Source of the DNA: Occallatibacter sp.
GTDB lineage: Bacteria > Acidobacteriota > Terriglobia > Terriglobales > Acidobacteriaceae
Length of the DNA: 61,210 bases
Direction of reading: 5' to 3'
NCBI GenBank assembly: GCA_031296305.1
Contig: JARLFZ010000011.1
Span: forward strand, 1-61,210
Shown: positions 1 through 61,210 of the stretch, piece by piece
Layout of the letters: every line of letters starts with the position of its first letter
How positions within the stretch are numbered: position 1 is the first letter of the stretch
Notes under the pieces: generated by a model
Seen by the model: only the letters and a program-made list of their open reading frames with translations
What the model was told of the DNA's origin: nothing
The model's database searches: none
Made by a program: the position numbers and the translations under genes

Positions 1-585
1 CTGCCCGCCGAATACGCGCGCGCGGTGGGTCACACGCCGGTGTGGCTCTTCCACGGCAGTCTGGATACGACCGTGGTGCCGCGCCAGAGCGAACTGATGT
101 TCGACGCCTTCAAGGCGGCCGGCGGCGACATTCGCTTCTGGCTCTACCAGGGATTGCTGCACGATTGCTGGACACGCGCTTACGACGAGCCGGACCTGCC
201 GCGCTGGCTGCTGGCGCACCACACGCCCATGGTTCACGAGACTCTGGCGGAGTTCCTCATGATTCCGCTGCACCCGCCCACCATCAAGGTCACCGCTGCG
301 CAACTCGACAGCCTGGCCGGGCAGTATCGCGAACCCAACGCGCACGGCGTGGCCACGATCTACCGCACGGGCGACCAGCTCTTCGAGAAGACTCCCGCTG
401 GCGAGGTCATCGGGCTGCAAGCGGAGTCGCCGGACTCGTTTTTCCGTCCCGGCGATACCACAGGCACGCGTACGGTGCATGTGACCTTCGAGCGCGACAC
501 CCAAGGGCGCGTGACGGCATACGTGCAACACGACAACCGCCACGAGGAGCGGTGGGTCAAGGTGCCTGGCGCGGCGGCAAAGTAG
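1..585 (+). CDS. Prolyl-oligopeptidase-like alpha/beta hydrolase, C-terminal part
   Basis: The reading frame is open from the first base, so the start lies outside the window. The visible part reads like the end of an S9/dienelactone-type hydrolase domain: the acid residue of the triad is the Asp of GSLDTTV (codon at 64) and the histidine is in GLLHDCW (codon at 160). A further roughly 110 residues after the hydrolase core form a beta-rich tail resembling the lipocalin-like DUF3471 domain appended to some esterases. The nucleophile serine is not visible. Substrate cannot be told; peptidase or esterase are both possible. Confidence 0.75.
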   Translation: MPAEYARAVGHTPVWLFHGSLDTTVVPRQSELMFDAFKAAGGDIRFWLYQGLLHDCWTRAYDEPDLPRWLLAHHTPMVHETLAEFLMIPLHPPTIKVTAAQLDSLAGQYREPNAHGVATIYRTGDQLFEKTPAGEVIGLQAESPDSFFRPGDTTGTRTVHVTFERDTQGRVTAYVQHDNRHEERWVKVPGAAAK

Positions 586-713
586 GGTGGGTGGAAGCCA
601 CGGGATGAGCGCGGCTCACAGTTTTCACGCTTTTCACTTTCTTCACTCTTTTCATTATTTGGAACCATTTGCGAGTGGATTGCGTATCCCGTCTCAATAG
701 TGGGAGAGACGCT

Positions 714-1223
714 ATGTTTTGCAGTGGGTGTGGACGCGAGATCGAAAAGGGGCAGGGATTTTGCCCGCAATGCGGCCGGGTGGCTGCGCCGTTAACGCCG
801 CCGGTTGTCCCGGCGCCCGGCTTTGAGTATGAATTGGATCGTTACGCCAGCAAGGTGCGCGTGCTCGGCATCTTGTGGCTGGTCTGGGCGGGGCTGTCGA
901 TTCTGCTGGGTCTCGCCGGGATCCACTTTCTGCACGCCTTCTTCTCCGGCGATTTTGGCCCCTGGGCGCAAAACCAACACATGTTTCCGAACTGGTTCGG
1001 GTCCGCGTTGGTTCACTTCGCAATACTGATGGTGATGCTTCGCGCCATCGTGTGCGCCATCGCGGGCTGGGGTCTGCTCGAACGCACGCAGTGGGGACGC
1101 ATCATGGCCATCATCGCCGCGGTCATCAGCCTGCTCAAAATTCCGTTCGGGACCGCACTCGGCGTTGCAACACTGGTGATTCTGCTCGGCTATCGGAACT
1201 CGACGCTCTATGACAGTCTGTAA
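714..1223 (+). CDS. Zinc-ribbon membrane protein
   Basis: Short protein of 169 residues. It opens with a zinc ribbon, CSGCG then CPQCG at residues 3-20, of the zinc_ribbon_2 type, followed by a linker and a hydrophobic domain with about three or four membrane segments. The start was placed at the ATG at 714 because GGGAGAG lies just upstream; an earlier in-frame ATG at 669 would put 15 residues before the zinc ribbon and has no ribosome site. The function is unknown; such proteins are common in Acidobacteria and are usually annotated as zinc-ribbon domain proteins. Confidence 0.75.
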   Translation: MFCSGCGREIEKGQGFCPQCGRVAAPLTPPVVPAPGFEYELDRYASKVRVLGILWLVWAGLSILLGLAGIHFLHAFFSGDFGPWAQNQHMFPNWFGSALVHFAILMVMLRAIVCAIAGWGLLERTQWGRIMAIIAAVISLLKIPFGTALGVATLVILLGYRNSTLYDSL

Positions 1224-1227
1224 AAAG

Positions 1228-1351
1228 CAGGTTTCAGGTGTCAGGTTTCAGCAAGCTCGTGCCGACCTGTAGGCTTGCCCGCTCGCTCCCTTGCTCCCTT
1301 GCTCCCTCGCTCCCCGGTTGCTAACACCTGACACCTGAAACCTGACACCTG
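1228..1351. repeat. Inverted pair of the CCTGACACCTGAAACCTG repeat
   Basis: The arm at 1228-1251 is the reverse complement of the core of the arm at 1323-1351; the shared word is CCTGACACCTGAAACCTG. Between them lies a low-complexity stretch of repeated GCTCCCTT words. The pair fills the gap between the zinc-ribbon gene and hemB. Another copy of the word occurs at 9798-9824, so this is a dispersed intergenic repeat, possibly also working as a transcription stop. Confidence 0.7.
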
Positions 1352-1366
1352 TCTTACAATCGAACC

Positions 1367-2353
1367 ATGAGCTTCCCAGCCAATCGGATGCGGCGGATGC
1401 GGCGCAACCAACCGCTGCGAGACCTTGTCCGCGAGACCAGTCTCGAGCCCGGCGACCTGATCTATCCCCTGTTCATTTGCCCCGGCAAAGGCGTCCGCAA
1501 TGCGATCGGCTCCATGCCCGGCGTCTTCAACCTTTCCGTGGATGAAGCCGTGCGCGAAGCCGAGGAAGCCGCACAGTTGGGTATCGGCGGATTGCTACTC
1601 TTCGGTCTGCCTGAGACCAAGGACGAGCAGGGCACAGGCGCCTGGGAAGAGGACGGCATTGTGCAACAGGCGCTGCGCGCGCTGAAACAGTCGCCGGCTG
1701 CGAAGACGCTGGTGCTGATCGCCGATGTGTGCCTATGCGAGTACACCAGTCACGGACATTGTGGCGTGGTGGTGAAATCGGGCGATGCGTTTGACGTCGA
1801 CAACGATCCCACATTGGAGCTGCTGGCGCGCACCGCCGTGAGCCAGGCCAAGGCCGGCGCCGACGTCGTAGCTCCCAGCGACATGATGGACGGCCGCGTG
1901 GCCGCGATTCGCACGGCACTGGACGCCGCGGGCCTCAAGCAGACGCCCATCCTCAGCTACGCATCGAAGTTCGCTTCGGCGTTTTACGGGCCCTTCCGCG
2001 AGGCCGCCGATTCCGCGCCGCAATTCGGCGACCGCCGCAGCTACCAGATGGACGGGGCAAATCTCAGGGAGGCGATGCGCGAGATCGATCTCGATATCGA
2101 GGAAGGCGCGGACATGATTCTGATGAAGCCCGCCATGCCTTACCTCGACGTAGTGCGCGCCGCGCGCGAGCGTGTCGACGTGCCCATCGGCGCCTACCAG
2201 GTCTCCGGCGAATATTCCATGCTGCACGCAGCTTTTCAGAAAGGCTGGCTCGACCAGAACCGCGCCATGATGGAGTCGCTCGTGGGCATCCGCCGCGCCG
2301 GCGCGGATTTCATCGTGACCTACTTCGCCAAGGACGCCGCGAAGCTGCTCTAA
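1367..2353 (+). CDS. hemB: Delta-aminolevulinic acid dehydratase (porphobilinogen synthase)
   Basis: HemB joins two molecules of 5-aminolevulinate to porphobilinogen in cytoplasmic tetrapyrrole (heme) synthesis. The 328-residue length is normal. The two Schiff-base lysines are visible: Lys201 in [14 protein letters not shown] and Lys254 in [11 protein letters not shown]. The metal site is the cysteine type (Cys122, Cys124, Cys132 in [14 protein letters not shown]), which predicts a zinc enzyme rather than the aspartate-rich magnesium type. It appears to be a single-gene unit, with a repeat-filled gap upstream and a gene of unknown function 83 bases downstream. Confidence 0.97.
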
Positions 2354-2436
2354 TACGGCAAAAACTTTCCCAACGTTAATCTCTACGGGATATACTTCCT
2401 GCAATCTCTAACTGTTTTCCGCACGAGGTGCTCGCG

Positions 2437-2979
2437 ATGAATTTCCGGCCGAAGCTAATTGGAGCATGCCCGGTGCTCTTGTCTGTCGCCCTGCTGTCAG
2501 CCGCGCTGTTTTCCGCAGCTCCGACGCTCCATGCCCAGACCCCCAGCGACAAGGCGGCTGCTCAGGCCCTCGCTGACAAAACGGAAAAGCTGGTCCGCCT
2601 CATGAAGGAGGACGACTACAACTACGTCACCACGACTTCTCCAACGGTATTCGTCATTCATCTGACGGGGGATCACCTGAAGGACATCAAGATCATCCTG
2701 GCGATAGGCACCGATGACGACAGCGATCTGGTCGTCTTTGTCACCGTGACCCCAAAGGCGACCATGCCAACTACGGCGGATTTCCGCTACATCCTGCTTA
2801 AAGCCAATCACGAATACGATCAGATCAAGGTGGGCTTGGACGGAGACGACGACCTGTCGGTGCGTATCGATGCCACCATGCGCCTGGCCGATGCCACGTA
2901 TTTGAAGAACGTGATCAATCAGGTGAAAAACGCCTCCGATGAGATTTACGCAAAGATCCAGCCCCAACTGATTCCGTAG
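2437..2979 (+). CDS. Secreted protein of unknown function (YbjN-like fold possible)
   Basis: A 180-residue protein with a clear signal peptide (positively charged N-terminus, hydrophobic run, cleavage near TLHAQ at about residue 34). The mature part alternates charged helices and beta strands, with acid-rich turns such as GTDDDSD and GLDGDDD. Its size and pattern recall the YbjN / type III secretion chaperone-like fold, but I see no signature residues, so this is only a suggestion. The start at 2437 was chosen because GAGG precedes it at good spacing; a GTG at 2428 is the alternative. Confidence 0.7.
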   Translation: MNFRPKLIGACPVLLSVALLSAALFSAAPTLHAQTPSDKAAAQALADKTEKLVRLMKEDDYNYVTTTSPTVFVIHLTGDHLKDIKIILAIGTDDDSDLVVFVTVTPKATMPTTADFRYILLKANHEYDQIKVGLDGDDDLSVRIDATMRLADATYLKNVINQVKNASDEIYAKIQPQLIP

Positions 2980-3190
2980 GGCGCGGATTGGCCTATTCCA
3001 GACTTGAAAATTGCTGTGCCTCACGTCGTGGGATGGCTTGCGCGACCGTGGCGGCGCGCCGCTGCTAATAGATCCGGTGGACCACGATTGAGACCTTCGC
3101 AGCGCACGACAATCCCAGTGCTTGACACAGCCGGGGCATAAATCACTTTGTATCCGGGCGAGTTTGTGTTTTGCTAACTAGAACCCGCCT

Positions 3191-4498
3191 ATGCTGAAGC
3201 GACTCGAAGCCTACTTTGAATTCTCTCGTCTCGGAACCAACTGGCGCACCGAGATACTGGCCGGCGTCACCACCTTCCTGACCATGGCCTACATCGTGCT
3301 GGTCAATCCAGCCATCCTGGCCGATGCCGGAGTTCCTTTGCCCGCGGCCACCGCGGCGACCTGCCTCTCGGCGGCCTTCGGTTCCATCTTGATGGGAATT
3401 ATTGCCCGCTACCCCATCGCGCTCGCCCCCGGCATGGGCCTGAACGCCTACTTCACTTATACCGTCTGCATCAAGATGCACGTGCCGTGGCAGACGGCGC
3501 TGGGCGCGGTGTTTCTTTCCGGCATCATTTTTCTGGCCATCACCGCGGTCGGCATCCGGCAGATGATTTTGCGCGCCATTCCTCACCAACTTTACGCGGC
3601 GGTCGCAGGCGGCATCGGGTTATTCATCGCGTTTATCGGTTTTCAGCATGCGGGCCTTGTGGTGCGCGACCCCAACACCCTGGTTGGAATGGGCTCGATC
3701 CGCAACCCCACGACGTATCTCGCGCTATTCGGCTTGATTTTGATGGTGGCCCTCGAATTCAGGAAAGTGAAAGGCGCGATCCTGATTGGCGTGCTCACGG
3801 TGACGGCGCTCGCCTGGCCGCTGCACCTCGTGCACTGGACGCCATCGACAGGTGGCATTGGCGCGCTTACCCAAACCGCGTTGCAACTAAACATTCGCGG
3901 CGCCATCAGCAAGGGCCTGCTCGAAATCATCTTCGTCTTCTTCTTCGTGGACCTGTTCGACAACCTGGGCACGCTGGTGGCTGTCACCAAACGGGCCGGG
4001 CTCATTGCTCCCGACCACTCCATTCCCCGCCTCAACAAGATTCTGTTTGCCGACGCCACGGCCACGGTTTTCGGCTCGCTGGTCGGAACCTCGACCGTGA
4101 CCAGCTACGTGGAGTCGACGGCAGGCGTGGCGGCAGGCGGACGCTCGGGCGTAACCGCTATCGTGACCGGCCTCTTGTTTTTGTGCGCGGTCGTGGCTGC
4201 GCCCTTTATCGGCATCGTGCCTCAGGCAGCCACCGCGCCGGCGCTCATTCTTGTCGGATCGTTGATGCTGGCCGCCATCACTGAAATCCAGTGGCACGAA
4301 CCGCTGGTCGCGGTTCCCGCATTTCTCACCCTGGTGCTCATTCCGTTTACCTACTCCATTGCCAACGGGTTGGGCTTCGGCATCATCGCCTGGGCCGTCC
4401 TGCACCTGTTTGCCGGCAAAGCCCGCCTCAAGGATTGGCTGCTTTACCTCATGGCAGCGCTGTTTCTGGCGCGGTTTATTTACCTCGGCGCAAATTAG
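3191..4498 (+). CDS. NCS2-family purine permease (AzgA/PbuG type)
   Basis: Inner-membrane proton-coupled uptake of guanine, hypoxanthine or adenine. The 435-residue protein has the family opening (an ELGTNWRTE-like amphipathic N-terminus, then GVTTFLTMAYIVLVNP), the GMGLNAYFTYTVC motif, the FVDLFDNLGT motif of transmembrane segment 8, and GTSTVTSYVESTAGVAAGGR, all characteristic of the AzgA-like branch of NCS2. About 12 to 14 membrane segments are visible. Upstream (2980-3190) I see a TTGACA box at 3122 but no convincing purine riboswitch. The gene is followed after 41 bases by a small membrane protein and may be cotranscribed with it. Confidence 0.93.
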   Translation: MLKRLEAYFEFSRLGTNWRTEILAGVTTFLTMAYIVLVNPAILADAGVPLPAATAATCLSAAFGSILMGIIARYPIALAPGMGLNAYFTYTVCIKMHVPWQTALGAVFLSGIIFLAITAVGIRQMILRAIPHQLYAAVAGGIGLFIAFIGFQHAGLVVRDPNTLVGMGSIRNPTTYLALFGLILMVALEFRKVKGAILIGVLTVTALAWPLHLVHWTPSTGGIGALTQTALQLNIRGAISKGLLEIIFVFFFVDLFDNLGTLVAVTKRAGLIAPDHSIPRLNKILFADATATVFGSLVGTSTVTSYVESTAGVAAGGRSGVTAIVTGLLFLCAVVAAPFIGIVPQAATAPALILVGSLMLAAITEIQWHEPLVAVPAFLTLVLIPFTYSIANGLGFGIIAWAVLHLFAGKARLKDWLLYLMAALFLARFIYLGAN

Positions 4499-4539
4499 AG
4501 TCAGCTACGATTTTGCTCGTTGAAAGGAACGGAGCCACG

Positions 4540-4854
4540 ATGTACTGGTACGACTATCTGTCTTATTTCTTCGGCGGCGCATTTCTGGGGAATGCGCTGC
4601 CCCATCTGCTGAACGGGGTCTCAGGACGCTCTTTCCAGAGCCCGTTCGCCAAGCCTCCGGGAGAAGGGCTGTCCTCGCCGACCGTGAATGTTTTATGGGG
4701 ATTCTTCAACCTCGTCGTCGCTTACATGCTCGTGATCCGCGTCGGTGAATTCAGTCTGCACGATGTCGGGCAGGTCGTGGCGCTCGGCGCGGGCATGCTT
4801 CTCATTTCGGTCTTTTCTGCCCGCGCCTTCGGCCGTTTCCACAGCGGACGGTAG
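4540..4854 (+). CDS. Small membrane protein, unknown function
   Basis: A 104-residue protein. The start at 4540 has a GGAG ribosome site five bases upstream. Two or three hydrophobic segments are visible: around residues 7-25, 50-68 and 80-95. There are no catalytic motifs. It follows the purine permease in the same direction, which may mean cotranscription, but the pairing tells nothing certain about its role. I do not recognise a family. Confidence 0.65.
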   Translation: MYWYDYLSYFFGGAFLGNALPHLLNGVSGRSFQSPFAKPPGEGLSSPTVNVLWGFFNLVVAYMLVIRVGEFSLHDVGQVVALGAGMLLISVFSARAFGRFHSGR

Positions 4855-4970
4855 GCCCGTGGGTGGCGTGGCCAGGTACCCCGTCCTATCCGCGTGCTTT
4901 GCGCAAAGAGTGGGAAAGTCCGCTCCTCATAACCAAAAGTCGTAAACCCATTTCGATCCCCGGCTGTACC

Positions 4971-5774
4971 ATGGGAAAGAGTTCCCGAGCGAAGCAGATG
5001 AAGACCACCATCCTGATGGGCCGGACCGAAAAATGGATGAGAGGTTCATGGCCGCAGGCTCTGCTCCGGCTCTCTGTGGTGTCGGCAGCCTCGCTGGCCG
5101 TAGCCCTGGCGCTCTCTGCCTGTCAGAACGTGGCCACAACCACGCAATCCAGCCTGGTGCGGGTCATCGACGCTTCCTACATCGCTCCTGCCGTCAACGT
5201 GACGGTGGAAGGCGACCTGCTGGCAGCGAACCTCGGCCAGGGGACGATCACTCCCTATGGCACCGTGGCGGCCAACATCGCTGCGCCCATCAACATCGCC
5301 GCCGCCACCGGGGGTAAGACGATTGTGAGCACCAGCGGCACCCTGCTGCCCGGCCATCAGCACTCGGTATTTCTCACCGACAATGGTGCAGCGCCCAGCG
5401 GATTCGTGGTCACGATCCTTGAGGATCAGCAGACTGTGGCAGCGCAGGGCCACTCGGCCTTCCGGTTTCTGAATCAGGCAGCCAAAACGGGCGCCGTGGA
5501 CATCTACATGGTGCCTGCGGGAGCCACCCTGGCCAACAGCATTCCCATCGTCAGCAACTTGCCCGTGGGCGCGACCGCCGGGTACATCAGCTTTCAATCG
5601 CAGACAGTGACCATGGTCGTTACGCCCACCGGCCTCATCACGCCGGAGTACCCGTCTTCTCCCATAACTCTGATCGGCGGCGAAGTGCGCACCGTACTGC
5701 TCATCGATAGCCAACTGACCAGTAATCCGGCGGTGCTTGCGACTGTGGCCGTCGACGCCGGACCGGCCAATTAA
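4971..5774 (+). CDS. DUF4397-domain lipoprotein
   Basis: A cell-envelope lipoprotein: hydrophobic stretch ending in the lipobox ALSAC, with the lipidated cysteine about 50 residues from the chosen start. The mature part contains two DUF4397-type units, a beta-rich domain seen in surface proteins (LVRVIDASYIAPAVNV opens the first, HSAFRFLNQAAKTGAVDIYM the second). The start is uncertain. ATGs at 4971, 4998, 5016 and 5037 are all in frame and none has a good ribosome site; 5037 would give the most typical short lipoprotein signal. The function of DUF4397 is unknown. Confidence 0.75.
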   Translation: MGKSSRAKQMKTTILMGRTEKWMRGSWPQALLRLSVVSAASLAVALALSACQNVATTTQSSLVRVIDASYIAPAVNVTVEGDLLAANLGQGTITPYGTVAANIAAPINIAAATGGKTIVSTSGTLLPGHQHSVFLTDNGAAPSGFVVTILEDQQTVAAQGHSAFRFLNQAAKTGAVDIYMVPAGATLANSIPIVSNLPVGATAGYISFQSQTVTMVVTPTGLITPEYPSSPITLIGGEVRTVLLIDSQLTSNPAVLATVAVDAGPAN

Positions 5775-5801
5775 AGCTCATTGTTAGTCTTGAAACAGCC
5801 C

Positions 5802-6596
5802 ATGCATTTCTCTTCCCTCCATCGCATCCTCGTTTTCTTCGCCCTTGCCCCGTGCGTGAGCGCCGTCCGCGCCGACGATTCGTATCGCATCGTTCACACT
5901 TATCCGCACGATCCCCGCGCCTACACGCAGGGCCTGATTTACATGGACGGGCACTTGTACGAGAGCACCGGCCTGAACGGGCGTTCTTCGCTGCGCATGG
6001 AAGATTTGACGACGGGGCGCACGCTGCAATCGGACGCAGTGCCTCAGCAATATTTTGCCGAAGGCCTTGCCGCGTGGGGCAGCACATTGGTGCAGCTCAC
6101 ATGGCAATCGCACGTTGCCTTTGTCTACGACCGCTTCAGCTTTCGCCTGCTGCGCACGCTTCACTACGACTGCGACGGCTGGGGGCTGACCGCCGACAGC
6201 AAGAACTTGATTCTCTCGGACGGCACGGCGGAGATTCGTTTCTTCGACCCCGCTACATTCCGTGAGGTGCGACATATTTACGTGAGCGACCACGGCCAGC
6301 CGGTGACGGATCTGAACGAGCTCGAATACATTCACGGGCAGATTTACGCCAATATATGGCACACCGACCGCATTGCGCGCATCTCGCCGGAGACAGGCCG
6401 CGTGCTGGGCTGGATCAATCTCTCCGGCCTGCTTGCGCCCCACGATGTCTCCGATCCCGAAGCTGTGCTCAACGGAATCGCGTACGACGCGGTACACGAC
6501 CGGCTGTTTGTCACCGGAAAACTCTGGCCGAAGCTTTTTGAGATCAAGGTAGTTCCGGAAAAAGCCAAAGTTGTCCCCGTTCATCGCGCCAAGTAA
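5802..6596 (+). CDS. Glutaminyl-peptide cyclotransferase (plant/bacterial type)
   Basis: Predicted to convert N-terminal glutamine of exported proteins to pyroglutamate. The protein starts with a signal peptide (cleavage near SAVRA-DD), so it acts in the periplasm or outside. The mature part matches the five-bladed propeller family PF05096 throughout: YPHDPRAYTQGLIYMDG, LYESTGLNGRSSLR, YFAEGLAAWG, LTADSKNLILSDG, and LNELEYIHGQIYANIWHTD. The length of about 265 residues is normal. The ATG at 5802 is preferred over an upstream TTG because it gives a normal signal sequence. The gene lies 27 bases after the lipoprotein gene and may share its transcript. Confidence 0.9.
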   Translation: MHFSSLHRILVFFALAPCVSAVRADDSYRIVHTYPHDPRAYTQGLIYMDGHLYESTGLNGRSSLRMEDLTTGRTLQSDAVPQQYFAEGLAAWGSTLVQLTWQSHVAFVYDRFSFRLLRTLHYDCDGWGLTADSKNLILSDGTAEIRFFDPATFREVRHIYVSDHGQPVTDLNELEYIHGQIYANIWHTDRIARISPETGRVLGWINLSGLLAPHDVSDPEAVLNGIAYDAVHDRLFVTGKLWPKLFEIKVVPEKAKVVPVHRAK

Positions 6597-6614
6597 TGTC
6601 ACCGGTCTCATCAT

Positions 6615-6664
6615 GTAGCGCCGGTCTCCAGACCGGCTGTAGCGGGGGTCTCCAGACCCCCGCA
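6615..6664. repeat. Double-hairpin intergenic repeat, copy 1
   Basis: Two hairpins side by side: GCCGGTCT-CC-AGACCGGC (6620-6637) and GCGGGGGTCT-CC-AGACCCCCGC (6642-6663), introduced by GTAGC. Near-identical elements lie at 59786-59834 and 60945-60993. All three sit immediately next to the end or start of a gene. This is a REP-like dispersed palindromic element; it may also act as a transcription stop after the cyclotransferase gene. Confidence 0.85.
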
Positions 6665-6788
6665 GAACTCGCCGCCGTTTTTGAAACAGCCTATCGCAAA
6701 TCGGAACCACCCCGCAGCCAACTTGCCGCCATCACAGTCCGCTTGCGCTCCGCGCGGGTATACTTTTCCGCGAAGGGTTGGCTCTGCA

Positions 6789-7385
6789 ATGGACGATGCC
6801 TCAATATTCACGACGAATTCCCTGCAAAATGCCGCGGTCCTAACCGTCGTTCTGGCGTTTGCCGGCTACCTGGTCACGTTCTGGAGCAACCGCGTGATGG
6901 CGCGGCGCGCCGACCGGCTGCGCCTGGTGAATCAGCGCCTGAACGATTTCTACGGGCCGCTCTACGTGGCCACCGTGGGAGGCAACATCGCCTACAAGGC
7001 GCTGCTCGCCAAGCAGGGCAAGACGCAGTGCCATCCCATCCGCGACGAGGACCTGAAGGAGTGGGTCCTGTGGATGAAGACCATCTTCATTCCTCTCAAT
7101 GACGTGCGCGAGAAGATCATCATTGAGAACGCGCATTTGATCGTCGAGGAGCAGATGCCGCAGTGCCTGCTCGACTTTGTGACCCACGTGGTGGGCTATA
7201 AGGCCTTGTTGTTCAAGTGGGCCGAAGGCGATTACAACGAGCGGCGTTCCATGATCGGCTGGCCGCCGGAGTTCGACATCTACGTCGAGCGCTCGTACCG
7301 GGCGCTGAAGGCCGAACAGACGCGGCTGCTGCACAATTTCCTGTGGCGGTGGTGGCGGCGCGCCAACGGGCGCAATCGAGCTTAG
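6789..7385 (+). CDS. Membrane-anchored protein of unknown function
   Basis: A 198-residue protein with one hydrophobic segment near the N-terminus (about residues 14-32) followed by a basic, helical cytoplasmic domain. The start was put at 6789, since residues encoded upstream fall in the region after the double-hairpin repeat and look non-coding. The helical part contains RLRLVNQRLNDFYGPLYV and many Trp/Tyr residues, a pattern seen in a family of uncharacterised bacterial proteins that begin with one TM helix. No catalytic motif is visible. Confidence 0.7.
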   Translation: MDDASIFTTNSLQNAAVLTVVLAFAGYLVTFWSNRVMARRADRLRLVNQRLNDFYGPLYVATVGGNIAYKALLAKQGKTQCHPIRDEDLKEWVLWMKTIFIPLNDVREKIIIENAHLIVEEQMPQCLLDFVTHVVGYKALLFKWAEGDYNERRSMIGWPPEFDIYVERSYRALKAEQTRLLHNFLWRWWRRANGRNRA

Positions 7386-7567
7386 CTGCTTCCAGTAAAC
7401 CATCCGGCCGTTGCCTCATCCTTTCCGTGCACTTGCTCAAAGCGCGGGAAAGCACCGGCCTCCTCCCGATTGACCTTGCCCTCAATCCCTTTTTGAGGCT
7501 ATGATTCTGCCCTATCCATGTGAGGGCTTCGCGCACATCGCGCAGGCCGCTTTGTCAGGGGACACCC

Positions 7568-9637
7568 ATGCGCAAATTGGTTCTGGGATCGTTGCTCAGT
7601 TTCGCGTGCTTCGCCGGCGCGCAGCAACAGCAACCCCCTGGTGACGTGTATGAAAGCGGCGGGCAAGGCGCGGAAACCCCGGCGCAAGCAGTGAAGAAAC
7701 TCTACTTGCTCACGGCGGAGATGACCGACGATCCCAGTTCCGGCTACGACGCGAAAACCGATCATTGGCCGGAGGCCGACGCGGACTGGCAGCAATGGGA
7801 TAACAGCATGGCCACCGACGGCAACGCTCTCACGCCACAGCAGCACAAGGTTTTGCCCGCGTGCGCCGCGCATTTGGGCGCCGCGATCGGTGACGCGGAG
7901 CGCAGCTACCGGATCCAGAAATCGCAGCCAAACAACCCACCAGCGCAGGCAACCGCGCAGAAGCTTTTGGCCACGGCCCGCAAGGAGTTCGCGCAGTGCA
8001 ACCGGGCCGACGCCCTGAATGGCTCGAACGGGAACCCGGCGCCGGGTGGAACCGGCCCCGGAAGTCAGACGGGCGGCACGCCTGGCAGCGGCCCGGGCGC
8101 GCCGATCCCCGGAGGCGTCAGCTCTAATGGGCCAGGCGGGACGCCAGGCGGCCCGCAGTCCCCAACCCCTCCGGGCGGCAAGGGTAAAGGAGGCGTCAAC
8201 ACTCCCGGGCAAGGCCAGACGCCAGGCAGTCCGCGGACCCCAGCCCCTCCGGGTGCGCCGATCCCGGGAGGCGTGAGCACCGGTCCGAACGGCACGTCTG
8301 GCCCGAGCCAAAATGGAACGGGCACCCAACCCCGTCCCTCCAATGCCCTCACCAACACAGTCGACTATGTGCGTGGTTTGATCGATGGGATGGGCGACGG
8401 CTTCAAGGGCTTCGGGAACCTTGCGCTTGGAGCGGCATTCTTTGCTAAAGGCATGACGGCTCTCCAAATGGGCCAGGGACTTAGCGGCAACGATTTCGTC
8501 AATGCCTCCAAAGCCTGGGGACTTACACCCGGCGATTCCATCGTGTTGAAGGGACTCGCGGCCGAAATGAACCAGCAGGTAGTGGGCAGCAACGTATCCG
8601 CCTACGACCAGGGCCGAACCGGAGGACGCCGCATCCTCAACTATGCGGTAGCTCCCGCCGCGCTCGAAGCCGCCGGCCCCGTGCTGGGCGCGCGCGCACC
8701 CCCCGGCTCTACTGGAGCCAATCCCCTCAAGGGCTCGGCCGTCGCCGGCGAAAGTGCGGCCAATCCGCTCAAAGGTCAAGCCATCCTTGACACGACCTCC
8801 GGCAAGACTCCCTGGGACCTGGCCGATAAATTCATCGAGACCGGCAGTGGGCCTGTGCGGCAACTGGGCGCCTATGAAGGCGGCGGCAGCTTCGGCCAGG
8901 TGTACGACCTTGCCAATGAACCCCGCGTGATCAAGCTCAGCACCACATTTGAAGATAGCGCCCCGTCGTTTCCGCGTCAGTTTAAGGGAATGCAACGTTT
9001 GCAGAGTGCCAAGGTCGATACGCCGAAAATTGACCCGATTCAGCCCGTCGGTCCGGGCCAACCCGCATCGCTCGTCATGGATAACGTGAAGCAGAAGTGG
9101 CCTGGCGCGGAGCAATTCACCCGCACACAGTTCGCCGAGCTTGCGGAGACTCAATACAATCAGGTGCTCGCCGCGGCTGACCAGGTCTACAAGAAACTCG
9201 TGAATAAGAATCTCGTCGGGGCCGACCTTTCCATCAACAACATGATGTTCCAGCCCAACGGCGCAGGCGACCTCAATGCCATCGTCCATGATGCCGACAT
9301 GATCTTCACGATGGAAGAAATGGAAAAAGAGTTCTCGAATGCCAAGAGCTATCCAGGAAACGCTGTTCGAACGACCCTCGAGAACGATCCTTCCTTCGAG
9401 CCGTTCAATGAAACAGTGGAATCGCTCATGGACAAACTTTTCAAAGCGAATTTCCCCCCGTACGAAAATCGCCTGCCCCCGCCCCCGCCGGTCAACCCCG
9501 GGAGCGGCACATTACCGAGCAATCCCGGGACCGGAACGATACCCCGTAGTCCCGGCAGCGGCACGTTACCCCGCAATCCCGGCACCGGCACATTGCCCAG
9601 CAATCCCGGGACCGGAACAGTTCCGCGGAAGCCATAA
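7568..9637 (+). CDS. Exported protein with Gly/Pro linker and kinase-like C-terminal domain
   Basis: A 689-residue protein. Order of parts: signal peptide (1-18, ending FAGAQ); helical region (19-150); Gly/Pro-rich linker (about 155-255); weakly hydrophobic region (about 260-360) with two NPLKG words near 381 and 401; a protein-kinase-like domain (about 425-610); and five nonapeptide repeats at the end. Kinase signs: glycine loop GAYEGGGSFGQVYDL from Gly434, Lys456 in VIKLS, catalytic-loop-like GADLSINN with Asp553 and Asn558, and metal-site-like HDAD with Asp575. The family's usual HRD histidine is replaced by glycine. The long linker followed by an enzymatic end resembles toxin or effector proteins. 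The real substrate, and whether it is active outside the cytoplasm, are unknown. Confidence 0.75.
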   Translation: MRKLVLGSLLSFACFAGAQQQQPPGDVYESGGQGAETPAQAVKKLYLLTAEMTDDPSSGYDAKTDHWPEADADWQQWDNSMATDGNALTPQQHKVLPACAAHLGAAIGDAERSYRIQKSQPNNPPAQATAQKLLATARKEFAQCNRADALNGSNGNPAPGGTGPGSQTGGTPGSGPGAPIPGGVSSNGPGGTPGGPQSPTPPGGKGKGGVNTPGQGQTPGSPRTPAPPGAPIPGGVSTGPNGTSGPSQNGTGTQPRPSNALTNTVDYVRGLIDGMGDGFKGFGNLALGAAFFAKGMTALQMGQGLSGNDFVNASKAWGLTPGDSIVLKGLAAEMNQQVVGSNVSAYDQGRTGGRRILNYAVAPAALEAAGPVLGARAPPGSTGANPLKGSAVAGESAANPLKGQAILDTTSGKTPWDLADKFIETGSGPVRQLGAYEGGGSFGQVYDLANEPRVIKLSTTFEDSAPSFPRQFKGMQRLQSAKVDTPKIDPIQPVGPGQPASLVMDNVKQKWPGAEQFTRTQFAELAETQYNQVLAAADQVYKKLVNKNLVGADLSINNMMFQPNGAGDLNAIVHDADMIFTMEEMEKEFSNAKSYPGNAVRTTLENDPSFEPFNETVESLMDKLFKANFPPYENRLPPPPPVNPGSGTLPSNPGTGTIPRSPGSGTLPRNPGTGTLPSNPGTGTVPRKP
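9494..9628 (+). repeat. Five tandem 27-bp repeats coding for NPGxGTxPx
   Basis: The end of the kinase-like protein gene is made of five 27-bp units, each coding for N/S-P-G-S/T-G-T-L/I/V-P-S/R. Only two codons (Lys-Pro) and the stop follow. The units are nearly identical, so copy number may vary between strains. Confidence 0.85.
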
Positions 9638-9797
9638 GGGCTGCTGGGTGCCGGCGCGCAAGCACATCCCTCCGCCTCCCTCGTACTTCGCCGAATCGAA
9701 ATGGCGGGTGCCCCCGGTCTCGATTCTGAGACCGGGGATAGCACGAACGCCGACTCACCCTTCTCGACTCACCACAAAACCCGGCGAGAAAATCTGT

Positions 9798-9824
9798 GAC
9801 ACCTGAAACCTGACACCTGAAACC
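9798..9824. repeat. Direct copy of the GACACCTGAAACCTGACACC repeat
   Basis: The same word family as at 1228-1351, followed here by TTTTTT (9825-9830). It lies between two convergent genes (kinase-like protein on plus, small membrane protein on minus). The rest of 9638-9829 shows no gene. Confidence 0.65.
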
Positions 9825-9829
9825 TTTTT

Positions 9830-10249
9830 TCACGCCGTCATCACCGGGTTCAGCGAGGTCACATGCGCCACGGCTTTGGTTAGCCGCGCCTCGCAGGGAC
9901 GCGCACCCTTGTAATCCGCCGGCGTGTAAATGTGTTCGACCGACTCCACCAGATAGGCGCCGGGAAGAAACTTTCCACCCTCGCGGACGCCGTCGCCGGG
10001 CAGCATCAGAACGTCGCCCTCGCGCGGCAGCGAGTGCAGAGTTTCCAGAGGCACCAGGTTGATGCAGGTTCCGTCGCCGGCCACGAACTCCAGGCAGTTA
10101 CGGCTGTGCAGCCTTCCCTGGCGCTCGCGCCGCGCCTCCTGCCGCACCCTCCAGGATTCGTAATAGGCGCCCGCCATCATGGGCAGCCCGATCATAAATC
10201 CCACAACACTGCTGTACTGCGCAATCAGCGATAACCAATGGCGATTCAT
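9830..10249 (-). CDS. Small membrane-anchored protein, unknown function
   Basis: A 139-residue protein with one N-terminal hydrophobic segment (about residues 6-26, LIAQYSSVVGFMIGLPMMAG) followed by a basic helix (SWRVRQEARRERQGRLH) and a soluble domain with short strands. The ATG at 10249 was chosen because it places the hydrophobic segment at the N-terminus; the frame continues upstream. No family recognised. Confidence 0.55.
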   Translation of the reverse strand: MNRHWLSLIAQYSSVVGFMIGLPMMAGAYYESWRVRQEARRERQGRLHSRNCLEFVAGDGTCINLVPLETLHSLPREGDVLMLPGDGVREGGKFLPGAYLVESVEHIYTPADYKGARPCEARLTKAVAHVTSLNPVMTA

Positions 10250-10353
10250 TCCGTCGTCGTCTCCTACGCAAAGGCTAACAGTTTGCGGCAAAGGCTTCGA
10301 GGGCACCGTCCACGGACGGCAGCATCGTTTGGCTATTGGCTGTTCGCTACCCG

Positions 10354-10533
10354 CTACTGCCCAACCGACCCGTTCCGGTGCTCCCGTTCCCCTTGAAAGA
10401 AACGGTGATGCACCATGCTCACTCCGAGGAGCAGAACGAGGAGAAAGAAAACTATCACGAAGAGGATCGTGATGATTCCACGCAGTGGTGGCTTTTGCTC
10501 CGGCCCGGCCGCAGCGTTCGCATCCTTATCCAT
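10354..10533 (-). CDS. Small single-pass membrane protein
   Basis: A 59-residue protein: a Pro/Ala-rich polar N-terminus, one strong transmembrane segment (RGIITILFVIVFFLLVLLLG), and a short His-rich tail. The ribosome site GAGGGG at 10543-10548 decides the start: an ATG at 10542 touches it directly, whereas the ATG at 10533 is nine bases away. It is a plausible real gene but has no recognised family. Confidence 0.5.
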   Translation of the reverse strand: MDKDANAAAGPEQKPPLRGIITILFVIVFFLLVLLLGVSMVHHRFFQGEREHRNGSVGQ

Positions 10534-10585
10534 TCGAGTCATCCCCTCAAGAAAAGGTAATAATATACTTCGCAAAACAGAGAGA

Positions 10586-10792
10586 TTAAATGCTGCCGCG
10601 CAAGTACCCGGCTGATTCGCACAACTTGCATCCGCAGCCCGGTGTCAGTTCGCGCTCCGCTGCTGTCCATTCGCTGAATCCTTCAACCCACTCTGGATCA
10701 GTTTGCGCGAAAGCTCGATGATCATTTAGGAAGTTTGTCAGAGCAACTTGCAGAGCTTCAATGACCTGTCTATTGCCCGTGTTTCTTGTCAT
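10586..10792 (-). CDS. Small protein with C-x-C-x2-C cluster, unknown
   Basis: A 68-residue soluble protein ending with CGCKLCESAGYL; the cysteines suggest a metal site. The ribosome site AAGGAAAGGTGAG just upstream is strong. Its start overlaps the last 23 bases of the 55-codon gene at 10770-10937, so translation is probably coupled. It is the third gene of the operon that begins with the AlbA_2/HATPase gene. No family recognised. Confidence 0.6.
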   Translation of the reverse strand: MTRNTGNRQVIEALQVALTNFLNDHRAFAQTDPEWVEGFSEWTAAERELTPGCGCKLCESAGYLRGSI

Positions 10793-10937
10793 GACTCACC
10801 TTTCCTTGGGATTTCTGCCGCTCAGCTTCCCGTCGCTGCATCTCTTCTTTCGAGACGGTGGACGCCCGACGCACGGCATTGTCGAAGCGTCCCGCATCGG
10901 TTTTGCCGGGGGCGGGTGGAGCAGGGAGCGGTTTCAT
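10770..10937 (-). CDS. 55-residue protein coupled to the AlbA_2/HATPase gene
   Basis: A short gene lying between two others. Its ATG overlaps the TGA stop of the upstream gene in an ATGA arrangement at 10934-10937. The product is highly charged and helical after a Pro-rich start (MKPLPAPPAPGKTDAGRF, then a run rich in Arg, Glu, Gln and Lys). No cysteine or membrane segment is present. Tight coupling on both sides supports that it is translated and belongs functionally to the operon. No family recognised. Confidence 0.6.
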   Translation of the reverse strand: MKPLPAPPAPGKTDAGRFDNAVRRASTVSKEEMQRREAERQKSQGKVSHDKKHGQ

Positions 10938-12346
10938 GATTTCCCATTCTTTCTATGGCCGTTTTTGCTTTTCTTCTGCCATGCTGACGCAAATCCTGAT
11001 TTTCCCGGAACCGGTTCAATCAAGTTCCGATCACGGAGTTTCAGGAAGACGCTTTTCATCGAGTTTTCGGATTTGATGCCCGTTATTCCCCGCGCATCTC
11101 GATTTGTGATGGTGGCATTGTTGTCGAGATATTGCATTACCGTATCTTCGGGAGAGGCCAGACGCTCATGCTTAATCTCAACGAGTAAGGAATGATCTAA
11201 CTCGCGAATGATCGGTTCCTTAAGGCGCAGCTGCTTCATTGCTTCAAACGCCGTGTTCAGACCCTCGCCCACATCTTTGTTGGGCGGATTTGGAAACTTA
11301 TTGATGACGCGGACCAGGTTGCCATTGCGAGCGAACCGTTCTTGAAGAATGTTCTTCGGTGTTATGTGGGCCGGTAGCCGACCTGGGCTTTCTACCTCCA
11401 CCCGATTGTCGAAAATACGGACGTGAACATCGTCGGCGAGCGAATAATCACGGTGAAGAACTGCGTTGGTAATTACCTCATGCAGTGTCTCGGTCGGGTA
11501 CTTCACTGGCTCCAAACCTTTGGTGCCGAGCACCTGAATCCCATCAATGGTTTCTTTTGTCGTCTTAACGGCCTCCACGATAACGTTGTATGCGCATCCT
11601 TCGATGCTCACCGGTGTTCCGACCAGCGTTTCGCGCGTTCCTTCCTCTTCCCCGGTCTTGTACCGGTAGACTTTTACACCGGTACGCTTGGGCAGGATGG
11701 CTTGAGGTAGGTCGGCAAATAGTGTGACGCCAGCAACCGTGGGCTTGTCATTCTTGATGAGTTCCTGTTTCCGCAACCAAGACTCCGGCTCGGACGAAGG
11801 AATCACATTCAGAATAAATTCGATAACAGCGGCGGAATTGCAGATTGAGGCCAGTTCTGTTGCCACCGGTTCATTTTCGAAGGAGGTAAGCCCCTTATTG
11901 CGCTTCAGTATCGCCAGAGCGTCTGGTGTGTTCACAGGTAAGCTCTGGGCTCCTCGTCGAATGTAGGGCAGCCCATCGTTAGCTCTAACTATGTCTTTAG
12001 ATTTCTGGACAATTATCTGAAGAACCACACCGGTGTAGCTGGGATGTGACAGAAAAGAATAGAGAAAACCCTCCCCGAGCGGGAATAACTCTTCCAGTCC
12101 TTGGATATGCCCATTAGCGTCTTCTGGGTCCGCAAATCCCTGCCACCGGTCGGGAAATGGTAGCGGAGTATTGTCAACGATACCGACGTAAAGTTCTCCA
12201 CCGTCTGCGTTTGCAAACGCAGAAATCGCCTTGGACAACTTCGATGGTCTGATTTCTTTGGCCTTAACGTCCAAGAAGTGCCCCTCGGTGTATGAGAGCA
12301 ATTCCTGAACTTGCTTATCCGTGATTTGCACCACTGGTATTGGCAT
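10934..12346 (-). CDS. AlbA_2 / HATPase_c_4 domain protein (putative transcriptional regulator)
   Basis: A 470-residue protein. N-terminal AlbA_2 (Schlafen-like, nucleic-acid-binding) domain: EGHFLDVKAKEI followed by KAISAFANADGGELYVGI. C-terminal ATPase-type module: ETLHEVITNAVLHRDYS, then RIFDNRVEVESPGRLP, the HATPase_c_4 arrangement of proteins often labelled RecG-like or putative transcriptional regulators. The start at 12346 is fixed by AGGAGG at 12354-12359. Such proteins are frequent in mobile or defence-associated DNA, but their molecular role is poorly known. It leads an operon with two small genes and sits beside a transposase remnant. Confidence 0.85.
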   Translation of the reverse strand: MPIPVVQITDKQVQELLSYTEGHFLDVKAKEIRPSKLSKAISAFANADGGELYVGIVDNTPLPFPDRWQGFADPEDANGHIQGLEELFPLGEGFLYSFLSHPSYTGVVLQIIVQKSKDIVRANDGLPYIRRGAQSLPVNTPDALAILKRNKGLTSFENEPVATELASICNSAAVIEFILNVIPSSEPESWLRKQELIKNDKPTVAGVTLFADLPQAILPKRTGVKVYRYKTGEEEGTRETLVGTPVSIEGCAYNVIVEAVKTTKETIDGIQVLGTKGLEPVKYPTETLHEVITNAVLHRDYSLADDVHVRIFDNRVEVESPGRLPAHITPKNILQERFARNGNLVRVINKFPNPPNKDVGEGLNTAFEAMKQLRLKEPIIRELDHSLLVEIKHERLASPEDTVMQYLDNNATITNRDARGITGIKSENSMKSVFLKLRDRNLIEPVPGKSGFASAWQKKSKNGHRKNGKS

Positions 12347-12380
12347 CTGGACGCCTCCTAGCGGCAACCGACCAGCATAC

Positions 12381-12625
12381 TTAGTTCGGTCGTATATCGT
12401 CCACCGGTGACTTGCCGGTAAGCTCAGAGAATGTTAGGCGTTTGCCCACCGTGCCTCTCGTTGCGATGTCGAACCGCTGCGCATCCGACAGCTTCCGATT
12501 GTTGAACCGGAACGATTGCTCGCCTAGGTAGCGGAACAAATGGAGCGGGTCAATGCCCACATAGGTTCGTTGATGCCCCGCTTCAACAGGCTCCGGCAGT
12601 TTTCTAGACCATTAGTGCGGACGCG
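12381..12625 (-). pseudogene. IS1595-family transposase, broken C-terminal remnant
   Basis: On the minus strand the frame first reads TNGLENCRSLLKRGIN (the end of the DDE domain with its Glu) and then, one base out of phase near 12566, TYVGIDPLHLFRYLGEQSF followed by RFNNRK and GTVGKRLTFSELTG before a TAA. These are the conserved closing words of IS1595 transposases. A single-base deletion breaks the frame and the N-terminal two thirds of the gene are gone. No terminal inverted repeats are visible. It is a dead relic of an insertion just upstream of the AlbA_2 gene. Confidence 0.75.
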
Positions 12626-13187
12626 ACACGCTCGCACCATGATCACTGCTTGAATTCCTCTGCTTTTTCCAGCCATCGCAAGACCCTCGAAACCACTGCC
12701 TCAAAAATCCCCGCCACCCTTGCAGATAATTTCGCCGCTTTGTCGCACAATCATTCCATGCAATCTCCAGCCGCCACGTCCGGATTCGTGCCACCACCCC
12801 CACCCCCTCTTCCACTCCTTCCCTCCTGCGCGCGGCCAGCCATTCACGGTCCCCGGCCCGCGATTCCTCCGAGTCAGAACCGGCGTTAACCAGAAAATCA
12901 ATCGCATTAATTTTCTTGACACCCCACCCCTGCATCTTGTGGCCGCGAATGCATCTGCAAACAGAACCACAACAGATTGTGGCCCCTCGGCGTCGCCTGA
13001 AATTAAATAAATAAAAACGCTACCACCCATACCCCGGTACGGTACCGGGATGTTTCTAATTAAACTATTGATTGTAAATGATTTACTGCGATAAAACGCG
13101 GTCTGAAGCCGAGGCGCCCAACGCTGTTAATGCACACAAAACAGTGCAAATTACGGCCGGAACTGGCTAACTCCCAGCCGGAATTGA
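12626..13187. other. Gene-poor stretch between the transposase relic and metF
   Basis: No coding region can be supported here. It contains a polypyrimidine run near 12790-12830, an AT-rich segment with the perfect palindrome CCCGGTAC-G-GTACCGGG at 13033-13049, and the trailing region of metF. The palindrome lies downstream of metF and is not followed by a T run, so it is not a typical terminator. Confidence 0.5.
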
Positions 13188-14060
13188 CTAACTCGTTGCC
13201 CCGCCGACTCGCTGCTCCAGTCCCAGATTCTTCCATAGCCGCAGCGAGGGGCCGGACTGGTTGATGGTGTAGAAGTGCAGCCCGGGCGCGCCGTCGCGTA
13301 GCAGCGTCTCGCACAGGCGCGTCACCACGCCGATGCCGAAGTCGACCAGCGCCGTTTTGTCGCCGTCGAGCTCTTCGAGGCGCAGACGGATCCATCTTGG
13401 AATATCGGCGCCGCAGCCATTGCAGAAGCGCATCGTGTTTGTGTAGCTCGTGATGGGCATGACGCCGGGCACGATGGGAATCGTGATGCCGGCCGTCACG
13501 CAGCGCTCCATGAAGTGGAAATAAGCGTCGGCGTTGTAGAAGAGCTGCGTGAGCGCGGCGTCAGCCCCGGCTTCAACTTTGCGGCGGAAGTGCTCGAAGT
13601 CCTCCGTTGGACTCGCGGCTTGGGGATGCATCTCGGGGTACGCGGCGACTTCGATCTTGAAGGCGTCGCCGTGCTCCGCGCGTATGAAGCTGACCAGTTC
13701 GTTGGCGTAGTGGAATTCGCCGGGCGCTGCGGGACTGAGCGCCGTGGCCGGCAGATCGCCGCGCAGGGCTACGATGCGCTTGACGCCTGCTGCGCGGTAT
13801 CGCGCAAGCTGCGCCGCAACGTGTGCGCGCGTAGAGCCCACACAGGTGAGATGCGGCGCGGTCTCCACGCCGGAGTGTTCTACCACGGTCAGCAGAGTTT
13901 CGTAGGTGCCTTCCTGATCCGACCCGCCCGCGCCGTGCGTTACGGAAAAGTAATCGGGGCGCAACGCCGCAAGCTGGCCGATCACGGCCGGCAGCTTGGT
14001 CTGCGCCTCCGGCGTGCGCGGAGGAAACAGCTCGAACGAGAATGTGAGTGGCGAAGACAT
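13188..14060 (-). CDS. metF: 5,10-methylenetetrahydrofolate reductase
   Basis: MetF reduces methylene-THF to methyl-THF, the methyl donor for methionine synthesis. The 290-residue length is typical of the bacterial flavoprotein. Family words visible: FSFELFPPRTPEAQTKL at the N-terminus with the catalytic Glu, DYFSVTHGAGGS, ALRGDLP, EVAAYPEMHPQA, TQLFYNADAYF and PIVPGVMPI. It lies downstream of ahcY in the same direction, separated by 98 bases that hold an inverted repeat, so both genes of the methyl cycle may be controlled together. Confidence 0.96.
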   Translation of the reverse strand: MSSPLTFSFELFPPRTPEAQTKLPAVIGQLAALRPDYFSVTHGAGGSDQEGTYETLLTVVEHSGVETAPHLTCVGSTRAHVAAQLARYRAAGVKRIVALRGDLPATALSPAAPGEFHYANELVSFIRAEHGDAFKIEVAAYPEMHPQAASPTEDFEHFRRKVEAGADAALTQLFYNADAYFHFMERCVTAGITIPIVPGVMPITSYTNTMRFCNGCGADIPRWIRLRLEELDGDKTALVDFGIGVVTRLCETLLRDGAPGLHFYTINQSGPSLRLWKNLGLEQRVGGATS

Positions 14061-14067
14061 GTGAAGT

Positions 14068-14157
14068 GATTAGTGGTTAGTGATTAGTGATTAGTGATTG
14101 AAGCGGCCGCTGCGGGTGCCGACCGCTGACCACTAATCACTAGCCACTAACCACTCG
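14068..14157. repeat. Inverted repeat of TTAGTGATTAGTGG-type words
   Basis: The arm at 14068-14099 (repeats of GATTAGT and GGTTAGT) faces the arm at 14127-14157 (CCACTAATCACTAGCCACTA), with a GC-rich spacer. It occupies the gap between ahcY and metF. The short-word make-up is like that of the other intergenic repeats in this window, though the words differ. Confidence 0.55.
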
Positions 14158-14158
14158 T

Positions 14159-15604
14159 CTAGTACCGATAGTGATCGGCTTTGTACGGCCCTTCCACTGG
14201 AACGCCGATGTAGTCGGCCTGCTTCTGGCTGAGCTTGGTCAGCTTGACGCCGATCTTCTCGAGGTGCAACCGCGCGACTTCTTCGTCCAGCTTCTTGGGC
14301 AGCACGTAGACTTGCGGCTTGTAGCTGTCGCGGTTCTTCCACAGGTCGAGCTGCGCCAGCGTCTGATTGGCGAAGCTGTTCGACATCACGAAGCTCGGGT
14401 GGCCGGTAGCGCAGCCCAGGTTCACCAAGCGCCCTTCGGCCAAGATGAAGATCGAGTGCCCGTCAGGGAACGTGTACTTATCCACTTGCGGTTTGATGTT
14501 GATCCGCGTCACGCCCTTTGCCTCGTTCAGCCGGTCAATTTGAATTTCATTGTCGAAGTGGCCGATGTTGCAGACGATGGCCTGATCCTTCATCTTCTGC
14601 ATGTGCTCGAAGGTGATGATGTCGGTGTTGCCGGTGCAGGTAACGTAAATGTCGCCGCGGCCCAGCGTGTCTTCCAACGTCGTCACTTCGAAGCCCTCCA
14701 TCGCCGCCTGCAGCGCGTTGATGGGGTCGATCTCTGTAACCACAACGCGCGCGCCCATGCCGCGCAATGAATGAGATGACCCCTTGCCCACGTCACCGTA
14801 GCCGCAGATGACCGCGACCTTGCCCGCGACCATCACGTCGGTGGCACGCTTGATTCCATCAGCAAGAGATTCGCGGCAGCCGTAGAGATTGTCGAACTTC
14901 GATTTGGTCACAGAGTCGTTGACATTGATGGCCGGAACCAACAGCTTGCCCGTCTCCATCATCTTGTAGAGCCGGTGGACGCCCGTGGTGGTCTCTTCAG
15001 AAACGCCGCGCCAATCGGCGACGACTTTGTGCCAATGCTTCGAATCTTCGGTGAAGACTTTCTTGAGCAAGTCCTTGATCACCTGCTCCTCATGATTGCT
15101 GCTCGCGGTGTCGACCCAGCGGTCGCCGTTCTCGAGTTCATATCCCTTGTGGATGAGGAGCGTGGCGTCGCCGCCGTCATCGACGATGAGCTGCGGACCG
15201 AGGCCGCCCTTGTGCGTGAGCGCACGCCAAGTGCATTCCCAATAGTCTTCGAGACTCTCGCCCTTCCAGGCAAAAACGGGAACGCCCACGGCGGCGATGG
15301 CCGCTGCCGCGTGATCCTGTGTGGAGAAGATGTTGCAGCTAGCCCAGCGCACTTCCGCACCGAGACTCACCAGAGTCTCAATGAGCACCGCTGTCTGAAT
15401 GGTCATGTGCAACGAGCCGGTGATGCGCACGCCGGCCAACGGCTTTTCTGCCGCATATTTGTTGCGAATTGCCATCAGGCCCGGCATCTCCTGCTCGGCG
15501 ATGACGATCTCTTTGCGGCCCCAATCGGCCAAGCCGAGGTCTGCCACTTTGAAGTCGGGTCCGGGGGTGCCGGTTTTCGTGCCTTCCAGGGTTGCGGTTG
15601 CCAT
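14159..15604 (-). CDS. ahcY: S-adenosyl-L-homocysteine hydrolase
   Basis: AhcY splits SAH to adenosine and homocysteine, relieving inhibition of methyltransferases. The 481-residue length fits the bacterial class with the insertion near residues 150-190. Family words: [51 protein letters not shown], the NAD-binding [20 protein letters not shown], and the C-terminal PYKADHYRY whose lysine and tyrosine contact NAD. A good ribosome site (AAGGAGA) precedes the ATG. It is divergent from the ArsR-methyltransferase gene, only 56 bases away, and a palindrome lies between them. Confidence 0.97.
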
Positions 15605-15625
15605 TCTCTTCTCCTTTTATCGTCG

Positions 15626-15643
15626 TATCGTGATATGTTGATA
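15626..15643. promoter_or_regulatory. Palindromic operator between ahcY and the SahR-like gene
   Basis: TATC-GTG-ATAT-GTT-GATA is an 18-bp dyad with the pattern TATC-N3-ATAT-N3-GATA, centred in the 56-base gap between the divergent starts. The position and symmetry fit the operator of a dimeric ArsR-type repressor controlling both genes. Binding is inferred, not shown. Confidence 0.6.
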
Positions 15644-15660
15644 TGTAGCAGAATTTTGCC

Positions 15661-16626
15661 ATGCCGTCAATCATCAAAACGCTCAAGGTCGTCGCCGATC
15701 CAAACAGGCTGCGTATCCTGTTGCTTTTAAAGGGCGAGGAACTGTCCGTTGCCGAGCTGCAGGAGATCCTCGGCATGGGCCAAAGCACCATTTCTACGCA
15801 TCTTTCGCAGCTTCGGCAGGCTGAACTCGTCGAGGACCGCCGCACAGGCAAGAGTCATTTTTATCGGCTCTCCGCATCCGACGCAACAGAGGACGACGCG
15901 ATATTGGGTCGCCTTCTTTCCCAAGCCGGCAAAGAGATTGCAGAAGCGGCTGCCGACCAAGCCGCCATGCGCCGCGTGCTCAAGAAGCGCCAGGACAAGA
16001 CGCGTGCGTTTTTCGACAGCGTGGCCGGGCGGCTGGGCAAGGACTACGTTCCCGGCAAGAGTTGGAAGAGCATGACAGAGGCGCTGCTGCGGTTGATGCC
16101 GCCGCTCACGATTGCCGATCTGGGCGCCGGCGAGGGGAGTTTTGCTCTCATACTTTCTCAGAGAGCCGTGCGGGTGATTGCCGTCGACAGTTCTGCGCGC
16201 ATGATCGAGGTGGGCCGGGAACAGGCGGCGCGTTACGGCGTGAAAAATGTGGAGTACCGGCTCGGTGATATGGAGGAAGTTCCCATCGGCGCGGGCGAAG
16301 TGGACCTCGTGTTCTTTTCGCAGTCGCTGCATCACGCGCTGCATCCGGAGCGCGCGCTCGCCGAGGCGGCACGGATTCTTGGCGACGGCGGCCGCATCGT
16401 CGTGCTCGACCTGCTCAAGCACCGATTTGAAGAGGCGCGCGAGATATACGCCGACGAGTGGCTGGGTTTCAGCGAGGCCGAGCTTGAATCCATGCTTCAG
16501 AACGCGGGCTTCGCGAACGTCGAGACTGCAGTAGTGGACAAGGACGCGGAGGCACCGCAGTTCCAAACACTGCTCGCCATTGCCGACAAAGCGCGTTCGT
16601 CGCGCGGGATCGTCTCTGCCCAGTGA
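15661..16626 (+). CDS. ArsR-type regulator fused to a SAM methyltransferase domain (SahR-like)
   Basis: A 321-residue protein. Residues 1-90 are an ArsR winged helix (ADPNRLRILLLLKGEELSV, then the recognition region GMGQSTISTHLSQLRQAELV). Residues 110-315 are a class I methyltransferase fold with the SAM motif IADLGAGEG (151-159) and the acidic end of strand 2 at Asp176. This fusion, beside ahcY, is the layout of SahR, known in Proteobacteria as a repressor of the methionine/SAM cycle that responds to SAH. Here it is divergent from ahcY with a palindrome between. An active methyltransferase function is an alternative reading. Confidence 0.85.
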   Translation: MPSIIKTLKVVADPNRLRILLLLKGEELSVAELQEILGMGQSTISTHLSQLRQAELVEDRRTGKSHFYRLSASDATEDDAILGRLLSQAGKEIAEAAADQAAMRRVLKKRQDKTRAFFDSVAGRLGKDYVPGKSWKSMTEALLRLMPPLTIADLGAGEGSFALILSQRAVRVIAVDSSARMIEVGREQAARYGVKNVEYRLGDMEEVPIGAGEVDLVFFSQSLHHALHPERALAEAARILGDGGRIVVLDLLKHRFEEAREIYADEWLGFSEAELESMLQNAGFANVETAVVDKDAEAPQFQTLLAIADKARSSRGIVSAQ

Positions 16627-16675
16627 TTCCAATTTGCCGATCTGCGCGGCGCAATGAATTGCGCGTTTGCGACGA

Positions 16676-18283
16676 TCAATACCAGAACTTCAGCCTCGCC
16701 CAATCTTCTGCGAACGGACGCTTGCGGCCGCGCAGCCAGAAATAGTGCTTGTGCTCATAGTCCATCGTCCATTGCGCGTCAGACGGGCCCAGGTCAATTA
16801 CCTCGGTGTAATCGTTCGTGTATTCCTCTCGGTTGCTGCCGAGGGTGAGCACCGAGTCGCCGGTATAGCTGTCCCATCCCCAGTAGAAGTAATTATTGTG
16901 GCCACTGATCGCGGTGGGCAGGCCATATTCGCGACCAAGAATATTCACTGCACTTGCCTCGCCATAGTTATCGCAAAAGATGGCCGTATGCGCGCGAAGG
17001 TCCGGAGGCAGAGCTTTGTAGCGGGCGGCAAAGCCCTCGACCATCTGCGGCCAACCGAAGCGGTCGGAGAGAACCTGCGGCAGCGGGCTCGAGAACTTTT
17101 CCATCCTTACCGAATCGGGCTGAAAGAATGCGGTGTAGGTATGGTATTTGTTCGGCGGCAGAATGGTGAGCGTGCACGGACCCGTCGCAAAAACGAACGT
17201 CAGGCCGAGGACAATCGCATACGTGTTTACATGCCGCGAGCGGCGAACAAGCTGCGCGAAGCCAACTGCGCCGGCGGCGAACAGCACCGGGCAGATGGGA
17301 GCAACGTAATAGTGCTTGGCACGCATGGCAATCATCATGCCGAGGAAGATCAGGTAGGTGATGGCCACAAAACGCCAGGCACGCGCGTTCCTCGATAATC
17401 CAAGCCAGACCAGTCCGCCGATCCAGACCGGAGCGGCGAGAATAATCAGCACCACGACCTGTTGATACAGAAAGACCAATGGCGAATGCGGAAGGTATTT
17501 GTCAGTGTGCTCGACAGTGTTGAGAAACTCATAGGTGGGAAAGTGATGGACCCACTCCCACACAAAGTTTGGAAGGGCGATGAGCATGAGGATGGCAACG
17601 CCGCCGGCACAAGCGCGTGACCGGAGGATGTGGCGTTGTGGGCTAATCAACAGTCCGGCCAGGAGCGCGATGAGGAAGAAGACGGTCGAGTGTTTGTTCT
17701 CGATGCCCAACCCTGCCAGCAGCCCGAAGAGCAGCCAGGCGCGCGGACTGGTGGAGCCGTCGGCCACGCGCATGACCAGGAAAAGCGCACCCATCCAGAA
17801 GCATGGCTCAAACGAATTCATGGAGAGGTAGTTCGAGGTCCCCAGGAAGACAGGAGCAGCCAGCACGCCGGTCATGGCAAGAGTCTGCGCGGGCCGGCTG
17901 CCGCCAAACTGCCATGTAAGCAGACCGGTCAGCCCGACGGTGACGCCGCCGGCCAGGAAGCTGAAGACGCGGCCGCCGGTAGGCGAGATGCCGAAGAGCA
18001 ACTCGGCTAGCCGGGCCTGCAGCGCGACCATCGGCGGCTGATCGACGTAACCCCACGCGAGGTGGTGGCCGCAGACGAGGAAATAGAGTTCATCGCGGAA
18101 AAAACCGTAGCCGAGATGCGCGCCCCACAGCGAGCTTCCCAGGTGGACAAGGAAAGTGAGCGCGGCAAAAAAGCCGGCAAGGACCAAAGCTGCGTGAAGC
18201 GACAACCCATCGCGATTTCGCGCCGGATTTCGCGGCAAAACGACTGCTTCTCCGACTGTCGCCAACTTGTTGGCCTCCCCCAC
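16676..18283 (-). CDS. GT39-family membrane glycosyltransferase
   Basis: A 535-residue inner-membrane protein of the PMT/ArnT type, which transfers a sugar from a lipid-phosphate donor on the periplasmic face. The N-terminal loop has the family's GYGFFRDELYFLVCGHHLAW with the acidic pair, then YVDQPPMVAL. About 10 to 11 membrane segments follow, then a periplasmic C-terminal domain (from about residue 390). Two starts are possible: GTG at 18283, or TTG at 18265 which has GGGGGAGG at ideal distance. The gene stands alone, convergent with the SahR-like gene. Donor and acceptor cannot be told. Confidence 0.85.
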   Translation of the reverse strand: MGEANKLATVGEAVVLPRNPARNRDGLSLHAALVLAGFFAALTFLVHLGSSLWGAHLGYGFFRDELYFLVCGHHLAWGYVDQPPMVALQARLAELLFGISPTGGRVFSFLAGGVTVGLTGLLTWQFGGSRPAQTLAMTGVLAAPVFLGTSNYLSMNSFEPCFWMGALFLVMRVADGSTSPRAWLLFGLLAGLGIENKHSTVFFLIALLAGLLISPQRHILRSRACAGGVAILMLIALPNFVWEWVHHFPTYEFLNTVEHTDKYLPHSPLVFLYQQVVVLIILAAPVWIGGLVWLGLSRNARAWRFVAITYLIFLGMMIAMRAKHYYVAPICPVLFAAGAVGFAQLVRRSRHVNTYAIVLGLTFVFATGPCTLTILPPNKYHTYTAFFQPDSVRMEKFSSPLPQVLSDRFGWPQMVEGFAARYKALPPDLRAHTAIFCDNYGEASAVNILGREYGLPTAISGHNNYFYWGWDSYTGDSVLTLGSNREEYTNDYTEVIDLGPSDAQWTMDYEHKHYFWLRGRKRPFAEDWARLKFWY

Positions 18284-18397
18284 TGTATTTTATGGCTTCT
18301 TCGCAGGAGAGTCGTGAACGATCGTCAATTGGGTCTGATATGGGGCGCCGGAAATTGGCAATACCTCCGCCAAACCATATTCTTAACAAAGTCCTCA

Positions 18398-18529
18398 CTG
18401 GGTGAGGCGGATCTGGAAGCCATGCTCGAGAGCGCCGGCTTCGTCAACCCGGAGACCACCGTGGTGGACAAGGATGCGGAGGCGTCGCAGTTCCAAACGC
18501 TGCTGGCCATTGCGGACAAGAGGAAGTAG
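18398..18529 (+). pseudogene. Duplicated 3' fragment of the SahR-like gene
   Basis: The frame reads LGEADLEAMLESAGFVNPET and VVDKDAEASQFQTLLAIADK, nearly the same as the last 45 residues of the ArsR-methyltransferase protein (16470-16600). No HTH or SAM-binding part is present and there is no start. It is the relic of a second copy, separated from the intact gene by the glycosyltransferase gene. Confidence 0.8.
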
Positions 18530-18599
18530 CGCGCTGCGACGGTTGGCTTTCTCGCGGATCTAAATTAGTGTGGTTCTCGGGCGTTGAAAGGTGAACGCG

Positions 18600-18950
18600 A
18601 TGGGCGATAGGCGACAAGTTGCGGAGACAGCAGGAGCAGTGAAGAAAGCTGCCCACCTCACCCGTGCGCGCCAGACCGCGATTTTCAAGGCGCTCGCGGA
18701 TCCGCACCGCTTTGAGTTATTGCTGCAGATTGCCAAGGCCCGATGTCCCCTGGGCTGCTCGCAGGCCCTGGCCTCCCTGCCGATTTCGGCGGCAACGCTT
18801 TCGCACCACATCAAGGAGCTCGAAACAGCCGGCCTCATCGACATTCGCCGCGAAGGCAAATTTGCTTATCTCTCACTGCGGCCGGGGGTTCTGGAATCCG
18901 TAGCCGCGAGTTTGCAGGCTCTCGAATCGGCCAACTGCGCAGGCCGCTGA
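18600..18950 (+). CDS. ArsR-family transcriptional regulator
   Basis: A 116-residue winged-helix protein. The core is RQTAIFKALADPHRFELLLQ, a recognition region LPISAATLSHHIKELETAGL, and a wing IRREGKFAYLSLRPG. Two cysteines in KARCPLGCSQ could sense metal or redox state, but the classic CxC sensor motif on the recognition helix is absent. The start at 18600 fits the AAAGGTG ribosome site. The next gene, an SDR, follows in the same direction behind a palindrome, so the regulator probably controls it. Confidence 0.88.
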   Translation: MGDRRQVAETAGAVKKAAHLTRARQTAIFKALADPHRFELLLQIAKARCPLGCSQALASLPISAATLSHHIKELETAGLIDIRREGKFAYLSLRPGVLESVAASLQALESANCAGR

Positions 18951-19009
18951 CACCTCATTCGGAGATTTTCACAATCACTTTGAATCCTTTTCCCGGCACG
19001 GCTAATCAA

Positions 19010-19025
19010 TTCGACAGTTGTCGAA
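19010..19025. promoter_or_regulatory. Perfect palindrome in the promoter of the SDR gene
   Basis: TTCGACA-GT-TGTCGAA is a perfect 7-2-7 dyad, with a third half site TGTCGAA at 19027-19033 and a second small palindrome GTATG-A-CATAC just after it. It lies between the ArsR gene and the SDR start and is a good candidate ArsR operator. Binding is inferred. Confidence 0.6.
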
Positions 19026-19063
19026 ATGTCGAAGGTATGACATACGATACCGGGAGATGAGGA

Positions 19064-19813
19064 ATGAAGAACCTTCAAAGCAAAGTGGCGCTGGTGACCG
19101 GCGCATCAAAGGGTATTGGCGCGGCCATTGCCCTAGAATTGGCGGCGCGCGGCGCGGCTGTGGCAGTCAACTACGCGGGCAGCAAGGCGGGCGCGGATAA
19201 GGTGGTAGCAGAGATCAAGGCCGCGGGCGGCAAGGCCATCGCGGTGCAGGCGGATCTCTCGAACCCCGATGCCATCGGGCCGTTCGTGAAAACCGTAGCC
19301 GACCAGCTTGGCCCCATCGACATTCTGGTGAACAATGCCGGCGTCTATGAGTTCGGCCCGTTGGAGCAGGTTTCGCCCGCGCAGTTCAACAAAATGTTCA
19401 ACCTGAACGTCCTGGGCCTGCTTTTGACGACCAAGGAAGCGGTGGCGCGCTTCAATCCCAAGGGTGGAAGCGTGATCAACATCAGTTCCGTTGCGGCCAA
19501 CGGCGTCCCGGGCGCCGCGGTGTACAGCGCCACAAAGGGCGCGGTGGACTCAGTGAGCGCGGCGCTGGCGCAGGAACTTGGCCCGAAAAACATCCGTGTA
19601 AACTCGCTCAGTCCGGGCATGATCGTAACGGAAGGAGTTCAGGCCGCGGGCTTTATCGGCAGCGACTTCGAAAAAGAATCCGTGCAGCGCACTCCGCTTG
19701 GCCGCATCGGCCAGCCTCGGGACGTCGCTTCGATCGCCGCGTTCCTGGCTTCGGAGGAATCGGGGTGGGTGAACGGCCAGACGATTCAGGCGGCGGGCGG
19801 ATTGCGGCTGTAA
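19064..19813 (+). CDS. Short-chain dehydrogenase/reductase (FabG-like)
   Basis: A 249-residue classical SDR, NAD(P)-dependent. Cofactor motif TGASKGIG at residues 12-19, NNAG at about 90-93, catalytic Ser141/Ser142, Tyr154 and Lys158 (YSATK), and the closing GWVNGQTIQAAGGLRL typical of the 3-oxoacyl-ACP reductase-like group. The substrate is not predictable. It lies after an ArsR regulator and a palindromic site, so it is likely induced under a chemical stress sensed by that regulator. The ribosome site GGGAGATGAGG precedes the ATG. Confidence 0.92.
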   Translation: MKNLQSKVALVTGASKGIGAAIALELAARGAAVAVNYAGSKAGADKVVAEIKAAGGKAIAVQADLSNPDAIGPFVKTVADQLGPIDILVNNAGVYEFGPLEQVSPAQFNKMFNLNVLGLLLTTKEAVARFNPKGGSVINISSVAANGVPGAAVYSATKGAVDSVSAALAQELGPKNIRVNSLSPGMIVTEGVQAAGFIGSDFEKESVQRTPLGRIGQPRDVASIAAFLASEESGWVNGQTIQAAGGLRL

Positions 19814-19871
19814 TCCAACGCGGCCCCATCCTTTCGCCGGAGTTTGCGCGGAGGGATGGGAGAGCCGACTT

Positions 19872-21035
19872 TTAACCGCGCTCGGCTTCGAGGATTTGCC
19901 GCTTGCGTTCCACGCCCCAGCGGTAGCCGGTAAGCGAGCCGCTAGCGCCCACTACGCGATGGCATGGCACCAGCACGGAGACGCGATTCAGAGCGCAGGC
20001 GCGGGCCACGGCGCGGGTTGATTTTGGAATGCCCATCTCGCGCGCCAACTGCGAATAAGTGCGCGTCTCGCCGCGCGGAATTTGCCTGAGCGCGTTCCAC
20101 ACGCGAAGCTGGAAGACGGTGCCGCGCAGATCCAATGCCGGAACCTGTGGTGCGGCAGCCTTTTGGACCAAGTCGTCGCCTTCGCGGACGTTCGCAAGCG
20201 CCGCGTCAACCCAACGTGCGATGGAGGGATCACGGCGCAGGGCGGCCTCGGGGAATTCCGTGCGCAGGGTCGCCTCGGCTTCCGCTTTGCTGTTGGCCAG
20301 CGCCAGCCAGCACAGACCTCGTTCCGTGGCGCCCACAATCATCCATCCAAACGGCGAATGGGCGGCGCAATAACCAATGCGCTCGCCCTTGCCGCCTTTT
20401 GCAAATCGCGATGGCGTCATGCCCAGTTGCGCGCCCTCCCAGGCGCGGCTCGACGAACCAAATCCTGCGTCATAAATCGCGTTGGTCACGGTGCTTCCTT
20501 CCTTGAGGGCTTTGCGCAGCCCGTTGGCGCGCAGAGCGCGCTGGTACTCGAGCGGGCTAACACCCATTTCGCGCTTGAAGAGCCGCTGCACGGTGAAGGG
20601 ACTCAAGCGCGCCACACGGCCCAGTTCTTCAAGAGGCACGCGGCGGTCGACATTCTTTTCGATGTGACGCCGAATCTCATCCAAAGGAGCGCCCCACGCA
20701 GTGGCCCGGGGACCGCAGCGCTTGCAGGCGCGAAATCCGGCGGTCAGCGCTTCGGCCGCGGTGCGGAAAAAGCGCACGTTAGAGCGCAGCGGCCGGCGGC
20801 TCGAGCAAGTGGGCCGGCAAAAAACGCCTGTGGTTACGACGCCATAGAAGAAGCGCGCCTGCGGGTCGCGGGTGACGAGCTGCTTCCACGCGGAGTCCGC
20901 CCACGCGGTATCAGACCGCGCATCTCGAGACGCGTTGACGAGGGGCATTGCAGGCTGCGGCATTTCGATCCTGGGCGTCTTGGGCATGCTGGAAACGGTT
21001 GCAGATTCGATTGCGATTTGCGAAATAGTGCTCAT
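19872..21035 (-). CDS. ada: Ada: DNA methylphosphotriester repair / O6-methylguanine methyltransferase / AraC activator
   Basis: A 387-residue protein with all Ada parts in order: zinc-finger N-Ada with Cys73, Cys77, Cys104 and Cys107 (FCRPTCSSR and FRACKRC); AraC helix-turn-helix (about 118-215, LGRVARLSPFTVQRLFKREM); methyltransferase domain with active Cys358 in VPCHRVVG. Cys73 would take the methyl group from phosphotriesters and switch the protein to an activator; Cys358 would repair O6-methylguanine. The start at 21035 gives a rather long N-terminal tail without a ribosome site, and a start about 16 or 50 residues later is possible. It is divergent from the beta-propeller gene. Confidence 0.93.
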   Translation of the reverse strand: MSTISQIAIESATVSSMPKTPRIEMPQPAMPLVNASRDARSDTAWADSAWKQLVTRDPQARFFYGVVTTGVFCRPTCSSRRPLRSNVRFFRTAAEALTAGFRACKRCGPRATAWGAPLDEIRRHIEKNVDRRVPLEELGRVARLSPFTVQRLFKREMGVSPLEYQRALRANGLRKALKEGSTVTNAIYDAGFGSSSRAWEGAQLGMTPSRFAKGGKGERIGYCAAHSPFGWMIVGATERGLCWLALANSKAEAEATLRTEFPEAALRRDPSIARWVDAALANVREGDDLVQKAAAPQVPALDLRGTVFQLRVWNALRQIPRGETRTYSQLAREMGIPKSTRAVARACALNRVSVLVPCHRVVGASGSLTGYRWGVERKRQILEAERG

Positions 21036-21285
21036 GGGAATGATAGTCGCCGATCGCCGTTCCGCGCGCACTCCGATTCTTGCGCGCAATTCTGTTTTCG
21101 CTGGGTGCCGCGGGCGCGGCAGAGCCTTGGCACGCAGGCCGCGCCCCAGGGACTTGCATGGGCATTGACACAATGGGTACGCTTCACCGTGTATCCTCGT
21201 TCTGCAAACGATGTCACACTTCGTCTGGCCTCGAACCGCTGCAGAGGCCAGTCGTCGCGCCAGAATGATCAACGGAGGCTTCACC

Positions 21286-22401
21286 ATGTCAAACAACCCG
21301 ATTGCAATCGCGGCACTCGCCGCCCTTTTCTCAGTTTCCGCTATGGCCTGCGCGCAGGCCAACGGTCCTTACAAGGTACAGAAGATTTCACTCGTCGGTG
21401 GCGATGGCGGATTCGACTACGTGACGGCCGACTCCGACGGCCGCAATCTGTATGTGGCGCGCTCCGGCCCTGCCGGGCATATTGACGTTTTCAACCTGGA
21501 TACGCTGGCTCAGGTGGGCGACCTTCCAGGCGTGAGCGGCCACGGCGCGGCGGTGGACACGGCCACGGGCCATGGATTCGCGACGTCGAAGCCGGTGACG
21601 ATGTTCGATGCGAAGACCTTCGCGATCATCAAGAAGATCGACTTCCAGGGCAATCCCGACGGTTATCTGAATGACGCCTACAATCACCGTTTCTACATCC
21701 TTAGCCACTCGGCGCCTAACATTACGGTGCTCGACGACAAGGACGGTTCGATTCTTGGGACGATTGACATCGGCGGCGCACCTGAGCAGGCCGCGACGGA
21801 TGGTCGCGGCAAGATCTACGTCGACATTGAAGATAAGGCCGCGATCGCCGTGATCGACGCGGACGCGATGAAGATGGTGGGCCGCTACGATCTCTCGAGC
21901 AAAGGCGGCGGATGCGCGGGCTTGGCGCTGGACGCGAAGAACGGAATCCTCTTTGCCGCCTGCCGCGACAAAAACAACATGATCATTTTGTCGGCCGCCG
22001 ACGGGCACATCCTCACCGACCTGCCGATCGGCGTGGGCTGCGACGGCGCCACCTTCAATCCCGACACAATGGAAGTGTTCAGCTCGCAGGGCGATGGCAC
22101 GCTGACGGTGATCAAGGAGATCTCGCCGACTGACTTTGCTGTGGAGCAGACGGTGTTTACGCCGCAACGCGCCAAGACCATCACGCTCGATACGAAGACG
22201 GGTAATCTCTTCCTGATCGCGGCCGAGTATGGGCCGACGCCGGCCCCGCCTGCCGCGCCGGCTGGCGCAGCGCAACCTTCAGGCGGACCGCCAAGTGCCG
22301 GTGGTCCCCCGGCTGCAGGCGGCCCGCCCGCGTTCATGCGCGGGCCTCGCGCACCGATGATTCCACACTCCTTCCAGATCCTGGAGGTAGGCAAAGATTG
22401 A
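21286..22401 (+). CDS. Secreted YVTN/YncE-like beta-propeller protein
   Basis: A 371-residue exported protein. Signal peptide 1-25 (cleavage near AMACAQA). The mature part has repeated propeller blades with words such as DGRNLYVARSG, DVFNLDTLAQVGDLPG, VLDDKDGSILGTIDIG and VIDADAMKMVGRYDL, the YVTN-family pattern. A Pro/Gly-rich low-complexity segment (about residues 315-355) precedes the C-terminal FQILEVGKD. The ribosome site ACGGAGG at 21272-21278 supports the start. The role is unknown; such proteins are common in the periplasm of Acidobacteria. Confidence 0.85.
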   Translation: MSNNPIAIAALAALFSVSAMACAQANGPYKVQKISLVGGDGGFDYVTADSDGRNLYVARSGPAGHIDVFNLDTLAQVGDLPGVSGHGAAVDTATGHGFATSKPVTMFDAKTFAIIKKIDFQGNPDGYLNDAYNHRFYILSHSAPNITVLDDKDGSILGTIDIGGAPEQAATDGRGKIYVDIEDKAAIAVIDADAMKMVGRYDLSSKGGGCAGLALDAKNGILFAACRDKNNMIILSAADGHILTDLPIGVGCDGATFNPDTMEVFSSQGDGTLTVIKEISPTDFAVEQTVFTPQRAKTITLDTKTGNLFLIAAEYGPTPAPPAAPAGAAQPSGGPPSAGGPPAAGGPPAFMRGPRAPMIPHSFQILEVGKD

Positions 22402-22495
22402 GCGGCGAATGGCCGGGTGATGCAAGTTCCTCAGAAATGAGGAAGGCTCCATCGCCGGTAATGCCAGATCAAACGCTGCCTGATAATGGTGGACG

Positions 22496-22849
22496 ATGGC
22501 ACTGGACTGGAGTTGCGGGGCGCTGGCGGAAGGGCTGCAATGTTACAAGAGCGAGGAATTTTTTCTCGCGCATGAACATTGGGAAGGCGTCTGGCTGGCA
22601 TGTGCAGAGCCGGACAAAACGTTTCTGCAGGCGCTGATTCAAATTACCGCAGCCTTTCATCATCTTCAGCGCAAGAATTTCACTGGCTCCGCATCACTGC
22701 TGCGCGCGGCATTGCGGCGGCTCGACGCGTTTCCCGCTGCCTACGGAGGAATCGAAGTCGAAGATCTTTGCGCGAGTGTGCGCGTGTGGCTGCTGGCGCT
22801 GGATCGGGAAGATCCATCGCTACGACCGCCGATTCCGCAAATACGATGA
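22496..22849 (+). CDS. DUF309 protein
   Basis: A 117-residue helical protein matching DUF309: EEFFLAHEHWEGVWLAC carries the conserved H-E-x-W-E-x2-W, followed by FLQALIQITAAFHHLQRKN. The conserved histidine and glutamates suggest metal binding. The function is unknown. The gene ends 35 bases before the convergent kdsB. Confidence 0.88.
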   Translation: MALDWSCGALAEGLQCYKSEEFFLAHEHWEGVWLACAEPDKTFLQALIQITAAFHHLQRKNFTGSASLLRAALRRLDAFPAAYGGIEVEDLCASVRVWLLALDREDPSLRPPIPQIR

Positions 22850-22884
22850 ACGCGAAGGTCCCTTCGGAATCATGGGAGTTCGAC

Positions 22885-23613
22885 TTATCTGTTTAGCAGA
22901 GCTTCGGCGCGCACCAAATCTTCTTCCGTGTCGACGCCGATGGTGTCGCGCGGGGCGTCGGCGACATAAATTGCAATGCCGTTTTCGAGCAAACGCAGTT
23001 GCTCCAGGCGCTCCAGCTTTTCAAGCGGCGACGGCGGCAGCGCGGCGAAACGCTCAAGCGCAGCTTTGCGATAGGCGTAGATGCCCAGGTGCTTGCGATA
23101 GCCGGTGAAGCCAACCCGATCGCGATCGAACGGAATCGTGGCACGCGAGAAGTAGAGAGCGCGGCCGTCGAGAGCCGTGACTACTTTGACAGCGTTGGGA
23201 TTGGTGAACTCCTCGGGCGGGCAGCACACGGAGAGGGTGCTGACTTCTACCTCGGGCCGCGCGAAGAGATCGAGAAGCGGCGGGAAAAAATCTGCCGTGA
23301 GAGTGGGTTCGTCCCCCTGAATGTTGACGTAGATTTCGGCGTCGATCTCAAGAGAAACTTCCCTCACCCGGTCGCTGCCGCTGGGGCATGCTGGCGAGGT
23401 CATCACCACAGGAATGGAGCGCGCGCGACAAACCTCGGCGACCTCTTCAGCGTCAGTGGCAACGACCACGGGATCCATGAGGCCGCTGGCGCTGGCGGCG
23501 CGCCACACCCACTCCACCATGGGCCGGCCAGCGATGGGGCGCAACACCTTGCGCGCCATGCGCGTGGACTGCAGCCGCGCAGGAATGACGGCTGCGATAC
23601 GCAGGGAACTCAT
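22885..23613 (-). CDS. kdsB: 3-deoxy-manno-octulosonate cytidylyltransferase
   Basis: KdsB activates Kdo with CTP to CMP-Kdo for the LPS inner core, which shows that the organism has a Gram-negative outer membrane. The 242-residue protein has the nucleotide-binding IPARLQSTRMARKVL, the metal site VNIQGDEP, YFSRATIPFDRD, HLGIYAYRKAALERF, LEQLRLLENG and the C-terminal DTIGVDTEEDL. Length and motifs are normal. It stands alone, divergent from nothing close, with azoR 35 bases upstream in the same direction, so both may share a transcript. Confidence 0.95.
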   Translation of the reverse strand: MSSLRIAAVIPARLQSTRMARKVLRPIAGRPMVEWVWRAASASGLMDPVVVATDAEEVAEVCRARSIPVVMTSPACPSGSDRVREVSLEIDAEIYVNIQGDEPTLTADFFPPLLDLFARPEVEVSTLSVCCPPEEFTNPNAVKVVTALDGRALYFSRATIPFDRDRVGFTGYRKHLGIYAYRKAALERFAALPPSPLEKLERLEQLRLLENGIAIYVADAPRDTIGVDTEEDLVRAEALLNR

Positions 23614-23648
23614 GCAGTCGAGTGTACATGGGCGCGGGGCGGCAACAG

Positions 23649-24275
23649 TCAGACGGCGAGTGCGGCCAACGCGCTTTCGGCTCGGGCCAGTCCCTGCACC
23701 GCGGCTCCGGGATCGCCGCTTTGGTGCTCGGCCTGGTGCTCGGCATAGACGAATTCGATCCGCGTGAGGCCGATGACGCCTAGGATGCGGCGCAAATACG
23801 GTTCCTGGTGATCGAAATCATGGAAGGGTGTGCCTGCGGGATACGCGCCACCGCGCGCAGAAAAAACGTAAACCCGTTTGCCCGGCGGAACGAGCGGGGC
23901 CACGCCCTGCGCGGTGAAGGCAAAGGTGCGTCCTTCGCGCACGATCAGGTCGATCCACGCTTTGAGCGAGGCGGGAATGGAAAGATTCCACATGGGCGCG
24001 CCCAACACCACAACGTCGGCGGCGAGCAACTCATCCACCATTTGATCGGAGAAGGCGAGGGCCGACTTTTGCGCGGCGGTTCGTTCCGCGGCCGGCGTGA
24101 AGAAAGCGTCGATGGCGTTTTCATCGAGATACGGTAAGCGCTCGAGCGAAGTGTTGTGGTGGAAGACCGTGCCGCCGGGGTTTTGCTGTTTCCATTTTTC
24201 GACGAAGGCGGCGGCAAGGCGGCTTGAAACCGAAGCGGCCCGAGGACTGGAATCAATTTGAAGCAATGCAGTCAT
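23649..24275 (-). CDS. azoR: FMN-dependent NADH:quinone/azo oxidoreductase
   Basis: A 208-residue flavodoxin-like protein. The FMN phosphate loop is LQIDSSPRAASVSSRLAA, then VVVLGAPMWNLSIPASLKAWID, the AzoR signature. The region VYVFSARGGAYPAGTP and the C-terminal FIGLTR-like stretch (GVIGLTRIEFVYAEH) also match. AzoR reduces quinones and azo dyes with NADH in the cytoplasm and protects against thiol and quinone stress. It lies upstream of kdsB. Confidence 0.93.
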   Translation of the reverse strand: MTALLQIDSSPRAASVSSRLAAAFVEKWKQQNPGGTVFHHNTSLERLPYLDENAIDAFFTPAAERTAAQKSALAFSDQMVDELLAADVVVLGAPMWNLSIPASLKAWIDLIVREGRTFAFTAQGVAPLVPPGKRVYVFSARGGAYPAGTPFHDFDHQEPYLRRILGVIGLTRIEFVYAEHQAEHQSGDPGAAVQGLARAESALAALAV

Positions 24276-24480
24276 GGACGATCTCCCGGAGTTGACAAAG
24301 ACACCGCATGAATTGTCGCAGGATAGGCCGGCTAGCGGCTTTTGGCGGTCGAATTTTCGATGGCGAGATCGGAAAACTGCCGCTCGAGAACGGGCTGAAA
24401 CGTTTGACCTGTTCTACAGGCGCCCGTATCATTGGAACGTGGCAATTGCGTGCGTTTTTGCACCTTTTTGCCCTCCTCCC

Positions 24481-24557
24481 GGCGGGGTAGCTCAGATGGT
24501 TAGAGCGACGGATTCATAACCCGTAGGTCGGCAGTTCGATCCTGCCTCCCGCCACCA
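24481..24557 (+). tRNA. tRNA-Met (CAT)
   Basis: The full cloverleaf is visible: acceptor GGCGGGG (24481-24487) paired with TCCCGCC (24547-24553), anticodon loop TTCATAA, T-arm GGCAG-TTCGATC-CTGCC, and an encoded CCA at 24555-24557. The sequence looks like an elongator tRNA-Met; a CAT-anticodon tRNA-Ile2 is the alternative. A block of accessory genes begins about 470 bases downstream. Confidence 0.95.
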
Positions 24558-25030
24558 CACTTCCTCATTAGAATGAATGTTTTAGGAAGCCCTCAAGCTC
24601 ACTTCTTTACTGTGAGCGACCGAAAAAATCGAGGTACTTCTATGTGCGAATTCCTGGCGGACGTTGATCACGCCAGAAAATCCGCGCTACACCAACTACA
24701 TCAAGTTGGCGAGAATGCCCGCAGCAAAATTCAACCGATACCATCGTCTAATTGTTCAAGGCCCGGGCCCATCGACTGAGGCGGGAGCCTGTTCGTGGGC
24801 GATCAAGAATCTGAGGGCATCGAAACAAGCAGCCAAATACTGCGCGCATGGCATCCGCGTGAATTGACACAGGCCGAATTTTTCCACAAGATTCAGACAT
24901 TTTTACGAATCGTTGCAGGAGCGGTTGGAATCTGGTCGTGTATAAGGATAGGCACGAGCGGTTGGTGGTTGTCGGCTCGAACGCACCGACGGCAGTATTC
25001 CCCGACGCTCTCCGAAAACGGAGGGCAACC
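24558..25030. other. Stretch without a supported gene between tRNA-Met and the SDR-RidA gene
   Basis: Several short open frames exist on the plus strand, but none has a convincing ribosome site or recognisable product. I searched by eye for a second copy of the tRNA 3' end that would mark an integration site and found none. The end of the stretch holds the GGAGGG ribosome site (25020-25025) of the next gene. Confidence 0.5.
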
Positions 25031-25621
25031 ATGGCAGACAAGAAGGCTGCTATCGCAACCGGTGCCGCGGGAGGCATCGGAACAACTGTGACTCATGCAT
25101 TTCTCGATCCCGGCTATAACGTGACGGCAACTTCGCGCAGCAACGAGCGCCGGCTGCTGGAGCTTGGCATTGAGCTTCCCGATCCTCCTTCGCCTTTCGG
25201 CAGTTATGTGGAGGCGGTGCAGACGGGCAACTTGCTCTTCCTAAGCGGCATGCTCCCGGTGGTAGACCACAAGCCAAAATATGTTGGGCGGCTTGGGAAA
25301 GAGCTGGATGCAGAGGCGGGACGAGATGCCACCCGCACTGCGGCTTTGGGCGCGCTGGCCGCGGCTAAAAAGCACCTGGGTTCACTTGATCGCGTCACCC
25401 GCGTTGTCCGGCTTGGCGTGTTCATGGCAACCTTTGGAGATTTCTTTGATCAGCCACATGTCGCCGATGCTGCTTCGGACCTCTTCCGCGAAATCTTTGG
25501 CAGCGACAAGATGGCTGTTCGTTTGGTGATCGGCGTGGCCAGCCTTCCTCTCGGCATGCCGATCGAACTTGAAGTCATCTTTGAGGTAGCCGATTCGTGC
25601 GGAGGAAATGAACGCACTTGA
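25031..25621 (+). CDS. Chimeric gene: start of an SDR fused to a RidA/YjgF domain
   Basis: A 196-residue protein. Residues 1-38 are the first two strands of a short-chain dehydrogenase, with the dinucleotide loop TGAAGGIG and the basic end TATSRS. From about residue 39 (NERRLLELGIELPDPPSPFG) it becomes a complete RidA-family protein: GNLLFLSGMLPV, SLDRVTRVVRLGVFMATFGDF, and RLVIGVASLPLGMPIELEV with its conserved arginine. RidA proteins hydrolyse reactive enamines/imines. The ribosome site and N-terminus belong to the SDR part, so a deletion probably joined two neighbouring genes. Whether the product folds and works is unknown. The alcohol dehydrogenase gene follows 28 bases later. Confidence 0.8.
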   Translation: MADKKAAIATGAAGGIGTTVTHAFLDPGYNVTATSRSNERRLLELGIELPDPPSPFGSYVEAVQTGNLLFLSGMLPVVDHKPKYVGRLGKELDAEAGRDATRTAALGALAAAKKHLGSLDRVTRVVRLGVFMATFGDFFDQPHVADAASDLFREIFGSDKMAVRLVIGVASLPLGMPIELEVIFEVADSCGGNERT

Positions 25622-25649
25622 ACATTCAGCAAAATCTATAGGGGGATTT

Positions 25650-26678
25650 ATGGCAACAGCCGCAGTCGCAACGATGAAAGTCGCGCAAGTTTCTAAACCG
25701 GGAGCGGGATTCCAGATTGTCGAGCGCGAGATTCCTGAACCCAGCGCGGGACAGGTTCGGATCAAGGTGCAAGCCTGTGGCGTTTGCCATAGCGACGTGC
25801 TCACGGTGGACGGCCTCTGGCCCGGAATTGAGTATCCTCGCATTCCCGGACATGAAGTGGCTGGACTTATCGACGCGGTGGGTGCGGGAGTTTCAACGTG
25901 GACGAAGGGTCAGCGCGTCGGCGTGGGATGGCACGGCGGCCACGATAATACCTGCCTCGAGTGCCGACGCGGAGACTTTAGAAACTGCCGGAATTTGAAG
26001 ATTGCGGGCGTCAGCTACGACGGTGGATACCAGCAATACATGCTGGCGCCGGTCGAGGCGCTGGTCGCGATACCCGAGGGCCTGAACGATGCCGAAGCGG
26101 CGCCGCTGCTCTGCGCGGGCATAACGACCTACAACGCTCTGCGGCACAGTGGTGCTTTTCCCGGTGACCTGGTTGCGGTGCAGGGGATCGGAGGTCTGGG
26201 TCACCTTGGAGTTCAATTCGCGAACAAGTTTGGGTATAAGGTTGCGGCGATTGGGCGCGGCCCCGGGAATGCCGAGCTCGCAAGGACGCTCGGCGCGACT
26301 GTATACATCGACAGCAACGCGACAAACGCAGCAGAGGAACTGCAGAAGCTAGGCGGCGCGAAAGCCATTTTGGCCACCGCGCCTAATTCAAAGGCAATGT
26401 CAGAGCTGATTGATGGTCTGGGGCCGAACGGCAAGTTTATTGTTGTTGGCGCTGCCTTCGATCCGATTGAGGTCACACCGATCCAGCTCATCAACGGAAG
26501 CAAATCCATTCAGGGCTGGGCCGCAGGTGCTCCAGCCGACTCCGAGGACACGCTGCGCTTTGCCGAACTTAGCGGCGTGCGTCCCATGATCGAAATCTAT
26601 CCACTCGAAAAGGCGGCCGAAGCATATGCGCGCATGCTGAGCGGCAAGGCGGAGTTTCGCGTCGTGCTGACGATGTGA
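25650..26678 (+). CDS. Zinc-dependent alcohol dehydrogenase
   Basis: A 342-residue medium-chain dehydrogenase. Catalytic zinc ligands: Cys43 or Cys46 in CGVCHSD and His68-Glu69 in GHE; the substrate-side cysteine is in APLLCAG. NAD-binding motif [13 protein letters not shown]. The structural zinc lobe has three cysteines, Cys102, Cys105 and Cys113; the place of the first is taken by Asp99, so that site may be weak or use another ligand. The GGGGG ribosome site supports the start at 25650. It is likely cotranscribed with the RidA-fusion gene. Probable role: oxidation or reduction of small alcohols and aldehydes. Confidence 0.92.
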
Positions 26679-26802
26679 TGCTGGCCAACTGCGGCTAACA
26701 CCGAGTGCTCTGGCGCAGGAGCAGCAATCTGGGAACGGGCCCCACACTTGCGGGGAATGTCGGCTTCATCAAACTTTACAACCAAGCACTGGAGGAGATG
26801 TC

Positions 26803-27639
26803 ATGCCAATGATCACAACCAAAGACGGTACGCAGATTTTCTATAAGGACTGGGGCCCTAAGGACGCACAGCCTATCGTGTTTCACCACGGCTGGCCTCT
26901 TTCGTCGGACGATTGGGACAACCAGATGCTGTTCTTTCTTTCGAATGGCTATCGGGTCGTCGCGCATGACAGGCGCGGTCATGGTCGCTCCTCGCAGGTG
27001 GACACTGGCCACGACATGGACCATTACGCGGCAGACGCCTCGGCAGTGGCGGAGTTTCTCGATCTCAAGAATGCGGTGCATATCGGCCATTCGACGGGTG
27101 GTGGCGAGGCGGCGCGCTATGTCGCGCAATACGGGCAGCCTCAAGGCCGCGTGGCCAAGGCCGTGCTGATGTCCTCCGTCCCTCCGCTCATGCTGAAGAC
27201 CGAGAGCAATCCGGGCGGCACGCCGATCGAAGTGTTCGACGGACTCCGCGCTGCGTTGGCTGCGAACCGCGCGCAGTTCTACGTCGATCTGGCTTCAGGT
27301 CCGTTTTACAGTTTCAACCGGCCGGGCGCGAAGATATCGCAGGGCACCATCCAGAACTGGTGGCGCCAAGGGATGATCGGCGGCGCGCTGGCTCACTACG
27401 AAGGCATCAAAGCATTTTCAGAGACAGACCAGACAGACGATCTTAAAGCGATCACGGTGCCGACATTCATAATGCAGGGCGACGACGATCAGATTGTCCC
27501 TTACAAAAACGCTTCCCTGCTGCAAGCGAAGCTGCTCAAGAACAGCACGCTCAAGATCTACCCTGGCTTCCCTCACGGCATGATGACCACGCACGCCGAC
27601 GTGATCAACGCGGACCTGCTGGCGTTTATCCGGAGCTGA
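26803..27639 (+). CDS. Alpha/beta hydrolase, cofactor-free haloperoxidase/esterase type
   Basis: A 278-residue cytoplasmic hydrolase. Ser97 in GHSTGG is the nucleophile, the acid is in [11 protein letters not shown] and the histidine in FPHGMMTTH. The opening [15 protein letters not shown] and [12 protein letters not shown] are the pattern of the non-heme chloroperoxidase/aryl esterase group, which can form peracids from acetate and peroxide or act as esterases. A GGAGGAG ribosome site precedes the ATG. A hairpin terminator follows the stop. Confidence 0.92.
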
Positions 27640-27648
27640 ATTTCCTGT

Positions 27649-27676
27649 GGGGCCGCATTAAGCGGCTCCGCTTTTT
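27649..27676 (+). terminator. Rho-independent terminator after the hydrolase gene
   Basis: The stem GGGGCCGC (27649-27656) pairs with GCGGCTCC (27662-27669) around an ATTAA loop, and TTTTT follows at 27672-27676. It ends the plus-strand unit 25031-27639. Confidence 0.75.
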
Positions 27677-28081
27677 CCGCCTGGTGCAAAGATGATAGGG
27701 AAGCAGCGACCGTCTCTCGATGCCGTCTCCGCATCCGGGTGCGCCTATCTTCGCGAATTGCCACGTGCCCGGCGCAGGACATTTCGCGCTCGATACCAGG
27801 CGCTGACAATGCGGCGCTCGTAAGTCAGTTCATGGAAGCGCTTAAGTAGGCACCGGCTTTGTCGGCTGTCTGCTGCCGACCAATGCGAGACGACCGCGCA
27901 TCGCCCGGCATAAGGTGTGTCCTACGCGATTCGCGGTCAAGTCGGCGACGCTGTTCGCGACAACCGATACCAAAGGATCGATCAATACTTTCGTCTAATT
28001 GATTCCCCCTCGACATTGCTGGTCTGATCGCAGGTGTGTGCGCATCGGCACAACCGATCCAGATCGGATGGAGCGAAACAG
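27677..28081. other. Stretch without a supported gene before the thioredoxin-like gene
   Basis: Nothing coding can be supported. The region presumably holds the promoter of the following genes, but I see no convincing -35/-10 pair or repeat. Confidence 0.4.
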
Positions 28082-29170
28082 ATGCTGGTGGAAATCAGCA
28101 CGAACCGCCGCCGGTTTCTTGGCAATGCGGTGATGACCATCGCGGCTGCCCAGTTCGGCATTGCCGGCTGTGCGAAGGCGCTTTCGACGGGAGCGGTTCG
28201 ATTGCCTGTAGAAGGTGATCTTCCGTCTTTCGGCGGCGCGACCACGTGGCTCAATTCGCAGCCCTTGACGGCACGCGGCCTGAGCGGAAAGGTTGTCCTC
28301 GTCAATTTCTGGACTTTTTCCTGCATCAACTCCATTCGCGTGCTTCCCTATTTGCGCGCGTGGGCAGCGAAATACAAGAACCAGGGATTCGTTGTCGTCG
28401 GAGTGCAAGCACCGGAGTTTGAATTCGAAAAGAACATCGACAATGTTCGCTGGGCCGTAAAGGACCGGATGATTGACTACCCGATCGCCATCGACAATGA
28501 CCTGGCGATCTGGCGCGCTTTTGATAACAATTATTGGCCGGCTCTTTATTTTGTCGACGCGCGCGGGCACATTCGGCATCATCAGTTCGGCGAAGGCAAT
28601 TACGAGCAGTCGGAAGCAGTTATTCGACAGTTGCTGGCCGACGCTGGAGTCCAAGGCATTGGTCAGGAGTTAGCCCCGGTCGAAGGCGTTGGCATCGAAG
28701 CTGCTCCCGACTGGGCCGACTTGAAATCGCCGGAATCCTATGTCGGTTACGATCAGGCTGCGAACTTCGCGTCGCCCAGCGGCGAAGACCGGGATAAGCG
28801 CCACGTCTATGTTGGCCCCGCAGCACTAAAGCTCAACCATTGGGCGCTCTCAGGCGACTGGACAGCAAAGAAGCAATTTGCCCTACTGAATGCGCCTAAC
28901 GGGCGGATAACTTATCGATTTCACGCTCGCGATCTTCACCTCATCATGGGTCCGTCGGCACGAGGAACCACCGTGCGTTTCCGCGTGACAATCGATAGAC
29001 AGCCACCCGGCAATGCGCATGGGGGCGACGTTGACGGCGAGGGTCACGGCACAGTTACACAGCAGCGGCTCTACCAGTTGATTCGTCAACCGCTGCCGAT
29101 TGTCGATCGCCAATTTCAAATTGAGTTTCTCGACGCGGGTGTTGAGGCTTATGACTTCACGTTCGGCTAG
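28082..29170 (+). CDS. Tat-exported thioredoxin-like protein with DipZ-type C-terminal domain
   Basis: A 362-residue protein. The N-terminus has a twin-arginine motif (NRRRFLG) and a lipobox-like end (GIAGC), so it is probably exported folded and lipidated. The thioredoxin fold (about 40-190) has NFWTFSCINSIRVLPYLRAW: only the first active cysteine remains and the second is serine, so it cannot act as a normal disulfide exchanger. The C-terminal domain (about 220-362) matches the beta-rich domain found after thioredoxin in DipZ proteins. Possible role: envelope redox or peroxide stress. It is followed by another Tat-exported protein. Confidence 0.82.
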   Translation: MLVEISTNRRRFLGNAVMTIAAAQFGIAGCAKALSTGAVRLPVEGDLPSFGGATTWLNSQPLTARGLSGKVVLVNFWTFSCINSIRVLPYLRAWAAKYKNQGFVVVGVQAPEFEFEKNIDNVRWAVKDRMIDYPIAIDNDLAIWRAFDNNYWPALYFVDARGHIRHHQFGEGNYEQSEAVIRQLLADAGVQGIGQELAPVEGVGIEAAPDWADLKSPESYVGYDQAANFASPSGEDRDKRHVYVGPAALKLNHWALSGDWTAKKQFALLNAPNGRITYRFHARDLHLIMGPSARGTTVRFRVTIDRQPPGNAHGGDVDGEGHGTVTQQRLYQLIRQPLPIVDRQFQIEFLDAGVEAYDFTFG

Positions 29171-29302
29171 TCCAGGACGAAGTTATCGTGCCTCACGACC
29201 ATCTTTGGCTGAGGCCGTCCTGGCTAGTAACTAGCGGGTGTTTCGACCTAACCCTTGGATAGCACGACTAACAAGCTGCAATCGCGTTAAAGGAGACTAT
29301 CT

Positions 29303-30370
29303 ATGAAGAACGCAGAGGGCATCGAAATCTCACGCCGGCGTTTCGCGTTCTCTGGACTTTCAGCAGGAGCCGCGTTGCTCGCGCCGGGCGCAATGTTCGC
29401 CGAAGGCGTCCAGCCACTACCCGGCAAGGCGCAGTCGACAGATATGCCCACAATGAAACCGGGAACCAACAATTTGTTCCGCTCGCTGAAGCAAATCGAT
29501 GCCGGCCTTCTCAATGTTGGATACGCAGAGGACGGCCCGGCAGATGGTCCCGCGGTCATTCTTCTCCACGGCTGGCCCTACGACATCTACAGCTTCGTCG
29601 ATGTTGCGCCGTTGCTGGCCGCGAAAGGCTACAGGGTGATCGTTCCATATCTGCGCGGCTACGGCACCACGCGCTTTCTGTCGAGCCAAACTGTTCGGAA
29701 TGGGCAGCCATCGGCCGTCGTGCTCGACGCGATTGCGCTTATCGATGCTCTCAAGATCCAGAAAGCAATCTTCGCCGGGTTCGATTGGGGCGCGCGCACT
29801 GCCGACGACGTGGCTATACTTTGGCCTGAACGCTGCAAAGCGCTGGTCTCGGTGAGCGGTTATCTGGTGGCAGGCCAGGCCGCGGGTAAAAACCCTTTGC
29901 CTCCCAAGGCGGAGTATGCCTGGTGGTATCAGTTCTACTTTGCCACCGATCACGGCCGCGACGGTTACGACAAATACCGCCACGACTTCGCAAAGCTGAT
30001 TTGGCAACTCGCTTCGCCACAGTGGAACTTCGACGATGCGACATTCGATCGCAGCGCTGCGGCGTTCAATAACGCGGATCACGTCGATATCGTGATTCAT
30101 AACTATCGTTGGCGGCAGGGATTGGCTGAAGGCGAGCCGCAATATGACAAATACGAGATACAACTCGCCCAGGGGACGGCTATCAACGTGCCCACGATCA
30201 CGCTTGAGGGAGATGCAAATGGCGCGCCGCACGCCGACCCCAGCGCCTACGCAAGTAAATTCACCGGCAAATATCAGCACCGGAATATCGCAGGAGGCAT
30301 TGGCCACAATCTGCCTCAGGAAGCTCCCCAGGCATTTGCGCAAGCTGTGATTGATGTCGATGGATACTGA
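29303..30370 (+). CDS. Tat-exported alpha/beta hydrolase, epoxide-hydrolase-like
   Basis: A 355-residue protein with a Tat signal (SRRRFAFSGLSAGAALLAPG) and an alpha/beta hydrolase core. The oxyanion region is LLHGWPYDIYSF; the nucleophile is an aspartate in AGFDWGARTAD, as in epoxide hydrolases and haloalkane dehalogenases; the histidine is in GGIGHNLPQEAP. The cap region is rich in Trp and Tyr. A good AAAGGAG ribosome site precedes the ATG. The aspartate nucleophile favours epoxide hydrolase over esterase; the substrate is unknown. Confidence 0.85.
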   Translation: MKNAEGIEISRRRFAFSGLSAGAALLAPGAMFAEGVQPLPGKAQSTDMPTMKPGTNNLFRSLKQIDAGLLNVGYAEDGPADGPAVILLHGWPYDIYSFVDVAPLLAAKGYRVIVPYLRGYGTTRFLSSQTVRNGQPSAVVLDAIALIDALKIQKAIFAGFDWGARTADDVAILWPERCKALVSVSGYLVAGQAAGKNPLPPKAEYAWWYQFYFATDHGRDGYDKYRHDFAKLIWQLASPQWNFDDATFDRSAAAFNNADHVDIVIHNYRWRQGLAEGEPQYDKYEIQLAQGTAINVPTITLEGDANGAPHADPSAYASKFTGKYQHRNIAGGIGHNLPQEAPQAFAQAVIDVDGY

Positions 30371-30407
30371 GGTTTTTTGAATCTGCGGTTCGGGAGGTCT
30401 GTTCGCC

Positions 30408-30941
30408 ATGCTAAGCCGGATTGCTTTTTTGTTGCTTGTAGCCGCGGCGGTGGCCGGCGTGGTCGTTCACTTCGCCCACGCGTCTGAGCACGCCGAAGGG
30501 GAGGCTGCGCCGATCTTCGGAGTCAAGATTCCCACTGGATACCGCGACTGGAGGCTGATCTCTGTGGCTCATGAGGAAGGGGACCTGAACGATATTCGCG
30601 CCATTCTGGGCAACGACAAAGCGATCAGGGCGTATCGGGAAGAGAAGCTTCCGTTTCCGGACGGCACGATCATTGCGCGAATAGCGTGGAGTTACGTCCC
30701 CTCAGAGGAAAACAACAAGGTCTTCGGCCGCGCCCAATCTTTCGTTCCCGGTCCTGCCCCGGATTGGTATCTACAGCTTATGGTCAAGGACCGAAAAAAG
30801 TACGCGGCGACGGGCGGCTGGGGGTTCGCTCAATTTAATAAGGAAGGTAAACCTGCGGACGAAGCGAAGATCAAAACCTGCTTTCCCTGCCACGAGCCCA
30901 TCAAAGCGCGCGACTTTGTCTTCACCCGTTACGCACCTTAA
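30408..30941 (+). CDS. Cytochrome P460-family c-type heme protein
   Basis: A 177-residue periplasmic protein. N-terminal signal or anchor (LLLVAAAVAGVVVHFAHA); a P460-type domain starting GYRDWRLISVAH; and one heme-binding CFPCHEP near the C-terminus (about residue 164). Cytochrome P460 enzymes oxidise hydroxylamine or related nitrogen compounds, using a heme cross-linked to a lysine; whether that lysine is present cannot be decided by eye. Proteins of this length with a single CxxCH are widespread in non-nitrifiers. It follows the epoxide-hydrolase-like gene by 37 bases, probably as one transcript. Confidence 0.85.
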   Translation: MLSRIAFLLLVAAAVAGVVVHFAHASEHAEGEAAPIFGVKIPTGYRDWRLISVAHEEGDLNDIRAILGNDKAIRAYREEKLPFPDGTIIARIAWSYVPSEENNKVFGRAQSFVPGPAPDWYLQLMVKDRKKYAATGGWGFAQFNKEGKPADEAKIKTCFPCHEPIKARDFVFTRYAP

Positions 30942-31018
30942 CGGCGGAAATCGGCTGGCAGTACCGATGATTGAATGAACTTCGCTTTCGAGTGAGGTCA
31001 ACGCAAGGAGGAAGGAAG

Positions 31019-31501
31019 ATGGTAAATCTGAGATGCGGAAGTTTGAAGGGCACGTCTCTCCTGATGATCGCTGCCATGGCGCTGTTCGCAATCGACGCGT
31101 CGGCACAAAGCGTAACGGATAAGTGCGGGCCCGCCCATGTTATCCCGCTTACGACCCCTGAGCCCCCCGCGAAGATCGTTGCCGATCCTCCGCTGGCCGG
31201 ACCGCTTGCGTCCCGTGGCGTGGTCGTTATTCAGTATTGCGTCCAGAACATTCATCTTGCGCCGGTGTTCGGCGCCGGTGCTACGGCGGCTTCGCCGCGT
31301 GTCGGGCACCTTCACGTGAGCCTTGACGATGCCCCGTGGGTTTGGATGGATGCAAGCGGAAATCCGGTGATAATCCAAGGTCTTCCCCCGGGCCCGCACA
31401 AGGTGCTGCTTCAATTGAACGACGCGAACCACCACCCTCTCGATCAAGTCACAGTTTCATTTGTCGTTCCAGGAAGCGCGGAGTCCGCACCGCATCACTA
31501 A
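31019..31501 (+). CDS. Small secreted protein (DUF6130/DUF4399-like)
   Basis: A 160-residue exported protein, with a signal peptide ending near IDASAQS. The mature part has GHLHVSLDDAPWVWMDASGN followed by a Leu/Pro-Gly-Pro-His-Lys-Val segment (LPPGPHKVLLQLNDANHH), the pattern of small beta-sandwich domains (DUF6130, related to DUF4399). The histidines suggest metal binding. The start at 31019 follows a strong AAGGAGGAAGG ribosome site. It is last in the plus-strand block before the chemotaxis operon. Confidence 0.7.
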   Translation: MVNLRCGSLKGTSLLMIAAMALFAIDASAQSVTDKCGPAHVIPLTTPEPPAKIVADPPLAGPLASRGVVVIQYCVQNIHLAPVFGAGATAASPRVGHLHVSLDDAPWVWMDASGNPVIIQGLPPGPHKVLLQLNDANHHPLDQVTVSFVVPGSAESAPHH

Positions 31502-31581
31502 CCATGCAGGGTTTTTGAGTCATAAGAAAGCTGTGACTGTTTCATCCCGGCTTCCGCAGGGATTTCGGCGACGTAGTCGCT

Positions 31582-32658
<1,077 letters not shown>

Positions 32659-32666
32659 CTATACCT

Positions 32667-33224
32667 CTATCGGCGGCGATTGGCGCGATGAGCAGTCATT
32701 GGCGCACGCCGGGCCCGTTTCGGGGTGCCGGAATCGAGCCACCGCAGCCGCACTTCCCCATGCACGGTCTCAAAAGAGATGTGTACGCCGGCGGTGCCGC
32801 CAAGGCACGACGCAACCACGGTGAATCCTTCTTCGGCAAGCAAGCGAAGGGCCGCCTCGTAGTTCTGCTTGCCGATGGTCTTCTGAGGATCGCTGCCGTT
32901 GATTGTCAGAACATCATTGCCGCCAAAAAGCTTTACCAGCACCTCTCCGCGAACGGCACCCAGCGAATCCAGGCGATTCGCGATGTCGTGGATGGCAAAA
33001 TCGACGTAACGCCTCGCAGCGCGCACGCTCATTCCTGCTCTTTGGGCGGGCGGGCAGCTCGGCATCATGGGATGACAAATTGCACCGACGCCCAGCCTGG
33101 GGACGAGAAACGTAATTCCCACGCAGGAGCCAAGCACCGTGCGCAGGACAGCAGGCTCGGACACAAGGTGCGATTCTCCGGGCTGCACATAGATCTCCCG
33201 CATCGGCTTGTCAGGCTCGGCCAT
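32667..33224 (-). CDS. cheD: Chemoreceptor glutamine deamidase CheD
   Basis: A 185-residue enzyme that deamidates glutamines on chemoreceptors. Catalytic Cys34 is in TVLGSCVGI and His51 in ICHPMMPS; the FGGNDVL and IGKQNYEAAL segments are also typical. The start overlaps the end of cheR by 14 bases, so translation is probably coupled. No cheC is found nearby. Confidence 0.95.
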   Translation of the reverse strand: MAEPDKPMREIYVQPGESHLVSEPAVLRTVLGSCVGITFLVPRLGVGAICHPMMPSCPPAQRAGMSVRAARRYVDFAIHDIANRLDSLGAVRGEVLVKLFGGNDVLTINGSDPQKTIGKQNYEAALRLLAEEGFTVVASCLGGTAGVHISFETVHGEVRLRWLDSGTPKRARRAPMTAHRANRRR

Positions 33225-34095
33225 CGCTCCTCCTGTAGAGAGCCGGAGCTATCGGCGTGAGAGGCAGAACCAGTTCATGCAGGGTCTCGGCGTGCCCCAT
33301 GAATAAATAACTTCGAGGCCGCAGGTGTTGCGTAATCTTTTCGAGGATGCTCTGCTGCGTGGGCCGGTCGAAGTAGATGATCACGTTGCGGCAAAAGATG
33401 ACGTCGAATTTCTCCTGCATCTCGTAGTCGGAGTCCATGAAGTTGAGGCGGCGAAACTCGATGAGGCGGCGTAACTCGGGCACCACGCGCACGCGCTCGA
33501 AACTCCGCTCGCGGCCTCGCATGAAATATTTGACCTTGAGGTTCTGCGGTACCGGCCGTACGGCATCGGTGGAATAGATCCCAAGCCCTGCCCTCTTGAG
33601 CACAGTGGTCGAGATGTCGGTGGCAATAATCCTGAAGGCAAAGCCGGGATGCGTCGCAGCGTATTCGCTCAGCACCATCGCGAGGGTATATGGCTCCTCG
33701 CCTGTCGAACACGCCGCACTCCAAACCAGCATCGGTCTTCGCGCAGAATTCGAGGCCACAAATTCAGGGACTGCGGCGGCGGTCAGGAATTCGAAGTGCC
33801 GCGGCTCACGAAAGAAATCGGTCTTATTGGTAGTCACTACGTCGATCAGATGAACCAACTCATCGCGCAGGCCTTCGCCGGAAAAGAGATAGTCGCAATA
33901 CTCGGCGTAGGAGTGAATCGCGAGATCTTTCAATCTTCGCCTGATTCGCCCCTCGAGCATCGTCCTCCTCTCGGAACCGAGGTTGATCCCGGCTTGGTCG
34001 TAGACGAGTTCGCGGAGGCGCGCGTAGTCTCTGGACGAGATGACTTCTTCGTGACTATGCATAGCGGAAAAATGGGGCGGAGTGAACCGCCCCAT
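33211..34095 (-). CDS. cheR: Chemotaxis methyltransferase CheR
   Basis: A 294-residue SAM-dependent methyltransferase that adds methyl groups to receptor glutamates. N-terminal helical domain (YARLRELVYDQAGINLGSER), and SAM-binding core with WSAACSTGEEPYTLAM and FDVIFCRNVIIYFD. The ATG at 34095 lies only seven bases after the cheW stop; an in-frame ATG at 34062 is an alternative start. No C-terminal TPR is present. Confidence 0.96.
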   Translation of the reverse strand: MGRFTPPHFSAMHSHEEVISSRDYARLRELVYDQAGINLGSERRTMLEGRIRRRLKDLAIHSYAEYCDYLFSGEGLRDELVHLIDVVTTNKTDFFREPRHFEFLTAAAVPEFVASNSARRPMLVWSAACSTGEEPYTLAMVLSEYAATHPGFAFRIIATDISTTVLKRAGLGIYSTDAVRPVPQNLKVKYFMRGRERSFERVRVVPELRRLIEFRRLNFMDSDYEMQEKFDVIFCRNVIIYFDRPTQQSILEKITQHLRPRSYLFMGHAETLHELVLPLTPIAPALYRRSDGRA

Positions 34096-34102
34096 GCCTT
34101 TC

Positions 34103-34615
34103 TTACGCGGCTGCCTCTAAGAGGGCGTTGCCGGATTGCTGGGTACGTACAGCGGCCAGTTCCTCGGCCGAGAAGACGCGATCGATGTCGAGAATCATGA
34201 TGAACTGCGTGTCGCGCTTGCCCATGCCGCGGATAAAGTCGGTGCGGATGTGGGCGCCTATGCGCGGCGCGGGTTCAATCTGCTCGGGTTCGAGATCGAT
34301 CACTTCCTCAACAGAATCGGCGAGGGCGCCGATTACGATGGACTCATTCTCGAGCACCACTTCGACGACTACGATGCACGTGTTGCGCGTGTTTTCCGTT
34401 TTCGACATCCCGAAACATAGCCGGAAATCGACGACGGGAACTACACTTCCCCGCAGGTTGATCACCCCGGCCATAAAATCGGGCGTGCGGGGGATGGCAG
34501 TAATGGGCGTGAGATCGAGCACTTCTCTCACCTTTGCCACATCGGTGGCAAAAACCTCGTTGCCGAGCTTGAAGGTGAGATACTGCCGCGTCTCAGTGAT
34601 TTCGCAAACGCTCAT
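34103..34615 (-). CDS. cheW: Chemotaxis coupling protein CheW
   Basis: A 170-residue adaptor that links the receptor to CheA. It shows the CheW words YLTFKLGNEVFATDVAKVRE, MAGVINLRGSVVPVVDFR, and a C-terminal DIDRVFSAEE. It lies between the MCP and cheR genes in the operon. Confidence 0.95.
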   Translation of the reverse strand: MSVCEITETRQYLTFKLGNEVFATDVAKVREVLDLTPITAIPRTPDFMAGVINLRGSVVPVVDFRLCFGMSKTENTRNTCIVVVEVVLENESIVIGALADSVEEVIDLEPEQIEPAPRIGAHIRTDFIRGMGKRDTQFIMILDIDRVFSAEELAAVRTQQSGNALLEAAA

Positions 34616-34681
34616 GAGTTCACTCCTTTTCCGTTTTTGAAAACTGGGGCGGATCTCCTTGCGGAAGATCCGCCTTCGCGG

Positions 34682-37216
34682 TTAGTAACGCTCGAATTCA
34701 GCGTCCATTTCGTCGTGCTTGTCGTTGAGTCGCAGGTTGACGCCGGACTTCCCGGCGGCTTTCGCAGCCGGAGCCGGAGAGTGGCCGTTGGGCTTGACCG
34801 ACCTGACTGGAGCCGCTGCCGCCTGCCTGGCCGGTTTGGCTGCCGCGGGCCGCCGACCATGGGCGCCATTCTCATCCCCGGTATGGAAGAAGGAGAGCGC
34901 GCTCACCAACTGTTCGGATTGGCCGGTCAGCTCCTCGGTCGTCGAAGCCATCTCCTCCGAGGCCGACGCGTTCTGCTGGATCACCTGCTCCAGTTGCTGC
35001 AGCGCCTTGTTGATCTGCTCGGCGCCGGTATCCTGCTCCTTGCTGGCCGAAGAAATCTCCTGCACCAGTTCGGCGGTGCGCTGGATGTCGGGCACCAGCT
35101 TGTCCAGCATCTCGCCCGATTTTTCCGAGACCTTCAGGGTTGTGGCAGAGAGCTGGTTGATCTCTCCGGCCGCCTTCTGCGAGCGCTCGGCCAGCTTGCG
35201 CACTTCCGCAGCGACGACGGCAAAACCCTTGCCATGTTCGCCCGCGCGCGCTGCCTCGATGGCCGCGTTGAGCGCCAGCAGGTTGGTCTGGCGCGCAATC
35301 TCCTCGATGATAGAAATCTTGTTGGCGATCTCCTTCATCGCGGCCACCGCTTCGAGCACGCTCTTGCCGCTCTCGAGAGCATCCTTGGCGCTCTTGTTGG
35401 CGATCTTGTCGGTCTGTTGCGCGTTGTCGGCGTTCTGCTTGATGTTGGAGACCATCTCCTCCATCGACGATGACGCTTCTTCGGCCGCGGCCGCCTGGGC
35501 ACTCGCACCCTTCGAAACCTGGATTGAGGCCGTCGAGATGGACTGGCTGGCCGCCGACACCTCGCCGGCAATGGAACGGATATCGGAGACCGTCTGCGTC
35601 AGCCCGCTCACCATCGACGCCAAAGCCTGCATCAGCTTGTCCTGCGCCGAACGCTCGCGAATTTCCACGGTCAGATTTCCATTCGCGATCTCATCCGCCG
35701 CGGCGGTGATATCGTTCATCGCCGTGACCAGCGTGTTCAGGTTGTTCTTGATGGTGTTGAAGTCGCCGTTGTAAGTGTCGGTGATCAGTGGCGGATTGTC
35801 TCCCTTGCTGATCTGCTCAACGTATTTTGCGGAAACATTTAAGGGAACGATCACGGCGTCCAGAATGGCATTCACGCCGCGCACGATCTCCCCGTACGCG
35901 CCCTTGAACTGATCGTGATGCCCGCGCTCGGCGAGTTTGCCGGCGTTCGAGGCTTCGGTCAGCCGCGCCAGTTCCTTATGCAGTTCCTGCAGGACCAGAG
36001 CCACGTTGTTGATGGCCTGCTTCATCTTCTCGTGATCGCCCTTGTAGGTATGCGCGATCAGCTCGTCGATCTTGCCTGCGGAAACCTGCGCCAGGATGCG
36101 GTTGCCTTCGCCGATAGGCAGCAGGATCGCGTCCAGCATGGTGTTCACGCCGCGCACAATCTCGGCGTAAGCGCCCTGGAACTGCTCCGGCTTGCCGCGA
36201 TCGGAAAGCTGCCCTTCCTTGGAGGCTTCGATCAGCCGCGCCAGTTCCTTCTGCAGCCCCTGCAGAACCACAGCGACGTTGTTGATGGCCTGCTTCATTT
36301 TTTCGTGGTCGCCCTTGTAAGTCTGGGCGATCAACTCGTCAATCTTGCCATTGGAGACCTGGCCCAAAATGCGGTTGCCTTCGCCGATGGGCAGAAGGAT
36401 TGCGTCCAGCATGGTGTTGACGCCGCGCACAATCTCGGCGTATGCGCCCTGGAACTGCTCCGGCTTGCCGCGGTCGGAGAGTTGTCCCTCGCGCGAGGCC
36501 TCGGTCAGCCGCGCCATTTCCTTTTGTAGCCCTTGCGTTACAACGGCCACATTGTTGACCGCAACCTTCATCTTTTCGTGATCGCCTTTGTAGTTTTGCG
36601 CGATCAGCTCGTCGATCTTGCCATTGGAAATCTGCGCCAGAATGCGGTTGCCTTCGCCGATGGGCAGCAGGATCGCGTCCAGCATGGTGTTCACGCCGCG
36701 CACGATCTCGGCAAACGCGCCCTGGAACTGCTCGGGCTTGCCGCGATCGGAAAGCTGCCCCTCCTTGGAGGCTTCGATCAGCCGCCCCAGTTCTTTTTGC
36801 AGCCCCTGCGTCACGATAGCCACGTTGTTGACCGCGACCTTCATCTTCTCGTGATCGCCCTTGTAGGTTGCGGTGATCAGCTCGTCGATCTTGCCGCTGG
36901 AAATTTGCGCGAGCACGCGGTTGCCTTCGCCGATGGGCAGCAGGATCGCGTCCAGCATCTCGTTCACGCCCTGAATCAACTCGCGATGAACGCCGTTAAA
37001 GAGCGTGGCTTTGCCACGCTCGCTCAGGCGCCCTTCTTTGGAGGCATCCAACAAGCGCATGATCTCCTGCAGCAGCAGCATCATGTCATCGTCCTGGCCC
37101 GCCCTCTTGTTCGCCCGTTCACGGCCTGCGTGCCCTTCGTCGCCGCGAGTATCATCGACCTGCCCGTTGCCGGGGCCATGCAGCCGCCGGCCTTCACTTA
37201 TCACTGCTGTTCCCAT
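34682..37216 (-). CDS. Soluble methyl-accepting chemoreceptor with a tandem HAMP array
   Basis: An 844-residue chemoreceptor without any transmembrane segment, so it is cytoplasmic. After a short N-terminal region come four near-identical 91-residue units (36967 down to 35876), then one divergent unit and a standard signalling domain with the hairpin tip [21 protein letters not shown]. Each unit carries the HAMP pattern [15 protein letters not shown] and [14 protein letters not shown]. The C-terminal tail is Ala/Pro-rich with a charged end ([10 protein letters not shown]). The start at 37216 follows GGAGGGG; the frame continues upstream but overlaps the end of cheA. The input signal is unknown. 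Poly-HAMP chains transmit signals in soluble receptors. Confidence 0.92.
35876..36967 (-). repeat. Four tandem 273-bp repeats inside the chemoreceptor gene
   Basis: The units start at 36967, 36694, 36421 and 36148 (minus strand). The same word (GTCCAGCAT on the plus strand) recurs at 36131, 36404, 36677 and 36950, exactly 273 bp apart. DNA identity is high, so the array could expand or contract by recombination. Confidence 0.9.
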
Positions 37217-37331
37217 GAGTCCATCCCCTCCTTCGGGATCCTTCTCTGCTCGATCCGTGTTTTTCCGTCCATCCCGCTTGGGAGTAGCCGTTTGCGACTG
37301 GAGGAGCATGAGACATTCCGGGTTGACTTGC

Positions 37332-39509
37332 CTATACCTGTGCACTGGCACTCGGTCCAGCGCTGCCTCTGCCCGCGAGGGCTCGAAAATCCACACTGTT
37401 TTCCGGAGGGCCGCCCTGCGCCGTCAACATGCGGCCTCCTCTGCCGCGCGTCTCCTCGCGCATCGCGTCCTGAATCAGGCGTTCGGGGTCGAGAATCAGG
37501 GCCACGGTTCCGTTGCCCAGAATGGTGGCGCCTGAAACCACCTGAACCTGGCGGTAAAACCGTCCCAGGCTCTTGATGACGGTCTGGCAATTACCCAGCA
37601 CCTGGTCCACGACAAATCCGAACCGGCCTTCGCCGGTTTCGACCAGCATGATCTGTTCGATCTCGGGCGCTCGCGAGCGCACGCGGAAGTGCTCGCGCAG
37701 CCGGATATAAGGCACCAGCTCCCCGCGCACGTTGGCGATGTGCTTGCCGTTGGCGCGGGCAATATCCTGGCGCGTCAGCTCAATGCATTCCAGGGTGATC
37801 GAGAGCGGCAGCACGAAGCAGGCGTCGCCCACGCCCACCAATAATCCGTCGATGATGGCCATGGTGAGCGGCAGACGCAGGGTGACGCTGGTGCCCTGCC
37901 CCGGCTGGCTCTGGACTTCGACCGCGCCGCGCAAGCTCTCCACCCGCTGGCGGACCACATCCATGCCCACGCCGCGGCCGGAGACATCGGTGACTTGCTT
38001 GGCGGTCGAGAATCCCGGCTCGAAAAGCAGTGCGAAGACCTGGCTCTCGGTTAACTGCGTCTCAACGGAGATGAGGCCTCTCTCAATGGCGCGACGGCGC
38101 ACCGCATCCGCATCGATGCCGCGGCCATCGTCGGTGACCGTCACCAGCACGCTGGCGCCGGAATGCCGCGCCGCAAGATGAATGGTTGCGGTAAGCAGTT
38201 TTCCGCTGGCCGCGCGCACATCGGCCGGCTCGATGCCGTGGTCCATGCTGTTGCGGATGAGATGCATCAACGGGTCGCCCAACTGCTCGATGACGGTTTT
38301 GTCGAGCTCCGTGTCCGCGCCCTCTATGGTGAGTTCCACGTTTTTCTCGAGGTCGCGCGCCAGATCGTGCACCAGACGCCGGAACTTTTCGAATGTGCTG
38401 CGGATGGGCATCATGCGAATGTTCATGGAGCTTTCGCGCAGGGCCGAAGTCAACCGTTCGACTTCTTCGGATACGGCGGTAACCTCGGCGTCGTCGCGTT
38501 GGCTCGAAAGCTCGCTGAGCCGCGCCTGCACCGTCACCAGTTCTCCGACCAGGTCCACGAACTGATCCAGCTTGGCCGCCGGCACGCGCAGACTCGAAGC
38601 CGGCTCAGGCTTGTCGTAGCTGCGGCGGCCAGGCGAAGCGCTGCGGCCATCTTCGAGAGCCCGCGCCGTCTTCTCTGCGTCCGAGGCGGGCGAATTCTGC
38701 GCTGCGGGCGCGGGATCGCCGGCCGCAGCGATGCTCAGCTCACACGCGTCTTCGACAAAAATGAAGACATCGCGAATCGCCTCCCGGCCCGCACCCGTGG
38801 CCAGATCGATCTCCCACCAGATGTAGCAACGCTCGGGATCGATTTCGCTGAGCGGAGGCACGGCGTCCAGGATTGCCCTGGCCGAAAGCTCGCCCAACTG
38901 TCGTAGTTCTTGGAGCAGAAGAGATGGATTGGCGCCGCAGCGCATCAGGTCCGGCCCGGGGACAAAGCGGATGTGCCAGTTCTCGACGGCCCCGGCCCCG
39001 GCCGCAGCCGCGACGGCGACAGGCGCCGGTTGATTTTTCTTCGCCGCATCTTTCTTCGCCGCGCCCTTCTTCGCCGCATCGTCGCGTTCTTCGATCCCGG
39101 CCAACTTGCGGACGCTCGAGAGGATGGCGGCACACGCGGCCGGATCGACCGGCGCTGCGCCTGCCGCGCCCTCTTCCAGCAGGGCGCGAATCTGGTCCAG
39201 CGCGGCCAGAGTAAGGTCGATCAGCTCCGCGCTGATTTCGAGCCGTCCCGTGCGCACCTCGTCGAAAGCGGTCTCCAGGTTGTGGGTAAAGGAGGCCAGC
39301 TTCTCGAAGCCGAACATGGAGCCGGAGCCCTTGATGGTGTGCAGGCCGCGGAAGATGCGGCTCACCAGCTCCGAATCATTTGGATTTTCGTTCAGTGCGA
39401 GAAGCGCCGATTCCAATTCAGTCAGGATCTCCCGCGCCTCCTCGCGGAAGCTCTGCTTGAACTGCTCGGCGTTGCTTGGGACCAGGGGTTGCGCCATCTG
39501 TTTATTCAT
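37332..39509 (-). CDS. cheA: Chemotaxis histidine kinase CheA
   Basis: A 725-residue kinase. HPt domain with phosphorylatable His57 ([15 protein letters not shown]), then an Ala/Lys-rich linker (about 150-185), a dimerisation helix, ATPase domain ([42 protein letters not shown]) and a CheW-like regulatory domain. The ATG overlaps the TGA of the STAS gene (ATGA at 39506-39509), so the two are translationally coupled. It phosphorylates CheB and presumably the divergent CheY. Confidence 0.97.
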
Positions 39510-39817
39510 CCTGTAAAACCGGGTACCGGAAACTCCTGGATGCCAGCCTCGGCGATGGCAAATCGGACTGCCTCCGGCGTCTGGCCTTTGAACCCGAACT
39601 CCACACCCACCCGTTGCGCTTCGCGCGCCGCCGCCCACAGTAACTGCACGGCTGTTACGTCCACATTGGTCGCTGATTCCAGGGACACGTAAACGGCCGA
39701 ACCGGATTTGAGTTTTTCAATCAGGAGATCCTTCAACTCGGCCGCGCAGCCGATGTCGACGACGCCCTCAAGATGAATACAAGTCAGCGCGTCTTTCTGT
39801 CCGAGAGTCACCGGCAC
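39506..39817 (-). CDS. STAS-domain protein at the head of the che operon
   Basis: A 103-residue single STAS domain. The usual phospho-site segment (D-S-x-G) reads NVDVTAVQLLWAA, so a threonine may replace the serine. STAS proteins are anti-sigma-factor antagonists or scaffold parts; placed first in a chemotaxis operon and coupled to cheA, it may modulate the kinase or receptor array. The role is inferred from context only. Confidence 0.85.
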   Translation of the reverse strand: MPVTLGQKDALTCIHLEGVVDIGCAAELKDLLIEKLKSGSAVYVSLESATNVDVTAVQLLWAAAREAQRVGVEFGFKGQTPEAVRFAIAEAGIQEFPVPGFTG

Positions 39818-40343
39818 ATCCTGCTCCTCACAACGCCGCTTGCCCGTTCGACCTTTGTTTTTGCCGTTTGCCTGACGCGTATTGTCAACACCTCACCGGC
39901 ATCGCGAGGCCCGAGAGCACGATCCGCAAAGAGCAGTTGATTCTCAGTGCAGTGTGCGCCTCTTGCCCGGAGTGCTCCGGCCGGCCACGTCGGCCTGCTC
40001 GCCGCTGACGTCTATGTGATCGGCCAGTATTGAGCATTCTTGAATCAAATTCGAAGCAGGAATTGTTAGCTTTTTCTCATCGGCTCGGTCGACTGACCTT
40101 CACCACCCACCCTTTGAGGGAATTTATCTTCCGCCACGAGAATGGCGACTGCCTCGGGAGGCGGATTTTTGCAGAGAGGCCGCCGCAATGACGCGGGATC
40201 ATTCGCAGGAAATTCGAAGAGCCGTAACATCTTGGCGAAAACCGCCGATAAGGGGCGCAGGCGGGGACGCAGACGGGCGAGGCGTCCCGCACCAATCTCG
40301 AGGCCGATGAGTAGGCCACCATACGCTTTCTGGGGAAGTTTAG
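39818..40343. other. Divergent control region between the che operon and cheY
   Basis: No gene can be supported. The region must carry the promoters of the minus-strand operon and of cheY. A short minus-strand frame (40077-40322) is rich in Arg, Cys and Pro and looks non-coding. No clear sigma-54 or sigma-28 box was found by eye. Confidence 0.45.
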
Positions 40344-40718
40344 ATGGCCATGAAGATTCTTGTTGTCGATGATTCCATCACCATGGTGATGAGCCTCAAG
40401 ACCACCCTGACGATGAACGGCTTTGAGGTCGAGACTGCCGACAACGGCAAGACGGCGCTGGACAAATTAAATGCGGGTGTAAAACCCAACCTCATCGTCA
40501 CCGACATTAATATGCCGGTGATGGGCGGGCTCGAGTTGATCGGCAAAGTGCGAGCCATGCCTGGGCTGAAGTTCATCCCGATCCTGACTCTGACCACGGA
40601 AAGCGACGCCACCAAGCGCGAGGCGGGCAAGAGCGCCGGGGCCACCGGCTGGATCGTCAAGCCAGTTTCCGGCGATGACCTGATCCGGGTCATCAAAAAA
40701 GTCCTGCCGGGAGCTTGA
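40344..40718 (+). CDS. cheY: Single-domain response regulator (CheY-like)
   Basis: A 124-residue receiver domain with the acid pair in VVDDSITM, phospho-acceptor Asp54 (IVTDINMPVM), switch Thr in LTLTTES and Lys in WIVKPVSGDDL. All active residues are present. Length and motifs fit CheY. It is divergent from the che operon, so its target is likely a motility motor or gliding/pilus machinery not seen here. Confidence 0.9.
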   Translation: MAMKILVVDDSITMVMSLKTTLTMNGFEVETADNGKTALDKLNAGVKPNLIVTDINMPVMGGLELIGKVRAMPGLKFIPILTLTTESDATKREAGKSAGATGWIVKPVSGDDLIRVIKKVLPGA

Positions 40719-40754
40719 GAACGTGTCGTCTGCCGCAGACCTCAGAACTTTCTA

Positions 40755-41130
40755 CCGGCATACAGCGCGACGAATCTTCCCAACGTCATTCTCGATGGGC
40801 TCGATCCCACCGTGTTTGGATCGGAAGAAGTAGTCGGGGCTTATCTCGACGTGGAAGAGGCAGGCGCCGCGGCCCCCAACGCCACCATCAATTACTACAT
40901 CGCCGCCGACAACTACTTCACGGATGGCGTAGCCCTGGCCATCGCTCGGGCTGTGGATGATAACCAGTCTCCATCCTGTCGGTGAGCTTTGGAGAGTGCA
41001 AGGCTTACCTGGGGGCTGTGGGCAACCAGGTGTACAACTACCTCGACGAGCAGGCTGTGGCACAAGGCATCGCTGTGCTGGCCGCTGCTGGAGACGGCGG
41101 CCCGGCTGGCTGTGATGCGCGCATCGAATG
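40755..41130 (+). pseudogene. Broken S53-family (sedolisin/kumamolisin) peptidase fragment
   Basis: The first frame reads NLPNVILDGLDPTVFGSEEV, then YLDVEEAGAAAPNATINYYI up to a stop at 40983; one base out of phase from about 40968 it continues ILSVSFGECKAYLG, NYLDEQAVAQGIAVLAAAGD and GGPAGCD. These are the sequential core words of secreted S53 serine-carboxyl peptidases. The signal peptide, prodomain and C-terminal catalytic part are absent. A one-base loss and large truncation make it a relic. Confidence 0.75.
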
Positions 41131-41338
41131 CATCGCATCCGGCAGACTTCAAGGGCAATGTTTTGTGATCTCAATTGAAAGAGAGGATGCGCGACCGGCC
41201 AGGATGCTGGCTCCACGCGTGGAGCACTTCAGTGGTTTTCACGATCTCTCCACGTCAAACGCAGCAGCTTATCAGCTTACCGAATGTCGCGAACAGCTCG
41301 GTGCGGTCTCTTGGCAAGGGCGCTGGCGCCGTGAGGGA

Positions 41339-41905
41339 TCAGGGTCTGTTGTCGCTATCCCTTCCGCCGATTGCCTCTTGCTGAAAGCCCGGTTGCACCC
41401 TTCGCGCCGCCGGGGGGAGAAGGAGCGCTATTGAGCGCCCGGTAGATGTCGCCGGCCTCTCAGCGCTTGGATGAGATGGGATGTTCTCAAAAACCTGAAA
41501 TCCGAATAAGTCCTCTGTGGAGAGTCGAATGGTTGAGCGACCAGGCTGTGTCATGGCATTCACGATCTGCGTTAAGAGATGCAGACTTGAGCCCTTTTCA
41601 TAGAATGCATCTGCAGCGATCCCAGGGGGCACGCGCCTTCCTGTATGCGCGCCGCTCATGGCGACCACACGGATAGAGGGAAACTTGCGACGGACAGTCG
41701 CAAGGAATTGGGCGCCCGGAATATCTGGTAGGTCGATATCCGACAGGAGAATGTCGGGGAGTTCGTTCTCTATCTCCGACAGTGCGGAAGACCCGTCTCT
41801 GACCGATCGAACACGGTATCCAAGGTCGGAAAGATGCCGGGCCAAAAAGCTCAGAATGGAAATGTCATCGTCAACAATCAAGAGTGTCTTCGGCATATCG
41901 AACAT
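41339..41905 (-). CDS. Response regulator with an uncharacterised tail
   Basis: A 188-residue protein: receiver domain (residues 4-122) with acid cluster VDDD, phospho-site Asp56 (LSDIDLPDIPG), and Lys in FYEKGSS. Threonine/serine switch is in VVAMSGAH. The last 65 residues are Ser/Pro/Arg-rich without a known output domain. GAGGTGG lies just upstream of the ATG at 41905. Its partner kinase is unknown; it is followed upstream in the same direction by the diguanylate cyclase gene. Confidence 0.85.
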   Translation of the reverse strand: MFDMPKTLLIVDDDISILSFLARHLSDLGYRVRSVRDGSSALSEIENELPDILLSDIDLPDIPGAQFLATVRRKFPSIRVVAMSGAHTGRRVPPGIAADAFYEKGSSLHLLTQIVNAMTQPGRSTIRLSTEDLFGFQVFENIPSHPSAERPATSTGRSIALLLPPAARRVQPGFQQEAIGGRDSDNRP

Positions 41906-42022
41906 GTGCACCACCTCATTGGGATATAGATCGCGGAGGGCGGGATGTACCTCCAGCGAAAACTGCAATTGAACACCGTTCGCTACATGGAAACGCTGAC
42001 CGCAATTTCTTCGTACATTTCG

Positions 42023-43255
42023 TCACTGGCCGAATACGATCCGATTCCGGCCCAGCTTCTTCGCTTCGTATAACGCCTCATCTGCGACGGCGATTACCTT
42101 CGCCTTCGACCTGTCACCTGGTTTTGCAATCGCCGCACCGATGCTGAATGTGATTCGGAAATTGATCTGCCCTGTGGGAATCGGCTCCGATTCGGTAGAC
42201 GTACGAATGCGTTCCGCGAGTTCGCAGAGCTCTCTTTCGTTGGTAGCAGGCACGACTATCAGGAATTCCTCTCCTCCATACCGGCCGAGGCAGTCGTGAG
42301 CACGCAATTTGCGGCATAGTCGACGAGCTGTTTCCTGCAAAACCAAATCGCCAGCCAAGTGCCCGTGAGCATCGTTGACATTCTTGAAATGGTCGAGATC
42401 GAGCATCAGGATTCCCGTCGATCGGCCATTGCGTTCGGCGCCTTCCAGATCCCGTTGCAGAATCTCGAGAATTCCTCTGCGATTCAAGACCCCGGTAAGT
42501 GCATCTCTGGTTGCCTGGTCGCGGAACTGCTCGCGCGAACTGATTAAGTAGTCGCGGCGGTCGAGCGCGCGCACCGCAACGATGAGGCGCGCTCTCAACT
42601 CCTGTTCGTCAAAAGGTGTGGTCAGGTACTCAGTCGCTCCGGATTCCAGAGATTCGACGACGACCTGACGGCCGGTCGGCCTGCCCATCATGACGATGTG
42701 GGGGGGATGCTCACTGAAACGGTCGCATATCCGCCCGCACAGCTCGATGCCGTTCATACCTGCAAGCGACCTGTTGATGAAAAACAAATCCGGCGGCTGT
42801 TGGAGTTCAACGAAACCGAGCGCTTCGATTCCGTCTGTTGCCACTACAACGTAGAATCCCCATTCACGAAGTAGATGAAGCAGGCGAAGCCGCGCGTCGC
42901 TATCGCCTTCAGCAACCAGAACCCGTCGAAGATCCCCGAATCGATGGCGGCGTTCGCTTGGCGGGCCATCTGCGGAGTTGCTGGGCGATCGCAGGCTGAG
43001 AGCGTGCTTCGGCGGGCCCTGACGTTCCGGCTTTGGCATCCGCACCAGCAGATATCGCGCACCGTCGACTTCCGCGTCAACCAATACCGCCATCGGGGAC
43101 TGATTCTTCCCGTCGTTGGTCCCAGCATTTCGCGCAGACTCATTGGCCATTCCGGCCAAGTCCCGGATTGCTTCAGATATAGGAAGCCGATTAAAGGCAG
43201 CAGGCGGGACCAGTGAGATAGATGCATGAGCAGCAGACATGGCGTTTTCTCCCAA
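42023..43255 (-). CDS. Diguanylate cyclase with degenerate receiver domain
   Basis: A 410-residue protein: N-terminal unknown region (1-105), a receiver-like domain (110-230), and a GGDEF domain (245-410) with the active motif GGEEF at 327-331 and the product-inhibition RxxD (Arg318-Asp321) five residues before it. The receiver lacks the phosphorylatable aspartate: the site reads FFINRSLAGMNG with Asn161, and its acid pair is also altered. So the cyclase domain looks active (makes c-di-GMP) but control by phosphorylation is unlikely. It is 117 bases upstream of the response-regulator gene. Confidence 0.92.
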   Translation of the reverse strand: MGENAMSAAHASISLVPPAAFNRLPISEAIRDLAGMANESARNAGTNDGKNQSPMAVLVDAEVDGARYLLVRMPKPERQGPPKHALSLRSPSNSADGPPSERRHRFGDLRRVLVAEGDSDARLRLLHLLREWGFYVVVATDGIEALGFVELQQPPDLFFINRSLAGMNGIELCGRICDRFSEHPPHIVMMGRPTGRQVVVESLESGATEYLTTPFDEQELRARLIVAVRALDRRDYLISSREQFRDQATRDALTGVLNRRGILEILQRDLEGAERNGRSTGILMLDLDHFKNVNDAHGHLAGDLVLQETARRLCRKLRAHDCLGRYGGEEFLIVVPATNERELCELAERIRTSTESEPIPTGQINFRITFSIGAAIAKPGDRSKAKVIAVADEALYEAKKLGRNRIVFGQ

Positions 43256-43909
43256 GAGTGGTTAGCGAATCCGGCCGTTGCGCGGAATCGGACGATTGCT
43301 GCGGGATGCGGCGAGATCTGACACAGACCTTTGCGACGGACTTTGTTTCAGATAAAAAATTGGCTTGATTCGTGGCCCGGTAGGTGAAAACGACTCAGGG
43401 AAGGAACGAAGCCATAAATCACGGCGAAAGCACTCAGCAGGAGGCTTCATTACCGATATGTCGAATAGTGATGATTTTGAGGCGATCGTTTCAACAGGAT
43501 GCCAAAAACATTTTCCGACGCCCTGGCGCTGCGCCACTCCGGTTGAAATTTGTTCAAAAGACTTGAAACGATCGCTTCGGACGCTGCACTACCTATCGAG
43601 CGCGCAAAAGGGCGCTGAGAATTGAACCGTTCGCCAGCGCGGCCACTTTGCTGATCCAGCGGTGCGTTGGCGGATTTCTGGATGACGATCCATGCAAAGA
43701 GAAAGCTCTTCCCAAAATCAATTGATTGCGGCCAGAGCTTCAGGCTGCTGGGTCGTCAGTGCCGGTACGGAGCGGAAGCCTTCGCCGCATCCGTATTGGC
43801 ACGCAGAAACCGACAAACTCCAGTTTGGTGTCCTCCCCCAGGACAGGCGGGACTCGTGCTTAGGGACGGGTTCCGCCAGCCCCCAAGGAACCAACGAACT
43901 GGAAATGAG
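43256..43909. other. Stretch without a supported gene between the cyclase and the sigma-factor operon
   Basis: Short frames occur on both strands, but none shows a ribosome site with a credible product. The plus-strand frame of the next gene extends back into this stretch, and its upstream part is Arg/Pro/Cys-rich and looks non-coding. The stretch should contain promoters for genes on both sides. Confidence 0.45.
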
Positions 43910-44260
43910 ATGAAGGCAATCGTCACCGCCGCGGCAACGGGCTTGCAAGTCAAGACCACGTGGCGACCACATCGGGTCGAGGCGAAACACCAAATGTCCC
44001 CAGCGCCAAATCTTCGACCGGACGCGCAACGCCGCACTGGATTGGCCATCTACGCGTCGAATCTGATTCTTTGTTTGAGCCTGTGGATCTCACTACTCGT
44101 CGCACTATGGCTGACAAGAGGCTGGATCGGATTGTTATTCAGCGGGCAACTGTTCTCCATAGGGGCCAAGATCTTTGGAACACTGTCGGAAAGGACTCAG
44201 TATGCTCTCTCCGCAGGGAATGTGCTCGCTCATGAGTTCGAGGTCAGTCGGAATGAATAG
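43910..44260 (+). CDS. Small protein with one membrane segment, unknown
   Basis: A 116-residue protein: polar, basic N-terminal half, then a hydrophobic stretch (about residues 46-85, NLILCLSLWISLLVALWL) and a short polar tail. Its stop overlaps the start of the next gene by eight bases (44253-44260), which supports that it is translated as first member of the sigma-factor operon. The ribosome site is weak. No family recognised. Confidence 0.5.
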   Translation: MKAIVTAAATGLQVKTTWRPHRVEAKHQMSPAPNLRPDAQRRTGLAIYASNLILCLSLWISLLVALWLTRGWIGLLFSGQLFSIGAKIFGTLSERTQYALSAGNVLAHEFEVSRNE

Positions 44261-44468
44261 TCAGCGGCAGCAGACACGATTAAGACGCCACGAACCAGGA
44301 TCGGATTACCGCGTGAGCGTTGAGTACCTCGGAGGCCTCGAAATCGCTGTGAGCGGAATCGTTACAGGAGGGCTCTACAGGTTCACTCCCGTACAATCGG
44401 TGCAGCAGGTCGACCCGAGAGACGCGCTTTACTTGCTGGCAAGCGGACTATTTAGGGTCGCATCATGA
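44253..44468 (+). CDS. 71-residue unknown protein coupled to the sigma-factor gene
   Basis: The product is basic at the start and then beta-rich: DYRVSVEYLGGLEIAVSG, LYRFTPVQ, and VDPRDALYLLASGLFRV. The last segment resembles a short domain (V-D-x-R-D-A-x-x-L-L) seen in small phage head-tail or tail proteins; this is only a resemblance. Its stop overlaps the sigma-factor ATG (ATGA at 44465-44468), and its start overlaps the previous gene, so three genes are tightly coupled. Confidence 0.55.
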   Translation: MNSQRQQTRLRRHEPGSDYRVSVEYLGGLEIAVSGIVTGGLYRFTPVQSVQQVDPRDALYLLASGLFRVAS

Positions 44469-45196
44469 ACTCTGCGCAACCGCGCCGCGCGCATCGCGCC
44501 TCCCCCAGGAAGTTCCGGAGTCGCGCCAAATCTCCTCGACCAATACGCTTTCATTCGCCGACACCGGCTGAGATACTATACCCGTCACTTCCGATGGCGG
44601 GGCGAAATTTGCAATTCTATTCGTTCGATGCGAAATACGTGGAGGATCTTTGCGCTGGGGAACGCCAGACGCAGGAGCATTTTGTTGCCTATTTCACCGC
44701 ACTGCTTAAGATCAAGCTCCGCTCGCGGCTTCAGTCTTTCCATGCGATAGACGATGTATGCCAGGAGACCTTTGCCAGGGTACTTCAGGTTCTGCGCAGG
44801 GATGGCGGTCTGCGCCAGCCTGAAAGTCTCGGGGCGTTCGTAAACAATGTTTGCAATCATGTTCTCTTTGAGTACTACCGTTCCTCGAGCCGTAGCGAGT
44901 CACTCGATGCGGAAGGTGCGCCGGAGCCGGCTGCAACTGGTGCAGATGTCCTCGACATCGTATCTGCGCGGCAAATCAAGGAGAACGTCCTGGTCATCCT
45001 GATGCGCCTTTCAAAGCGGGACCGTTCTTTGCTGAAGGCGGTCTTTCTCGACGAGCGCGATCGCGATGAGGTCTGCCAGGAGTTCGGCGTAGAACGGGAA
45101 TACTTGAGGGTCCTTCTGCATCGCGCCAAGCAGGAATTCAAAGTCGAATACGTGAAACACATTGGCAATCAAGTGTCTTTGAGCGCAGACACCTGA
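44465..45196 (+). CDS. ECF-type RNA polymerase sigma factor
   Basis: A 243-residue sigma factor with a basic extension of about 55 residues in front. Region 2: HFVAYFTALLKIKLRSRLQ, then DDVCQETFARVLQVL. Region 4: LSKRDRSLLKAVFLDERDRD and the helix-turn-helix VCQEFGVEREYLRVLLHRAKQE. It is followed 50 bases later by its likely anti-sigma factor. It probably directs RNA polymerase to the genes of its own operon and others. The promoter motif is unknown. Some basic extension residues could be an artefact of a start placed too early; ATG at 44594 is an alternative. Confidence 0.9.
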   Translation: MNSAQPRRAHRASPRKFRSRAKSPRPIRFHSPTPAEILYPSLPMAGRNLQFYSFDAKYVEDLCAGERQTQEHFVAYFTALLKIKLRSRLQSFHAIDDVCQETFARVLQVLRRDGGLRQPESLGAFVNNVCNHVLFEYYRSSSRSESLDAEGAPEPAATGADVLDIVSARQIKENVLVILMRLSKRDRSLLKAVFLDERDRDEVCQEFGVEREYLRVLLHRAKQEFKVEYVKHIGNQVSLSADT

Positions 45197-45246
45197 ACCG
45201 CTTGCAAGACCTGAGATAGCGACAGTGAATTCAAGGTGAGGAAACG

Positions 45247-45948
45247 ATGAATCATAGCGAAGCAGTGGAGCAAATGACCGCAGAGCGATACCTGCTGAAT
45301 GAGCTCACCCCCGATGTGCGCGATGCCTTCGAAGAGCATGTTTTCGATTGCCCGGAATGCGCCCTCGACCTAAGCGCCGGCTCTCTCTTTGTGCGCGAAG
45401 CCAAAGCTCAACTCCCGGATTTGCCGGCTGCGCCCGCCGGATCCGGCATGGCAAACGCCAGAGGGAAACGGGCTTCATGGTTTTCATGGATGCGTCCGGC
45501 ATTTGCGGTTCCTGCTCTTGCATCTCTGCTCATCGTGGTCGGGTATCAAAACCTGGTCACATTCCCGGCGCTGCGCCAGTCGGCGAATGAGCCTCGTCTT
45601 GCCCCTATCGCCCCCCTGCGCTCTGCAACACGCGGCGCCACGCGGCCCACGTTTACTGCCGACCGAACGCACGGCGTGGCATTGCCGGTTGATCTGGTTA
45701 TCGAGCCGGATAGAACGCCATCAGCCTCCTATTCCTTCGATCTCCGCGGTCCGCAAGGAAAACTCGTCTGGACAGGTAGCCTGCCGGCTGCAGCACCGGG
45801 AGCGGACAGCGACCAGTCGTTTTCCCTTACCATCCCAGGCGGCATGCTCCAGAGCGGTCCTTACTCACTGACGGTTACCAGCGTTACTGCTCAAGGTGGG
45901 CGTTCGCCAATCGAGCAATATAACTTTGATATAGTGATGACCAACTAG
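45247..45948 (+). CDS. Membrane anti-sigma factor with zinc-finger domain
   Basis: A 233-residue protein. Cytoplasmic zinc-binding anti-sigma domain with His31, Cys35 and Cys38 (HVFDCPEC), one transmembrane helix at about 82-101, and a periplasmic beta-rich domain (about 120-233; PSASYSFDLRGPQGKLVW). This is the standard design of anti-sigma factors that hold an ECF sigma factor until the periplasmic side is cut or triggered. A good AAGGTGAGG ribosome site precedes the ATG. The last gene of the operon codes for an exported CHAT protease-like protein. Confidence 0.9.
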   Translation: MNHSEAVEQMTAERYLLNELTPDVRDAFEEHVFDCPECALDLSAGSLFVREAKAQLPDLPAAPAGSGMANARGKRASWFSWMRPAFAVPALASLLIVVGYQNLVTFPALRQSANEPRLAPIAPLRSATRGATRPTFTADRTHGVALPVDLVIEPDRTPSASYSFDLRGPQGKLVWTGSLPAAAPGADSDQSFSLTIPGGMLQSGPYSLTVTSVTAQGGRSPIEQYNFDIVMTN

Positions 45949-46054
45949 CTGATTCCAGGAATTCTGGAATGGGCCCCGAACCATCTCCACCTGAGAACCC
46001 CCTTGCGGTCGAAATGGCGGCAAGAATTCATCGGACATTCGATGAAAAGTCCGC

Positions 46055-46927
46055 ATGCAAAGGAGCATGAGTACGCCCATGTCCAAATTGAACGGCAGAA
46101 CCCACTACTATCACGCCGAAGCCAATATCCTTTCCGGCCATTTGCGGCTTCCGCTCGAGCATCGCATCAAGCCCCAGGCGCATGTGCATCTGCCGAAGGA
46201 CGGGGGCTATTTCTCGCACCGTGCTGAGCACTTTCGCCTCGAGTCGGTTCTTGAGTACCGCTCCGCATATTCGCACGTTGCCGGGTGCATCAATCCGAAG
46301 CCCGGCGGCGGCTGGACCACACTGGTAACAACTGTCATCGAAGGCTTGAATGTAATGGAGGTGGTCACCGCCGATCGCATTGTCGGGCAAACCATCACCG
46401 AGCATCCCGCTGAGGGTTATGTGCCGAGAATCAATTTTCTTGGTACGCGCTTCGAGAACCTGCGCATTGCAGGTTTTCCAGTTGATCTCGATCTTGACTT
46501 GAACTTCCTCGGCCCCAGGCCCGCGAACGACGCGGCCTATACGCACGACTCCGCAGTGATTGGGCGCATCTCCAGCCAAATGGGCCGCATCTCAGAGCAT
46601 CCGAATCTTCCAGCGGCGCTTCACGAACGATACAATCGAGTTTCCGCATCGCTTGGATCGCAGCCGGAGGAAGTGGAATGTTCACTGGTCAATCGTGTGA
46701 ATGGCGCCTATCCCGGCCACTCCTTTGGGCCCGTGATCACGATCCCGGACTTCGGCACGATGGTTCTGGGCAAGATAACCATCAAGCACGAGGACTTCAA
46801 GCCGGAGACGGGCGTGCCGAAGAAGACGACGGTCCGGCTCACCATGATCGATTTCCACTTTGGCTGTGCGATCGAGGGCGACGGGGGTACGGGGGATGGT
46901 TCGACAAATGGCGGAACGGAGCCGTAG
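46055..46927 (+). CDS. Unknown protein between the anti-sigma factor and the CHAT protein
   Basis: A 290-residue protein of mixed alpha/beta make-up without signal peptide or membrane segment. It has many histidines near the start (THYYHAEANILSGHLRLPLEH) and ends with an acidic Gly/Thr-rich tail (EGDGGTGDGSTNGGTEP). The start is uncertain: ATGs at 46055, 46067 and 46079 are possible, and the AAAGGAG at 46059-46065 best fits the third if spacing is long. I do not recognise the family. Its place between the anti-sigma factor and a caspase-like protein makes it a candidate target or partner. Confidence 0.65.
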   Translation: MQRSMSTPMSKLNGRTHYYHAEANILSGHLRLPLEHRIKPQAHVHLPKDGGYFSHRAEHFRLESVLEYRSAYSHVAGCINPKPGGGWTTLVTTVIEGLNVMEVVTADRIVGQTITEHPAEGYVPRINFLGTRFENLRIAGFPVDLDLDLNFLGPRPANDAAYTHDSAVIGRISSQMGRISEHPNLPAALHERYNRVSASLGSQPEEVECSLVNRVNGAYPGHSFGPVITIPDFGTMVLGKITIKHEDFKPETGVPKKTTVRLTMIDFHFGCAIEGDGGTGDGSTNGGTEP

Positions 46928-46944
46928 CGCAAACAACTCCGTGG

Positions 46945-49497
46945 GTGGATCCTCCGCAACGTAAGACCTCGTTCAAACTGCGACGCGGATTCCGCTCTGC
47001 CAAGTTTCTCCTGCTCTTTTTGCTACCGTTAATGCTTCCGCTCAAAGACACACGGCCCGCCGGTGCGCAGGCCGTGTATGACCATGCATGGCGACTGCTT
47101 CAAAGTGGCTATTTGGCGATGAGCCAGCAAGAAGCCGAATCAGCGGCCAAACGATATCAAACCTCCGATCCTGCGTGGGCCGCGCGGTTCACGTTGCTCG
47201 AAGCAGATTCCATGCTTCGCCGCGGCATGTACGAAGACTCTCTCCGCGTTCTTAGTTCCTACCACAGTTCTGCAAAACCCGATGCCGGTACCGTTGAAAA
47301 GTTGGCGATTGAAGCAGTCGCGCTCACGCGTCAACAACAGATTTCTGCAGCCGGACAGCGACTCACCCAGGCTGAAGCCGTCTGCTACAGTGCGGACTTT
47401 GCAACTTGCGGGAACGTACTTGTGGCACGCGCCATTCTCGAAGCGAAACTTGGACAGTCCGTTCAGGCCCGGCAGACCTTTCTTCAGGCTTTGTCCTTCG
47501 CCCGAAGCCATCGAGATCCTTGGCTTGAAGCGACCACAACGCTGAATCTTGGATTTATCGCAATGCAGGTCAATCACTACGATGAGGCGGTTGACTGGTC
47601 AAATTTGGCATATCGGGAGGCCGTTAAGTACGGATACGAAAACTCCATGCAGATCGCCTCCGGCAACCTCGGCTGGTCCTATTACGAACTGGGAGACGAC
47701 GAAAGGGCACTGGAGCAATTTCTTGATGCAGGGAAGGCGGCCGCACGGCTTGGAAATGTCCGTTTTCAACTGAAGTGGCTCACTACCGCTGGCTACGTTT
47801 ATCGTGACTCCGATGATTGGGGCCTGGCCGCCCGTTCGTATCGCCAAGCACTTAATCTCGCGCAACAAATCCATAGCCGCGAGGATATTGTGAACGCGCT
47901 CCAGGATCTTGCCCGGGTTTCGGTGCTCAACGGCAATTTGGATGACGCGGACGCGGCCATTGCGCAACTCCAGTCAATGAATGACGACGCTGCCGTGCAC
48001 CCCAGCGCTACTTTGTTGTTGACGATGGGTATGCTGGCTGCCGCACGAAAGCAGCCGGCGCGAGCCGAAAGCTATTTCCATTCTGTCCAGAACGATTCTT
48101 CGAGCTTGATGACCACAAAGTTGGACGCCGGCTTCGAACTGGCTAAGCTCTTTGAATCGGAAGGTGACATCGCTGCTGCGGACCGAATGTATGGGGCCAC
48201 CCTGTCGCAGTATGAAGCCGCACGAGCACAGCTCAAGAGCGAGGAGTCTCAGCTGCCATTCGGGACCAACGCCGCCGAGATTTACGACTCGTATGTTCAT
48301 TTCCTCGTGAAGCTGGGCAGAAATGAAGCGGCTTTGGCAGTCGCCGATCAAAGCCGTGCGCAAACGCTGGAGAGAGGGCTCGAAGAACCTGGTGCGAGTA
48401 AACGTCTGCGGGCAGCAAATCTCAACCCGCAACAAATTGCTCGAAAAACCAACTCGGCCCTCCTTTTCTATTGGCTCGGAAAGCAGGAATCATATCTATG
48501 GGTCATTACACCCGCAAAGACGCAACTATTTCTCTTGCCACCGCAGCACGAGATCACTGCGAGCGTTGAGCGGTATCGCAAAGCACTCCTGGAAGCTCAG
48601 GACCCCTTGAAGAGCGGTAATGCGGACGGCCAATCGCTTTACAAAGTCCTTCTGTCTCCTGCCGCTGCGTTGCTTCACCCCAACACCCCCGTGATCATCC
48701 TTGCCGATGGAATCCTTAGCCTATTGAATTTTGAAACTCTGCTTGTTCCCGGTGCGGCCCTCGGCACTCCGCCAGATGCAGCTGCGAATGTGAAGATGCA
48801 CTATCTGCTTGGCGATCTCATTGTGTCGTCGGCTCCATCGCTTGCGATGCTGAAGGCCGCAGAACCAATAGGCCGGTCCAACAGGAAGATACTCTTGATT
48901 GGCAATCCCGACTCTCCGGATCAGGATTTCCCGTCCCTTCCATTCTTTGGGTTGGAGATGTCTCGCATCGAAGGACATTTCTCTTCATCGCAGATTTCGA
49001 CACTCGAAGGGCAACAAGCCACACCCGCCGCCTATCTTGCCAGCGACCCACGCGGCTATGCCTACATTCATTTTGTATCCCACGCGGTCGCCAGCCTCAC
49101 CAGCCCGTTGGATTCGGCAATCATTCTTTCAAATCCCGCGGGGCGCGAAGATTCCTATAAGCTCTATGCGCGGGAGATCATCCAGCGTCCGATCCATGCA
49201 CAACTGGTTACGATCTCTGCTTGCTACGGCAGCGGGACGCGCACCTATGCAGGAGAGGGACTGGTTGGCCTGTCGTGGGCTTTTTTGAATGCCGGTGCAG
49301 AACAGGTTATCGGTGCGCTTTGGGAAGTGAGCGATGATTCCACGCCGCGATTGATGGACACACTCTACCAAGGCCTTACCGCCGGCGATTCACCGGCCGT
49401 GGCATTGCGTAATGCCAAGCTCTCGCTGCTTCATTCACAGAGCAGATTCAGTGCCCCGTTCTATTGGGCGCCTTTTCAGATCTACAGCCGACGATAA
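46945..49497 (+). CDS. Exported TPR-CHAT protein (caspase-like)
   Basis: An 850-residue protein. The GTG at 46945 gives a good signal peptide (basic n-region RKTSFKLRRGFRSAK, hydrophobic FLLLFLLPLMLPL, cleavage near PAGAQA). Residues about 50-470 hold tetratricopeptide-like helix pairs (for example LAARSYRQALNLAQQIHSRE). The C-terminal CHAT domain (about 560-850) has the caspase-type dyad His713 (HFVSHA) and Cys760 (ISACYGSG), then GEGLVGLSWAFLNAGAEQV and GALWEVSD. CHAT proteins are peptidases related to separase and caspases. The signal peptide puts it on the far side of the inner membrane, where the anti-sigma factor has its beta-rich domain. Confidence 0.92.
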   Translation: MDPPQRKTSFKLRRGFRSAKFLLLFLLPLMLPLKDTRPAGAQAVYDHAWRLLQSGYLAMSQQEAESAAKRYQTSDPAWAARFTLLEADSMLRRGMYEDSLRVLSSYHSSAKPDAGTVEKLAIEAVALTRQQQISAAGQRLTQAEAVCYSADFATCGNVLVARAILEAKLGQSVQARQTFLQALSFARSHRDPWLEATTTLNLGFIAMQVNHYDEAVDWSNLAYREAVKYGYENSMQIASGNLGWSYYELGDDERALEQFLDAGKAAARLGNVRFQLKWLTTAGYVYRDSDDWGLAARSYRQALNLAQQIHSREDIVNALQDLARVSVLNGNLDDADAAIAQLQSMNDDAAVHPSATLLLTMGMLAAARKQPARAESYFHSVQNDSSSLMTTKLDAGFELAKLFESEGDIAAADRMYGATLSQYEAARAQLKSEESQLPFGTNAAEIYDSYVHFLVKLGRNEAALAVADQSRAQTLERGLEEPGASKRLRAANLNPQQIARKTNSALLFYWLGKQESYLWVITPAKTQLFLLPPQHEITASVERYRKALLEAQDPLKSGNADGQSLYKVLLSPAAALLHPNTPVIILADGILSLLNFETLLVPGAALGTPPDAAANVKMHYLLGDLIVSSAPSLAMLKAAEPIGRSNRKILLIGNPDSPDQDFPSLPFFGLEMSRIEGHFSSSQISTLEGQQATPAAYLASDPRGYAYIHFVSHAVASLTSPLDSAIILSNPAGREDSYKLYAREIIQRPIHAQLVTISACYGSGTRTYAGEGLVGLSWAFLNAGAEQVIGALWEVSDDSTPRLMDTLYQGLTAGDSPAVALRNAKLSLLHSQSRFSAPFYWAPFQIYSRR

Positions 49498-49559
49498 TTT
49501 CGATCTGTTCCGTCTCTTCCAAACGACACGAACATTCGCCTTACATGTGCAGGGAGGCA

Positions 49560-49709
49560 ATGAATCACTATGACAACTCGATGAAGCAAGGGGAGTGCAA
49601 ACCGAAATTGGAGCATCCGACCAGCCATTCCCCTAGCAGTTCGCGAAGTCTGTTGAAACGTGTTGAAACTCATCGGGCACAAGCATTCTTGATGGAACTT
49701 CTACCATGA
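49560..49709 (+). CDS. 49-residue small protein, unknown
   Basis: A short plus-strand frame with a strong ribosome site (AGGGAGG, four bases before the ATG). The product MNHYDNSMKQGECKPKLE continues with a Ser/His-rich segment and a helix (RSLLKRVETHRAQAFLMELL). It may be the last gene of the sigma-factor/CHAT block, 62 bases downstream, or a regulatory peptide. No family recognised. Confidence 0.4.
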   Translation: MNHYDNSMKQGECKPKLEHPTSHSPSSSRSLLKRVETHRAQAFLMELLP

Positions 49710-49762
49710 CCCAAAAAATCTTGGCCAGATCGCTCTGGCGCACTTGCGACGACGATAACTTA

Positions 49763-52735
49763 CTAATCGGGAAAATGAAGGCTCTCCGGCGGTCCAAGAT
49801 AACTCGGCCGCAGCGCGCCGTGACTCACGATTACGCGTTCGAGAACCAAGCCCGGATCGACCGCCCAAATCTTTAGCGTGTGATATCCCGGCTTTGCAAT
49901 AGTCAGCGGAACCGTGACGCGGCGTGCCCCATCGCTCACTGCTTGCTCCCAGTCCTTCTGCGTGTTGTGCTCGAGCTCGTCGACGATCGTGCGTGGTCCA
50001 TCGTCCACTGAGACGGCAAACCGCAGTCCACGTCCCGGAACGAAATTCAGAGTCGGCGCCAGAATCGCCTGCATCTCGAATTCTCCCGTATCGTACAAAT
50101 AGATCTTGTACGCAAGCGCCGCGTTCGACTCCGTATTGCTCTCGGCTGTAACTGGAAATACTGTCATCGCCGAGCGCGTCGCGCCGTAGCCGGGGAGTTC
50201 TTCCCAATGCGTTTCGCCATCGGCTGAACGCCCTGCGGTATCCGCCGCTTCTATCGCCACGTATCCGTCGCTCTCAATAAATCCATGCGCGTCCGCCCGC
50301 ATTATTGGCAGCCTCAGCGCTCGCAGAGCATAATTCAACGGGCGCCCTTCGCCCGAACTCACCGTCGCTGTCCCTTCCGCGCTGTCATTGCCTGCAGGCA
50401 CCTTGCTCCAATCCACGCGAAGCACGACCGTCTCTTCCGTGGGGCCAACCGTTCCTGCACTCTCTGAAGGCACGATCCACGGCACCGTCGTCTGCACCGT
50501 GAACTTTACCGGCGTCCCGCCGCGATCAAACAGCCTCAGGGTCCGCGTTTCATCGGAAACAGAATCGATCGTCCCCAGCGAAAGCGCAAACCGTCCTCCC
50601 GCCCGCTCCAGTGTCGTGGCTCCCGCGTCCACGCCCAGCGATCCCGCCTCCGGAACCTGAATCCAGGTCACGGCAGGCATGGCGTTCGCCGGCGGATCGT
50701 TCCATGCCGTATAGCCGATGTGCGTCTGGTCCATCATGTGGTCCCACTTGCCGTTCTCAAGCTGATGGTTGTACTCATCGCGCAGCGTCGCATCCCGCGC
50801 AAACATCGCGCGCGCCGCGTCGGCCTCCAGATTCGCCCGCGGATTCCCCGCGCGCGCGTCCGCCGCATTGCGCGCCGCCGCAATATACATCTCCGTTAAA
50901 TTCGCGCACGCATCCACCGGATATTGAATCAGTTCAAAGTACGAAGCACGCTGGTCTTCCGGTAATTTCGCGGCCAGCTTATCCACGCGTTCTTCGAGCG
51001 TCCGCCATTCCGCCTCCACGCGGTCCGCTTCGTGATAGTTCGTCAGGCTGAACGTCGAGGCATCGATAAGTTCCGGTTTTCTGCGTCCGTTATACCGCGT
51101 GTACTCTTCCATCGCTGCCGCAATCTCACTCGCATGTTCTGGCCCGAACTCACGCGCCGCCCATAGCTTCGTGAACTCATCGAGATGGTCGATACCTGAG
51201 CGGTCGGGGTCCCAGCGCTCGGGGGTCCGCGCATAGCTCAGGAAAAACTCCGTGGGGAATTCCATCGGCTTTCCATCGCCGACATTCACCACCCACAGCC
51301 GGTCCGCTCCGTACCTGAGCGCCAGGTTCATCTGTTCCTGGATTTTTGGAATTGGGTTCGTGTTCAGCCACTTGTACGAGCGCGGTCCGCCAACATAATC
51401 GAAGTGATAGTAGATGCCGGCTCCGCCCGCGCGCTTGCGTTCTTCCGCCGTGGGCAGCCGCCGCAAATCGCCCCAGTTGTCGTCGGACCACAGCAGCGTC
51501 ACATCGTCGGGCACGCGCATGCCGCTTTCGTAGTAGCCCTGCACTTCCTTGTAAAGCGCCCACACCTGGGGAACCTGGGCCAGGTCGGGATTCACCGTCT
51601 GCTTCAAAATCTCCCTTTGATCGGCGACAATCCGCTCCAGCAATTCGGTATTCGCGGTGGCCGACATGGGCGTATCGCCCTCGCCGCGCATCCCCAGCGT
51701 CACCACCTCTTCGTAATTTTTGTCCCGCTCCATCCCCTCGCGCCAGAACTTGTCGATTTCCTGTTGGTTGGTCGCGTAGTCCCACGCCCCATGATGCCCC
51801 CACACCCATTCCCTCTCCGCGCGCATCATCGGCTCTTCATGCGAAGTCCCCATCACAATTCCATATTCATCGGCCAGCTTCGCGTTCAACGGATCGTCCG
51901 TGGCAAATGCGTTGTTCCACATGGCTGGCCAAAGAAAGTTTGCCTTCAGTCGCAAAAGCAGCTCAAATACCTTCGTATAAAACTCGTGATTCATGCCTCC
52001 GAACTTCTCTTTCGTCCATCCCGAAAGAGCCGGAGCCTCATCGTTGAAGAAGATCCCGCGATATTTCACCGCCGGCACCGCCTGCACGTAGCGCCCCGTC
52101 TCCACATAGAGCGCGCTGGCATGAGGCACCCTGACATCGGCCCACCAGTACCAGGGCGAGACCCCAATCTGCTCCGACAGATCGTAAATCCCATAGATGG
52201 TGCCGCGTTTGTCCGCACCCGCAATCACCAGCGCCCGCCGCACTCCCGGCATCGGGCGCTCCACCACCGTCGTCACCGCCGACTCCCACTTGCCCGCGAT
52301 CCCGCTCACATCCAGCTTGTGCCGGCGCACCAGCGCATCGATCAGCGGACTCCTCCCGATGGTTCCGATTAGTACGGCATCGATTCCGGCCGCGGGCCTG
52401 CCCTTTATCAGAGGCGCATCGTGTCCCGTAACCCTGCCAATATCCCGGCTCAGATCGCCGGCCGCCCGTACCACCCCGGGCCAATCCTCGTCGCTCACCA
52501 CGAGCGGCGCTGCTTCGCCGTTTGCCGCCAGCACAAAAGCTCCAGGCGACGACGTCGTGCTGACGTACTTTGGCCCTCCCAGGGCGTTGCCCGCTGCAGG
52601 CCATAGGGTGATCACGAAGAGGACAAGAATAGCGGCTCGGACGGTCCTGCCACGCGCAATGTTTTTTCTCGAAGCGCGACCCTGAACCCACGCGGGCTTA
52701 ACCGACAACAAGAAAGCGAATCGTTCTGTACTCAT
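49763..52735 (-). CDS. GH115-family glycoside hydrolase (xylan alpha-1,2-glucuronidase)
   Basis: A 990-residue exported enzyme expected to remove (methyl)glucuronic acid side chains from xylan. Signal region at about 33-52 (AAILVLFVITLWPAAGNALG). The family words run in order: DKRGTIYGIYDLSEQIGVSPWYWWADV, RGIFFNDEAPALSGW, LLLRLKANFLWPAMWNNAF, GIVMGTSHEEPMMRAE, LGMRGEGDTPMS, LLWSDDNWGDLRRLP and YYHFDYVGGPRSYKWLN, where the repeated Glu and Asp residues form the active site. The C-terminal 250 residues are a beta-sandwich accessory domain. The GGGGGA ribosome site precedes the ATG. It suggests growth on plant hemicellulose. Confidence 0.95.
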   Translation of the reverse strand: MSTERFAFLLSVKPAWVQGRASRKNIARGRTVRAAILVLFVITLWPAAGNALGGPKYVSTTSSPGAFVLAANGEAAPLVVSDEDWPGVVRAAGDLSRDIGRVTGHDAPLIKGRPAAGIDAVLIGTIGRSPLIDALVRRHKLDVSGIAGKWESAVTTVVERPMPGVRRALVIAGADKRGTIYGIYDLSEQIGVSPWYWWADVRVPHASALYVETGRYVQAVPAVKYRGIFFNDEAPALSGWTKEKFGGMNHEFYTKVFELLLRLKANFLWPAMWNNAFATDDPLNAKLADEYGIVMGTSHEEPMMRAEREWVWGHHGAWDYATNQQEIDKFWREGMERDKNYEEVVTLGMRGEGDTPMSATANTELLERIVADQREILKQTVNPDLAQVPQVWALYKEVQGYYESGMRVPDDVTLLWSDDNWGDLRRLPTAEERKRAGGAGIYYHFDYVGGPRSYKWLNTNPIPKIQEQMNLALRYGADRLWVVNVGDGKPMEFPTEFFLSYARTPERWDPDRSGIDHLDEFTKLWAAREFGPEHASEIAAAMEEYTRYNGRRKPELIDASTFSLTNYHEADRVEAEWRTLEERVDKLAAKLPEDQRASYFELIQYPVDACANLTEMYIAAARNAADARAGNPRANLEADAARAMFARDATLRDEYNHQLENGKWDHMMDQTHIGYTAWNDPPANAMPAVTWIQVPEAGSLGVDAGATTLERAGGRFALSLGTIDSVSDETRTLRLFDRGGTPVKFTVQTTVPWIVPSESAGTVGPTEETVVLRVDWSKVPAGNDSAEGTATVSSGEGRPLNYALRALRLPIMRADAHGFIESDGYVAIEAADTAGRSADGETHWEELPGYGATRSAMTVFPVTAESNTESNAALAYKIYLYDTGEFEMQAILAPTLNFVPGRGLRFAVSVDDGPRTIVDELEHNTQKDWEQAVSDGARRVTVPLTIAKPGYHTLKIWAVDPGLVLERVIVSHGALRPSYLGPPESLHFPD

Positions 52736-53368
52736 CGTTCCCCCAAGAAAACCAGACTACTCTCTGCAGCCAGACCCACAATAGAACCTAACCGCAGTTG
52801 AGCAGGAATCGTCCTGAGCGGGCATCGATACCCACTTGAATCTTTTCAACGCCGCATACATTGTTGCCGAAAGTATAGGCGGGTAACTCACGGCGTCGCC
52901 TCGATTCTCGTCGGCATTAGCGCGCGATGGCTTGAATTTGCGCGGCAACGACGTCGATGGCCGGCCAAAAACGCTACATCCTTTTCGGTTGGCCAGACGG
53001 CTACAAACCAGTCCGGTGCCGCATCGGCGGTGGTCTGCGCCTCCTTTGCGAAGGCGGTTGAATACCTTTCCCATCGGCCGAAGCGACCAGTGACAGGCTC
53101 GGCTTTCTCAATCCTCAGTTGGTCGTTGCTTCCGCGCGCCGTCTTGGCTAATGAAAGCAGCTTTCAAACCAGAAAGTGACGGACTTTTCACGAGGAGTAG
53201 CGTCTAGCGCTGTCCGAGCTGGCTGCAGCTCCTCGTTGAGCAACAAGGAGGTGTGCCGTAAAGTGTGCCGTACCGCACGCACCCATATGCGACTCCAAAA
53301 GGACCTAGCTCTACTACCAGCGATTGCTTCCGTGCGGGCTTATGTTAGGGTAAGTGCTTGATTCTAAT
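52736..53368. other. Stretch without a supported gene between the GH115 gene and tRNA-Gln
   Basis: Only short frames without family resemblance occur. A direct repeat of GTGTGCCGTA sits at 53251-53260 and 53263-53272. The region close to the tRNA might hold an old integration relic, but no integrase words can be confirmed. Confidence 0.4.
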
Positions 53369-53442
53369 TGGCTGCCCCCCAGGGATTCGAACCCCGATAT
53401 GCTGATCCAGAGTCAGCTGTCCTGCCGTTGAACGAGGGGGCA
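53369..53442 (-). tRNA. tRNA-Gln (CTG)
   Basis: On the minus strand the acceptor TGCCCCC pairs with GGGGGCA; the anticodon stem GCTGA-TCAGC frames the loop CTCTGGA with anticodon CTG (Gln). The T-arm loop is TTCGAAT, and GCCA closes the molecule with an encoded CCA. Confidence 0.95.
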
Positions 53443-53768
53443 ACAAGCGCACGTGGCGGTACCTTGCAGCCGTGTGGCGTGGCCCAGCCAAGGGTGCGCA
53501 ATGCCAACTCCTTCATCTTAAGGGGCGGTCGCAGCCGAGGTCAACGGCGCTGGGCACCTTGAGGAACGAACGCCGCCGAGAGCGCGCTACGGAGCCGATT
53601 TGGGAACGGCAAGCGGGTCTCAATCTGAAGAACAGAAAGTCAACGTTTATGAACCCTCCCAGAGTCTCAACCCGCGGCCTGTGAGTTAGCCGCGGTCAAG
53701 GCGCAATGAAAGAGGTAGTAATTAGGGAGTAGCGGTTTTTCCTATTTCCTATTCCCCTACTGCCTGCT
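53443..53768. other. Stretch without a supported gene downstream of ybbP-like gene
   Basis: No gene is supported. At 53727-53765 there is a short-word stretch (AGGGAGTAGCGG, then CCTATTTCCTATTCCCCTAC) of the same low-complexity style as the repeats at 10330-10365 and 14068-14157. Confidence 0.4.
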
Positions 53769-56357
53769 TCACTCTTCCCGCAGCACTTCGAGCGGACGCA
53801 AACCGAGGATGCGGTAGCTGGCGATCCATCCGGTGGCCGTGGCCAGCACCGCGGTTCCGGCGAGTGCGATGACCGTTGCAGCCCACTCGAATTGAAAGTC
53901 CACTTCGAGCCGGTGCAGCAGGATGCGCGTGAGCAGGTTGGCGAACACGATGCCGACTGCACCCGCCAAAAGCCCCAGCACACTGAACTCCACGCTGAAA
54001 GTGCGCACGATACGCATGCGCGTGGCGCCAAGCGTTTTGAGCACGACCGCCTCTCGCATGCGGCGGAAGCGCGTGCTGGCAATGCTCGAGGCCAGAATCG
54101 TCAGGCCGGCGAAAATCGAAAACCCGGCAAGCAAGCGAACCACCAGCGTGATCTGATCGACGACGCTTTCAATGCGCTGCAACACGTCTGCAATGTTGAT
54201 GACAGTGATGGTGGGATAGATGGCGAAGAAGGCGCGCTCCATCGCGGCCACCTGCTTGGGATCGATGTGCGCGCCGCCGTACCACGTCGATGGCTGGTCG
54301 GCGATTTGTCCCGAAGGCAGCACGAATTCCAGACGCGCGCCGAGGTGCTGGCCGTCGGATTTGTAGATGGCGGCGACGGTGAGCGTATGCGTGACGCCGC
54401 CGATCTGAAGTTCGACCGCGGAGCCGACGCCAAGCTGCAGACGCTTGGCCACGCCGTCATCGATGGCAAGTTGCGTGGCGCTGCCGTTCGTCCACCACTT
54501 GCCCGCTGTCACCTTGTCGCCCTCGGGAGGTGCGTCGGCCCAACTGAGTTCGGCATCTTCCAGCATGCGGCGCGGATAATGATGGCCCTTCATCGTCTCT
54601 ACCGGCTTACCGTTAATAGAGATGAAACGCCCGTGAACAATGGGGATTAGAGTCAATTGCCGGCTAACGCCCGGCTGATGGGCGAAGAACTCCTTTACGC
54701 CGGCAACCTCATTGGTCTGCATGTCGACGAACAAAACGTTGGGCAGACTTGGCGAAGCGGTCTCTTGCAGATCGCGCAAGAGGCCTTTCTGCATGAGATA
54801 GACCGCGAGGATAAGCATGACTCCCGTGCCCAGCGCCGCGAGCACCGCAGCCGATTGATTGCCGGGGCGGTAGAGATTCGCGAGGCCGTGACGCAGCGAG
54901 GACGGCAGATGCAGCCGCGTGCGATTGAGAAGGAAGCGCAACGCGCGCAGGGCCACTGCGGCCAACACCAGCAAAACCAGGAGTGCGAGGGTGAACAGCA
55001 GGGCAAACCACGCGCCGACTTTAGGCGACTCGGTGAGCGCCCAGGCGATGCCGCCGAGTGCGGCCACTACCACGGCTGCGATTCCCAGTTGCAGGCGGCG
55101 CGCCCACCAGCGCGCAAACCAGCCTCCGATGCCCGTGGGGCCTTGCTCCACAAGCCTGCGCAGCACCAAGACGGGACGCACCGCTCGCACATCGAGCAGC
55201 GGCGGCAAACAGAAGAGCAACGTAGTTAGCAGGCCCGTTGCCAGGCCCGCCAGCGCCGATTGCCAGGGGAATGCGAATCGCAAATGCATGGTGAGCAGCG
55301 GCCCGAAGGCCGCCGGCAGCGCCACCATGACGCCGACGCCGGCGGCCACGCCCAGCAATCCGCCGGCGAGGCCGAGACTCATTGTCTGGAGGAGAAAGAT
55401 GCGCAGCAAGTCTGCAGAATCCGCGCCGAGAGCCTTGAGAATGGCCAGCGTATCCATGTGCTGCTCGAGGTGCGCATGCATGGCCATGGCAACTCCGATG
55501 GCGCCGAGCACCAACGCGACGAGGCAGATGAGGCTCAGGATGGAAGTGGCATTATCGAGGCCTTTCGTAAGGCCGGAATTGCTTTCGCGGAAATCCGTCA
55601 CCTGCGCGTCGGGCAGAGCCGCCTCCAGTTGCGCACGTACTGCCGTAGCCTGCGTGTTGGCGGTCAGGCCGCGTGGCGGCGTGGCAGGGAACTTGAGCAC
55701 CAGGCGGCGGGAGGCGCGGCTTCCGGGAGCCAGCAATTTGGTGCTGTCGAGCGACGCCTGCGAGATCATGACGCGCGGGCCCAACATCATGGTCTCGCTG
55801 ATGCGATCGGGTTCCTGCTCGAGAACAGCGGTGATGCGAAAATCGCGCTCGCCCAGGCGCAGGGTATCGCCGAGGTGCGCGTTGAGACGAATCAGGAACT
55901 CATCCGAAACGACGACCGAGTCGCCCTGGAGCGCCTGCGCAAGCGGCTCCGATGGCTCCAGATCGGCGGTTCCATAGAAGGGATATTCGGCCGGGTCGAC
56001 GGCCTTGAGCGAAACCAGGATGGGCACGGGGTTCGGCGGCACGGAGGCCATTGAAACCGTCTCGATCACCCAGGTGGAGCGAATGCCGCTGTTCTGATCG
56101 GCAATCGCGGCAATCTTGTTTGACTCTTCAGGCGTGGGCGAGCGAAACATGCGCGCGCTCAGGTCGCCGGCGAGCAGCGAGCGCGCCTCGGTGTTCAAGG
56201 TCTGGCGGAAGCTGTCGCTCAACCCGCGCACGCCCACCAGGGCAGCCACGCCGACGGCGACCGAGAGAACCACAAAGCCGAACTTGCCGGGAGCGGATTT
56301 CAGGTCGCGCCAACCGATGGCTGCCGCGCGCTTCCAGCTCAATGCGCGCTTAGCCAT
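53769..56357 (-). CDS. ABC transporter permease, YbbP/FtsX-like
   Basis: An 862-residue inner-membrane protein with a first TM (FVVLSVAVGVAALVGVRGLS), a large periplasmic domain (about 50-260), an FtsX domain with three TMs (about 275-400), a middle region, a second periplasmic part and a last FtsX domain (about 730-862, ASSIASTRFRRMREAVVLKTLG). It overlaps the end of the ATPase gene by eight bases. Together with tesA in the divergent direction this is the E. coli tesA-ybbA-ybbP layout. Such transporters act on lipids or lipoproteins at the inner membrane; the exact substrate is unknown. Confidence 0.88.
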   Translation of the reverse strand: MAKRALSWKRAAAIGWRDLKSAPGKFGFVVLSVAVGVAALVGVRGLSDSFRQTLNTEARSLLAGDLSARMFRSPTPEESNKIAAIADQNSGIRSTWVIETVSMASVPPNPVPILVSLKAVDPAEYPFYGTADLEPSEPLAQALQGDSVVVSDEFLIRLNAHLGDTLRLGERDFRITAVLEQEPDRISETMMLGPRVMISQASLDSTKLLAPGSRASRRLVLKFPATPPRGLTANTQATAVRAQLEAALPDAQVTDFRESNSGLTKGLDNATSILSLICLVALVLGAIGVAMAMHAHLEQHMDTLAILKALGADSADLLRIFLLQTMSLGLAGGLLGVAAGVGVMVALPAAFGPLLTMHLRFAFPWQSALAGLATGLLTTLLFCLPPLLDVRAVRPVLVLRRLVEQGPTGIGGWFARWWARRLQLGIAAVVVAALGGIAWALTESPKVGAWFALLFTLALLVLLVLAAVALRALRFLLNRTRLHLPSSLRHGLANLYRPGNQSAAVLAALGTGVMLILAVYLMQKGLLRDLQETASPSLPNVLFVDMQTNEVAGVKEFFAHQPGVSRQLTLIPIVHGRFISINGKPVETMKGHHYPRRMLEDAELSWADAPPEGDKVTAGKWWTNGSATQLAIDDGVAKRLQLGVGSAVELQIGGVTHTLTVAAIYKSDGQHLGARLEFVLPSGQIADQPSTWYGGAHIDPKQVAAMERAFFAIYPTITVINIADVLQRIESVVDQITLVVRLLAGFSIFAGLTILASSIASTRFRRMREAVVLKTLGATRMRIVRTFSVEFSVLGLLAGAVGIVFANLLTRILLHRLEVDFQFEWAATVIALAGTAVLATATGWIASYRILGLRPLEVLREE

Positions 56358-57054
56358 CTATTTCCCTGCCGTCTTTCTGGTTCTGGACGAGGGTGTCTTC
56401 GACCACGAGACCGTCTTTGAGCACAATCTTACGGTCGGCGCGAGCGGCGATTTCGGGATCGTGCGTCACCAGCACCAAGGTGGTGCCGGCCTTGCGATTC
56501 CGTTCGAGGAGCAGGTCGAGAACCAATTTTCCGTTTACTGAATCGAGGTTGCCGGTAGGCTCGTCGGCCATGACAATGGGCGGCGCGATCACGAAGGCCC
56601 GCGCCAGCGCCACACGTTGCTGCTCGCCGCCGGAAAGCTGCACGGGATAGTGATCCATGCGCTCGCCGAGGCCGACTTCGTCGAGCAGGCTTCGCGCCTG
56701 CGCGAGGCCGCTGCCTTCCACATTCAACTCGTAAGGCAGAAGCACATTTTCGAGAGCGGTGAGCGTCTGGATGAGCTGGTAAGACTGAAAGACAAAGCCG
56801 ATCTTGCGCCCTCGCACCGCGGCCAACTCACCTTCAGCCAGATTGTGAATGGGCACGCCATCCAACCAGATTTCGCCTTCGCTGGGGGTGTCGAGGCCGG
56901 CAAGCAGGCCGAGAAGCGTGCTCTTTCCGCTGCCGCTCGCGCCCAGAATGGCCAAAAACTGTCCCGCCGGAATGTCCAACGAGATGCCACGCAAAATTTC
57001 CACGCGCCGCGCGCCGTTCTGGATCCACTTCTTTGCGTTCTTGACTTGAATCAA
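56350..57054 (-). CDS. ABC transporter ATPase, YbbA/LolD-like
   Basis: A 234-residue ATPase. Walker A GASGSGKST, Q-loop FVFQSYQLI, signature LSGGEQQRVALARA, Walker B IVMADEPTGNLDS and switch His in VTHD. All residues needed for ATP hydrolysis are present. The start is probably TTG at 57054 (giving MIQVKNAKKW, with an AGGA ribosome site); a longer form from 57111 would run into the divergent gene's leader. It powers the overlapping permease gene. Confidence 0.93.
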   Translation of the reverse strand: MIQVKNAKKWIQNGARRVEILRGISLDIPAGQFLAILGASGSGKSTLLGLLAGLDTPSEGEIWLDGVPIHNLAEGELAAVRGRKIGFVFQSYQLIQTLTALENVLLPYELNVEGSGLAQARSLLDEVGLGERMDHYPVQLSGGEQQRVALARAFVIAPPIVMADEPTGNLDSVNGKLVLDLLLERNRKAGTTLVLVTHDPEIAARADRKIVLKDGLVVEDTLVQNQKDGREIDG

Positions 57055-57131
57055 TGCGGTTTCCTGCCTATCGACAGTGTAGCTGGGGTTGCTTCGACAG
57101 ATTCTTGCCAATCCCGGCTACACTCTATTAC

Positions 57132-57776
57132 GTGGACGTTCGACGACTGGTTCCTGCCGCACTCTTTCTCGCGATATTTTGGCATGCGACGCTCTATGCC
57201 GCGAAGCCTCCCAAAAATGATCGGCCAATCCTTGTCTGCTACGGCGACAGCATCACCGCCGGATACGGCCTCCCCGACGGTGAGGCGTATCCCGACTTTC
57301 TGCAAAAGAAGCTAGACGCGCTGGGCTACCGCTACAAGGTGGTCAACCAGGGAACGAGTGGCGCGACTACCAAAGATGCGCTGGCCGGGCTGCCGTTCGT
57401 GCTGCGCCTGCATCCGGCCGTCGTGATCGTAGAGTTCGGCGGCAACGACGGCTTGCGCGGCCTGCCCGTGGGGGCGTCGCGCAGCAATCTCGACCAGGTG
57501 CTCACTGCGCTTGAGAATGCTCAAGTGAAGATCCTTCTCGCAGGCATCACGTTGCCGCCCGATTATGGGCCCGACTACATTCGTTCGTTCAACGAGATTT
57601 TTCGCGACCTCGCCGCGCGGCATCACGTGGCGTTTGTGCCCATGCTCTACGTGAACCTGGTGCACGTGCCCGGAGCCATCCAGGACGACGGCACCCATCC
57701 CACCGCGAAGGGTTCGGCGATCATCGTCGACACGTTGTTCCCGGTGCTCAAGCCGCTGCTGCACAAAGGCCGGTAA
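57132..57776 (+). CDS. tesA: Periplasmic GDSL lysophospholipase/thioesterase I (arylesterase)
   Basis: A 214-residue protein with a signal peptide (LVPAALFLAIFWHATLYA) and the SGNH hydrolase blocks: GDSITAGYG (Ser), VNQGTSGATT (Gly), EFGGNDGLRG (Asn) and DDGTHPTAKG (Asp-His). It hydrolyses acyl esters and thioesters in the periplasm. The GTG at 57132 was chosen for the signal peptide. It is divergent from the ybbA/ybbP-like pair, as in E. coli. Confidence 0.93.
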   Translation: MDVRRLVPAALFLAIFWHATLYAAKPPKNDRPILVCYGDSITAGYGLPDGEAYPDFLQKKLDALGYRYKVVNQGTSGATTKDALAGLPFVLRLHPAVVIVEFGGNDGLRGLPVGASRSNLDQVLTALENAQVKILLAGITLPPDYGPDYIRSFNEIFRDLAARHHVAFVPMLYVNLVHVPGAIQDDGTHPTAKGSAIIVDTLFPVLKPLLHKGR

Positions 57777-57800
57777 GCAAACCTGGACGCCAGAAACAGC

Positions 57801-57826
57801 AACAGCCGGGATCGCTCCCGGCTGTT
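57801..57826. terminator. Hairpin between the convergent tesA and rpsT genes
   Basis: A perfect 11-bp stem (AACAGCCGGGA / TCCCGGCTGTT) with a TCGC loop lies midway between the convergent stops. It could stop transcription from both sides. No long T run follows on either strand. Confidence 0.7.
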
Positions 57827-57854
57827 CAGCTCTCGCGCCGTCTACGCTAAAAGA

Positions 57855-58151
57855 CTACTTCTTCTTGGTCTTGGGAGCGGCGCCCGTAGTGACCAGCGTC
57901 TTCAGGCGCGCGTTCAAACGGCTCTTGTAGCGCGAGACGGTGTTGGAGTGGAGAACGCCCTTCTGCACGCTCTTGTCGAGGCTTGAAACGGTGGCGCGGT
58001 ACTGCGCCTGGGCGGCGGTCGCATCGCCCTTGGCCAGCGCCTCGCGCAATGAACGAAGGCTGGAGCGCACGCGGCTGCGGTTGGCGCGGTTAACTTCGGT
58101 GCGGGTTTCGGTCTGGCGGGCGCGCTTGAGCGCGGATACGTGATTTGCCAT
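57855..58151 (-). CDS. rpsT: 30S ribosomal protein S20
   Basis: A 98-residue basic helical protein of the small ribosomal subunit. It opens [17 protein letters not shown] and continues [19 protein letters not shown], the S20 pattern; it ends in a Lys-rich tail (APKTKKK). A single-gene unit with its own hairpin downstream. Confidence 0.95.
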
Positions 58152-58401
58152 GGTTTTGCTTCAATCTCCAAAGCCTGAATTTCAGGGAGTGGTCTTCTAG
58201 AATGATGCGGGTGGAAGGCCGTCCTGGCCGCATCCCTCGCAATTTCTTAGTCTACGGGAATTCGGGAAGTGGGTCAATCGGCGCAGGGTGCGCCGCGAGG
58301 CCGTGGAATGCGTCTAAGTTCGGTGGGCAAAAGCCGTTGCACGGCGGGAGTCGCCGGTTTGACCCGGTTTCGGCGGCCCGGTATACTCGAATCTGCGTCA
58401 A

Positions 58402-58476
58402 GCGGGAGTAGCTCAGTGGTAGAGCATCGCCTTGCCAAGGCGAGGGTCGCGAGTTCAAGTCTCGTCTCCCGCTCCA
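58402..58476 (+). tRNA. tRNA-Gly (GCC)
   Basis: Acceptor GCGGGAG (58402-58408) pairs with CTCCCGC (58466-58472); anticodon loop TTGCCAA with anticodon GCC; T-arm loop TTCAAGT; discriminator T then encoded CCA. It is the first of a tandem pair. Confidence 0.96.
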
Positions 58477-58548
58477 TTCCGCACCACCCGGCAGCAATCC
58501 ACGGGGTGCACGGCGGAATGGGACGAAATGGCCCTAGGCCTGGCCCAA

Positions 58549-58623
58549 GGCGCGGTACCCAAGTGGTAAGGGAGAGGTCTGCAAAACCTTTATGCGCCGG
58601 TTCGATCCCGGCCCGCGCCTCCA
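58549..58623 (+). tRNA. tRNA-Cys (GCA)
   Basis: Acceptor GGCGCGG (58549-58555) pairs with CCGCGCC (58613-58619); anticodon stem GAGGT-ACCTT around CTGCAAA, anticodon GCA; T-arm GCCGG-TTCGATC-CCGGC; T then encoded CCA. Probably transcribed with the tRNA-Gly 73 bases upstream. Confidence 0.96.
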
Positions 58624-58716
58624 ACTCCTTCAACGCCCGCAATCTCGCCCACCTTCTACACTTTATGTAGAGCAATCACGGGGCCGCCGTTTGCCCTGAT
58701 GGAACGAGGATGCGCC

Positions 58717-59781
58717 ATGGCTGAAATCGCAGAAAAGGATTTGCACCAGCAGTTTGCCAGCGACAACTATGCGGGAGTTTGTCCCGAGGCTTGGGCTGCA
58801 ATGGAAAACGCGAACCGCGGGCACGTGACGTCGTATGGCGACGATCCGTGGACGGCCAAAGCCGCCGATGCCTTCCGCAGCCTGTTTGAAACGGACTGCG
58901 AAGTGTACTTCGTCTTCAATGGCACCGCGGCCAATTCGCTGGCGCTGGCGTCGCTCTGCCAGTCGTATCACAGCGTCATCTGCTCTGACCAGTCGCACGT
59001 GGAGACGGACGAGTGCGGCGCGCCAGAGTTTTTTTCCAACGGATCGAAGCTGCTGGCAGCGGCCAGCGCCGACGGCAAGCTCAGTCCCGCGTCGATTCGC
59101 GAGTTGGCCACCAAGCGCCACGACATTCACTATCCCAAGCCGCGCGCGGTGACCATTACACAGTCGACTGAAACGGGGCGCGTGTACGCGCTCAAGGATC
59201 TGGACGCGATTGCCGAGGAGTGCAAGGCGCTGGGACTCTCGCTGCACATGGACGGTGCACGCTTTGCCAATGCCTGCGCGAGCCTGGGCTGCTCGCCGGC
59301 AGAGATGACGTGGAAGCGCGGCGTGGATGTGCTGTGCTTCGGCGGCGCCAAGAACGGCATGGCTGTGGGAGAAGCGGTGCTATTTTTCGATCGCGCACTG
59401 GCCACGGATTTCGATTACCGGTGCAAGCAGGCAGGGCAGCTAGCGTCGAAGATGCGGTTTCTCTCGGCGCCGTGGGTGGGAATGCTCGAAAGCGGCGCGT
59501 GGCTGCGCAACGCCGAGCATGCCAACCGCTGCGCGCAGCAGTTCGCTCTGCTGATTACTTCCATCCCCGGCGTCAAGCTGGCGCAGCCGGTTGAGGCCAA
59601 CGCGGTTTTTATCGAAGCATCACAGGAGATCCTCAGCGCGCTGAGGGCTCGGGGTTGGAGTTTCTACACCTTCATCGGTGGTGCGGCGCGCTTCATGTTC
59701 GCGTGGGACACCGATCCCCGGCGCATTGAGGCGCTGAGCCACGATCTGTTCGAATGCGCCACAGCGGCGAAGCCGGTCTAA
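58717..59781 (+). CDS. ltaE: Low-specificity threonine aldolase / beta-eliminating lyase family
   Basis: A 354-residue PLP enzyme. It shows FASDNYAGVCPEAWAAM, YGDDPWT, FNGTAANSLALASLC, the segment HMDGARFANACASLG with the PLP-binding Asp and Arg, and CFGGAKNGMAVGEAVLFF with the Schiff-base lysine. It is expected to cleave threonine or allo-threonine to glycine and acetaldehyde, though other beta-eliminating activities are possible. The ATG at 58717 has GAGG eight bases upstream. Confidence 0.9.
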   Translation: MAEIAEKDLHQQFASDNYAGVCPEAWAAMENANRGHVTSYGDDPWTAKAADAFRSLFETDCEVYFVFNGTAANSLALASLCQSYHSVICSDQSHVETDECGAPEFFSNGSKLLAAASADGKLSPASIRELATKRHDIHYPKPRAVTITQSTETGRVYALKDLDAIAEECKALGLSLHMDGARFANACASLGCSPAEMTWKRGVDVLCFGGAKNGMAVGEAVLFFDRALATDFDYRCKQAGQLASKMRFLSAPWVGMLESGAWLRNAEHANRCAQQFALLITSIPGVKLAQPVEANAVFIEASQEILSALRARGWSFYTFIGGAARFMFAWDTDPRRIEALSHDLFECATAAKPV

Positions 59782-59785
59782 CACA

Positions 59786-59834
59786 GTAGCGCCGGTCTCC
59801 AGACCGGCTGTAGCGGGGGTCTCCAGACCCCGCA
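59786..59834. repeat. Double-hairpin intergenic repeat, copy 2
   Basis: Same element as at 6615-6664: GCCGGTCT-CC-AGACCGGC followed by GCGGGGGTCT-CC-AGACCCCGC, with one C missing in the second stem. It begins five bases after the threonine aldolase stop, between it and the convergent Gfo/Idh gene. A short-word stretch follows at 59868-59898. Confidence 0.85.
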
Positions 59835-59898
59835 GCGCGCACTCATCATTCCCGAGAGCGCCCCGCTTTCTTGCTCTCTTGCCCCCTTGCTCCCTGCC

Positions 59899-60909
59899 TT
59901 ACTGCTCGATCGCTTCCCACTGGCCTGAATCCCCAGAGCGGAAGATGGCCTCAATGACGGCCATGTTGGCGATGGAATCTTCAAGCGGAACCGGAACCTC
60001 GGTGTTTTCGAAAACCGCGCGGGCGAATGCGTCTCCTTGCAGCGTGTACTGATCCGCCGTAGGGAAGGTCTCTGTGGCAATGCCGTTGAAGCTGAGGTCG
60101 CCGGTCGCGTCGATGAAGAGGCGCGTGGGCCGGTCGTTGGGCGCGTTGAAGGGAATTTCAAGTTCGATGCGGCCGCGTGTGCCCAGAAAATGCACTCTTT
60201 GGAACGGAATCAATTGCGTGCTGCAGGTGAGGATAGCCTGGCCGGAAGGAAAGTCGAGAATCGCCGACGCCAGGCGGTCGGTACCCATCTGCGCATCGCG
60301 ATCGACGAGCGCGACCACGCGCCGCGGCTCTTGTTTGAAGGCAAAGCGCGAAGCCTGAATGCAGTAGCAACCAACGTCGTACACGCCGCCGCCGCCCGTC
60401 TCCACGCGGTTGCGGATGTTGCCGGGGTTCACGTTGTGGTAGCTGAAATGCGCGTTGACGGCGCGCAACTCGCCGATGCGGCCTTCATCGAGAAGCTGGC
60501 GCACGCGCAGCCACTGCTGGGCGCTGCGAATCATGAAGGCCTCGCAGATCTTTACGCCGGTGCGCGCGCGCACGCCGAGCAGCGTTTTGGCTTCGGCGAC
60601 GGTCATGCTGAGAGGTTTTTCGCACAGCACATGCTTGCCGGCCTCGGCGGCCTTCACGGTCAGAGGCACGTGCAGTGGATTGGGCAGAGGATTGTAAATG
60701 GCGTCGATGTTGGGATCGGCGAGCAACTCTTCGTACGAGCCGTACGCCGTGGGAATGTCCAGTGCGGCGGCTGCCTCGCGGGCCTTGCCGAGGTCGCGGG
60801 AGGCGATGGCGGTCACGCAAGTAAGCTCGCCCTGCTGCATGGCGGGGATGACTTTTTTGAGTCCGATATTGGCGGTGCTGAGCACTCCGAAGCGAAGCTT
60901 TTTTGACAT
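59899..60909 (-). CDS. Gfo/Idh/MocA-family oxidoreductase
   Basis: A 336-residue NAD(P)-dependent dehydrogenase acting on a sugar or cyclitol. N-terminal Rossmann domain (LRFGVLSTANIGLKKVIPAM, YNPLPNPLHVPLT), then the catalytic HVLCEKPLS lysine, and the C-terminal domain with ETGGGGVYDVGCYCIQASR. Length and motifs are normal. The start at 60909 was chosen because it gives the usual MSKKLRFGVLSTA opening; the frame continues upstream through the repeat. The exact substrate is unknown. Confidence 0.92.
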   Translation of the reverse strand: MSKKLRFGVLSTANIGLKKVIPAMQQGELTCVTAIASRDLGKAREAAAALDIPTAYGSYEELLADPNIDAIYNPLPNPLHVPLTVKAAEAGKHVLCEKPLSMTVAEAKTLLGVRARTGVKICEAFMIRSAQQWLRVRQLLDEGRIGELRAVNAHFSYHNVNPGNIRNRVETGGGGVYDVGCYCIQASRFAFKQEPRRVVALVDRDAQMGTDRLASAILDFPSGQAILTCSTQLIPFQRVHFLGTRGRIELEIPFNAPNDRPTRLFIDATGDLSFNGIATETFPTADQYTLQGDAFARAVFENTEVPVPLEDSIANMAVIEAIFRSGDSGQWEAIEQ

Positions 60910-60944
60910 AGGTGCATGATACAGCCGCACGCCTCCAGGCCCGT

Positions 60945-60993
60945 GTAGCGCCGGTCTCCTGACCGGCTGTCGTGCGGGCGTCCACGCCCGCAC
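60945..60993. repeat. Double-hairpin intergenic repeat, copy 3
   Basis: GCCGGTCT-CC-TGACCGGC (one mismatch at the stem end) followed by GTGCGGGCG-TCCA-CGCCCGCAC. The second hairpin differs in sequence from copies 1 and 2 but keeps the design. It fills most of the gap between two minus-strand genes. Confidence 0.8.
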
Positions 60994-60997
60994 TTGC

Positions 60998-61210
60998 TCA
61001 CGCCCCAGCCATCGCCAGCGCCTCGGCTGCATTCGCGGCCACGCGCACCAGTTCCCGGTTGCGTGCTTCAATGAACCCGTTGACCACGGCGGTATCGAGA
61101 AAGGTCAGCAGGCCGTCCCAGTAGTTGGCCGTATTGATAAGGATGCACGGCTTGGCAATCAGGCCGATCTGCGCCCAGGTCAGCGCTTCCATCAGCTCGT
61201 CGAGTGTGCC
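60998..61210 (-). CDS. LOG-family protein (TIGR00730), C-terminal part
   Basis: The frame is open to the end of the window, so the N-terminus lies outside. The visible 70 residues read GTLDELMEALTWAQIGLIAK, PCILINTANYWDGLLTFLD and VVNGFIEARNRELVRVAAN, which is the end of the LOG/lysine-decarboxylase-like Rossmann family. Members are cytokinin-type nucleoside 5'-monophosphate phosphoribohydrolases; many bacterial ones degrade purine nucleotides. The PGGxGT motif is cut by the window edge, with only GT visible. Confidence 0.8.
   Translation of the reverse strand, partial: GTLDELMEALTWAQIGLIAKPCILINTANYWDGLLTFLDTAVVNGFIEARNRELVRVAANAAEALAMAGA

What the first reader, a model, noticed from the sequence alone, without database searches (positions are those of the whole stretch)
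43910..49497. Sigma factor, membrane anti-sigma factor and exported caspase-like TPR-CHAT protein in one operon
Seen: an ECF sigma factor, a zinc-finger anti-sigma factor with one TM helix and a beta-rich outer domain, an unknown protein and a signal-peptide TPR-CHAT protein with His713/Cys760, all in the same direction with short gaps. Known: CHAT domains are caspase/separase-like peptidases; membrane anti-sigma factors are often released by proteolysis on the outer side; type III-E CRISPR systems also pair a TPR-CHAT protease with an ECF sigma factor. Inference: the exported CHAT protein may cut the outer domain of the anti-sigma factor and start a regulated cascade. No CRISPR part is present, so this would be a distinct envelope-sensing form.
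Basis: partly seen in the sequence, partly recalled or inferred. Interest (0 to 1): 0.85.

Follow-up and report, generated by a model that had tools for sequence, protein, structure and literature searches.

The report
Envelope caspase-like protease and sigma-factor cassette
Soil Acidobacteria carry a conserved four-gene cassette in which an exported caspase-like protease sits beside a gene-switch protein and its membrane-bound inhibitor, and probably cuts the inhibitor to turn the switch on; this has not been tested at the bench.

Summary
In detail: an ECF sigma factor, a zf-HC2 single-pass anti-sigma factor (ANTI), a 290-residue protein (P290) and a TPR-CHAT protein with an intact His/Cys dyad. 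In 151 class genomes, strong ANTI matches and this CHAT subfamily fall in the same 31 genomes, side by side; P290 is in 30 of them. Units also occur outside the class. A hydrophobic segment precedes the TPR part of CHAT in 182 of 189 loci, lipobox-like in 101. Foldseek's best solved match is DdvA, a transmembrane anti-sigma factor that itself carries TPR-CHAT; then Csx29 and separase. So CHAT control of sigma factors is a known kind, and this split cassette is a new variant.

New here: (1) CHAT most likely starts 250 nt inside P290 in another frame, which relatives keep free of stops. (2) ANTI has a conserved linker Arg129, and CHAT a Glu at the clan-CD S1 position. One clade has aromatics at 129 and Gln in CHAT (15 of 15 scorable); that is one evolutionary event, so only suggestive.

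Best model: CHAT is the site-1 protease of ANTI. P290's role is open. Nothing here shows cleavage.

The parts
44577..44582 (+). TATACC, candidate -10 element of the cassette (weak)
   Evidence: TGnTA(T/C/A)(A/C)(C/A)(T/C) within 70 nt upstream of the sigma start in 59 of 77 rows, 57 of them 28-34 nt away; 1.4 expected from shuffles. The window's own copy has TA for TG and does not match this pattern
44609..45196 (+). ECF sigma factor, 195 aa, TTG start
   Evidence: TIGR02937 47.5 bits against 42.9; start codon comparison
45247..45948 (+). anti-sigma factor ANTI, 233 aa: zf-HC2 domain, one TM helix (about residues 84-100), conserved linker, beta-rich outer domain (Ig-like by my reading, not modelled)
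   Evidence: PF13490 26.0 bits against 22.2; HxxxCxxC in 76 of 78; alignment A2; zinc-finger match to the solved anti-sigma chain 3hug_B, E 0.0017 (the name RslA is recalled)
45631..45633 (+). Arg129 of ANTI, candidate P1 residue of the cut
   Evidence: R in 186 of 212 loci, fifth most conserved of the outer positions ranked; W/Y/F in one clade
46055..46927 (+). P290, no signal peptide; distant relative of choice-of-anchor P proteins
   Evidence: NF040603 in 25 of 29 relatives at E<=1, best 3.3e-11; N-terminal hydrophobic stretch over the threshold in 0 of 80, highest 1.70 against 1.8; AF2 pLDDT 91.5
46666..46670 (+). GGAGG, Shine-Dalgarno-like, 7 nt before ATG 46678
   Evidence: read from sequence; GGAG or GGAGG at a like place in most loci of the window's clade, not in distant overlap loci
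46678..49497 (+). TPR-CHAT protease, 939 aa from ATG 46678
   Evidence: PF12770 166.3 bits against 24, TPR_12 39.5 bits against 30.1; start codon analysis
46678..46927 (+). two-frame region: end of P290 and start of CHAT
   Evidence: CHAT-frame stops in the last 80 P290 codons: 3 of 57 overlap loci, 53.3 expected
47005..47043 (+). hydrophobic segment FLLLFLLPLMLPL (export signal or membrane anchor), followed by AQA at 47065-47073
   Evidence: hydrophobic in 182 of 189 loci, lipobox-like in 101 of 189
48955..48957 (+). Glu677 (counted from codon 46927), candidate S1-pocket residue on the helix after strand 1 of the caspase-like fold
49081..49083 (+). catalytic His
   Evidence: H in 202 of 203 loci with a residue there; the other, L150, is cut by a contig end
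49222..49224 (+). catalytic Cys
   Evidence: C in 201 of 203 loci with a residue there; the others, L150 and L223, are cut by contig ends

Best explanation
The cassette is an envelope signalling unit. At rest the zinc-finger part of ANTI holds the ECF sigma factor at the inner membrane (inferred from the family). The CHAT protease faces the periplasm, tethered as a lipoprotein or by its hydrophobic segment, next to the outer part of ANTI (topology from sequence). A signal, perhaps bound by the TPR array, activates it (inferred). It then cuts ANTI in the linker between TM helix and outer domain, most likely after Arg129 (inferred). A site-2 protease and cytoplasmic proteases finish ANTI and free sigma (by analogy with RseA). 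P290 is probably cytoplasmic and made in step with CHAT because their genes overlap (inferred); what it does is not known.
For: ANTI (69 bits or more) and the CHAT subfamily (460 bits or more) occur in the same 31 of 151 class genomes and neighbour each other by coordinates. Both reach the periplasm by sequence. The dyad is conserved. Foldseek's best solved match is DdvA, an anti-sigma factor that contains TPR-CHAT (E 3.5e-16). Csx29 TPR-CHAT cuts the sigma inhibitor Csx30 (PMC10028731, passages). Arg129 is conserved in the linker, and separase, paracaspase and gingipain R of the same clan take Arg at P1 (PMC4357240, passages). Glu677 lies on the helix after strand 1, where MALT1 Asp365 and TbMCA2 Asp95 lie. 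Aromatics at 129 go with Gln at 677 in 15 of 15 scorable loci. Three M50 matches in the genome, but M50 also rings in all 14 control genomes, so this says little.
Against: The 129/677 change is one clade (one change on the tree, support 99). Ten loci have H, A, L or G at 129 with Glu at 677, and 11 could not be scored. Another CHAT column separates that clade as cleanly (807, P/A/S/L to E/D) and several nearly so. Csx29, the nearest characterised TPR-CHAT protease, cuts Csx30 near residues 427-429 with no single essential substrate residue in an alanine scan (PMC10028731), so Arg at P1 is not a rule for this subfamily. Glu677 may be general in CHAT domains and Arg129 may be structural; neither was tested. 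VIA-align ranks Csx29 first and does not show DdvA among its 50 rows. Not every unit is whole: L080 and L042 (the same contig, counted twice) have P290 and CHAT without SIG and ANTI, L114 lacks CHAT, L170 and L221 show no ANTI in the stretch fetched, and L155, L158 and L160 show no sigma gene there. P290 is unexplained. No cleavage was shown.
Confidence: 0.5

Rival explanations
1. CHAT is a sensor or scaffold that holds or masks the outer domain of ANTI, as TPR-CHAT may do inside DdvA; another protease makes the first cut.
For: In DdvA the TPR-CHAT part belongs to the anti-sigma factor itself (entry titles only). TPR arrays bind partners (general knowledge).
Against: The dyad is conserved across the loci examined (202 of 203 and 201 of 203), which a pure scaffold does not need.
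Confidence: 0.2
2. CHAT and P290 are outputs of the sigma factor: an envelope protease and a partner that act on other targets, with ANTI controlled by something else.
For: There is a gap between ANTI and P290 (106 nt in the window) that could hold a promoter, and one contig has P290 and CHAT without SIG and ANTI (L080/L042).
Against: No shared two-box motif stood out upstream of P290 (best pair in 8 of 56 sequences and close to the start codon). At the thresholds used, ANTI and this CHAT subfamily were not found apart in the 151 class genomes.
Confidence: 0.2
3. The CHAT-frame opening through P290 reflects a programmed -1 frameshift that makes a P290-TM-CHAT fusion, not an internal start.
For: CHAT is in the -1 frame in 61 of 78 loci, and some have no ATG, GTG or TTG in the last 75 codons before the mature part.
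Against: An ATG (46 of 57) or GTG (5 of 57) sits at the start of the open stretch; in 12 of 57 loci a -1 stop lies directly before it. By eye no common slippery heptamer was seen (no systematic scan).
Confidence: 0.05

Closest known systems
DdvS/DdvA of Myxococcus xanthus (PDB 8rot, 8rw5)
   Same: ECF sigma factor controlled by its anti-sigma factor DdvA (PMC4374960, passages); transmembrane anti-sigma chain named as a CHAT domain protein, TPR-CHAT fold match
   Different: There the anti-sigma factor and TPR-CHAT are one chain (from entry titles); here they are separate genes, with P290 and a two-frame overlap. The DdvA structure paper was not found in the library
Craspase, type III-E CRISPR (Cas7-11, Csx29, Csx30, CASP-sigma)
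   Different: There it is RNA-triggered; here CHAT has export signals and the inhibitor is a membrane zf-HC2 protein. The Csx29 model gives 12.1 bits against 300
RseA/DegS/RseP regulated intramembrane proteolysis
   Same: Single-pass anti-sigma factor with an outer domain and a protease on the outer side (DegS then RseP: PMC8844934, passages)
   Different: DegS is a serine protease with a PDZ domain (PDZ, serine recalled); here a clan CD cysteine protease encoded in the same unit
ECF54 group with CHAT proteins in the genetic context
   Same: CHAT protein near an ECF factor, proteolytic control proposed (PMC8999054, passage)
   Different: ECF54 is listed there among factors without an anti-sigma factor; this unit has one

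Membership tests
CHAT domain (PF12770) | profile match over curated cut-off | tested here: met
   166.3 bits against 24
Clan CD cysteine peptidase, active form | His/Cys dyad at the family positions | tested here: met
   His 202 of 203, Cys 201 of 203 loci with a residue there
Craspase (type III-E) | Csx29 family model | tested here: not met
   NF041237 12.1 bits, cut-off 300
Craspase (type III-E) | Cas7-11 and CRISPR array nearby | not tested
DdvA type | anti-sigma domain and TPR-CHAT in one chain | tested here: not met
   separate ORFs in the window and in the loci examined
DdvA type | TPR-CHAT fold resemblance | tested here: met
   Foldseek E 3.5e-16, TM 0.49/0.46, rmsd 10.5; not among the 50 VIA rows
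zf-HC2 membrane anti-sigma factor | zinc-binding motif, TM helix, outer domain | tested here: met
   PF13490 over cut-off, motif in 76 of 78; TM and outer domain read from alignment A2
Regulated intramembrane proteolysis pathway | site-1 cut of the anti-sigma factor | not testable with these tools
   needs protein experiments
Regulated intramembrane proteolysis pathway | M50 site-2 protease in the genome | tested here: met
   three matches over cut-off in G000; also in 14 of 14 control genomes, so not distinctive
choice-of-anchor P (NF040603) | score over curated cut-off | tested here: not met
   window P290 12.4 bits, cut-off 27; 15 of 29 members of A4 at E<=0.001
choice-of-anchor P (NF040603) | N-terminal export signal (recalled for the family) | tested here: not met
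   hydrophobic N-terminus over the threshold in 0 of 80
ECF54 | no cognate anti-sigma factor | tested here: not met
   ANTI is the neighbour

The most novel reading that the evidence does not exclude
A separase-like protease of the cell envelope clips its partner anti-sigma factor after one conserved linker Arg. One lineage has retuned the pair from Arg to aromatic P1 by changing the S1 acidic residue to Gln, so enzyme and substrate co-evolved. The enzyme's gene is read in part from the same 250 nt as its partner P290, which ties their dosage together. The cassette would be an outer-side counterpart of Craspase, spread through Acidobacteriota.
Probability: 0.3. Interest if true: 0.85.

Novelty: new variant of a known kind. 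Interest (0 to 1): 0.68.

Why it matters
The protease that makes the first cut in an envelope anti-sigma factor is often not known, and bacterial CHAT proteases with known substrates are few (both from general knowledge). This cassette names a protease, a substrate, a candidate scissile residue and a candidate specificity residue, all testable with point mutants. It also suggests that TPR-CHAT control of sigma factors exists on both sides of the membrane (Csx29 inside; this unit and DdvA outside). A 250-nt same-strand gene overlap kept open by selection is unusual in bacteria (recalled).

Tried and rejected
Frameshift fusion of P290 and CHAT: my first idea. Dropped because a start codon, and in some loci a stop directly before it, marks an internal start. 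That the two-frame leader is under strong amino-acid selection: not supported; identity at fourfold third positions in the overlap (0.42, 0.35) is like the rest of P290 (0.38, 0.39).

P290 C-terminal NG motif as a cleavage or sorting tag: NG within 10 residues of the end in 69 of 80 loci, with related endings in distant loci, but it may only be the end of the last strand. Not pursued.

Second independent 129/677 change: L131 has Gln at 677, but its ANTI lies beyond the contig end, and its genome gave only weak ANTI matches (best E 0.02).

What was left out of counts. One search kept the best 80 of 84 relatives. One search analysed the window and 74 loci; L078, L095, L118 and L132 (broken or repeated P290) and L096 and L114 (no CHAT) were dropped. 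The loci include species already in the first set, so that repeat is not fully independent. The 212 loci include species held in two collections; of the 201 scorable, 162 remain after clustering at 98.5%. In some searches the tool scored only the best candidates per genome (19, 6 and 2), and the bit thresholds for 'ANTI' and 'this CHAT' are mine.
Full report
What is there. The window is contig C21 of a 4.1 Mb assembly. The 80 loci kept from the genome-contig scan bear acidobacterial names such as Terracidiphilus, Granulicella, Edaphobacter and Occallatibacter; Terracidiphilus gabretensis is filed under Acidobacteriaceae as Occallatibacter. On the + strand lie an ECF sigma gene (44609-45196), a zf-HC2 anti-sigma gene (ANTI, 45247-45948), P290 (46055-46927) and a TPR-CHAT gene (46678-49497).

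Conservation. The P290 protein found relatives in 35 of 99 near genomes, 33 of them among the 59 genomes of the window's own genus, so the unit is patchy. In the loci picked by P290, tblastn shows the order sigma-ANTI-P290-CHAT in most; one (L042) has only P290 and CHAT. In the 80 named loci, sigma was found in 76, ANTI in 78, P290 in 80 and CHAT in 78, all four in 74. These loci were chosen through P290, so P290 is not tested there. The class search is free of that choice. In 151 genomes searched separately for each protein, this CHAT subfamily (460 bits or more) and ANTI (69 bits or more) occur in the same 31 genomes, neighbouring by coordinates, and P290 in 30 of them. The remaining one, G156, has a weak P290 match in place (19 bits). 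The tool scored at most 19 ANTI and 6 CHAT candidates per genome. In 399 class genomes the CHAT subfamily reaches E 1e-100 in 112. Of 297 genomes drawn from the phylum, five outside the class have P290 matches; six contigs from these show all four genes four times, and two are cut by contig ends (L149-L154). L155 has the order P290-CHAT-ANTI, and L155, L158 and L160 show no sigma gene in the stretch fetched. Of 100 further stretches fetched by CHAT, 93 show ANTI, 94 P290 and 88 sigma; five of the seven without ANTI are at contig ends, L170 and L221 are not.

Where the proteins go. CHAT has a hydrophobic stretch before or at the start of the TPR part in 182 of 189 loci, and 101 have a lipobox-like end. 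In the distant loci a lipobox-like end is the rule; in the window's clade the stretch often ends in AQ(A/S) or like. ANTI has zinc ligands, one TM helix, a conserved linker and an outer domain. P290 has no N-terminal stretch over the hydrophobicity threshold in 80 of 80 loci, so it is probably cytoplasmic.

The start of CHAT. In 57 loci with close spacing (window included), the CHAT frame stays open through the last codons of P290. CHAT-frame stops occur in 0, 2 and 3 of 57 loci over the last 40, 60 and 80 codons, against 40.9, 50.4 and 53.3 expected from synonymous shuffling. The other overlapping frame shows no such loss (54, 55 and 55 of 57; 52.3, 54.6 and 55.8 expected). In 18 loci where CHAT is separate the loss is smaller: 7, 12 and 13 of 18, against 14.1, 16.6 and 17.3. 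A second set, partly the same species, gives 6, 9 and 18 of 71 against 49.8, 59.0 and 66.7, and no loss in 23 separate loci (20 against 21.5 at 80 codons). At the codon pair that ends in the conserved Cys209 of P290, 46 of 57 overlap loci read ATG and 5 GTG in the CHAT frame; separate loci read ATG in 7 and GTG in 4 of 18. Cys itself gives the TG, so the first letter is the informative one. Where the residue before Cys is Leu, the codon is CTA in 7 of 7 overlap loci, though CTA is 44 of 1427 Leu codons there; these loci are related, so this is not seven independent cases. In the window GGAGG lies 7 nt before ATG 46678. So CHAT most likely starts there. The leader itself is not conserved beyond its open frame.

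The candidate cut. Between TM and outer domain, ANTI residue 129 is Arg in 186 of 212 loci, the fifth most conserved outer position. Clan CD enzymes set P1 choice with residues on alpha-1 (L1), L4 and L5 (PMC4357240, passages), and MALT1 Asp365 lies on alpha-1 after strand 1 (PMC4626109, passages). In the CHAT model Glu677 (model residue 629) lies in helix 626-634 after strand 607-613; its distance to the dyad could not be measured, as no coordinates are given out. Of 212 loci, 176 have Arg and Glu, 15 have W, Y or F with Gln, 10 have H, A, L or G with Glu, and 11 could not be scored. The aromatic/Gln loci are one clade (support 99), so this is one joint change. Column 807 marks that clade as cleanly and others nearly so. 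Against Arg as a rule, Csx29 cuts Csx30 near residues 427-429 with no single essential residue (PMC10028731). I treat the 129/677 link as a lead, not proof.

Mechanism and verdict. The best reading is a site-1 protease packaged with its anti-sigma substrate. Shown here: gene linkage, topology by sequence, an intact active site and fold kinship. Inferred: binding, cutting at Arg129, release of sigma, and the roles of TPR and P290. The kind (TPR-CHAT acting on sigma control) is known from Craspase and, by fold and entry title, DdvA. The split, exported, four-gene form with a two-frame overlap was not met in the papers searched, which do not cover most subscription journals.

Noticed in passing
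46678-46927: 250-nt same-strand overlap of P290 and CHAT in different frames, kept free of stops in overlap-type relatives.
   Followed up: yes
44560-44611: Sigma gene starts at TTG in 70 of 77 rows, with an extended -10-like element upstream in 59 of 77.
   Followed up: partly
46907-46927: P290 ends in NGGTEP; NG near the C-terminus recurs in 69 of 80 loci, and several distant members end in NGxxYP or like.
   Followed up: partly
L068 (G000:C82): A second CHAT protein (1031-codon open frame) in the same genome, only about 21-26% identical to the cassette's CHAT in matched parts.
   Followed up: no
L043 and L078 (same contig), L095, L118: Copies with frame breaks in ANTI, P290 or CHAT; decay or assembly errors cannot be told apart.
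   Followed up: no
L132:7929-10030: P290 matches in three successive ORFs before CHAT, as if P290 had been duplicated.
   Followed up: no
49763-52735 (-): GH115 glycoside hydrolase gene converging on the cassette.
   Followed up: no
42023-43255 (-): Response regulator fused to a GGDEF domain upstream of the cassette.
   Followed up: no
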